Source: Treponema sp.
GTDB lineage: Bacteria; Spirochaetota; Spirochaetia; Treponematales; Breznakiellaceae
NCBI GenBank assembly: GCA_031280125.1
Contig: JAITHE010000104.1
Span: 1-36,546 of the forward strand
Length of the DNA stretch: 36,546 bases
Reading direction: 5' to 3'
Shown here: positions 1 through 36,546 of the stretch, piece by piece
Layout: each line of letters opens with the position of its first letter
Position numbering within the stretch: the first letter of the stretch is position 1
Made by a program: the position numbers and the translations under genes
The notes under the pieces: model-generated
Told to the model about the DNA's origin: nothing
Databases searched by the model: none
The model's input: only the letters and a program-made list of their open reading frames with translations

Positions 1-113
1 ACCCCGCCCTAAAGGGACGGGGTATGTTGTTTTGGTAAGGTATATGTCTCAGGGTCCGTACCCTTAATAACGCCCTAAAGGGCGGGGTATGGACCCTTCG
101 CATAACAATCAAA
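1..113. repeat. Structured interspersed repeat, copy A
   Basis: This stretch aligns without gaps to 34093-34205, with 6 mismatches in 113 bases by eye. It holds two hairpins. The first pairs 2-6 with 18-22 and 7-9 with 14-16 around a TAAA loop, with A17 bulged. The second is a 12-bp stem (52-63 with 85-96) enclosing a smaller hairpin (71-75 with 80-84). The similarity ends at AATCAAA. It contains no ORF. Hairpins at both ends and a TCAA-like right edge resemble non-autonomous relatives of IS200/IS605 elements, but that assignment is inference. The true left edge may lie before the window. Confidence 0.85.
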
Positions 114-118
114 TACCT

Positions 119-139
119 CACCCTATAGAGCGGGATATG
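119..139. repeat. Degenerate hairpin unit next to repeat copy A
   Basis: The bases CACCCTATAGAGCGGGATATG resemble the hairpin units of the adjacent repeat (CGCCCTAAAGGGCGGGGTATG at 71-91) at most positions. It could be an eroded third unit, or chance in a region biased to C and G runs. Copy B at 34093 has no equivalent unit, so it is not part of the shared element. Confidence 0.35.
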
Positions 140-162
140 CTGCTTTTCCGGGGTGGTTACCC

Positions 163-519
163 TCAGCGGTTCCGCCGTTCCTCTGCGCTCTTACATTCTA
201 TGCACATCAGCGCGTAGGGAATGGCCTCCAGCCTGTCCTGGGGAATACGTTTTCCGCATTTTATGCACAACCCGTACTTGCCCTGCTCTATCCGGGTAAG
301 GGCGGAATCTATCAATTTAAGCCGCTTGAGTTCCTGGGAACCCAGGGCTTCGATCATCTTCCTGTCTATATCATCGGAAGCCACATCGGCCAAATCCTTG
401 GGATCCATCCCTTCCACAATTTCCTTAAAATCCTTGTTGCTGGCCACCAGGTTCGAGATAATCTCCGATTTAAGACCCTGGAGGGACTGTTTCATCCGTT
501 CAATATTAGTCTTATCCAT
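163..519 (-). CDS. DksA/TraR-family zinc-finger protein
   Basis: This 118-residue protein belongs to the DksA/TraR family, whose members bind RNA polymerase in the secondary channel and, with ppGpp, tune transcription of rRNA and amino-acid genes. The N-terminal helical part carries D39, D42 and A44 in the DxxDxA arrangement of the DksA coiled-coil tip. A four-cysteine zinc finger follows: C85-x2-C88 and C106-x2-C109. I start it at the ATG giving MDKTNIERM. The frame stays open upstream to 630, but that extension (rich in Arg, Lys and Phe) does not look like the family. The gene stands alone, divergent from def. It could be DksA itself or a shorter paralogue. Confidence 0.85.
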   Translation of the reverse strand: MDKTNIERMKQSLQGLKSEIISNLVASNKDFKEIVEGMDPKDLADVASDDIDRKMIEALGSQELKRLKLIDSALTRIEQGKYGLCIKCGKRIPQDRLEAIPYALMCIECKSAEERRNR

Positions 520-728
520 GGCAGATCCCCTGTTTACTTTCGCCCTGTTTGAAAACCTCCGTTTCCAAACAGCTTCCGTCTGAAAACGGCCGCACACGCG
601 GTACTTTACCGTTTTCCTGAACATACCCATTTTTTAACATAAATTGTAGAGCGTACAGTGGCGTATGCGGAAGATTTTGTCAATCCCCCTTTCTTGTATA
701 ACCATAGCTTTTTTCTATATCATACAGT
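520..728. promoter_or_regulatory. Divergent intergenic region between the dksA-like gene and def
   Basis: On the minus strand TTGACA (plus 679-684) is a perfect -35 hexamer pointing at the dksA-like gene, but no good -10 sits 16-18 bases away. On the plus strand TTGTAT (694-699) and TATATC (716-721), 16 bases apart, could serve def. That would put the RNA start at or just before the def ATG. No Shine-Dalgarno sequence precedes def. These are weak assignments. Confidence 0.3.
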
Positions 729-1238
729 ATGAAGATAATCAGCCTGGAAAGCAAGCCTGGTCTTGCAGAGGGTGAAATACTACGCGAAAAGGCAAAACCG
801 GTCAAAGATATCAATGATGAAATCAGGGACACAGCCCGGGAAATGGTTCAGGCTATGCACCGGGGCAAGGGAGTAGGCCTGGCGGGTCCCCAGGTGGGGC
901 TTTCAAGGAGGATCTTCGTTACCCACGCCGACAAGGACGAGATCCGGGTGTTTATCAACCCTTCCATAATATGGACCAGCCAGGAAGAAACGGCCTGTGA
1001 AGAGGGGTGCCTTTCCGTTCCCGGCGTCTGGGCGGAGGTAAAACGGCCCGGTAAAGTCAAAGTTCAGGCATGGAACGAAAAGGGCAGGGCCTTTACCTTG
1101 GAGGCGGCGGGGGCGCTGGCCAGGGTGATTCAGCACGAATATGATCACCTGGAGGGGATCCTCTTTATCGACCGTATCGGTGAATCAAAGCGGGAAAAAC
1201 TTCTTGCCAGGCTGGGAAAGTCCAAAAAAACAAGGTAA
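729..1238 (+). CDS. def: Peptide deformylase
   Basis: This enzyme removes the formyl group from the N-terminal methionine of nascent proteins, using a bound metal ion. All three family motifs are present in 169 residues: GVGLAGPQVG (48-57), EGCLS (92-96, with metal ligand C94) and QHEYDH (135-140, with H136, catalytic E137 and H140). Length is normal. The stop codon shares one base with the fmt start (TAATG), so the two genes that add and remove the formyl group are translationally coupled. I see no Shine-Dalgarno sequence before the ATG, which leaves the start slightly open. Confidence 0.95.
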   Translation: MKIISLESKPGLAEGEILREKAKPVKDINDEIRDTAREMVQAMHRGKGVGLAGPQVGLSRRIFVTHADKDEIRVFINPSIIWTSQEETACEEGCLSVPGVWAEVKRPGKVKVQAWNEKGRAFTLEAAGALARVIQHEYDHLEGILFIDRIGESKREKLLARLGKSKKTR

Positions 1239-2269
1239 TGGCGCAGTCCTTCCACCCTTCCAGGCCCCTGCGGATCCTCTTTGCCGGAACCCCCGCCATT
1301 GCCCTGCCCGCCTTCCGCATGATTGCGGAGGGAGCCCTGGCGGAAAACCCTTCCTGGACCCTGGCGGGGGTGCTTACCAACCCCGACAAGCCCCGGGGCA
1401 GGAGCGGACGGGCGGAGCCATCCGTCATTGGCCTGGCGGCGGCAGCCCTGGGGGAAACCTTTACCGCCCGAAAACTGGCGGCGCCGGTTCTGCTTAAACC
1501 GGACGCCCTTAAAACCAAAGAACGGGAAGCGGCGGCGGCCCTGGGGGCAGATCTGCTGGTTGCCTTTGCCTACGGACGCATCTTTGGCCCTAAATTCCTG
1601 GGTCTTTTTCCCCTGGGGGGGATCAACGTACACCCTTCGCTGCTGCCCAAATACCGGGGGGCTTCTCCCATCCAGGAGGCTATCCTAAGGGGAGACACCC
1701 TTACGGGCGTTACCATACAGCGGATTGCCCTGGAAATGGACAGCGGAAACATCCTGGCCCGGTGTGAGATCAGGCTTACCGGCAGGGAACACACCGCCGC
1801 CCTTACCGAAACAGCCTCCAGGGAAGGGGCGGACCTGCTCCAAAGGGTGTTGGAACGGATCCGCCAAACCGGGGAAGGAGTCCTAAAGGGTACGCCCCAG
1901 GAAGGGGAAGCCAGCTATTGCAGCCTGATCACCAAAGAATCGGGGCTTATCGACTGGACCCGGAGCGCCCGGGACATTGACGCCCAGATCAGGGCTTATA
2001 ACCCCTGGCCGCTGACCAGGACCTGCCACAACGGACAAATCCTCCATATCCTGAAAGCGGAGAACCAGGATCCCCCCCATACCGTACCGGCCCCATGCCC
2101 CGGACGGGTCTTGGGTATTGATAAAAAATCCGGTATACTGATCCAGACGGGCCGAGGAATACTGGCGGTTTCACTGCTTCAGTACCAAAACAGAAACGCC
2201 CTCCCCTGGCAGAATTTTTTGAACGGCGCCAGGGATTTTATTGGTTCCTGTTTAACAGGAGGGTCTTGA
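1238..2269 (+). CDS. fmt: Methionyl-tRNA formyltransferase
   Basis: This enzyme transfers a formyl group from 10-formyltetrahydrofolate to Met-tRNA(fMet) for initiation. The 343-residue protein has the N-terminal formyltransferase fold with the catalytic trio N130, H132 and D168, in the contexts GGINVHPSLLPKYRGASPI and MDSG. A C-terminal tRNA-binding domain starts near residue 225. It begins LRILFAGTPAIALPAF, as the family does, after a short extra N-terminal segment. It overlaps def by one base and is followed after 4 bases by the PASTA protein gene. Confidence 0.95.
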   Translation: MAQSFHPSRPLRILFAGTPAIALPAFRMIAEGALAENPSWTLAGVLTNPDKPRGRSGRAEPSVIGLAAAALGETFTARKLAAPVLLKPDALKTKEREAAAALGADLLVAFAYGRIFGPKFLGLFPLGGINVHPSLLPKYRGASPIQEAILRGDTLTGVTIQRIALEMDSGNILARCEIRLTGREHTAALTETASREGADLLQRVLERIRQTGEGVLKGTPQEGEASYCSLITKESGLIDWTRSARDIDAQIRAYNPWPLTRTCHNGQILHILKAENQDPPHTVPAPCPGRVLGIDKKSGILIQTGRGILAVSLLQYQNRNALPWQNFLNGARDFIGSCLTGGS

Positions 2270-2273
2270 CGGT

Positions 2274-3320
2274 ATGGCGTTCAAAAATTTCGGCTTTGAT
2301 CTGGAAGGGCTGGAAGACTATATGGGCAACCACCTGCGGCTTTTTATTTCTTTTACGGTGGGAGTTTTGGTTTTTGTGGGGCTGATCGCCCTTTCGGTGT
2401 TTTTTTTCGCCGTCCATGGCAAGGAAGAAGTTATGGTTCCCGACGTAACGGGTAAGGAACTGACCCAGGCGCTGATGGAATTACAGGAAAAGGAGCTGTA
2501 CCCCAAAATCCAGACGCGTTCTTCCGAGTCCGGGGAGGAGCGGGGAGTGGTGCTGGAACAGAGTCCCGAAGCAGGCACCCTGGTAAGGGCGGAACGGCGA
2601 ATCAGCCTGGTCATAAGCCAGGGTATGGCCCTGGATCAGATGGGGGACTATCTGGGCAAAAACATCAACGATATCAGATCCGAAATCCAGACCCGTAACG
2701 CCCAATCTTCGGAAATCATCATTACCCTGCGCGAACCCTTTATGTACCAGTATTCCACCGAGGCAGCGGGAACCGTGCTTCAGCAAAACCCCGCCCCCGG
2801 TTCCGGCTTAACCGGGCCCGTTACCCTGGAACTGGTGGTAAGCCGGGGTCAGGAAGACGCCCATATTACGGTTCCCAATTTAACGGGCCTTTCCCTTCGG
2901 GATACCTTGGACAGGCTTACTCAGCTTAAGACAGGTTTTAGTTTTACCATGCGGGACGCCGCCGCGGGGGAAAGTCCCGGCACGGTGTATTCACAGGAGC
3001 CCGCCGGCGGCACGGAGATCAATGCCCGGGGCAGGATAACAATTAACCTTACAACCCCCGCGGCGGCGGAAGGGGAAACGGCGGGACTTTTCAGGTATAC
3101 CCTGCCCTTAAACCCCTACCCCCTGCCGGTAACGGTGGAAGCCCTGTTTCCCGGCGGGGACAGACGCCGGCTGGTCAGCGTGAACTACCCCGGCGGAGAG
3201 TTTACCCTGCCCTACAGCCTTCCCGGCGGGTCCGCCATCATTCTGTCAATGATGGACAGGGAGATATACCGGCAGGCCGTAACTGCCCCGGTGGAAGAAC
3301 TTTCCATGGAAGGGCTTTAA
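2274..3320 (+). CDS. Membrane-anchored PASTA-repeat protein
   Basis: This 348-residue protein has a short cytoplasmic N-terminus, one membrane segment (about 21-47) and then three PASTA-like repeats outside the membrane (about 52-116, 117-190, 197-259). PASTA repeats in Ser/Thr kinases and penicillin-binding proteins bind peptidoglycan or its precursors. Neither a kinase nor a transpeptidase domain is present. The last 90 residues form an extra domain I do not recognise (contains FPGGDRRRLVSVNYPGGEF). It lies 4 bases after fmt and just before a small secreted protein, so the three are probably cotranscribed. A cell-wall sensing or scaffolding role is inferred. Confidence 0.85.
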   Translation: MAFKNFGFDLEGLEDYMGNHLRLFISFTVGVLVFVGLIALSVFFFAVHGKEEVMVPDVTGKELTQALMELQEKELYPKIQTRSSESGEERGVVLEQSPEAGTLVRAERRISLVISQGMALDQMGDYLGKNINDIRSEIQTRNAQSSEIIITLREPFMYQYSTEAAGTVLQQNPAPGSGLTGPVTLELVVSRGQEDAHITVPNLTGLSLRDTLDRLTQLKTGFSFTMRDAAAGESPGTVYSQEPAGGTEINARGRITINLTTPAAAEGETAGLFRYTLPLNPYPLPVTVEALFPGGDRRRLVSVNYPGGEFTLPYSLPGGSAIILSMMDREIYRQAVTAPVEELSMEGL

Positions 3321-3321
3321 C

Positions 3322-3774
3322 GTGAACAGGCTTCTTTTCGGAGGGTTCTTCCTGCTGTTTTTTATAATCCCCGGGGGATTTCCCTGTTTTGCCCAGGCGG
3401 ATCATCCCGCCTCCGATCCCTCCGTCCTTGTCGGAGTTACCCTTACGGATCTGGTAAACCGTTACGGCGTACCCAAGCAGGTCTATGCCGTCCGGGGTGT
3501 GTCGCCCTGGCAGGATGATGTGGTCTTTGTCTACGATACCGGAGAATTCTATATTTTCGGCAACCGGGTCTGGCAGCTCAAACTTCGCGCCGCCTACGAT
3601 ATCAAAGAGGGGGACACCAAAGCCGCCGTAACCCGGGTTATGGGAGAAGGCCGGCCCATGGAAGGTTATACCCTCTTCCAGCTTCCCAGCAAAGTCTGGC
3701 CCATCATGCTGCGGGTCAACTGGGATAATTCAGGCCGGGCGGCGGGAATCTACATTTACCGTTCAGACTTTTAG
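3322..3774 (+). CDS. Secreted protein of unknown function
   Basis: The 150-residue product starts with a clear signal peptide (hydrophobic LLFGGFFLLFFIIPGGF, probable cleavage after AQA at 26), so the mature part of about 124 residues should be periplasmic or outer-surface. It starts at GTG, one base after the PASTA gene stop, with GAAGGG upstream. The mature part contains GVTLTDLVNRYGVPKQVYAVRG and ends IYIYRSDF. That layout recalls small periplasmic proteins in which a GxP-centred repeat pairs with beta strands. I cannot name a family. Position suggests cotranscription with fmt and aroDE. Confidence 0.75.
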   Translation: MNRLLFGGFFLLFFIIPGGFPCFAQADHPASDPSVLVGVTLTDLVNRYGVPKQVYAVRGVSPWQDDVVFVYDTGEFYIFGNRVWQLKLRAAYDIKEGDTKAAVTRVMGEGRPMEGYTLFQLPSKVWPIMLRVNWDNSGRAAGIYIYRSDF

Positions 3775-3785
3775 GCGGAAACCGA

Positions 3786-5300
3786 TTGGCCAAGATTTGC
3801 CTTTGCCTGACAGGAAAAACCCTGGAACGGGATCTGGAACTGATAGACAAGTACCGTAAATACATAGACCTGGCGGAACTCCGGGTTGATTTTCTTGATC
3901 CCGATGAACGCTTCCTGATCCGCCGTTTCCCCGAACAGGCGGGGCTTCCGGTGATCCTCACTATCAGGCGCAGGATAGACGGCGGTCATTTTGACAACGG
4001 TGAGGGATCCCGGGTAAGCCTGCTTTCCAGGGGCTTGGCCTTTGCGGAAACAGATCCGCGGCGGAACTTTGCCTATGTGGATCTGGAGGATGATCTGGAC
4101 GTACCGGGCCTGGAAGAGGCCGTGAGGACCTTCGGCACCAGGATAATCCGTTCCTTCCACAGCCTCCAGGGGGCGGAGAATGTGGCCGGACGCCTTAAGG
4201 GACTCCGCCGGGCCGGGGACGAAATTGTCAAGGCCGCGGTTACTCCCCGCCATCTGGGGGATATCCTCGACATTTACCGGGCCGCCAGGGAATGTGCCGG
4301 CATGGAAAAGATTATCCTCTGTATGGGTCCGGCGGGAACCAATACCAGGATTTTAGCGGAAACCATGGGCTGTTACCTTACTTACGCCTCCCCCGAAGAA
4401 GAGGACGCCCCGGCCGGATCCTCCGGCCAGTTAAGCCCCGGAGAGCTGGTTGAACAGTACCGTTTCCGGAACATCGGCGCCGCCACAAAAATCTACGCCG
4501 TCACGGGGTTTCCCCTTAAAACCACCTTCAGTCCCAGGATTTTTAATACCCTCTTCGGACATGAAAAAATCGATGCTGTCTACGTTCCTTTTCCTGCGGA
4601 TAATCTTGATTTCTTTCTGGAACTGACAAAAGAACTGGGCATCCCGGGCGTATCCATAACCATACCCTACAAGGAAGCAATCGTTTCCCGCCTCTGCCGC
4701 ATTCCTGATTCGATCAGAAATACGGGAGCCTGCAATACGATTCTGGCCGGCGGCGGCGGATGGGAGGGAACCAATACGGATACCCTGGGGTTTTCCGAAT
4801 CTCTTTTGAATTTTACAGGAAAAAAACATTTCCGGGGACTTAAAATTACAGTCCTTGGTGCGGGTGGAGCGGCCCGGGCGGCGGTGTCGGAAATTTACCG
4901 TCTTAAGGGGCAGTGCCTTATTCTGAACCGCAATTCCGTCCGGGCCCGGGATCTGGCCATGCCATACGGCTGCAAATGGGGGGGCCTAAGCAGCCAGAGT
5001 CTTGACATCATGGAACGGTATTCGGATATTATAGTGCAGACCACGCCGGTGGGAACTTTCCCCGGCATAGACGAGGATCCCTTTGAACTGTACCATTTCA
5101 AGGGCCACGAAACGGTGATGGACCTGATTTACAATCCGGAACGGACTGCTTTTTTGCGGCGGGCCGAAGCGGCGGGCTGTAGAATTCTTAATGGACTGGA
5201 TATGCTGATCAGGCAGGCAAAGTACCAGTACCAGTTTTTCTTTGGGAGGGACTTCCCCGATGAGCTTATCCCGCGGCTTACGGGAATACTGAAGCCTTAA
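3786..5300 (+). CDS. aroDE: Bifunctional 3-dehydroquinate dehydratase / shikimate dehydrogenase
   Basis: This 504-residue fusion covers two steps of the shikimate route to aromatic amino acids: 3-dehydroquinate to 3-dehydroshikimate to shikimate. The N-terminal half is a type I dehydratase with ELRVD (31-35), E101, H125 (RSFHS) and the Schiff-base lysine K149 (EIVKAAVTP). The C-terminal half from about 235 is AroE-like: TIPYK (K296), GACNT, GTNTDTLGF (D332), Rossmann GAGGAA (358-363) and GLDMLIRQAKYQ. The HN of the usual SPxxHN motif reads FN (SPRIFN). It starts at TTG with GGCGGA upstream. Similar AroD-AroE fusions occur in plants and some bacteria. Confidence 0.93.
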   Translation: MAKICLCLTGKTLERDLELIDKYRKYIDLAELRVDFLDPDERFLIRRFPEQAGLPVILTIRRRIDGGHFDNGEGSRVSLLSRGLAFAETDPRRNFAYVDLEDDLDVPGLEEAVRTFGTRIIRSFHSLQGAENVAGRLKGLRRAGDEIVKAAVTPRHLGDILDIYRAARECAGMEKIILCMGPAGTNTRILAETMGCYLTYASPEEEDAPAGSSGQLSPGELVEQYRFRNIGAATKIYAVTGFPLKTTFSPRIFNTLFGHEKIDAVYVPFPADNLDFFLELTKELGIPGVSITIPYKEAIVSRLCRIPDSIRNTGACNTILAGGGGWEGTNTDTLGFSESLLNFTGKKHFRGLKITVLGAGGAARAAVSEIYRLKGQCLILNRNSVRARDLAMPYGCKWGGLSSQSLDIMERYSDIIVQTTPVGTFPGIDEDPFELYHFKGHETVMDLIYNPERTAFLRRAEAAGCRILNGLDMLIRQAKYQYQFFFGRDFPDELIPRLTGILKP

Positions 5301-5355
5301 TACGCTGCGGGCAGGGCCGCCGTCTGCGCTGTATGGGCGCGGCCAGGGGGAAACC

Positions 5356-5910
5356 ATGACGGAAGAAACCATGGAAATCATCGCCAGGGTTAAGGTACTC
5401 AGGGAAATCGAAGAAATTTCCATGGAAGATTTTTCCCGGGAGCTGGGTTTTGACAGTGCCGAATATGCCCTTTGGGAATCCGGGGAAAAGGATTTTCCCA
5501 TAGGGGCCCTGGTGGAAATCGCCGCCCGTTTCAAGGTAGACTTGACGGAGCTTATCAACGGAAAGCCTTCCCGGCTTACCACCTACTGCATTACCAGGGC
5601 CGGCAGCGCCCCCGAGGTAAGCCGCCGCCCCATGTACACCTACTGGAATTTGGCTTATAAGTTTCACAATAAAAGGGGAGAACCCTTTCTAGTGGAGGCC
5701 AATCCTGAAACGGAAAATAAACCCCTGGCCCTTAATACCCATCCGGGGCACGAATTTGACTATGTTCTGGAGGGGCGGCTTTTGGTATCTGTGGGGGGCC
5801 GTGAGGAAGAGCTGGGTCCGGGGGACGCGATCTACTACGATTCAAATGAGTCCCACGGCATGAAGGCCCTGGGGGGCAGGCGGGCCAGGTTTCTGGCTTT
5901 CGTCCTGTGA
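5356..5910 (+). CDS. HTH (XRE-type) transcriptional regulator with C-terminal cupin
   Basis: The 184-residue protein has an N-terminal XRE-like helix-turn-helix (about 8-65, with SMEDFSRELGFDSAEYALWE) and a C-terminal cupin sensing domain (about 100-184, with HPGHEFDYVLEGRL and GPGDAIYYDSNESHGM). Regulators of this build usually control the neighbouring gene in response to a small ligand held by the cupin. Here the next genes are an acyl-CoA ligase and a citrate synthase, so a carboxylate or acyl-CoA related ligand is plausible but not shown. AGGGGG precedes the ATG. Confidence 0.88.
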   Translation: MTEETMEIIARVKVLREIEEISMEDFSRELGFDSAEYALWESGEKDFPIGALVEIAARFKVDLTELINGKPSRLTTYCITRAGSAPEVSRRPMYTYWNLAYKFHNKRGEPFLVEANPETENKPLALNTHPGHEFDYVLEGRLLVSVGGREEELGPGDAIYYDSNESHGMKALGGRRARFLAFVL

Positions 5911-5948
5911 TCAAGCCGCTTTGAAAAAACGGATCATGAGGAACAGCC

Positions 5949-7694
5949 ATGGATTTACTTGACAAATACCTGCCCCGAAAGGATTTTGAATCCTACGAAG
6001 ATTTTTACGCCAACTTTACGATCCGTATCCCCGATAACTTTAACTTTGCCTGGGATGTTCTGGACACCCTGGCCCGGACCAGGCCGGAAGACAGGTCCCT
6101 CTTTTGGTGCGACGAAAGAGGGGCGGAGGCATCCTTTAGTTATGCCGGTATGCAGAGGCTGTCCAATCAGGCGGCCCATACCCTTGTCCAGGGAGGCATA
6201 GGCAGGGGCGATCCGGTAATGCTGATCCTGAAACGGCGCTGGGAATACTGGCCTGTGCTGCTGGCCCTGCATAGGATCGGCGCCGCCGCCATTCCCGCCA
6301 CCCACCTTCTTACCGCCAAGGATATTGAATACCGGTGCAGGGCTGCGGACATCAAGGGGATTATCTGCGTCGAGGAACCAAAGATCATGGCCGCGGTGGA
6401 GGAAGCGAAAAACAGGCTGTCCAACGGAGATGGAGGCCGGCCCGCCCTCCGCTACCTGGCTTTTATGCGCCCTTCCGGCCGGGGGAACGGCGGGAACCCG
6501 CCCGATGCCGCCGCGTCAGGCGTACTGCACCGGGACGGCGGAAGGGGCGGTTCCTGGATCGACTTCAAGACCCTGATGGAAAAGGCCTCCACTGATTTCG
6601 TCCGGCCCCAAGAGGTCAACGCCAACGGCGACATTATGCTGCTCTACTTTACCTCCGGTACTACCGGCATGCCCAAAATGGTCCGCCACAACTTCGCCTA
6701 TCCCCTGGGGCACATCGTTACCGCCAAATACTGGCACCAGGTTACGGAGGGCGGCCTTCACCTTACCGTGGCGGACACCGGCTGGGCCAAGGCTGCCTGG
6801 GGCAAAATCTACGGCCAATGGCTCTGCGGAAGCGCTGTGTTTGTCTACGACTACGACCGCTTTGATCCCCAGGCCATGCTGGAGGTAATAACCAAACACC
6901 GGGTTACCACCTTCTGCGCCCCCCCCACGGTGTACCGTTTCTTTATCAAGGAAGATCTTTCCCGCTGGGATTTTTCCGCCCTCAAGCATTGTACCGTGGC
7001 AGGGGAACCCCTGGAACCGGAGATCTACGAACGCTTCAGGCAGGGCACGGGGATCAAACTCCGGGAATGTTACGGCCAGACGGAACTTACCGTTACGATC
7101 TGTACCTACCCCTGGCTGGAACCGAAACCGGGATCCATGGGCAAGCCTTCGCCGGGCTATGACATAGACCTGCTCCGGGAAGACGGCTCTTCCTGCGACA
7201 TGGGTGAAGAGGGACAGTTGGTGGTTCGTACCGGCAGACGCAGGCCCTGGGGCATGTTCGATGGCTATTACCGGGACGATGGACTCACCTGCAGGGTCTG
7301 GCATGACGGGATCTACCATACCGGCGACATGGCCTGGCGGGACGAGGACGGTTACCTTTGGTTTGTGGGCCGTTCCGATGATGTCATAAAAAGTTCCGGT
7401 TACCGCATCGGCCCCTTTGAAGTGGAAAGTGCTTTGATGGAACATCCGGCGGTGCTGGAGTGCGCCATCACTGGGGTTCCCGATCCCCAGCGGGGAACGG
7501 CGGTCAAGGCTACGGTGGTCTTGGCCAGGGGCTGGTCTCCTTCGGAAGAACTCAAGGGTGAACTGCAAAACCACGTAAAGAAGATCACCGCCCCCTACAA
7601 GTATCCCCGGATCGTAGAATTTGCCGCCGAGCTTCCCAAAACGATCAGCGGCAAGATCCGCCGGGTCCAGATTCGGGAAGAGGACGGAGTGTAA
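5949..7694 (+). CDS. AMP-forming acyl-CoA synthetase (ANL superfamily)
   Basis: This enzyme activates a carboxylic acid with ATP to an acyl-adenylate and then to an acyl-CoA. The 581-residue protein has the phosphate-binding motif YFTSGTTGMPK (233-243), YGQTE, YHTGD (in IYHTGDMAW), the hinge GRSDDVIKSSGYRIGP and the adenylation lysine K569 in SGKIRR. Overall it resembles acetyl-CoA-synthetase-like and medium-chain acyl-CoA ligases more than long-chain FadD. The substrate cannot be read from the sequence. Residues about 160-202 form a Gly/Pro/Arg-rich insertion that looks like a loop. GAGGA precedes the ATG. It sits between its probable regulator and a citrate synthase. Confidence 0.88.
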   Translation: MDLLDKYLPRKDFESYEDFYANFTIRIPDNFNFAWDVLDTLARTRPEDRSLFWCDERGAEASFSYAGMQRLSNQAAHTLVQGGIGRGDPVMLILKRRWEYWPVLLALHRIGAAAIPATHLLTAKDIEYRCRAADIKGIICVEEPKIMAAVEEAKNRLSNGDGGRPALRYLAFMRPSGRGNGGNPPDAAASGVLHRDGGRGGSWIDFKTLMEKASTDFVRPQEVNANGDIMLLYFTSGTTGMPKMVRHNFAYPLGHIVTAKYWHQVTEGGLHLTVADTGWAKAAWGKIYGQWLCGSAVFVYDYDRFDPQAMLEVITKHRVTTFCAPPTVYRFFIKEDLSRWDFSALKHCTVAGEPLEPEIYERFRQGTGIKLRECYGQTELTVTICTYPWLEPKPGSMGKPSPGYDIDLLREDGSSCDMGEEGQLVVRTGRRRPWGMFDGYYRDDGLTCRVWHDGIYHTGDMAWRDEDGYLWFVGRSDDVIKSSGYRIGPFEVESALMEHPAVLECAITGVPDPQRGTAVKATVVLARGWSPSEELKGELQNHVKKITAPYKYPRIVEFAAELPKTISGKIRRVQIREEDGV

Positions 7695-7702
7695 AAGGAG
7701 GT
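7695..7702 (+). promoter_or_regulatory. Strong ribosome binding site that sets an ATT start
   Basis: AAGGAGGT is a perfect match to the anti-Shine-Dalgarno sequence. It directly overlaps the end of the upstream ligase gene (stop TAA 7692-7694). No ATG, GTG or TTG lies at a workable distance in the open frame; the codon at the proper distance is ATT at 7708. Confidence 0.75.
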
Positions 7703-7707
7703 CCGCC

Positions 7708-9036
7708 ATTAACAGGTACATTAGGGCCATAACGGAAAACGGCGGCATTGATCCGGATCTGTACGGCACATTCAATGTAAAACGGGGGCTGCGGAACGCC
7801 GATGGTACCGGCGTCCTGGTGGGTCTTACCCGCATCGGCGATGTCCACGGCTACATCATAGATGAGGGGGAAAGGATCCCCGTGGACGGCAAACTCTACT
7901 ACCGGGGCATTGATGTGGAGGATCTGGTGCGGAACGCCGCCGCCGAAGGGCGTTTTGGTTTTGAAGAAACGGTATACCTCCTCCTATTCGGAGAACTCCC
8001 GCCGGCGGTGGAACTGAAGGACTTCTGCGCCCTCATGGGAAACTCCAGGGCTCTGCCCAAAAATTTCGCCGAAGACTGCATCATGAAGGCCCCCTCCAGA
8101 GACATCATGAACAAGCTGGCCCGGTCGGTGTTGACCCTCTACTCCTACGATGAAGCGCCGGAAAGCGGATCCCCGGAAAATACTCTGCGCCAGTGCCTGG
8201 AATTGATCGCCCGGTTTCCCACCATCGCCGCCTATTCCTATATGGCAAAAAAACATTACTACGATCACGAAAGCCTTATCATCCACATGCCCAATTCAGA
8301 CTGTTCCAGCGCAGAGACCCTGCTTTCCCTGATCCGTCCAGACCAGCACTATACCCGGCTGGAAGCGGAAGTTTTGGACCTGGCCCTGGTCCTCCACGCC
8401 GAACACGGCGGCGGCAACAATTCAACCTTCGCGGTACACCTGGTTTCTTCCGCCGATACCGATACCTTTTCGGCGATTTCTGCGGGACTTGTTTCCCTCA
8501 AGGGCTTTAAACACGGCGGCGCCAATGTCAAGGTAATGGAAATGATGGATGAGATTAAAAGGAACATTAAGCGCTGGGACAATGAGGGGGACGTGGCTGA
8601 TTACCTTGAACGTATCCTCCGGGGAGAGGCCGGAGACGGCTCCGCTCTGATCTACGGCCAGGGGCACGCTGTTTATACCAAAACCGATCCCCGGGCAAGG
8701 CTGCTCCGGGACAAGGCCGCCTTGCTGGCGGCGGAAAAAAATCTAAACGATGAATTCAACCTTTACCTGCTTATAGAACGGATTGTCCCCGAGGTATTCA
8801 AAAAGGTAAAGGGATCAGACAAGGTAATTTGTACCAACGTGGATTTTTATTCCGGTTTTGTATACAAGATGCTGGGCATCCCCGCAGATCTCTACACACC
8901 TCTCTTTGCGGTAAGCAGGGTTGCAGGCTGGTGCGCCCACCGGCTGGAAGAAATTATTTCCGGAGGCCGCATCATCCGCCCTGCCTACAAATGCGTCCAG
9001 CGGCACCGGGACTATATCCCCCTGGACAAGCGGTAA
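7708..9036 (+). CDS. Citrate synthase (or 2-methylcitrate synthase), ATT start
   Basis: It condenses acetyl-CoA (or propionyl-CoA) with oxaloacetate. Counting from the ATT codon the protein has 442 residues, with catalytic H269 (KHGGAN), H320 (GQGHAVYTKTDPR) and D379 (NVDFYSG). The HAEHGGGNNST motif at 230-240 is also present. The frame extends upstream to 7621, but that part would overlap the ligase gene and is Arg/Ser-rich without family resemblance. The Shine-Dalgarno at 7695 places initiation at ATT, a rare start codon known from infC and pcnB in E. coli. The adjacent acyl-CoA ligase would supply an acyl-CoA substrate; which acyl group is unknown. Confidence 0.88.
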   Translation: MNRYIRAITENGGIDPDLYGTFNVKRGLRNADGTGVLVGLTRIGDVHGYIIDEGERIPVDGKLYYRGIDVEDLVRNAAAEGRFGFEETVYLLLFGELPPAVELKDFCALMGNSRALPKNFAEDCIMKAPSRDIMNKLARSVLTLYSYDEAPESGSPENTLRQCLELIARFPTIAAYSYMAKKHYYDHESLIIHMPNSDCSSAETLLSLIRPDQHYTRLEAEVLDLALVLHAEHGGGNNSTFAVHLVSSADTDTFSAISAGLVSLKGFKHGGANVKVMEMMDEIKRNIKRWDNEGDVADYLERILRGEAGDGSALIYGQGHAVYTKTDPRARLLRDKAALLAAEKNLNDEFNLYLLIERIVPEVFKKVKGSDKVICTNVDFYSGFVYKMLGIPADLYTPLFAVSRVAGWCAHRLEEIISGGRIIRPAYKCVQRHRDYIPLDKR

Positions 9037-9069
9037 ACCGGACAGGACCCCGGCGTAACAACCCCCTCG

Positions 9070-9089
9070 AAAATCCGCCGCTAGGCGGA
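9070..9089 (-). terminator. Probable terminator of the ribosomal protein cluster
   Basis: On the minus strand TCCGCC, a four-base loop and GGCGGA are followed by TTTT. The stem overlaps the stop codon of the zinc-ribbon gene. It lies between convergent transcription units (citrate synthase from the left), where a terminator is expected. The T run is short, so strength is uncertain. Confidence 0.5.
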
Positions 9090-9266
9090 AACACTCTTTC
9101 TGCCGTGGGCAACGGCGGCCTTGCAGGTTTTGCAAACCTTGATTTTGGTTTCTCCCGCTTCCATTTCATAAAGGATCTTTACGCTGTCCCGCCCGCATAC
9201 CGGGCATGTTCCCCGTCCGCGGGCGGCCAGTTCCCGCAGCCCCTTACCCCTGTGCGCCTTTGACAT
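9081..9266 (-). CDS. Small zinc-ribbon protein downstream of rplQ
   Basis: This 61-residue basic protein has two CxxC pairs (CPVC and CKTC, about 25 residues apart) that should bind one zinc ion, as in small zinc-ribbon or ribosome-associated proteins. Its ATG follows the rplQ stop directly (TAGATG), and a GAGGAGAAGGA stretch inside the rplQ end serves as ribosome binding site, so it is clearly co-translated with the ribosomal cluster. I do not recognise it as a standard ribosomal protein: it is too short and different for L31, L32 or L33. The tail AVAHGRKSVSA is unlike those families. Function unknown. Confidence 0.75.
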   Translation of the reverse strand: MSKAHRGKGLRELAARGRGTCPVCGRDSVKILYEMEAGETKIKVCKTCKAAVAHGRKSVSA

Positions 9267-9701
9267 CTATTCCTTCTCCTCTTTTTTCCCGTCTTTTTTT
9301 TCGGCCTTTTTAGTTTTTTTGTCCTTTTCATCTCCTGTTTCAAGGACATAGTCCACCAGTTCCAGGATAACGATTTCCGAAGCGTCCCCGGACCGTTCAC
9401 CGAGTTTAATAATTCTGGTATAGCCGCCGGGCCGGTCTTTCATTCTGGGACCAATGGCGGTAAAAAGTTTTGCCACCACCCCTTCGTCATAAAGGCGGCT
9501 TGAAGCGATACGCCTATTGTGAACTGAATCTATCTTTGCCCGGGTAATAAGTTTTTCCGCGGTCCGCCTGACCGCCAGTGCCTTTGTCTTGGTGGTCTTG
9601 ATCCGTTCATGCCTGAACAAAGAAGTTACCATATTGCGGTGCAGGGCTTTCCGGTGGGCGGACATCCGCTCCAGGGGGTTAAAACCTCTTCTATGCTTCA
9701 T
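9267..9701 (-). CDS. rplQ: 50S ribosomal protein L17
   Basis: The start [20 protein letters not shown] and the stretch [10 protein letters not shown] are diagnostic for L17, which binds 23S rRNA at the peptide exit side. At 144 residues it is longer than the usual 115-130 because of a C-terminal tail of alternating Lys, Glu and Asp (about 122-144). Its start lies 11 bases inside the end of rpoA, and its stop touches the next start, so translation is coupled on both sides. Confidence 0.97.
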
Positions 9702-10770
9702 CTTCGCCTTCCTTTTCTTCCTCTTCCGCCTGAGGTGCAGCGTTTGTAACCCTTACCGCGTTCCGCAGAACATTAACATCGGTTATCCCCAGGCCCAGAT
9801 TCCATTCCTTCAGTTTTTCCTTTATCTCTTGAAGGGATTTTTTGCCAAAATTCCGGGTCTTTGCGATATCATCCTCGGTTTTCCTGGTCAGCTCTCCTAT
9901 GGTTTTGATGTTGGCGTTTTTAAGGCAGTTGGAAGACCGGACCGAAAGCTCCAGCTCTTCCACGGGAGTACTAAGAATCTGCCGGATCCGGTCATCGTCG
10001 GGGTCATCATCCAGCTCAACCCCCAGGCTGTTTTCGTCAAAGTTGATAAAAACAGAAAAATGATCCTTGGCGATTTTGGCTGCCTCCGCCAGGGTGTCAT
10101 CGGGCTTCACAGTGCCATCCGTCCATATCTCCAGCACCAGTTTGTCATAATCGCTGCGCTGCCCCACCCGGGTGGGTTCCACAGTGTACTTGACCTTTTT
10201 TACCGGAGAAAAAATCGAGTCCAGCGGTATGGTACCTATCACATCCACATAACGCTCGTTGACCTCAGAAGGCACGTAGCCCCGGCCCAGGTCTATTTGA
10301 ATTTCCATTTCAATCCGGGCATTGTCCATCAGCGTCATAATGTGCAGTCCCGTACTGAGTACCTCTACCTGGCTTTCCCGTTCAAAATCATCGCTCTTGA
10401 TCTCGGTTTTCCCGGACCATTCATAGAGGATTACGTTCTGTTCCATATCCAGGGGAAGCCTGAGCCGTATCTGTTTGAGACTGTTAATAACATCCAGGGT
10501 GTCTTCCACGATATTGGGGATCGTTTCAAATTCGCTGGAAACCACATGGGGATTTCCATCGGCATTGAAGGACGTAATTTTAACCGCCGTAATGGCGTAT
10601 CCCTGGATCGAGGAAAGCAGGACGCGCCGCAGGGTATTACCTACGGTGGTCCCGAATCCCGGTTCAAAAGGAGCGGCGGTAAACTTGCCGTAATTCGGTC
10701 TAAGTTCGCCGTGTTCAAAGGTAATGCCCTTGGGGCGTTTGAATCCCTTAAGCAGATTCCTACGGGCCAT
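9691..10770 (-). CDS. rpoA: RNA polymerase alpha subunit
   Basis: The alpha subunit dimer nucleates RNA polymerase assembly, and its C-terminal domain contacts UP elements and activators. The 359-residue protein has the N-terminal dimerisation domain ([19 protein letters not shown]) and the C-terminal domain with helix-hairpin-helix features ([28 protein letters not shown]). It ends with a run of Glu and Asp. I chose the ATG giving [10 protein letters not shown], preceded by GAGGTGG; the nine extra upstream codons of the open frame are not family-like. It follows rpsD, the usual order, with a 76-base spacer that may encode a small peptide. Confidence 0.97.
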
Positions 10771-10780
10771 GTCCACCTCG

Positions 10781-10837
10781 CTATAGCAGTGCGGCACCGC
10801 GCCGCCCGGTTAAATCAAACAGAAAACCCAGTTTCAT
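10781..10837 (-). CDS. Possible 18-residue leader-type peptide between rpsD and rpoA
   Basis: An ATG with an excellent Shine-Dalgarno (AAGGAG, 5 bases upstream, overlapping the rpsD stop) opens a short frame reading MKLGFLFDLTGRRGAALL and then TAG. The stop lies 10 bases before the rpoA ATG. The geometry suits translational coupling or a leader peptide. Evidence is only the ribosome binding site and placement. The alternative is that AAGGAG is a chance purine run at the end of rpsD. Confidence 0.4.
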   Translation of the reverse strand: MKLGFLFDLTGRRGAALL

Positions 10838-10846
10838 GGGGACTCC

Positions 10847-11482
10847 TTACTTAGAATAGTATTCAACGATCATCTGTTCCTTGATGTCCGCCAGATCGGT
10901 AATATCGCTGCGGCGCGGAGAAACAAGGAACTTACCCTTCATGGCATCAGGATCCAGGTGGAGCCAGGGCATAACCCCGGATTTACCGAATTCCTTAAGA
11001 GCCTCTTTAATAACCACCAGGTTTTTGCTTCCTTCCCGGATTTCAATTTCATCTTCCTGTTTTACAAGATACGATGGAACATTTACCCGCCGGCCATTTA
11101 CCCGCACATGACCATGGAGTACAATCTGCCGCGCTTGGCTTCTGCTGGCGGCAAAACGAAGCCGGTAAACCACATTGTCGAGACGCCTTTCCAACAACAC
11201 GAACAGGTTTTCGCCGGTGATCCCCGCCATGCGCAGCGCCCTTTGAAAAAAGAGGTTGAACTGCCTTTCCTGCATGCCGTAGATCCGCCTAAGTTTTTGT
11301 TTTTCCCGGAGCTGCACGCCGTAATCGCTCCGCTTGCCCGCCCGTCCCTTGGGGTCCTTGCCCGGGGCGGGCCGTTTTCTGTTGATCGCGCATTTGTCGC
11401 TCCTGCAGCGATCTCCTTTAAGCATAAGCTTTTTTCCCTCCGCCCGGCAAAGGCGGCACACAGGACCGGTATATCTTGCCAT
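10847..11482 (-). CDS. rpsD: 30S ribosomal protein S4
   Basis: S4 is a primary 16S rRNA binder and, in several bacteria, a translational repressor of its operon. The 211-residue protein begins MARYTGPVCRLCRAEG and keeps four N-terminal cysteines (C9, C12, C26, C31) of the zinc-binding form. The S4 RNA-binding domain is visible as LDNVVYRLRFAASRSQARQI and HGHVRVNGRRVNVPSY. It lies between rpsK and rpoA, as in most alpha operons. Confidence 0.97.
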   Translation of the reverse strand: MARYTGPVCRLCRAEGKKLMLKGDRCRSDKCAINRKRPAPGKDPKGRAGKRSDYGVQLREKQKLRRIYGMQERQFNLFFQRALRMAGITGENLFVLLERRLDNVVYRLRFAASRSQARQIVLHGHVRVNGRRVNVPSYLVKQEDEIEIREGSKNLVVIKEALKEFGKSGVMPWLHLDPDAMKGKFLVSPRRSDITDLADIKEQMIVEYYSK

Positions 11483-11511
11483 CTTTCAAGTCTCCTTACA
11501 CTAACGCCCGC

Positions 11512-11895
11512 TTATATGCGCCGGGTCTTGCGCGGCCTGCAGCCGTTATGGGGAATGGGAGTAACATCGTTGATCGATTTTACCTTGATGCCAAGTACGC
11601 CAAGCTGCCTGATGGCGGACTCGCGGCCAATGCCGGGACCCTTTACATATACATGGACTTCCCGCAGGCCCACCTGGAGAGCCTTCTGGGCAGCCGTTTC
11701 GGTTACCGTCTGGGCGGCAAAGGGGGTCGATTTTTTTGCTCCCCGGAAACCCAGACCGCCGGAACTGGCCCAGGAAATGGCATTACCCATTAAATCGGTA
11801 ATTGTTACAATGGTGTTGTTGAAGGTCGCCTGAATGTATACGTTGCCTTCATAAACCGACTTCTTTTCTTTGCGTTTCTTTGTCGTCGCAGCCAC
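11512..11895 (-). CDS. rpsK: 30S ribosomal protein S11
   Basis: S11 sits on the platform of the small subunit near the mRNA exit. Recognisable stretches are [32 protein letters not shown] and the C-terminal [16 protein letters not shown]. The 127 residues match the family. It begins with GTG; GGAGGAGAG precedes it at a suitable distance. The N-terminus is Lys-rich as usual. The next gene, rpsD, follows after 29 bases. Confidence 0.97.
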
Positions 11896-11922
11896 TCACT
11901 CTCCTCCAAAAACAATTCGGAC

Positions 11923-11941
11923 GGAGCGGTAAAACCGCTCC
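11923..11941 (-). other. Stem-loop between rpsM and rpsK
   Basis: GGAGCGGT and ACCGCTCC form a perfect 8-bp stem with a 3-base loop in the 108-base spacer. On the minus strand a short T run follows only some 8 bases later, so it is not a standard terminator. It may be an RNA-processing or S4-type regulatory structure upstream of rpsK-rpsD. Confidence 0.5.
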
Positions 11942-12003
11942 ATAAAAACACGATTCGCCTTCGAAGAAAACCGTCGATCGTCTCCGAAGATTAAATCTTA
12001 ACC

Positions 12004-12369
12004 CTACTTCTTTTTCCCCGCCACCGTTTTCTTCTTGCCCTTACGGGTACGGGCGTTGGTCCGGGTCCGCTGTCCCCGCAGGGGCAGGCCCTTGCGGTGC
12101 CTAAGCCCACGGTAACAGCCTATGTCCATAAGCCGCTTGACGTTCAGGGCCACCTCGGTACGGAGACGTCCTTCGACCTTATAGTCGTTTTCTATTAAAT
12201 GACGGAGCGCATTAAGTTCTTCCTGCGAAAGATCGTTGATAAGCCTCTTGGAGTCGATCTTTGCCTTGGCGCAGATTTCATCGGCGCTGGACCGGCCTAT
12301 ACCGAAAATATAGGTCAGCGCGATGTTAACGTGCTTGTTGGGGAGGTCGATTCCCGCTATACGTGCCAT
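12004..12369 (-). CDS. rpsM: 30S ribosomal protein S13
   Basis: S13 forms inter-subunit bridges and touches the P-site tRNA. The protein starts [20 protein letters not shown] and contains the tRNA-contacting basic tail [14 protein letters not shown]. The 121-residue length is usual. The ATG has a GGAGCTACC-type purine stretch in front. It is first in the alpha-operon part after rpmJ. Confidence 0.97.
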
Positions 12370-12417
12370 GGTAGCTCCTGCCTGACGCGGCCCTGGGGCC
12401 CCGTATTTCTATTAAAC

Positions 12418-12434
12418 ATGAAACGAAGTTTCAT
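12418..12434 (-). other. Small stem-loop between rpmJ and rpsM
   Basis: ATGAAAC and GTTTCAT pair over a three-base loop (7 bp). It lies 8 bases after the rpmJ stop. No T run follows. Role unknown. Confidence 0.4.
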
Positions 12435-12441
12435 ATTGCTC

Positions 12442-12555
12442 CTATCCCTGTTTCTGCTTATGTTTGGGGTTCTTGCAGATAATGCGGACTATGCCGTTCC
12501 TCTTAATTATCTTGCACTTATCGCAGATTGGTTTAACGCTGGTCCGAACTTTCAT
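12442..12555 (-). CDS. rpmJ: 50S ribosomal protein L36
   Basis: Read directly on the minus strand, this 37-codon frame gives [19 protein letters not shown] and ends with NPKHKQKQG, the classic L36. The zinc ligands C11, C14, C27 and H32 are all present, so it is the zinc-binding form. AGGGGAG lies in front of the ATG. It sits between secY and rpsM, the standard place for rpmJ. No infA precedes it, unlike the order in many Firmicutes. Confidence 0.95.
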
Positions 12556-12580
12556 CGTGTAACTCCCCTAACTATAAGGC

Positions 12581-12593
12581 AAACCGCCGGTTT
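12581..12593 (-). other. Small stem-loop between secY and rpmJ
   Basis: AAACC and GGTTT pair across a GCC loop in the 87-base spacer. There is no T run, so read-through into rpmJ is expected. Only the pairing is seen; function is unknown. Confidence 0.3.
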
Positions 12594-12642
12594 TACGCAA
12601 ACCCCGGTGCCCTTTGCGCCAAACGGCGTTTCATGAATCATG

Positions 12643-13974
12643 CTAAAGATTCCTTCCCCGGAGGCGGCCCTTTTTGGTAAGCCCTTCGTGGTGATGCATC
12701 TTGAGCAGACTTTCCACCTGGCTCATGGTATCCAGGTCTACCCCCACTAAAATCAGAAGCGACGTACCCCCCATCAAATAGGAAATGGATGTGGGAAAAT
12801 TAAAGGCCCATTGTATAAAAGTAGGAATTACCGCAATAAGGGCCAGATAGAGCGAGCCCGGCAAAACAATACGGTTAAGTATCCTGGTCAGGTACTCTTC
12901 GATACGTTCAGTCCTGATTCCCGGAATGGAACCGCCGTTTTCCCGGATATTTTTGGCTATCTCTATGGGATTAAGGCTTACCTGGGTATAGAAATAGGCA
13001 AAAAAGATGATAAGCAGCACGTAGAGTACATTGTACAGCGGCCCCCGGGGGGTTAAGGCCCGGGATACCGCTCCCAGCCAGGGTATGTTAGCCCCCACAG
13101 TGGAGGCAATCTGGAGGGGAAACGTTAGTATGGAGGAGGCAAAAATAACCGGTATAACCCCCGAAGGATTGATTTTAAAGGGGATATAGGTATTCTGGGC
13201 GCCATACATACGCCGGCCCACAATGCGTTTCGCGTAATGGACCGCTATCTTCCGCTGTCCCTGCTGTTCAAAAACCACCAGGGCTACCACGGCGACAAAC
13301 ATAACAAAAACCACCGCCACAAAAACCGGGTTCTGTTCTCCCCGGACCACCTGCTGGCCCAGTTCGTACACCGCCTGGGGAAGGCGGGCCACGATACCCG
13401 CGAAGATCAAAAGAGATATGCCGTTGCCTATACCGCGCTTAGTTATCTGTTCCCCCAGCCACATAAGAAACATGGTCCCGGTGGTCACGGTAAGCACCGC
13501 AATAACGGTAAAAAACCAGAAATTTGGTATGGTAAAGAAATTATCCACCTGCCGGGCAATATACCTGGCGTACTGGGTAACAGCGAAGGACTGAACAATA
13601 CAAACCGCCACGGTACCGATCCGCTGGTAGCTCTGGATCTTTTTTCTTCCACCTTCTTCCTGGGAAAGTTTTTTAAGGGAAGGAAAAACGATGATGAGCA
13701 GCTGCATGATGATCGACATGGAAATATAGGGCATGATCCCCAGCATAAATACTGAAAAATTGGAAAAAGCGCCCCCCGCAAAAAAGTCCAGGTAATCCAC
13801 AATGGCGTTTCCCGAATTTTGCTGGGACCGGAAAAAATTGTTCAGTTCCTGAACATTAATGCCGGGTATGGGAAGTACCGCTCCAAGACGGAAAATGAGC
13901 AGAAGCATCACGGTATAAAAGATCCGTTCCCGCAGTTCCTTGACTCTGAAAATACCAACCAGCGGATTTGCCAT
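12643..13974 (-). CDS. secY: Preprotein translocase subunit SecY
   Basis: SecY forms the membrane channel through which unfolded proteins are exported or inserted. The 443-residue protein has about ten hydrophobic segments and signature stretches such as RLGAVLPIPGIN, FALGIMPYISMS-like GIMPYISMSIIMQLL, ITKRGIGNGISLLIF and GGTSLLILVGVDLDTMSQVE. Its ATG overlaps the rplO stop by one base (TAATG). The usual partner adk is not downstream; rpmJ follows instead. Confidence 0.97.
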   Translation of the reverse strand: MANPLVGIFRVKELRERIFYTVMLLLIFRLGAVLPIPGINVQELNNFFRSQQNSGNAIVDYLDFFAGGAFSNFSVFMLGIMPYISMSIIMQLLIIVFPSLKKLSQEEGGRKKIQSYQRIGTVAVCIVQSFAVTQYARYIARQVDNFFTIPNFWFFTVIAVLTVTTGTMFLMWLGEQITKRGIGNGISLLIFAGIVARLPQAVYELGQQVVRGEQNPVFVAVVFVMFVAVVALVVFEQQGQRKIAVHYAKRIVGRRMYGAQNTYIPFKINPSGVIPVIFASSILTFPLQIASTVGANIPWLGAVSRALTPRGPLYNVLYVLLIIFFAYFYTQVSLNPIEIAKNIRENGGSIPGIRTERIEEYLTRILNRIVLPGSLYLALIAVIPTFIQWAFNFPTSISYLMGGTSLLILVGVDLDTMSQVESLLKMHHHEGLTKKGRLRGRNL

Positions 13975-14450
13975 TACCTAGTCCCGCTCCTTGTTTTTTT
14001 TTCACCGGCGGCGTCCAGCACTGTACCGCCGGCCTTTTCAATTTTTCCCCTGGCGGAAGCGGAAAGCGCACAGGCCCTCACGGTGAGCCTTTTGCCCAAT
14101 TCCCCCATGCCGAGGATCTTTACCGGCACGGGCCCCCGAACCAGTCCTTTGGAGGCAAGCGAGGCCGCATCCACTGTCTCGCCGTCTTCAAAACGTTTGT
14201 CGATTTCCCCCAGATTGACCACCTGGTACTCTTTTTTAAAGGGATAATTGGAAAAACCCCGCCGGGCAATGCGCCGGTACAGGGGCATCTGTCCCCCTTC
14301 AAAACCGATATAGGTTTTACCCCCGGACCGGGCTTTTTGCCCCTTGTTTCCCTTGCCCGCGGTGGTACCTCTGCCGGAACCCTGGCCTCTGCCCAGGATA
14401 CGCTTTCTTTTATTGGCGCCCTCGGGGGCATGTAAATCAAAATCCTGCAT
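13974..14450 (-). CDS. rplO: 50S ribosomal protein L15
   Basis: L15 binds 23S rRNA late in large-subunit assembly. The 158 residues show the glycine- and lysine-rich N-terminal part (RKRILGRGQGSGRGTTAGKG, KARSGG) and the GGQMPLYRRIARRGF motif. I start it at MQDFDLHAPEG, behind a GAGGAG stretch; the open frame begins ten codons earlier without family support. The end shares one base with secY. Confidence 0.96.
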   Translation of the reverse strand: MQDFDLHAPEGANKRKRILGRGQGSGRGTTAGKGNKGQKARSGGKTYIGFEGGQMPLYRRIARRGFSNYPFKKEYQVVNLGEIDKRFEDGETVDAASLASKGLVRGPVPVKILGMGELGKRLTVRACALSASARGKIEKAGGTVLDAAGEKKTRSGTR

Positions 14451-14476
14451 TCCTCTACTCCTCAGCAAAAGACGTT

Positions 14477-14671
14477 TCAATCCCGAAGGGCTGAAACATC
14501 CTCCACCGAAACCAGGTGTGAAACAGCCTTGACCATCCCCAGTACGGCGGGGCTGGCTTCCAGAACATTGCTGGAACCGATTTTCCGCAGTCCCAGAGAA
14601 CGGACTGTGGCCCGCTGCCTGGGCAGTCTTCCAATGACGCTGCGGACCAGCTTGACCTTTATCTTCGCCAT
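14477..14671 (-). CDS. rpmD: 50S ribosomal protein L30
   Basis: This 64-residue protein carries the L30 pattern [28 protein letters not shown], with the conserved GLRK and the later [12 protein letters not shown]. It follows rpsE after a single base and precedes rplO, the normal spc-operon order. Length is typical for the bacterial form. Confidence 0.96.
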
Positions 14672-14672
14672 A

Positions 14673-15203
14673 CTAACCCCACAGCTCTTTGATGGACTTT
14701 CCCCTGGCCTTGGCCAGGATCCGGGCGTCCATCATCCGGCTCAACCCCTCAAAGGTTGCCTTGACCACATTGTATTGGCTGGAAGCCCCAATGGACTTGG
14801 AAAGTACATCGGTAACGCCCCCGGCTTCCATTATAGCCCGGACCGGACCCCCGGCGATGATCCCCGTACCGGAACAGGCCGGCTTAAGGTAGACCCTGGA
14901 CGCCTTAAAGGCTCCCTGGATTTCATGGGGGATGGTTCCATTTTTAACGGGCAGCCGTATCAGGCTCCGTTTTGCCTTGTCAATGCTTTTGCGGATCGCC
15001 TCGGATACATCATTGGCCTTGCCAAAACCGAAACCAACGCTGCCTTTCCTGTCCCCCACCACGGTAAGGGCGGAAAAGGAAAAACGCCGGCCTCCCTTGA
15101 CCACCTTGGCGGTACGGTTCAGCTTAACCAGTTTTTCGACAAATTCCTTATCCTTTTCCTGCATTCTGTCCCGGTCTCTGCGACCCTCTCTTCCATGATC
15201 CAT
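14673..15203 (-). CDS. rpsE: 30S ribosomal protein S5
   Basis: S5 helps decoding accuracy near the mRNA entry channel. The two domains are visible: the N-terminal double-stranded RNA-binding fold ([30 protein letters not shown]) and the C-terminal part ([20 protein letters not shown]). The 176-residue form includes a charged N-terminal extension ([20 protein letters not shown]). A 72-base spacer with a strong hairpin precedes it; AGGAG lies 7 bases before the ATG. Confidence 0.97.
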
Positions 15204-15221
15204 TCCGCTAACTCCTGCATT

Positions 15222-15241
15222 GCGCGGCCGCAGGGCCGCGC
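15222..15241 (-). other. Stem-loop just upstream of the rpsE ribosome binding site
   Basis: GCGCGGCC and GGCCGCGC form a perfect 8-bp stem with a GCAG/CTGC tetraloop. The AGGAG of rpsE begins about 6 bases downstream in the minus direction. Such a stem could influence rpsE initiation or protect a processed RNA end. No T run follows. Confidence 0.5.
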
Positions 15242-15275
15242 CTTTTCCCGGCCATAAAACGGGGTTTCCCGTTCC

Positions 15276-15638
15276 TTAAAACTGAACCCCGGCTTTCCGG
15301 GTTCCGTCGGCCATGGCTTTTACCCTGCCGTGATACAAATAACCGTTCCGGTCAAACACCACCGTGGTAATATTTTTTTCCAAAAGCCGTTTCCCCATAA
15401 TTGCTCCCAGCTGCGCGGCCCCTTCAACGGTAGCTTTGATGTTCCTCAGTTCCTTTTCCAGGGTGGATGCCGCCGCCAGGGTATGTCCCCGGGTATCATC
15501 AATGGCCTGCATATAGAGGGCCCTGCCGCTCCTTGTTACGCTGAGCCGGGGCCGCTCCGCCGTTCCGGAAAGGATCTTCCTGATATGTACCTTCCGTTTG
15601 AACCGTTTCCTGTCCTTTTCCAACATCTTACGCAACAT
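15276..15638 (-). CDS. rplR: 50S ribosomal protein L18
   Basis: L18 brings 5S rRNA into the large subunit together with L5. The 120 residues show the family pattern: [41 protein letters not shown] and [29 protein letters not shown] precedes the ATG. A second in-frame ATG four codons later (MLEKDRKRF) is possible. Spacers of about 70 bases lie on both sides, longer than elsewhere in the cluster. Confidence 0.96.
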
Positions 15639-15707
15639 AGTATTATCCCCTCAATAGCGCCGTAAAACCAACTCCATGGCCCTTCTTTAAGAAGCAAAAC
15701 AGCGCCG

Positions 15708-16247
15708 CTATTTTACTCCCGATTTGCCGACCTTGCGCCGGATCTGCTCATCCTCGTAGCGTATACCCTTGCCCTTGTAGGGTTCGGGCTCCCTAAGCTT
15801 CCTCACCTGGGCGGCAAATTCCCCCACCCGCTGCTTGTCGATGCCGCTTACCGTTACCTTTCCCGATGCTTCGGCGGTAACGGTAATGCCCCCGGGGATG
15901 CCCACATAAACTTCCGTGGAGTACCCCAGGTTCATCACCAAGAGCTGCCCCTGGACCTCTGCCCGGTAGCCGACACCGGTAATTACCAGGGTTTTGGTAA
16001 ACCCCGAAGACACCCCTGTAACCATGTTATTGAGGAGATTCCGGTAAAGGCCGTGGAAAGCCTTGGTCTGCTTTTCCTCGTTGGCCCGGCCCACTATAAT
16101 TTCCCCGTCCTTCGCTTCAAAGGTGATCACCGGATGATATTTCTGGGTCAGTTTTCCCCTGGGGCCCTCCACGGTGATCAGATCATCCTGGAAGTTTACC
16201 TTTACCCCCTGGGGAACCTGGACTGGTATTTTTCCGATACGCGACAT
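15708..16247 (-). CDS. rplF: 50S ribosomal protein L6
   Basis: L6 binds 23S rRNA near the factor-binding site. The start [19 protein letters not shown] and the C-terminal [21 protein letters not shown] are diagnostic. The 179-residue length is usual, with the duplicated L6 domain. It starts 9 bases after rpsH and is followed by a 69-base gap before rplR. Confidence 0.97.
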
Positions 16248-16256
16248 ATATAACCC

Positions 16257-16655
16257 CTACCAAACGGTACAGATAATTTCTCCGCCGACCTTTTTCTCGG
16301 CGGCTTTTTTTCCGGTGGTAACGCCCTTGGAAGTGGAAACGATCAGGGTACCGTAACCGTTAAAAACCCGGGGCATGCTCTGGTACCCCGTATAAACCCG
16401 GCGGCCGGGCTTGCTGACCTTTTCAATGCCGTGAATCACGGGCCCGGTTTCATCATCGTATTTAAGGAAAACCCGGATGGTATTGGCCCCTTCCTGGCTT
16501 ACCTTTTTGAAATTCTTGATATACCCTTCGGTCTTTAAGATCTTGACGATCTCAAGCTTCAGTTTTGAGGTAGGAATATCAACTTTTTCATGTTTTGCCA
16601 TTCCGGCGTTCCGGATTTTGGTCAACATATCCGCTACGGGATCAGAAACGCTCAT
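16257..16655 (-). CDS. rpsH: 30S ribosomal protein S8
   Basis: S8 is an early 16S rRNA binder and, in E. coli, the translational repressor of the spc operon. The 132-residue protein has [27 protein letters not shown] and the conserved C-terminal [12 protein letters not shown]. It lies between rpsN and rplF with 9-base gaps on each side. Confidence 0.97.
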
Positions 16656-16664
16656 CCTTCTCTC

Positions 16665-16850
16665 CTACCAGCTTGATTTGGTAACCCCAGGAATAAGTCC
16701 TTCGCTTGCGTATTTGCGGAAACAAAGGCGGCACATCTCGAATTTCCGCAGGTAGCCCCTGGCCCGGCCGCAGATTCTGCAGCGGTTTACCTTCCTGGTT
16801 TTATATTTAGGCGTCCTGAGCGCCTTTATGATCATTGCTTTTCTTGCCAT
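16665..16850 (-). CDS. rpsN: 30S ribosomal protein S14, zinc-binding short form
   Basis: At 61 residues this is the short S14 type, with two CxxC pairs (CRIC and CRLC) that bind zinc: [30 protein letters not shown]. It ends with the standard [11 protein letters not shown]. It lies between rplE and rpsH. No zinc-free long paralogue is in this window. Confidence 0.97.
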
Positions 16851-16865
16851 GCTGCTTTTCTTACC

Positions 16866-17417
16866 TCACTTCCTAAAGGGCATGCCGAATTTAGCCAGGA
16901 AGGCCTTGGCCTCCGCATCGGTCCGGGCGGTGGTTACGATGACTATATTAAGCCCCGCAACCCTTTCAATTTTATCAAAATCAATTTCCGGAAAAATGAT
17001 CTGTTCCGTAATGCCCAAGGAATAGTTGCCGTGACCGTCAAAGGCGTTCTGGCTGACTCCCCTAAAATCCTTAACCCGGGGCAGGGCCGCGTTTACCAGC
17101 CGGTCTAGAAATTCGTACATCATCTTTCCCCTAAGGGTTACCTTGGCACCGATTTCCTGACCGGCCCTGATCTTGAAATTGGCAATGCTCTTGCGGGCCT
17201 TGGTCTTGACGGCCCGCTGTCCGGTGATCTGGGTCAGGTCTTCAATGGCGGCGTCCAGCAGTTTTTTGTTCTGCAGAGCCTCGCCCACGCCCATGCTGAC
17301 CACGATTTTTTCCAGCCGGGGAACCTGCATGGAGGATTTATAACCCAGCTCCTTAAAAAGTTCCGGGGCTATCTGTTCCCGGCAGATTTTTTTAAGCCGC
17401 GGCTCGTAATGTGCCAT
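16866..17417 (-). CDS. rplE: 50S ribosomal protein L5
   Basis: L5 anchors 5S rRNA and contacts P-site tRNA. The 183 residues include [39 protein letters not shown] and [20 protein letters not shown], all family signatures. I start it at MAHYEPRL, where the ATG shares its A with the rplX stop (TGATG); the open frame runs nine codons further up inside rplX. Confidence 0.97.
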
Positions 17418-17758
17418 CACAGGGCCTCCCCGCATTTTCTGCATACCCGGGTCTTAACGGCCCTTCCGGTCTTGCTGTCCACAGTCCCCGGTTTGTATCC
17501 AATCCGGGTGGGCCCGCATTTTTTGCAGAGGATCATCACATTGGAAGAATGGACAGCAGCTTCAATTTCCGCGATGCCCCCCCGGTCCTGCTGGTTCCGG
17601 CGTTTCTGGGCCTTCTTAACCATATTGGCCCCTTCCACCACCACCCGGTCCTTGTCCCGGAGGATTTTCAGGATCCGTCCCCGTTTCCCCTTGTCCTTGC
17701 CGGCGATGATCTGGACGGTGTCTTCTTTTTTCAGCTTAAATTTATGTACCGTTGTCAT
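17417..17758 (-). CDS. rplX: 50S ribosomal protein L24
   Basis: L24 starts large-subunit assembly by binding the 5' end of 23S rRNA. The KOW motif is near the start ([20 protein letters not shown]). The C-terminal half carries two cysteine pairs (CKKC about 76-79 and CRKC near 106-109), so this L24 probably holds a zinc ion, as in a subset of bacteria. It is 113 residues long and coupled to rplE by a one-base overlap. Confidence 0.96.
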
Positions 17759-17779
17759 AAACCTTCCTTAACAGAACCT

Positions 17780-18151
17780 TCACAACACTTCGGGCGCCAG
17801 GGACACTATCTTCATAAACTCGCCCCGTTCCCGAAGTTCCCGGGCAACCGGCCCGAACACCCGCTTCCCCTTAGGATTCCGGGCCGCGTCAATGAGTACA
17901 CAGGCATTGTCGTCAAAGCGGATATAGGTACCGTCGGGCCGGCGGTATTCCTTGTGCACCCGGACCACCACGGCCTTCTCCACCGATCCCTTCTTTACCG
18001 TTGATGTGGGCAGAGCATCCTTGACGGCCACCACAATAATATCCCCAATACCGGCGTACTTGCGCTTTGAACCGCCCAGAACCTTGATACACTGAACGAT
18101 CTTGGCCCCGGAATTGTCGGCCACATTCAGAAAGGTTTCTACCTGAACCAT
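17780..18151 (-). CDS. rplN: 50S ribosomal protein L14
   Basis: L14 lies at the subunit interface and binds the silencing factor RsfS. The sequence [22 protein letters not shown] and the end of the protein ([24 protein letters not shown]) are clear matches. The 123-residue length is normal. It follows rpsQ with a 15-base gap. Confidence 0.97.
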
Positions 18152-18166
18152 CTTCCTCTCCTCACC

Positions 18167-18436
18167 CTAACGCGCCCGCTCGACAATATCCGCAAGCTTC
18201 CAGCACTTTTCCCTGCTGATGGGCCGGCATTCCACCACCCGGACCCTGTCGCCCGCTTTGGCCTCGTTAGATTCGTCATGGGCCTTGAGCCGTTTAATCC
18301 GGGTAACATATTTTTTATAGAGGGGATGCAGGGCCTTGGTTTCTACCGCCACAACGATGGTTTTGTTCATTTTATCGCTTTTAACGATCCCCACAAATTC
18401 TTTTTTTCCGCTCTTTCTGACTGTCTGCTCTTCCAT
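18167..18436 (-). CDS. rpsQ: 30S ribosomal protein S17
   Basis: S17 has an OB fold that binds 16S rRNA. The family pattern is KEFVGIVKSDKMNKTIVVAV, with HPLYKKYVTRIKRLKAHDE and the RVRVVECRPISREKCWKL stretch. It is 89 residues long and is preceded by a 65-base spacer after rpmC that holds two small GC-rich hairpins (one pairs 18484-18489 with 18493-18498). Confidence 0.97.
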   Translation of the reverse strand: MEEQTVRKSGKKEFVGIVKSDKMNKTIVVAVETKALHPLYKKYVTRIKRLKAHDESNEAKAGDRVRVVECRPISREKCWKLADIVERAR

Positions 18437-18501
18437 AGTACAAACCGCCTCCTAGCGGCGTCTACAACCTTCTTCCCGTATTCGCGCCCCAAGGGCGCAT
18501 G

Positions 18502-18720
18502 TCAGGCCTTCGTTTCGGTTAAACCCTTCGGCTGCGCCTTTTCCTGCCGGCCTATCAGGGTATTGATCCGGGCGATTTGCCGGCGCATTACCCGTTTCTG
18601 GAGCGGATTTTCCACATGGCCTACGACCATCTGAAACCGGAGCTCCATGTATTTTTTGGACAGTTCATCCCTCTTAACCTTTAGTTCCTGATAGGACAGG
18701 TTCTTGAATGAATTCTTCAT
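18502..18720 (-). CDS. rpmC: 50S ribosomal protein L29
   Basis: L29 lies beside the peptide exit tunnel and helps dock trigger factor and SRP. It shows the two-helix hairpin pattern with FKNLSYQELKVKRDELSKKY, LRFQMVVGHVENPLQKRVMR and RQIARINTLIGRQE. The 72 residues are usual. It follows rplP after 11 bases. Confidence 0.96.
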   Translation of the reverse strand: MKNSFKNLSYQELKVKRDELSKKYMELRFQMVVGHVENPLQKRVMRRQIARINTLIGRQEKAQPKGLTETKA

Positions 18721-18731
18721 AACACTCCGCC

Positions 18732-19154
18732 TTATGCCAGTTCCAGATCGGAGCGGGCCACAAATCTGGTTTTGATGGGGAGTTTGGCCCCCGCCAGAAT
18801 CATCGCTTCTTCCGCCAGCTTTTTATCGATGCCCCCCAGCTCAAACATCACAGTACCGGGCTTAACCACCGCTACCCAATATTCGGGGGCCCCCTTTCCC
18901 TTGCCCATGCGGGTTTCCGCAGGTTTTTTAGAATAGGGCTTATCGGGAAAGATCCGGATCCACAGTTTACCCCCCCGTTTAACGTGGCGGTTCATGGCAA
19001 CACGGGCCGCCTCTATCTGCCGGTTGGTGATCCACATCCGGTCCAGGGCCACAAGGCCGTAATCCCCAAAAACTACGGTGTTTCCCCTGGTGGCCTTGCC
19101 GGGCATATTTCCCCGCTGTACCTTACGGTGTTTTACACGCTTGGGACTCAGCAT
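18732..19154 (-). CDS. rplP: 50S ribosomal protein L16
   Basis: L16 organises the A-site region of the peptidyl transferase centre. The first residues [15 protein letters not shown] and the stretches [15 protein letters not shown] and [18 protein letters not shown] are diagnostic. The 140 residues are typical. It sits between rpsC and rpmC with gaps of about 10 bases. Confidence 0.97.
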
Positions 19155-19163
19155 ATTTTACTC

Positions 19164-19868
19164 CTACGCCTTTGCGGGGACCCTGTCCCGCCGTTTCCGT
19201 ACCAGGGCGCCTGCGTCTTCTTTCTGCTCCCTGCCGTATTTCATGCCGTTGTAGACCCAGACCTTAACGCCGATGGCGCCGAAGGTGGTATGGGCTTCCG
19301 CAAAACCGTAATCTATATCCGCCCGCAGGGTATGAAGAGGGATGCGCCCCTCCTTGGCTTCCTCGGTACGGGACATTTCGGCGCCCCCCAGCCGCCCTGA
19401 GAGCCGGACCTTGATTCCCTGGGCGTTGCCCTTCTTAATGGCGTTGGTAATAGCCTGCTTCATGGTCCTGCGAAAACTGCCCCGGGCCAGAAGCTGCCGG
19501 GCTATGTTCTGGGCCACGATCTGGGCGTTATTATCGGCGTTCCTTACTTCCTTGATCTTGATCTGGACTTTCTTGGAAACCAGCCTTTGCAGTTCTGCGC
19601 TGATCTTTTCTATATTTGCGCCTTTGACGCCGATGATAACCCCCGGCCTGGCGGTGTGGATCACAATGGTAATGCGCTGGGGATGGCGTATTATTTCCAG
19701 TTCCGCAATATCCGCTCCCTTACATTCGCTCATGCCCAGGATAAAGCCGCGAAGTTTAATATCTTCGTGGAGGGTATTGGCATATTCCCTAGGGTCTACA
19801 TACCAGCGGGAACCCCAGGTTTTATTTATCCCTATCCGCAGTCCGGTTGGATTAACTTTTTGTCCCAT
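19164..19868 (-). CDS. rpsC: 30S ribosomal protein S3
   Basis: S3 forms part of the mRNA entry helicase. It starts [20 protein letters not shown] and has a KH domain with the GVKG loop ([16 protein letters not shown]), then the C-terminal domain with [12 protein letters not shown] and [13 protein letters not shown]. It is 234 residues long. Its ATG overlaps the rplV stop by one base. Confidence 0.97.
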
Positions 19869-20239
19869 TATTTCCCCACTTCATCTATGACCACGGAAAT
19901 GTGGCACATTCTTTTAAGGAGCATATCCGCCCGCCCCCGGGCCCGGAACCAGATCCGTTTAAGCCGGGGGCCCTCGTTAATCTGTATATCCCTTACATAG
20001 AGCATATCTTCATCGAGCTTCTTGTTAAGGTCCAGAGCGCTGCTGGCTGCGGATTTTACGGTTTTCCTGATCAGGGCGGCCCCCCGGTGGGGCATGTGCT
20101 CCAGCAGAGCCATGGCTTCGGGATAACCTTTTCTGCGAACCAGGTCTGCCACGGGCCTAATCTTGTATGGAGAGGCGAAGATAAACTTTGATTCCGCCCT
20201 GTATCCGGTTTTGCCGGCGTTCTGTCCGCTCTGTGCCAT
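19868..20239 (-). CDS. rplV: 50S ribosomal protein L22
   Basis: L22 lines the peptide exit tunnel with a long beta hairpin. Recognisable parts are [33 protein letters not shown] and [20 protein letters not shown], the last being the hairpin tip region. At 123 residues it has a slightly long N-terminus ([19 protein letters not shown]). It directly follows rpsS with no gap. Confidence 0.96.
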
Positions 20240-20521
20240 TTATTTCTTGACCGCCTTTTTATCCGAGCCCGCATGCCCCCGGAAGATCCGGGTGGGTGAA
20301 AATTCCCCCAGTTTGTGGCCCACGAGGTTTTCCGTAATATATACGGGAACCCATACCTTGCCGTTGTATACGGAGATCGTTCCACCCACCATTTCGGGAA
20401 TGATGGTTGAACAGCGGGAATAGGTTTTTATCATCCTCCTGTCCCCGGCCTTGCTCATCTCAAGCACCTTTTTATAAAGGCTCTTTTCGATAAAGGGCCC
20501 CTTTTTAATCGACCTCGACAT
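20240..20521 (-). CDS. rpsS: 30S ribosomal protein S19
   Basis: S19 forms the head of the small subunit with S13. The 93 residues show [39 protein letters not shown] and [18 protein letters not shown]. It ends exactly where rplV begins. A 49-base spacer separates it from rplB. Confidence 0.97.
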
Positions 20522-20570
20522 TCCTGCTACAACTCCTTGGAAAACACCGGCGGCGTTTTCTCACAATCCT

Positions 20571-21401
20571 TTATTTCTTCTTTTTCCCGCGGCTAATAAT
20601 AAACCGTGAAGAAGGCTTATGTTTTTTTCGGGTCTTGTAACCTTTGGTCGGCTGACCCCAAGGGCTGACGGGATGGATCCCCTTGTTCTTTCCTTCACCG
20701 CCTCCGTGGGGATGATCCACGGGATTCATCACCATACCCCTGACTGTGGGCCGCACCCCCAGCCAGCGCTTGCGGCCCGCCTTACCCAGGGTAACGTTCA
20801 TGTGATCCTCGTTTCCCACGGTTCCAATGGTGGCGTAGCATTTCTTAAAGATCATCCGCATTTCGCCGGAAGGAAGCTTTACCGTTACATAGTTTCCTTC
20901 TTTGGCGGCAATAAGGGCCCCGGCTCCAGCGGAACGGACCATCTGGGCGCCCTTGCCCTGGGTCAGCTCTATGTTATGGACGGTAAACCCCAGGGGAATA
21001 TTTTCCAGGGGCAGGGCGTTCCCCGGCTCAATGGGAGCGCCGGGACCGGATTTGACCGCCGCGCCCACCGCCAGACCCCTGGGGGCGATGATGTAACGCT
21101 TGTCTCCATCGGCATAGTTTATCAGGGCGATATTGGCGCTACGATTCGGATCGTATTCGATGGATATCACTCTGCCTGGAATGCCGGTTTTATCCCGCTT
21201 AAAATCAATTTCCCGGTAACGCCGCTTGGGCCCCCCCCCCTTGTGGCGGACGCTGATCCGCCCGTGGCCATCCCGGCCCGCCCTTTCGGGCCGGCCCGAG
21301 GTAAGGGATTTTTCCGGTTTTTTTTTGGTAAGCTCGGAAAAATCCAAACTGGTCCATTGCCGCATCCCCGGAGTGATCGGCTTATACGTCTTAATACCCA
21401 T
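20571..21401 (-). CDS. rplB: 50S ribosomal protein L2
   Basis: L2 is needed for subunit joining and peptidyl transferase assembly. The 276-residue protein has [35 protein letters not shown] and the conserved histidine region [17 protein letters not shown]. The C-terminus is Lys-rich. It starts two bases after the rplW stop. Confidence 0.98.
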
Positions 21402-21403
21402 AA

Positions 21404-21688
21404 TTATACGCCCTCAAAAATGCCGATCTTCTCGTCCTTGACAAGCCGCACAATAGCCTTCTTCCAGGTTGAGGTATAACCGGGCCGGTTCCGCAGCCGT
21501 TTGGGCTTACCCCCCACCACCATCACGGTACAGGAAACGGGATGGACATTAAAGACGCGGCGGACCGCTTCTTTTATATCCAGTTTGGTAGCCCTGGGAT
21601 CAACCTTGAATACATATTTTCCCTGTTCCCGCAGAATATTGGCCTTTTCCGAAAGAACCGGTTCAATAAGAATCGAATGGTAATTCAT
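21404..21688 (-). CDS. rplW: 50S ribosomal protein L23
   Basis: L23 at the tunnel exit is the dock for trigger factor. The 94 residues show [41 protein letters not shown] and [19 protein letters not shown]. Its ATG overlaps the rplD stop (ATGA), so the two are translationally coupled. Confidence 0.96.
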
Positions 21689-22383
21689 TTACCGGCCTCC
21701 AGGCTGCGTGTTTCGCCGGCGCCCGGCGCAAAATCTTTACGGAGACGCCCTTCGTTTCTGTTTTCTTGATAAAATTCATTCAAATTTTTTGCCGCCGTTT
21801 CCAAAAGCAATACCCGTCGCCCATAAAACAGCTCGTGGGCCTCCAAACGGCTGTAGGACAAATAGGAAAGCCAGGGGATATTCGAAGCGGCCCGTTTGAG
21901 CAGGGGATCTTCATCCTTAAGAATAAGGACGGTCCGCTCGGGGCCGCCAAAGCCTTCCAAAAGCCTGGCCAGATCCCTGGTTTTGCCCGATTCGATGGAA
22001 AAGTCCTCCACCACCCGAAGGGCATTGTTCTGAACCTTGAGGGAGAGGATTGTTTTTAGGGCCAGACGCTTTACCTTCTTTGGAATGGAATAGGAAAAAT
22101 CCCTGGGCTTGGGACCAAAAATTGTTCCGCCCCCTACCAGGAGGGGGGATTTTTTGTCGCCCCGCCGGGCCCGGCCCGTCCCTTTTTGCTTGTAGGGTTT
22201 GGCATTGGAACCGTGAACTTCTCCCCGATCCTTGGTCGAGGCGGTCCCCGTCCGCCTATTGGCAAGCTCATTGTTAATGGCATACCAGATGACATCATCA
22301 TTTATCGGCAGGCCAAAAACCGCGTCGTCCAATTCTATGGTACGCAATTCCTTGCCTTCTTTTGAATACACTGTCCCCTTCAT
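21685..22383 (-). CDS. rplD: 50S ribosomal protein L4
   Basis: L4 lines the exit tunnel and, in E. coli, represses its own operon. The tunnel-loop region is present: [20 protein letters not shown] and [20 protein letters not shown]. At 232 residues it is longer than the usual 200-210 through a C-terminal tail ending with [12 protein letters not shown]. Whether L4 feedback works here is unknown, but the rpsJ-rplC spacer is structured. Confidence 0.96.
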
Positions 22384-22401
22384 TGTTTTCCCCAGGTTCC
22401 G

Positions 22402-23022
22402 TTACTTCTTGACTGCGGCCCTGACAAACACCAGGCCCTTGTTTATGCCCGGCACGGCGCCGCGGATCATTAAAAGCTGCTTTTCCGTATCCACCTTAAT
22501 CAGCCTCAGGCTCAATACGGTTACCCTTTCCCGGCCCATCCGTCCGGGAAGCTTTACGTTCTTAAAGGTCTTGTGGGGATAGGTGGACTGGCCGGTGGAC
22601 CCCGGTTCACGGTGAAACTTGGACCCATGGGAGGCCCGTCCGCCGCCGAAACCCCAGCGCCTCATAACCCCCTGGAAGCCCTTACCCTTGCTGATCCCCG
22701 TTACATCCACATAACGGCAGCCTTCAAAAAGCTCCGCCCCCAAAATGTCGCCCGCCTTTACGTCCTTCTCAAAGTCCCTAAACTCCCGCACCGTTTTTTT
22801 GGGGGTAATTCCTTCAGGAAACTGTCCGGCCCGGGGCTTGGTGGCCCTGTTTTTTTTTGCCTCATCCAGCCCCATCACCACCGCTTCGTAGCCGTCTTTT
22901 TCTTTTTCCTTCCGGGCTATGACCGTATTCGGATCAACGCGTAAAACCGTTACGGGCACCAAATTACCCACATCGTCAAAGATCTGTGTCATTCCTACTT
23001 TTCTGGCCATAAGACCCAACAT
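22402..23022 (-). CDS. rplC: 50S ribosomal protein L3
   Basis: L3 is an early assembly protein near the peptidyl transferase centre. The 206 residues start MLGLMARKVGMTQIFDD and show GFQGVMRRWGFGGGRASHG and SKFHREPGSTGQSTYPHK, with the glutamine that is methylated by PrmB in other bacteria. I chose this ATG because GGAG sits 7 bases upstream and the sequence matches L3 from here; the open frame begins 12 codons earlier. Confidence 0.97.
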   Translation of the reverse strand: MLGLMARKVGMTQIFDDVGNLVPVTVLRVDPNTVIARKEKEKDGYEAVVMGLDEAKKNRATKPRAGQFPEGITPKKTVREFRDFEKDVKAGDILGAELFEGCRYVDVTGISKGKGFQGVMRRWGFGGGRASHGSKFHREPGSTGQSTYPHKTFKNVKLPGRMGRERVTVLSLRLIKVDTEKQLLMIRGAVPGINKGLVFVRAAVKK

Positions 23023-23176
23023 GACGCAACTCCAGCAAATAATCTTAGGCCTTTTCAAAACCCCGCCGGTTTTGAAGGACCCCTGCGGGTTTTCCGTTCC
23101 GCAGACCGCGAAACCCGCATTTTTCAGCGGCCCCTTTCAACATTCGGGTTAAAAAGCCTCTCTAAAGGGATTAACC
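23023..23176 (-). other. Structured spacer between rpsJ and rplC
   Basis: This 154-base gap holds at least two hairpins: TTCAAAACC (23054-23062) with GGTTTTGAA (23068-23076) over a 5-base loop, and GCGGGTTT (23085-23092) with AAACCCGC (23111-23118). The second has an 18-base loop. No T run follows on the minus strand. There is no ORF. Position just before rplC-rplD is suggestive of translational or transcriptional feedback. Confidence 0.5.
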
Positions 23177-23485
23177 CTACTGTTTGATCTCCACATCCAC
23201 CCCGGCGGGAAGCTCCAGCTTCATCAGGGAATCCATTACCTCCGGGGAAGGATTGATAATATCGATCAGCCGTTTATGGGTACGCATTTCAAACTGTTCG
23301 CGGCTCTTCTTGTTCACATGGGGTGAACGAAGCACCGTGATCTTGTTAATGCGGGTTGGAAGGGGGATGGGCCCCGTTACACCGGCCCCCGCCTTCTGCA
23401 CCGTTTGAACGATGGACTTCGCGCTCTGATCGATCAACTCCACATCGAAACCGCGCAGCCTGACGCGAATTCGTTCCTTAGCCAT
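23177..23485 (-). CDS. rpsJ: 30S ribosomal protein S10
   Basis: S10 is a ribosomal protein and, with NusB, an antitermination factor. The 102 residues show [39 protein letters not shown] and [19 protein letters not shown] start it at MAKERIRV, behind a GGAGG 4 bases upstream; an upstream in-frame ATG would put that GGAGG inside the coding region. It follows tuf after 54 bases. Confidence 0.97.
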
Positions 23486-23539
23486 TATTCCTCCACCCTG
23501 CAAAAAAAGGCCGGCGCAACAAACGCCAACCTTTTATCC

Positions 23540-24739
<1,200 letters not shown>

Positions 24740-24970
24740 TACTTTCTTCCTCCTAGCATTTTGAACCGAAAAGACAGATTTTAAGGACGGGGGAACAGAC
24801 AGCAGAAGAAATCTGGACTATCATTCCACCTATCCCATCAAAGCCGATGATCGGTTTGGAATATGACCAACGCCAAGGCGTTTTATCATACACTTTTGGG
24901 GCTTTCCCCGAAAACCTCGTTTACATACCGCCGTACCCGGAATACAAATATCCCGGGCGGCGAAATCAGG
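24740..24970 (-). other. Structured rpsG-tuf spacer at the usual fusA position
   Basis: The 231-base gap has no convincing ORF. It holds a long stem-loop 9 bases after the rpsG stop (24929-24933 with 24958-24962, then 24936-24944 with 24949-24957, one wobble), a TTTTGGGG/CCCCGAAAA hairpin (24894-24914), a palindrome AACGCC/GGCGTT (24869-24882) and another CCGATGATCGG (24844-24854). No clear promoter or terminator could be assigned. The structures could mark an RNA-processing or attenuation site ahead of tuf. Confidence 0.45.
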
Positions 24971-25441
24971 CTACCACCTGTAGTGGGCAAAGGCCTTGTT
25001 GGCCTCGGCCATTTTATGGGTGTCTTCCTTTTTCTTAAAGGCCGTACCGGTACTGTTGAAAGCATCCAGAAGTTCCGCCGCCAGACGCTCCCCCATACCG
25101 CGGCCCGACCGGGCTCTGGCGGCATTGATGATCCACCGCATTCCCAGGGCTTCCCGCCGGGACTCCCGAATTTCCACCGGAACCTGGTAGGTGGCCCCGC
25201 CGACCCGCCGGGACTTTACCTCGATTATAGGCTTTACATTATCTATGGCCTTGAGAAAAACTTCCAGGGGTTCCTTTTCGACCTTGGACTGGAGCGATGA
25301 AAGGGCCCCGTGAACAATCCGAAGAGCCACGGACCGCTTGCCTTCCCACATCATACGATTGACAAATTTGGAGACCACCACGCTGTTATACCGGGGATCG
25401 GGCAAAATCCCCCGGTCCACGGTCTTCTTTTTTCTACCCAT
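24971..25441 (-). CDS. rpsG: 30S ribosomal protein S7
   Basis: S7 nucleates the head of the small subunit. The 156 residues begin [20 protein letters not shown] and contain [34 protein letters not shown] and the C-terminal [13 protein letters not shown]. It follows rpsL after 49 bases. In most bacteria fusA comes next; here a structured spacer and tuf do. Confidence 0.97.
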
Positions 25442-25490
25442 TAACCCTACCCATACAAAAGGCTTTACAATCCGGCATATACAAAACCCG

Positions 25491-25865
25491 CTACGCCTTG
25501 GGCCGCTTGGCGCCGTATTTTGAACGGCTCCGTTTGCGGTCTTCCACGCCCAGAGTATCCTTTGCGCCCCGGATGATATGATAACGAACCCCGGGCAGAT
25601 CCTTTACCCGTCCACCCCGGACCAGCACCACCGAGTGCTCCTGAAGATTGTGACCAATACCGGGAATATAGGCCGTAACCTCGGTTCCATGTGAAAGCCT
25701 AACCCGGGCCACCTTGCGAAGGGCCGAATTGGGCTTTTTGGGTGTTACGGTCATAACCCGGGTGCAAACCCCCCGTTTCTGGGGACAGGAATGCAGGGCC
25801 GGGGATTTCGTTTTAGAACCGGCCTGTTTTCTTCCAAAACGAACCAGTTGATTGATAGTAGGCAC
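25491..25865 (-). CDS. rpsL: 30S ribosomal protein S12
   Basis: S12 monitors decoding. The 124 residues begin [15 protein letters not shown] after a GTG start, with AAGGAG upstream. The lysines that are altered in streptomycin-resistant mutants are both wild type ([11 protein letters not shown] and [13 protein letters not shown]), and the aspartate that is methylthiolated in E. coli is present after the second lysine. It is the first gene of the long minus-strand cluster. Confidence 0.97.
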
Positions 25866-25940
25866 TCGTCAAGCTCTCCTTGCCGCATACTTAACATTAT
25901 TCCGTGTTTATGGAACAACCCGGACGCGTATCTTCCCTTT

Positions 25941-25965
25941 GCATTGTATCAAAATGATACAATGC
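25941..25965. promoter_or_regulatory. Perfect palindrome upstream of rpsL
   Basis: GCATTGTATCA, a three-base AAA centre and TGATACAATGC make 11-bp perfect arms. The site lies 76 bases before the rpsL start. On the minus strand TACAAT inside it resembles a -10 box, but no matching -35 is seen. The ten bases ATTGTATCAA recur at 29209-29218 in the lsrR promoter. It may be an operator, or a hairpin in the leader RNA. Confidence 0.5.
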
Positions 25966-26025
25966 TGCTTACAGCTTCTGCACAGGGCCTCGCAAGCCCG
26001 GCTAACATACCGGAACCAACCCCAG

Positions 26026-26049
26026 GGAAAAGGGTAAAACCCATTTTCC
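26026..26049 (-). other. Bulged stem-loop upstream of rpsL
   Basis: GGAAAA and GGGT (26026-26035) pair with ACCC and TTTTCC (26039-26049) around an AAA loop, with A26043 bulged, giving about 10 bp. On the minus strand it is not followed by a T run. Role unknown. Confidence 0.35.
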
Positions 26050-26107
26050 TGCCCCCCACGGGAAAGCCCACTGTATCAAGAAAAAAAAAAAAGATCAAGC
26101 CCTTTGG

Positions 26108-26155
26108 AAAAAAAACAAAATCTTTTTCAAAATCTGCGGCCGGGCCAAAGGCCGG
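26108..26155 (-). terminator. Candidate terminator of the lsrR-lsrK-cupin transcript
   Basis: On the minus strand a GC-rich stem (CCGGCC, TTT loop, GGCCCGG with one bulge) is followed by T-rich sequence ending with eight T. The main T run starts about 25 bases after the stem, so it is not a textbook terminator. It is the best candidate downstream of the cupin gene. Confidence 0.35.
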
Positions 26156-26246
26156 TCCGTTTTGGGCAGTTCAAACGTAAAACGGGGGACAACAGGTGTA
26201 ACGCCCCGGTTACCGGGATGTGCCCGGGGGTCTATACCCGCCGCCT

Positions 26247-26597
26247 CTATAGTTTTGGGTTTTCCACCTCCGTTTTGTCAACCTGCTGGTAGGGCGCCAG
26301 GGAGGAAATCATCCTGACCGGTGCGGAAAAATTATTGACCACATAATGAACCTCCTTGGGCTCAACATGAATAAACTGCCCCGGACCCAGGATATGGACC
26401 GTTTCGTCCACCACGATGGTAACGGTTCCTTCAAGAATATAGAAATTCTCTTCCATTACATCATGATAATGGGCACGAAAATCCTGTCCCGGCATAAATT
26501 GTACCAGGGCAAAATTCATCCGGGGACCCTGCATAAGGTACTTGGGACCATGATCACCGAACCGGTACTCCCTGTCTTTTTCGTCCACAATAAACAT
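26247..26597 (-). CDS. Small single-domain cupin in the lsr operon
   Basis: This 116-residue protein is one cupin barrel: motif 1 HYHDVMEENFYILEG supplies metal ligands (two His and a Glu) and motif 2 PGQFIHVEPKEVHYVV supplies the last His. It starts at the ATG with AAGGAG six bases upstream; a TTG two codons earlier is also open. It is the third gene of the lsrR-lsrK-cupin unit, 37 bases after lsrK. The lsr operons I know use LsrG, an unrelated ferredoxin-like fold, to isomerise phospho-AI-2, and none is seen here. The cupin could do that step; this is inference from position. A sugar-phosphate isomerase or a ligand sensor are alternatives. Confidence 0.85.
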   Translation of the reverse strand: MFIVDEKDREYRFGDHGPKYLMQGPRMNFALVQFMPGQDFRAHYHDVMEENFYILEGTVTIVVDETVHILGPGQFIHVEPKEVHYVVNNFSAPVRMISSLAPYQQVDKTEVENPKL

Positions 26598-26634
26598 ACA
26601 CAACTCCTTGCAAAACTATTGAAAGATCCCGCCG

Positions 26635-28200
26635 TTACAATCCGGGGGCGCGCCACATATATTTGGTAACCCCGGCATCGCTTAAGCCCAGCTGGGGCCC
26701 ATAGGCGGCCTGCCAGTTTTCATAGGCCCGCCGGTAGATTTCCCTGTTTTTCCCATCGGGAAAAAAGACCTTCTCTATTGTTACCAGATCCCGGGCGGCC
26801 TGCTTAATATCCGGGTATAAACCTATCCCCTTACCGGCAATCAGGGCCGCCCCCAGGGCGGCGGCCTCCTTTACCACCGGAACTTCCACCGGTATACCGA
26901 GTATATCGGCCAGTATTTGGGCCCAGAGTCCGCTCTTGGAAGCTCCCCCGGCGAAGACGACTTTTTCGGGGCCCTTGCCGGCTGCCCGCTCTACCAGCCG
27001 CAGGTGCCCCAGGGTTACCAGGGCGGTATTTTCCATAATTGCCCGGTAAAAGGTAACTTTGTTGTATTTTTCCGGATCCAATCCAAAATTAATAAAACCC
27101 GGAGCGGCGTGCTTCCAACTGATGTAGTTCATCACATCAGAAAAGGTACAAATCATTCCATGGGAACCGGCGGGGATCGATTGGGCAGCCCGGTCCATAA
27201 TCGCATAGGGATCGCTCCGCTGTTCCGCGGCAAGGCGCTTTTCTTCGGCGCAGAAGGCGTCCCGGTACCAGCGCATCACCAGACCCGGATTAAAGGCCAG
27301 GGCTTCGTATTGCCACATGTTTTCCACCGCGTGGCAGTTTACCCTGACATCACAGGCAGGAGAAGCGGCGGCCGTACCGGTGTTGTACTCGTACTGCCAG
27401 AAACTGCCGCCAAAAACCGCCGCTTCCCCGGCGTCGACCACTCCGACGCCGATGGAACCAAGCTGGCAGTCGCCGCCGCCGGCAACCAGGGGCGTACCTT
27501 CGGCAAGACCGGTTTCTTCCGCCCCGGCTTTGGATACCCTGGCGGCCACGGTTCCGCACTCCAGCACATCGGGAAAAATATCATCCCGCAGGCCGCAGCG
27601 GCGGGCTATGCCGGTATCCCAGGTCCGGGCTGCAAGACTGAACAAGCCCGTGGTGGAGCCGTTGCTGGGTTCCACCGCCAAGACCCCCGAAAGGCGGTAG
27701 ATAATCCAGTCGTTGATCATGCCCATCCGGGCGATTTTACCGTACAACTCCGGAAGTTTGTTCTTTACCCACAGCAGCCGGGGCAGGGCCCCTAAAGCAA
27801 AGGTTTGACCGGATTTAAGGTAAAGTTCCCGCTCCAGAGCGCCGTCAATGCGCTTAAGCTGGCCCACTTCATCTCCGGCCCGGGCATCCACATTGGCGCA
27901 GCCCCATAGTTCCCTTCCCTTTTCATCGTAAAGAATGATCCCCTCCCGCATGCAGGTGGCGGACAGCGCCCGGATCCGGGCCGGGGGGATGCCGGTATCC
28001 GCCAGGACATCCCTGATACAAAACCGGGTCAAATCCCAGTTGGTTTTCCAGTCAAAATCCATGCTGCCCGGATACCGGGGATCCTCCACATGCCTCCATT
28101 CCCGCTGGACGCAGCCGATCTGGGTTCCCCGGGTATCAAAAATAACAGCCCGCACGCTGCCGGTCCCCGCGTCAACGGCCATAAGATAATCGGCTTCCAT
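26635..28200 (-). CDS. lsrK: Autoinducer-2 kinase LsrK
   Basis: LsrK phosphorylates the linear form of AI-2 (DPD) with ATP, trapping it in the cytoplasm and making the inducer of LsrR. The 521-residue FGGY kinase matches E. coli LsrK closely by memory: LMAVDAGTGSVRAVIFD at the start, MREGIILYDEKG, CANVDARAGDEV, VAGGGDCQLGS with catalytic D244, MRWYRDAFCAEEKRLA, VVFAGGASKSGLWAQILADI, VVKEAAALG and the end WRAPGL. These shared features go beyond generic xylulose or glycerol kinases. GAGGAGG lies before the ATG, 16 bases after lsrR. Confidence 0.95.
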   Translation of the reverse strand: MEADYLMAVDAGTGSVRAVIFDTRGTQIGCVQREWRHVEDPRYPGSMDFDWKTNWDLTRFCIRDVLADTGIPPARIRALSATCMREGIILYDEKGRELWGCANVDARAGDEVGQLKRIDGALERELYLKSGQTFALGALPRLLWVKNKLPELYGKIARMGMINDWIIYRLSGVLAVEPSNGSTTGLFSLAARTWDTGIARRCGLRDDIFPDVLECGTVAARVSKAGAEETGLAEGTPLVAGGGDCQLGSIGVGVVDAGEAAVFGGSFWQYEYNTGTAAASPACDVRVNCHAVENMWQYEALAFNPGLVMRWYRDAFCAEEKRLAAEQRSDPYAIMDRAAQSIPAGSHGMICTFSDVMNYISWKHAAPGFINFGLDPEKYNKVTFYRAIMENTALVTLGHLRLVERAAGKGPEKVVFAGGASKSGLWAQILADILGIPVEVPVVKEAAALGAALIAGKGIGLYPDIKQAARDLVTIEKVFFPDGKNREIYRRAYENWQAAYGPQLGLSDAGVTKYMWRAPGL

Positions 28201-28216
28201 ATATATTCCTCCTCGT

Positions 28217-29137
28217 TTAACAATGCTCTATAAGCCACCGGGCGGTGTCTTCGTTGGTAATAAGGATATCCATGTACCCCAACGCAAGGGCGCCCTTGAT
28301 GGCTTCCCGCTTATCCTTTCCCGCGGCAACGCCGGTAACATTAGACAGGGACTTCAGTACCTCCGGCGGGGTGCTTACCAGCCGTTCCTCCAGGGGAGTA
28401 AGCAGCATATTCCCCCGGGCATCAAAAAAATGACAAAGCACGTCTCCCACGGCGCCCTGCATTTTAAGGTAAAGAAAATCATTTTTGGAAAAAATGCCGG
28501 ATTTGAGGATAGTGGCTTCATCGTTCATGCCGCCCACACCTATAATGGTAAAGGATGCCAGCGAAACCATACGGAGAATTTCCTTTACCGGCGGTTCTTC
28601 AATAATGGCGTCCACCATTTCTTTGGACGAAACCAGCAGGGGCGCAGGAATCAAAAACAGCCGGGCATTAAAAACATTGGACCGGGCGTTGGGAAGGTAA
28701 ATGCTTACCCCCCCGGTAAGGGAAATACACGAGATGGGGTTTTCCACATTTTTGGCCAGATTGTTGAGGATCTTTCCCGTGGTGTCGCCATAACCTACAT
28801 TGATAAATTCACCGTTTTTGATGCGGCTGCCCAAATACATGGCCGCCGCTTCGGCGATGGCGTCGTTAATTTCCGCCACCGGCGCGCCCTCCGGCGTGGG
28901 GATCACAAAGGAATCTGTGAGCCCATAGGCTTCGATGAGCTGTTTTTCCAGCTTCATCCGGCGGACATTGTCTTCCCGGATGGTAAATTTAATGATCCCC
29001 GTCTGTTCCGCCCTGTTTAAAAGCTTAATCACCCGCATACGGGATATGCCAAACAGCTCCGAGATTTGCTGCTGGGTTTTTTTTTCAAGGAAATAATGCC
29101 AGGCAGCCTTTACCGCCAGTTCTTCCTCAAAATCCAT
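28217..29137 (-). CDS. lsrR: LsrR, SorC-family transcriptional repressor
   Basis: LsrR represses the lsr genes until phospho-AI-2 binds. The 306-residue protein has an N-terminal helix-turn-helix (about 20-45, with TQQQISELFGISRMRVIKLL) and a C-terminal SorC sugar-phosphate-binding domain (about 55-306, with NVGYGDTTGKILNNLA, GGVSIYLPN, VGDVLCHFFDARG and GVAAGKDKREAIKGAL). E. coli LsrR is of similar size. CAGGAGAAGG precedes the ATG. It is transcribed divergently from lsrA and likely controls both directions from the shared region. Confidence 0.92.
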   Translation of the reverse strand: MDFEEELAVKAAWHYFLEKKTQQQISELFGISRMRVIKLLNRAEQTGIIKFTIREDNVRRMKLEKQLIEAYGLTDSFVIPTPEGAPVAEINDAIAEAAAMYLGSRIKNGEFINVGYGDTTGKILNNLAKNVENPISCISLTGGVSIYLPNARSNVFNARLFLIPAPLLVSSKEMVDAIIEEPPVKEILRMVSLASFTIIGVGGMNDEATILKSGIFSKNDFLYLKMQGAVGDVLCHFFDARGNMLLTPLEERLVSTPPEVLKSLSNVTGVAAGKDKREAIKGALALGYMDILITNEDTARWLIEHC

Positions 29138-29189
29138 ACCTTCTCCTGTCTAAAACCAACCTTAATAGGTGTGTAAATCATCGTGAATA

Positions 29190-29218
29190 ATTATATTGTA
29201 TTGGAACAATTGTATCAA
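29190..29218 (-). promoter_or_regulatory. lsrR promoter with overlapping repeats
   Basis: On the minus strand TTGATA (plus 29213-29218) and TATAAT (plus 29190-29195) are 17 bases apart, a near-consensus sigma-70 promoter pointing at lsrR. Within it are two direct ATTGTAT copies (29195-29201 and 29209-29215, 14 bases apart) and the palindrome ACAATTGT (29206-29213). A repressor bound here would shut off lsrR, suggesting autoregulation. Confidence 0.75.
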
Positions 29219-29267
29219 TAAAAAATTACAAGAATATCAAAAAATTAAAAAATCCCCTTATATTTTG

Positions 29268-29296
29268 TTGACAATCCTGTTTTACCGGCCTATAAT
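29268..29296 (+). promoter_or_regulatory. Consensus promoter of lsrACDB
   Basis: TTGACA (29268-29273), 17 bases, TATAAT (29291-29296): both hexamers match the sigma-70 consensus exactly with the best spacing. Transcription should start near 29303. Such a strong promoter implies firm repression, and a palindromic site lies just downstream. Confidence 0.88.
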
Positions 29297-29321
29297 TACC
29301 TGTATCTAATCATTATGGCAT

Positions 29322-29348
29322 ACAAATGTTTATTGTATAAACATTTGT
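29322..29348. promoter_or_regulatory. Probable LsrR operator
   Basis: ACAAATGTTTAT, a TGT centre and ATAAACATTTGT form a perfect palindrome with 12-bp arms. It lies about 20-45 bases after the expected lsrACDB transcription start, where a bound repressor would block elongation or promoter escape. LsrR is the obvious ligand, being encoded alongside. SorC-family repressors usually bind such dyads. Confidence 0.75.
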
Positions 29349-29378
29349 TTTATATGTTACGGAGGGCAAGCCGCGGAT

Positions 29379-30899
29379 ATGGCGGAATTTTACCAGCCCG
29401 GTTCAAAACCGGTCCCGATACTGTCGGTTCGGGAGATCAATAAATCCTTTGGTTCCAATTCGGTCCTCTGCGGGATAACCCTGGACATATATCCCGGCGA
29501 GGTCCTTGCCCTGATTGGCGGAAACGGGGCGGGCAAAAGCACCCTGGTTAAATCCATCATGGGAATCTACAAACCCGATTCGGGACGTATTTTTATCGGC
29601 GGCGAGGCTCTGGAATTTTCAAAACCCGCCGTTTCCCTGAACAAGGGCGCCTATCTTATCCCCCAGGAACCGATGCTCTTTCCCAACATGACGGTGGAAC
29701 AAAACGTTCTTATGGGATTCCAGGGAAAAAAAACGGCCCTCCGTTCAAAACTAAACGATGTGGTCAAACAACTGGGCTGGAAGCTTGATCTTTCCAGAAG
29801 CGCCAGGACCCTGTCGATAGCGGAACAGCAGCTGGTCGAGATACTCCGGGGACTGCTCCGGGAAGCCCGGATTCTGTTTCTTGACGAGCCCACCAGCGCC
29901 CTTACCTTTGACGAGGTAAACGCCCTCTTCGCAATCATTGAAAACCTCAAAAAAAAGAACATCGGCATTGTGTATATTACCCACCGGCTGAACGAAGTCT
30001 TCATGATCGCCACCCATGTGGCGATCATGAGGGACGGCATTATCACCATTTCCGGCAGGGTGGAAGAGTTTACCCGGGAAATGCTTGTGAAGGGGCTTTT
30101 GCCCGGTGACTTTTCCGAGCGTCTGCCGGCGGAAAAAACCGGCGGCCGGATGACAGAGGGTGAAAAACCGGTGTTTGAACTGCGCGATTTTAACGGCTAT
30201 GGTTTTGCGGACATTAACCTGCGTATCTATCCCGGCGAAGTTCTGGGACTCTGCGGCGTGGTCGGGGCGGGCAGAACCGAACTTGCCATGACCATTTTTG
30301 GCCGGGACGAGGCCATATCGGGGCAGGTTCTGCTGGACGGCAAAGACATAAGCGGCATGAAGACCAATGATATTATCAAGCGGGGCGTCAATTATGTGCC
30401 GGAGGATCGCTTCCTTAACGGTATTTTCAGGATAAGTACCCTGGCGGGGAACCTGAGTTCCGCCTGTCTTGATTCCCTTTCGAAATTTTTTCTCGACTTT
30501 GCCGCCGAACGGAACATTGCGGAAAAGTACGTTTCCGATTTCAGGATAAAGGCCACGGGAATACGGCAGGAGATGGGAAGTCTTTCCGGGGGGAACCAGC
30601 AAAAAGTGGTTATCGGCCGGTCCCTCTCTACCACTCCCCGGCTGGTGATCCTGGACGAACCAACCAGGGGCATCGATGCCGGCGCCCGGGGCGACATTTA
30701 CGCAATCATCGGCGAGTTAAAGGCCCGGAACGTGGCGGTCCTCCTCATTTCGTCCGATATGGAAGAAATCGTTGAATTAAGCGACCGGGCCATGACCATG
30801 TTCCAGGGCAGAATAAACCGGGAGTTTTCCAAAGAAGAGATCAATCAGGATAACCTGATGCGGGCGTCCTTTGGGGTTTACAAGGAAAACAAAGCATGA
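29379..30899 (+). CDS. lsrA: AI-2 ABC transporter ATPase LsrA
   Basis: LsrA powers AI-2 import. The 506-residue protein has two nucleotide-binding domains, as in the ribose-type importers. The first has Walker A GGNGAGKST (47-55), a divergent signature TLSIAEQQL and Walker B ILFLDEPT. The second has the degenerate P-loop GVVGAGRTE, a full signature SLSGGNQQK and VILDEPTRGID. GGAGGG is 12 bases before the ATG, a long spacing. The end overlaps lsrC by four bases (ATGA). By itself it would be hard to tell from RbsA; the neighbouring genes settle the assignment. Confidence 0.92.
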   Translation: MAEFYQPGSKPVPILSVREINKSFGSNSVLCGITLDIYPGEVLALIGGNGAGKSTLVKSIMGIYKPDSGRIFIGGEALEFSKPAVSLNKGAYLIPQEPMLFPNMTVEQNVLMGFQGKKTALRSKLNDVVKQLGWKLDLSRSARTLSIAEQQLVEILRGLLREARILFLDEPTSALTFDEVNALFAIIENLKKKNIGIVYITHRLNEVFMIATHVAIMRDGIITISGRVEEFTREMLVKGLLPGDFSERLPAEKTGGRMTEGEKPVFELRDFNGYGFADINLRIYPGEVLGLCGVVGAGRTELAMTIFGRDEAISGQVLLDGKDISGMKTNDIIKRGVNYVPEDRFLNGIFRISTLAGNLSSACLDSLSKFFLDFAAERNIAEKYVSDFRIKATGIRQEMGSLSGGNQQKVVIGRSLSTTPRLVILDEPTRGIDAGARGDIYAIIGELKARNVAVLLISSDMEEIVELSDRAMTMFQGRINREFSKEEINQDNLMRASFGVYKENKA

Positions 30900-31918
30900 G
30901 CATGGGGCTGCCGGGCGGTATAAAGCGGGTATTCAAGATCCGGGAACTCACTTCCCTGTCCTTTGTGGTGGCGCTGTTTCTTTTTGTGGGTTTTTTTAAT
31001 CCCGGCTTTCTTTCCAAAAGCAACATCCTTTTGATATTAAACGACAGCGTGGTGTTTACCCTGCTGGCGGCGGGAACTTCCTTTGTGATCATCTCAGGGG
31101 AGATCGATGTTTCCATCGGGGCGGTTACCGGGCTTTGCGCGGCGGTATCCGGTTCCATGATCCGGGACGGCGCTCCCTGGACCCAGGCCATAGCCTTTAC
31201 CCTGTTCCTGGGGCTTCTCTGCGGCCTGGTAAACGGCCTGGGCTTTATGTACCTGAACATTCCCTCGATCATTATCACCCTGGGAACCAGCGGCATTATC
31301 CGGGGAATTATCTACCTGTATACCGGAGGGCGGTGGGTGGAAGATATGCCCGTGGCTTTTAAGGATTTGGCCAGGGTTTCCTTTCTGGGGATTACCCTGT
31401 TTTACTGGATGGCCCTCTTAATCGCCGCGGCGGGAACCTTGGTCATGACCCGGACCAGACAGGGCCGGTACTTTGCCGCCATCGGCGACAACGTTACCTG
31501 CGCTACCTTCCTGGGTATTCCGGTACGGTTTACCAAGGTGTTTTCCTTTGTTTTGGGCGCCCTGTTTTCCGCCGCGGGGGGCATCATGTTTGCCAGCCGG
31601 GTAGGTTTTGTGGCGCCCATCGCCGGTACGGGTTACGAGATGCGGGCCATCGCCGCCTGCGTCCTTGGGGGGGTAAGCCTTTCCGGAGGGGTGGGTTCCC
31701 TTATCGGAGCGTCCATGGGCGCCATTATCATGGCTTCCATTCGCCCCATTCTGGTGTTTTTGAATTTTACCGCCGATGACGACATGATAACCGGTATTAT
31801 CCTTATTACCATTATTGTTGTGGACGCCCTTTTGCAGCAGCGAACCATGGAACAGGCCCGGCGTCAGCGGCTTTTGGCAAAAACCCAAAAGCTTGTTACC
31901 CGGAGGGCCGGAACATGA
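30896..31918 (+). CDS. lsrC: AI-2 ABC transporter permease LsrC
   Basis: One of the two membrane subunits of the AI-2 importer. The 340-residue protein has 8-10 hydrophobic segments and the ribose-type permease motif GEIDVSIGAVTGLCAAVSG, then NIPSIIITLGTSGIIRGI and MRAIAACVLGGVSLSGGVGS. It is close in size to E. coli LsrC (342). It overlaps both neighbours by ATGA, so LsrA, LsrC and LsrD should be made in fixed ratio. Confidence 0.9.
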   Translation: MSMGLPGGIKRVFKIRELTSLSFVVALFLFVGFFNPGFLSKSNILLILNDSVVFTLLAAGTSFVIISGEIDVSIGAVTGLCAAVSGSMIRDGAPWTQAIAFTLFLGLLCGLVNGLGFMYLNIPSIIITLGTSGIIRGIIYLYTGGRWVEDMPVAFKDLARVSFLGITLFYWMALLIAAAGTLVMTRTRQGRYFAAIGDNVTCATFLGIPVRFTKVFSFVLGALFSAAGGIMFASRVGFVAPIAGTGYEMRAIAACVLGGVSLSGGVGSLIGASMGAIIMASIRPILVFLNFTADDDMITGIILITIIVVDALLQQRTMEQARRQRLLAKTQKLVTRRAGT

Positions 31919-32958
31919 ACAGATTGCCCGAAATAAGCCGGAAATTGTTCCGGTGGGAATTCTTCCTTGTCATTCTGCTCATTGCGGAGGTCCTGTTTTT
32001 TGGTTCCTTAAACCCCCGGTTTCTGCGGCCCCAGGTGCTGTTTGGCAGCATCAACGACTTTTTGTCGATCTGCATCATTTCCCTGTTTGTTACCTTCGTA
32101 CTTATCACCGGAGGCATGGACATCCAGGGGGGCTCCATTGTGGGACTGGCGTCGGTTATGGTGGGCATCCTCTGGCAGCAGGCGGGAATGAATATTTGGC
32201 TGGCCTGTTTCTGCGCAATCCTGGGGGGAATGGTCTGCGGTTTGTTAAGCGGTTTTCTGGTGGCCTACGCCAAAGTGCAATCCATGGTGGTTACCCTGGG
32301 AGGTTCCTTTTTCTACGCCGGGGTAGCGGTAACCCTGACCAAGGTTGCCAAAGTAGAAGCCTACAAGGGCATCAGCGGTTTTCCCCAAAGCTTTACTTCC
32401 TTTTCCAGCCTGTGGATCCGCGGGATCCCCTTTCAGTTTATTATCTTCCTGGCGCTGACGATCATGGGATTTATTCTGCTCCACCGTACCAAGTACGGCC
32501 GGTACCTGTTTTTATGCGGCATCAATCCCAGCGCGGCGGAATACTCGGGAATTAACAGCCGGGCGGTGGTTATGAGCGCCTATATGTTAACCGGAATGAG
32601 CGCCGCCCTGGCGGGAATCATCCTCACCTCCTATCTGGGAACGGCCAAGGCGGATTTCGGCAGGGAATTAACTCTTCCCATTGTTACCGCCGTTGTACTG
32701 GGGGGAACCTCAACCCTGGGTGGGCGGGGAACGGTTATTGGCACTGCCCTGGCGGCGCTGGTCATCGGCGTCATGCGCTTTGGGCTTTCCATGATTGGGA
32801 TCTTTACCCAGTATCAGGATATTCCGGTGGGAATTCTCTTGATCATCGCCGTGGGCATGCGGGGCCTGGCGGCGGGCTTTTCAAAAACCAGCCTAAAATC
32901 AAACTGGTTTTTGGGGCTTTTTAAAAAGGTTTCTGTTTCCGGTTGTAAACCGGATTAA
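31915..32958 (+). CDS. lsrD: AI-2 ABC transporter permease LsrD
   Basis: The second membrane subunit of the importer. The 347 residues include the motif TGGMDIQGGSIVGLASVMVG, KVQSMVVTLGGSFFYAGVAV and LPIVTAVVLGGTSTLGGRGT. About 8-10 membrane segments are visible. It is about 15 residues longer than E. coli LsrD at the C-terminus (KKVSVSGCKPD). Order lsrA-C-D-B is that of enteric bacteria. Confidence 0.9.
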   Translation: MNRLPEISRKLFRWEFFLVILLIAEVLFFGSLNPRFLRPQVLFGSINDFLSICIISLFVTFVLITGGMDIQGGSIVGLASVMVGILWQQAGMNIWLACFCAILGGMVCGLLSGFLVAYAKVQSMVVTLGGSFFYAGVAVTLTKVAKVEAYKGISGFPQSFTSFSSLWIRGIPFQFIIFLALTIMGFILLHRTKYGRYLFLCGINPSAAEYSGINSRAVVMSAYMLTGMSAALAGIILTSYLGTAKADFGRELTLPIVTAVVLGGTSTLGGRGTVIGTALAALVIGVMRFGLSMIGIFTQYQDIPVGILLIIAVGMRGLAAGFSKTSLKSNWFLGLFKKVSVSGCKPD

Positions 32959-32986
32959 ACAAATCAATGTGAGAAGGAGACGGAAA

Positions 32987-34054
32987 ATGAGAAAAGTGGG
33001 CTTTATTCTTGCGGCGCTGATCGTGGCGGTGTTGATTGCGGGGTGCCCCCAATCCAAACCCCAGGCCAGCGGGGAAAAAACCATTGTTTTTGTACCGAAA
33101 ATCACCGGTAACGCTTTCTTTGAATCCGCCAATGACGGCGCCCAGGCCCATGCCAAGGCCAACGGCTATACGGTTCAATACATAGGGAGCCAGCAGGCTT
33201 CCGTGGCTGAACAGGTAAGGATTATCCGGCAGGCCATTGCCCAGGGGGCGGACGGAATTTCCGTGTCCTCCCTGGATGCCACCGGTCTTGATGAAGCCAT
33301 GAGGGAAGCGGTAAAGGCGGGCCTGGCGGTTACTACCTGGGATTCGGATGTTTCAGGCGACGCCCGGGCCGTCATGGTTTCCCAGGGAACTCCGGAAATT
33401 CTTGGCAAGATGCTGGTGGATATGGGCGCCGATGCCCTGAAAAACCGGGGCAAGAATCCTGACGGCGACGCAATCAAATATGTATGGCACTATTCCCAGT
33501 CAACCGTGGCGGATCAAAATTCCTGGCACGTGGCCGGTGAAGCGTACATCAAACAAAAGTATCCTTCCTGGGTAAACGTGCGGACCGACAATTATTACAG
33601 CAACCAGGACCCCGAGCAGGCCCTGAGCGTCGGGCAGGCCATTCTCCAGTCCCACAGCGACATTGACCTTATTATTTGCAACGATTCCACCGCCCTGCCC
33701 GGCCAGCTTCAGGCCGCGCAGAACCTGGGGAAAACCAAAAAAGACGTAACGATCACCGGTTTTGCCCCTCCCAATTCCATTAAACCCTTTGCCAGGGCGG
33801 ATGTGGTGGAACGCTGGGGCCTCTGGGATTCCGGACAACAGGGAGCGCTGGGCTGCTATCTTGCCTTCCATCTGGCTTCGGGCAACAAAATCAAAGTCGG
33901 CGACACGATCACCGTTCCCAGCATCGGTACGGTGGAGGTGCTTCCCAATACGGTACTGGATCCCGGCGCCTATACCGCTGAGAATTCCGGCGTGGTACTC
34001 CTTCCCGAGCGGGTTGTGTTTACCACGGAAAACATGGACAATTACAATTTCTAG
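32987..34054 (+). CDS. lsrB: AI-2-binding protein LsrB (predicted lipoprotein)
   Basis: LsrB captures the R-THMF form of AI-2 outside the membrane and hands it to LsrCD. The 355-residue product has a lipoprotein signal (LIAG with C20), so it should be membrane-tethered, unlike soluble enteric LsrB. Aligned by eye to Salmonella LsrB, four of six ligand contacts are kept: K38 (K35), D119 (D116), D176 and Q177 (D166, Q167). The other two differ: N232 for P220 and S234 for A222. The ending VVLLPERVVFTTENMDNYNF is close to enteric LsrB. GAAGGAGA precedes this ATG; a GTG six codons earlier is open but unsupported. Confidence 0.9.
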   Translation: MRKVGFILAALIVAVLIAGCPQSKPQASGEKTIVFVPKITGNAFFESANDGAQAHAKANGYTVQYIGSQQASVAEQVRIIRQAIAQGADGISVSSLDATGLDEAMREAVKAGLAVTTWDSDVSGDARAVMVSQGTPEILGKMLVDMGADALKNRGKNPDGDAIKYVWHYSQSTVADQNSWHVAGEAYIKQKYPSWVNVRTDNYYSNQDPEQALSVGQAILQSHSDIDLIICNDSTALPGQLQAAQNLGKTKKDVTITGFAPPNSIKPFARADVVERWGLWDSGQQGALGCYLAFHLASGNKIKVGDTITVPSIGTVEVLPNTVLDPGAYTAENSGVVLLPERVVFTTENMDNYNF

Positions 34055-34061
34055 AGGCGTT

Positions 34062-34090
34062 TTGATTTATCCGCGGGCGGTATAAATCAA
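34062..34090 (+). other. Stem-loop directly after lsrB
   Basis: TTGATTTAT and ATAAATCAA pair (9 bp), extended inward by CCG/CGG with one bulged base. It begins 8 bases after the lsrB stop. No T run follows, so it is more likely an mRNA 3'-end stabiliser or an attenuating stem than a plain terminator. Such stems often raise the amount of binding protein over the downstream gene. Confidence 0.55.
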
Positions 34091-34092
34091 TA

Positions 34093-34205
34093 ACCCCGCC
34101 CTGAAGGGACGGGGTATGTTGTTTTGGTAAGGTATATGTCTCAGGGTCCGTACCCTTTATAACACCCTGAAGGACGGGGTACGGACCCTTCGCATAACAA
34201 TCAAA
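34093..34205. repeat. Structured interspersed repeat, copy B
   Basis: This copy matches 1-113 without gaps, differing at 6 positions. The long stem here is perfect: position 34182 is C where copy A has T, turning a G-T wobble in the stem into a G-C pair. The inner hairpin is weaker (CACCC against GGACG). It lies between lsrB and lsrF, inside what would be one operon in enteric bacteria. There is no ORF. Confidence 0.88.
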
Positions 34206-34210
34206 ACGGA

Positions 34211-34244
34211 AGGCCCCTATGAACTTGAGTGTTCATGGGGGCCT
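34211..34244 (+). other. Long stem-loop upstream of lsrF
   Basis: AGGCCCCTATGAAC (34211-34224) pairs with GTTCATGGGGGCCT (34231-34244) over a 6-base loop, 14 bp with one wobble. It ends 14 bases before the lsrF ribosome binding site. There is no T run, so it may be a translational control stem, or one arm of a transposon-derived sequence next to the repeat. Confidence 0.6.
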
Positions 34245-34270
34245 CCTACATTCAGAACGGAGAAACAAAC

Positions 34271-35155
34271 ATGGCAGATGCAGAGGGTCTTAAAGTTGAA
34301 AAAAACTATCACACGGACAAGGCTTTCAGGGTAAGCGGAGATTTCCATGTCAAGGGCGCGTCAAACCTCGACTGGGGCATGAAAAAACATTTGACCAATA
34401 TTTTTAATCCCAAAAGCGGCAACACCGTAATGTTTGCCTTTGATCACGGATATTTTATGGGCTCCGTGTCCGGCCTGGAACGGCTGGACATTCTGATCCC
34501 CCGCCTGGTGGATCATGTGGATGTACTCATGGCCACCCGGGGAGCCTTTAGAACCTGTGTAAAACCGGATTTCAGAAAAGGGATTGCCCTCAGGGTGTCC
34601 GCCGGATCATCAATGTTGAACGACGATCTCAGCCACGAGATCGTTTCGGTGGACATTGAGGACGCCATCCGCATGAACGCGGACTGCCTGGCGGTACAGA
34701 CCTTTATCGGCGCGGACGGGCAGCTTGAAAGCATCAACAATCTTTCCAGGGCTATCAATGAAGGGAGCCGCTACAGTATACCGACCCTGGGCGTTGTGGC
34801 CGTGGGAAAGAATATGGAGCGGACCGATCAGTATTTTAAGCTGGCAACCCGGATTGTCGCCGAACTGGGCGCGCATATTGTCAAGACGTACTACTGCGAA
34901 AAATTCGAGGAAGTAGTCGCCGCCTGTCCGGTTCCCATCGTAGTGGCCGGAGGCAAAAAGCTCCCGGAAAAGGAAGCCTTAACAATGGCCTTCCAGTCTA
35001 TCCAGGGAGGCGCCCGGGGGCTTGATATGGGAAGAAACATTTTCCAGAGCTACCATCCGATTGAAATGGCGGATGCCATCGGTAAAATTGTACACGAAAA
35101 GTTCACCGATAAGGAAGCCTGGGAATACTTTTGCGATAAGACGAAAACAACCTGA
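34271..35155 (+). CDS. lsrF: LsrF, thiolase acting on phosphorylated AI-2 product
   Basis: LsrF transfers an acetyl unit from 3-hydroxy-2,4-pentanedione-5-phosphate to CoA, giving dihydroxyacetone phosphate and acetyl-CoA. The 294-residue class I aldolase-like protein matches E. coli LsrF (291): LDWGMKKHLTNIFNPKSG, FAFDHGYFMG, the lysine K205 in IVKTYYCEK (E. coli K203, Schiff base), PIVVAGGKKLPEKEAL and GLDMGRNIFQS. I start it at the ATG with GGAG 8 bases upstream; the frame is open to a GTG at 34229, inside a stem-loop and without ribosome binding site. It is parted from lsrB by 216 structured bases. Confidence 0.95.
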   Translation: MADAEGLKVEKNYHTDKAFRVSGDFHVKGASNLDWGMKKHLTNIFNPKSGNTVMFAFDHGYFMGSVSGLERLDILIPRLVDHVDVLMATRGAFRTCVKPDFRKGIALRVSAGSSMLNDDLSHEIVSVDIEDAIRMNADCLAVQTFIGADGQLESINNLSRAINEGSRYSIPTLGVVAVGKNMERTDQYFKLATRIVAELGAHIVKTYYCEKFEEVVAACPVPIVVAGGKKLPEKEALTMAFQSIQGGARGLDMGRNIFQSYHPIEMADAIGKIVHEKFTDKEAWEYFCDKTKTT

Positions 35156-35172
35156 CCTGAAAACGGCGGAGA

Positions 35173-35201
35173 AAGCGGCGTCTGGCAGGCGCCGCTTTTT
35201 T
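35173..35201 (+). terminator. Rho-independent terminator after lsrF
   Basis: AAGCGGCG and CGCCGCTT form an 8-bp GC-rich stem over a 9-base loop, followed by a run of six T (35196-35201). It lies 17 bases after the lsrF stop, so the transketolase genes should have their own transcript. Confidence 0.85.
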
Positions 35202-35239
35202 ATGCCCGGAAGGCGGGATACAGGGGCGGAATGAAAGTG

Positions 35240-35266
35240 TTGCGAAACCGGAAAAGGTACTATAGA
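35240..35266 (+). promoter_or_regulatory. Weak candidate promoter for the transketolase genes
   Basis: TTGCGA (35240-35245) and TATAGA (35261-35266) are 15 bases apart. Spacing and hexamers are imperfect, but a promoter is expected here because a terminator lies just upstream. Confidence 0.3.
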
Positions 35267-35297
35267 CTGGAAGCATCAGTTTTAAGGAAGGTTTGAT

Positions 35298-36125
35298 ATG
35301 GATGCGTCGACATTGGCACAGTTAAAGGCCAAAGCCAAGGAAATCAGGAAGCTTACTATAGAAGAAATCGGCAACCTGGGTTCGGGCCATATCGGGGGGG
35401 CCATGTCCATCGCGGACGTGCTGACCCTGCTCTACTACCACAAGATGAAGGTGGACCCCGCCAATCCCCGCTGGGAAGGCCGGGATTACCTCGTGGTTTC
35501 CAAGGGCCACGCGGGGCCGGTGGTCTATGCGGCCCTGGCTTCCAAAGGCTACTTCCCCGTGGACTGGCTTAAAACCTTGAACCAGGGGGGCACGAGGCTT
35601 CCCAGCCACTGCGACCGGGTGCTGACCCCGGGGATCGACATGACCGCCGGGTCCCTGGGGCAGGGCTTTTCCGCCGCCTGCGGCATTGCCCTGGGGCTTA
35701 AAATGGACGGCAAGCCCAACCGGGTATACGCCATCGTTGGGGACGGCGAATCCGACGAGGGTCAGGTCTGGGAGGCGGGGCTCTTTGCCGCCGCCAAGGG
35801 GATCGCCAACATCACCGCCTTTACGGATTACAACAAGCAGCAGCTGGACGGCTATGTCAAGGACATCCTGGACCTGGGGGACCTGCCGGCCAAGTGGCGG
35901 GCCTTTGGCTGGTTTACCCAGGAGGTGGACGGCCACAACCTTGAAGAACTGGACCGGGCCGTGGACGCCGCGGCGGCCCAAACGGAAAAGCCCTCCATGA
36001 TCATCATGAACACCATTAAAGGGAAGGGCTGTAACTTTGCCGAGGGCGTCGAAAAAAACCACAGCATGGCCTTTAACATGGACAAGGCCCGGGAAGCCAT
36101 CGCCGCTTTGGAAGGAGCAGACTAA
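35298..36125 (+). CDS. Transketolase, N-terminal (ThDP-binding) subunit
   Basis: Transketolase moves two-carbon units between sugar phosphates in the pentose phosphate pathway. This 275-residue protein covers the thiamine diphosphate pyrophosphate-binding half only: GHIGGAMSIADVLTLLYYHKM, SKGHAGPVVYAALASKGYF, GSLGQGFSAACGIALG and the ThDP motif GDGESDEGQVWEA with N about 27 residues on (DYNKQQ). AAGGAAGG lies 6 bases before the ATG. The stop overlaps the next gene (TAATG), so the two halves should form one enzyme. Split transketolases are common in Firmicutes, archaea and spirochaetes. Confidence 0.92.
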   Translation: MDASTLAQLKAKAKEIRKLTIEEIGNLGSGHIGGAMSIADVLTLLYYHKMKVDPANPRWEGRDYLVVSKGHAGPVVYAALASKGYFPVDWLKTLNQGGTRLPSHCDRVLTPGIDMTAGSLGQGFSAACGIALGLKMDGKPNRVYAIVGDGESDEGQVWEAGLFAAAKGIANITAFTDYNKQQLDGYVKDILDLGDLPAKWRAFGWFTQEVDGHNLEELDRAVDAAAAQTEKPSMIIMNTIKGKGCNFAEGVEKNHSMAFNMDKAREAIAALEGAD

Positions 36126-36546
36126 TGGGTAACGAAGAACTTAAGGAAATGCGGGCCGGGTACACCGACGCCGTTACGGCCCTGGCGGCGGGGAACAAAA
36201 ATATCGTCGTCCTGGAAGCGGATTTAATGAACTGCACCAACACGGGGAATTTCAAAAAGACCTACCCCGGCCAGTTTGTCAACGTGGGCATCGCCGAAGC
36301 CAACATGGTGGGGGTCGCCTCGGGGCTTTCGGTGGTAGGAAAAATTCCCTTCGCCTCGAGCTTTGGCTGTTTCTCTTCCCGGCGGGTCCACGATCAGTTT
36401 TTTATCTCCGCCAACTATGCCCGGCTTAACGTAAAACTTATCGGCATGGATCCGGGGGTAACGGCGGCGATGAACGGCGGCACCCACATGCCCTTTGAGG
36501 ATATCGCCCTCATGCAGGTAATCCCCGGCCTCACCGTGGTGGAGCC
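36125..36546 (+). CDS. Transketolase, C-terminal (pyrimidine-binding) subunit, cut by the window end
   Basis: The visible 140 codons start MGNEELKEMRAGYTDAVTAL and contain VVLEADLMNCTNTG, FVNVGIAEANMVGVASGLSV, SSFGCFSSRRVHDQFF and GMDPGVTAAMNGGTHMPFED, the pyrimidine-binding domain of transketolase-like enzymes, with the catalytic glutamate in GIAEANM. The remainder lies beyond the window. It begins at an ATG that shares its A with the previous stop. Confidence 0.9.
   Translation, partial: MGNEELKEMRAGYTDAVTALAAGNKNIVVLEADLMNCTNTGNFKKTYPGQFVNVGIAEANMVGVASGLSVVGKIPFASSFGCFSSRRVHDQFFISANYARLNVKLIGMDPGVTAAMNGGTHMPFEDIALMQVIPGLTVVE

Follow-up and report, generated by a model that had tools for sequence, protein, structure and literature searches.

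AI-2 is a signal common to many bacteria. In its degradation LsrG, the (4S)-4-hydroxy-5-phosphonooxypentane-2,3-dione isomerase, shifts a carbonyl between adjacent carbons of a phosphorylated keto-alcohol, and LsrF requires the isomerised substrate. Metal-dependent sugar-phosphate isomerases of the cupin class perform the same type of reaction as LsrG; the family Cupin_2 covers a very wide range of functions, and dioxygenases are among the proteins that it matches.

The association of a cupin with lsr genes is already recorded as an annotation label. The RAST/PATRIC role name 'Cupin domain protein in autoinducer 2 (AI-2)-related operon' appears for Bacillus sp. B87, whose annotation lists lsrR, lsrK, the LsrF thiolase and the cupin, and does not list lsrG (PMC8876208). 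A fabR mutant of Salmonella induces STM4071 along with the lsr genes (PMC4804515), and Salmonella lsrG mutants are summarised as having raised lsr transcription (PMC2728841). The yeast cupin Cff1p is needed for making the AI-2 mimic MHF, and a glutamate is essential for this (PMC8092285). In the open-access literature searched, we found neither a discussion of cupin function in the lsr pathway nor a functional assignment for STM4071.

We analysed a stretch of 36,546 nucleotides from a Treponema sp. metagenome-assembled genome (the window), in which a first-pass annotation had suggested that a small cupin encoded beside lsrR and lsrK may be an unrelated replacement for a missing LsrG.

The lsr locus of the window

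The cupin gene is directly established as a member of an lsr locus in which lsrA, C, D, B, F, R and K are all present (Table 1). The lsrR-lsrK-cupin group runs opposite to lsrACDBF, and the region that separates lsrR from lsrA contains two near-consensus sigma-70 promoters pointing in opposite directions. The spacing of the three genes, with gaps of 16 nt between lsrR and lsrK and of 37 nt between lsrK and the cupin gene, suggests that they are transcribed together. LsrK and LsrF exceed the NCBIfam equivalog cut-offs, and LsrA, C, D, B and R do not. In alignments, LsrF keeps the lysine equivalent to E. coli K203, and LsrB has the same residue as Salmonella LsrB at four of the six AI-2 contact positions of the latter, the other two (N and S) being different. 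Plasticity of this binding site in clostridial LsrB was reportedly described by Torcato in 2019.

The gene that follows lsrF codes for the N-terminal half of a transketolase (35298-36125) and is not found there in most of the other lsr loci examined. At its other end the locus abuts the str/S10 region, with the genes of ribosomal proteins L3, S10, S7 and S12 and of EF-Tu directly downstream of the cupin (22402-25865).

Table 1. Coordinates of the lsr genes and associated signals in the window
Feature	Position	Strand	Remarks
Cupin (Cupin_2), 116 aa	26247..26597	minus	Final gene of lsrR-lsrK-cupin; ORF, Pfam match, conserved metal site, predicted cupin fold
Shine-Dalgarno AAGGAG	26604..26609	minus	6 nt upstream of cupin ATG; read from sequence
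lsrK, autoinducer-2 kinase	26635..28200	minus	NF008187, 744 bits; equivalog cut-off 528 (passed)
lsrR-type sugar-binding transcriptional regulator	28217..29137	minus	Best NCBIfam match LsrR, 184 bits; below equivalog cut-off 486
Sigma-70-like promoter, lsrR-lsrK-cupin	29190..29218	minus	11/12; consensus match only
Sigma-70-like promoter, lsrACDBF	29268..29296	plus	12/12; consensus match only
lsrA-type ABC ATPase	29379..30899	plus	Best match LsrA, 530 bits; below cut-off 586
lsrC-type permease	30896..31918	plus	Best match LsrC, 260.5 bits; below cut-off 388
lsrD-type permease	31915..32958	plus	Best match LsrD, 269.6 bits; below cut-off 500
lsrB-type AI-2 binding protein	32969..34054	plus	Best match LsrB, 309.7 bits; below cut-off 384
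lsrF, 3-hydroxy-5-phosphonooxypentane-2,4-dione thiolase	34229..35155	plus	NF006081, 396 bits; cut-off 297 (passed)

The cupin and the absence of LsrG

The open reading frame of the cupin, which starts with ATG, corresponds exactly to the one reported in the first-pass annotation, and its assignment as a metal-binding cupin held as far as the Pfam match and the predicted metal site go: the protein matches Cupin_2 (PF07883) with 65.9 bits against a gathering cut-off of 27.2 (E = 2.6e-18). Both cupin motifs are intact, the first as G37-x5-H43-x-H45-x4-E50-x6-G57 and the second as G73...P80...H84-x3-N88. The predicted metal ligands H43, H45, E50 and H84 (three-His-one-Glu) are identical in all 76 lsr-linked relatives aligned, and numerous other polar positions do not vary from one phylum to another. 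We do not claim E49 as a catalytic residue, since the metal ligand is expected to be E50 and E49C was found in a single clade.

Apart from Cupin_2, Pfam gave a weak match to the AraC ligand-binding family. The Pfam and NCBIfam matches included no ABM or LsrG family (NF007791 / PF03992) and no DNA-binding or signalling domain; the phosphomannose isomerase family PF01050 (MannoseP_isomer) remained below its gathering cut-off (22.0 against 23.6 bits), and the Cff1-type cupin family was absent from the Pfam matches at E <= 0.001.

The LsrG model (NF007791) had no match in the window genome, a MAG that is ~77% complete, and a search for the ABM family gave one match far under the cut-off (11.4 bits, E = 0.8). 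A hidden lsrG in the window or elsewhere in this ~77% complete genome was thus not found by profile search, which agrees with the earlier reading that the locus has no LsrG-like ORF and extends it to the recovered part of the genome. The genome has luxS.

Distribution of the cupin in lsr loci

The occurrence of the cupin was surveyed in 393 genomes of the Spirochaetota, the phylum of the window, 22 of which have LsrK. In three of these (G003, G039 and G068), no lsr neighbourhood can be recognised around the gene of the LsrK-like kinase. In the other 19 genomes, the cupin adjoins lsrK in 16, including the window; it lies on a separate contig from lsrK in one (G295), and the lsr loci of G138, where LsrK is interrupted by a stop, and of G028, on a small contig, have neither cupin nor LsrG. 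An independent search with the cupin gave 18 close matches in the same 393 genomes, 17 of them in genomes with LsrK; the last belongs to a decayed lsr locus in which lsrF and lsrB survive as fragments. The co-occurrence of cupin and LsrK has a Fisher p of ~2e-24, with the genomes counted as independent despite their relatedness. Four more distant cupins were found in Spirochaetota without LsrK, in contexts that share no evident pathway. The cupin frame is still open beside broken lsr genes both in a locus of the Spirochaetota (L219 6487-9400) and in Clostridium magnum (L100 8109-10351).

A sample of Lachnospirales was chosen by LsrK alone, the cupin not being a criterion, and the cupin adjoins lsrK in all 14 lsrK loci, from 13 genomes, none of which contains lsrG. 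LsrK was rare in two other, broad samples, occurring in 2 of 398 genomes around C. ragsdalei and in 1 of 345 around Anaerotruncus colihominis, numbers too small to contribute to the comparison. The GTDB species genomes were also scanned with an alignment of lsr-linked cupins, a query that makes the result speak for close relatives only, and the best 80 of the 312 relatives obtained were inspected, the other 232 being left out. Among these 80, lsrK is in the locus in 74 and lsrG in none. Four of the remaining six are at contig ends. In Clostridium magnum the lsrK of the lsr locus is truncated, and in one genome the cupin now lies apart from an lsrF-lsrK pair, which the genome retains. No LsrG above the cut-off was found in the 50 cupin genomes checked. 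The LsrG-like ABM proteins of cupin genomes were considered as candidates and rejected, the best one (81.5 bits, on contig 34 of G256, L048) being under the LsrG cut-off and the others weaker; the cupin-bearing lsr locus of G256 is on another contig.

Loci with lsrK and the cupin and without lsrG were thus found in Spirochaetota, Lachnospirales, Oscillospirales, Clostridium, a Lacticaseibacillus plasmid and a Deinococcus plasmid. The recurrence of the cupin in lsrG-less loci is what the first-pass annotation had anticipated, with G138 and G028 as exceptions, and a chance neighbourhood was discarded, since cupin and lsrK are found together in several phyla, also in loci sampled by LsrK. The conservation of the cupin with LsrK is also seen in their distances, which correlate (Mantel r = 0.82 for 102 loci, against at most 0.25 in 999 permutations), as would be expected of genes that are inherited together. 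Only lsrF, lsrK and the cupin are seen nearby in several loci without a transporter (L047, L060, L065, L118 and others), and L189 has an lsrK-cupin-lsrF tandem. As such reduced loci retain the cupin together with lsrK and lsrF, it can be placed with the phospho-AI-2 breakdown enzymes rather than with import.

The Lacticaseibacillus paracasei plasmid is conjugative and carries a whole lsr operon, which includes the cupin and has rbsD after it (L143 2249-11339). On the plasmid of Deinococcus psychrotolerans (L144 6397-8366), lsrK and the cupin are the only lsr genes nearby, no LsrF being found there, and a cobalamin gene cluster adjoins them. A different, more distant cupin-like ORF (L190 1394-1825, in G708) follows a divergent lsrK in a locus where the transporter genes are also divergent.

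Loci that contain lsrG

The lsr loci of E. coli K-12 and of Enterobacter hormaechei contain lsrG and no annotated cupin. In rhizobia the cupin is absent and an LsrG-like ABM protein occupies its slot directly 3' of lsrK. The loci of this type on the lsr plasmids of Sinorhizobium and Roseateles sp. XES5 have the ABM gene after lsrK (L142 10604-10918; L147 10602-10907) and a class II aldolase in the place of lsrF (L142 1923-3173; L147 1919-3172).

Both genes are present in the Salmonella operon, with lsrG after lsrF and the cupin after lsrK. This cupin, presumably STM4071 given its position beside lsrK (STM4072), is ~39% identical to the window protein. A cupin ~70% identical to it at the DNA level occurs in 125 of 5,426 E. 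coli genomes. In the one genome of these that was opened, E. coli MS 196-1, the cupin ends a Salmonella-type lsr operon (L175 11995-12345), on an island that carries an epimerase gene, lsrG and the cupin and lies between yjhX and IS remnants. The Salmonella-type cupins keep the metal ligands and are changed at otherwise conserved positions (E49C, K108S, D39S).

A strict either/or of cupin and LsrG was therefore rejected, both being present in the Salmonella operon and in the E. coli island. The replacement of LsrG by the cupin, as first proposed, agrees with the LsrG-less loci and with the exchange of genes in the rhizobial slot, and it does not extend to these operons. Nor does the cupin cover for LsrG in Salmonella: lsrG mutants have a phenotype although the cupin gene is present (PMC2728841), and the Salmonella cupin therefore does not replace LsrG there. 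The Salmonella-type cupin may have changed its role; alternatively, the step at which the family as a whole acts may be a different one. The sequences fit both readings.

Predicted fold

The structure prediction called for in the first-pass annotation gave a cupin fold (AlphaFold, mean pLDDT 90.9), and the top PDB structural matches of the model are cupins, with TTHA0104 (1v70) as the best one and phosphomannose isomerases of Thermococcus in second and fourth place. By sequence profile, the best match in the PDB is yxaG, a quercetin 2,3-dioxygenase (1y3t/2h0v; E = 1.5e-12). As yxaG is best by profile and isomerases are near by fold, the fold leaves the chemistry unsettled.

Possible roles of the cupin

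We give roughly even chances to the cupin being a phospho-AI-2 isomerase, a conserved breakdown enzyme that takes the place of LsrG where lsrG is missing; its substrate, reaction and metal are what we infer. AI-2 imported by LsrACDB would be phosphorylated by LsrK to 4-hydroxy-5-phosphonooxypentane-2,3-dione, and this keto-alcohol would be bound at the three-His-one-Glu metal site of the cupin. The carbonyl would then be shifted from C3 to C4 via an enediol, as in the metal cupin sugar-phosphate isomerases, and 3-hydroxy-5-phosphonooxypentane-2,4-dione would be released to LsrF. In Salmonella-type operons, which have LsrG, the role of the diverged cupin would have been changed or lost. The Deinococcus pair of lsrK and cupin without LsrF nearby and the lsr loci of G138 and G028 with neither cupin nor LsrG speak against this isomerase role, and phospho-AI-2 may isomerise slowly unaided. 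An evolutionary scenario to which we give slightly less than an even chance is that LsrG displaced an unrelated cupin isomerase in enterics and rhizobia, that the diverged cupin retained next to LsrG in Salmonella may have been repurposed, and that the bacteria with lsr systems and without LsrG (Spirochaetota, Clostridia and some Bacilli) use the cupin.

The presence of cupin and lsrG together in Salmonella-type operons would be explained if the cupin acted on AI-2 or phospho-AI-2 at a step other than that of LsrG, where it might open, close, hydrate or epimerise furanose-like forms for LsrK, LsrR or LsrF, the bacteria without LsrG relying on spontaneous isomerisation or on another enzyme. AI-2 consists of interconverting isomeric forms (PMC12834153), and the tie of the cupin to lsrK is constant, extending to the Deinococcus plasmid with no lsrF nearby. 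This reading leaves unexplained the LsrG-like ABM protein in the same slot in rhizobia and the lack of LsrG above the cut-off in all 50 genomes checked that have a close relative of the window cupin, and the Lacticaseibacillus locus has its own mutarotase gene, rbsD, beside the cupin. We regard it as rather unlikely, with a chance that deserves to be taken into account. Alternatively, the cupin, a small single-domain protein whose gene belongs to the R-K (regulatory) half of the locus, might have no catalytic activity and instead buffer or sense phospho-AI-2 or AI-2 by binding it, thereby tuning LsrR derepression, or else assist LsrK. The co-regulation of STM4071 with the lsr genes (PMC4804515) and the weak AraC match fit such a function, which we nevertheless consider improbable, as the four metal ligands and the many polar residues invariant across phyla point to catalysis, and the cupin is without a DNA-binding or signalling domain.

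The profile match to yxaG raises a further question, namely whether the cupin could break down phospho-AI-2 or its enediol as a metal oxygenase or lyase, much like quercetinase or acireductone dioxygenase, and so provide a second sink independent of LsrF; the enediol of phospho-DPD would resemble acireductone. The yxaG match is, however, generic to the cupin motif, and a second sink would be redundant where LsrF is present, as it usually is. Most carriers of the cupin (Treponema, Lachnospiraceae, Oscillospiraceae) are strict anaerobes, and for this reason an oxygenase role seems unlikely; we give the oxygenase or lyase reading only a very slight chance.

If the cupin is indeed the isomerase, it would be the missing enzyme of most of the LsrG-less lsr loci surveyed and would represent a second phospho-AI-2 isomerase chemistry. 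The cupin gene of the Salmonella lsr operon (STM4071) thereby becomes a testable question.

Comparison with known systems

LsrG (E. coli b1518; NF007791, PF03992) would share with the window cupin the proposed place in the pathway. The two proteins have no sequence similarity, LsrG having an ABM fold and the other a cupin fold with a predicted metal site. The Bacillus protein labelled by RAST/PATRIC has the same description and context as the window cupin, the likeness being by description alone, and its role name is a label without a function. STM4071 and the homologous cupin of the E. coli island are similar to the window cupin in lying directly after lsrK and in having the same metal ligands; they differ from it by E49C, K108S and other substitutions and by the presence of lsrG in the same locus.

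Like the window protein, the yeast Cff1p is a cupin associated with AI-2-like sugar chemistry and resembles sugar isomerases (PMC8092285), but it belongs to a different cupin family and is linked to the making of MHF, in contrast to the AI-2 breakdown considered here. The archaeal small-cupin phosphomannose isomerases of Thermococcus (7zvm, 7zvy) are 28% identical to the window cupin, with TM values of 0.73-0.78 on the query for the top chains. They act on another substrate, and the N-terminal GPKYL-x-GP segment of the window cupin is outside the sequence alignment with them.
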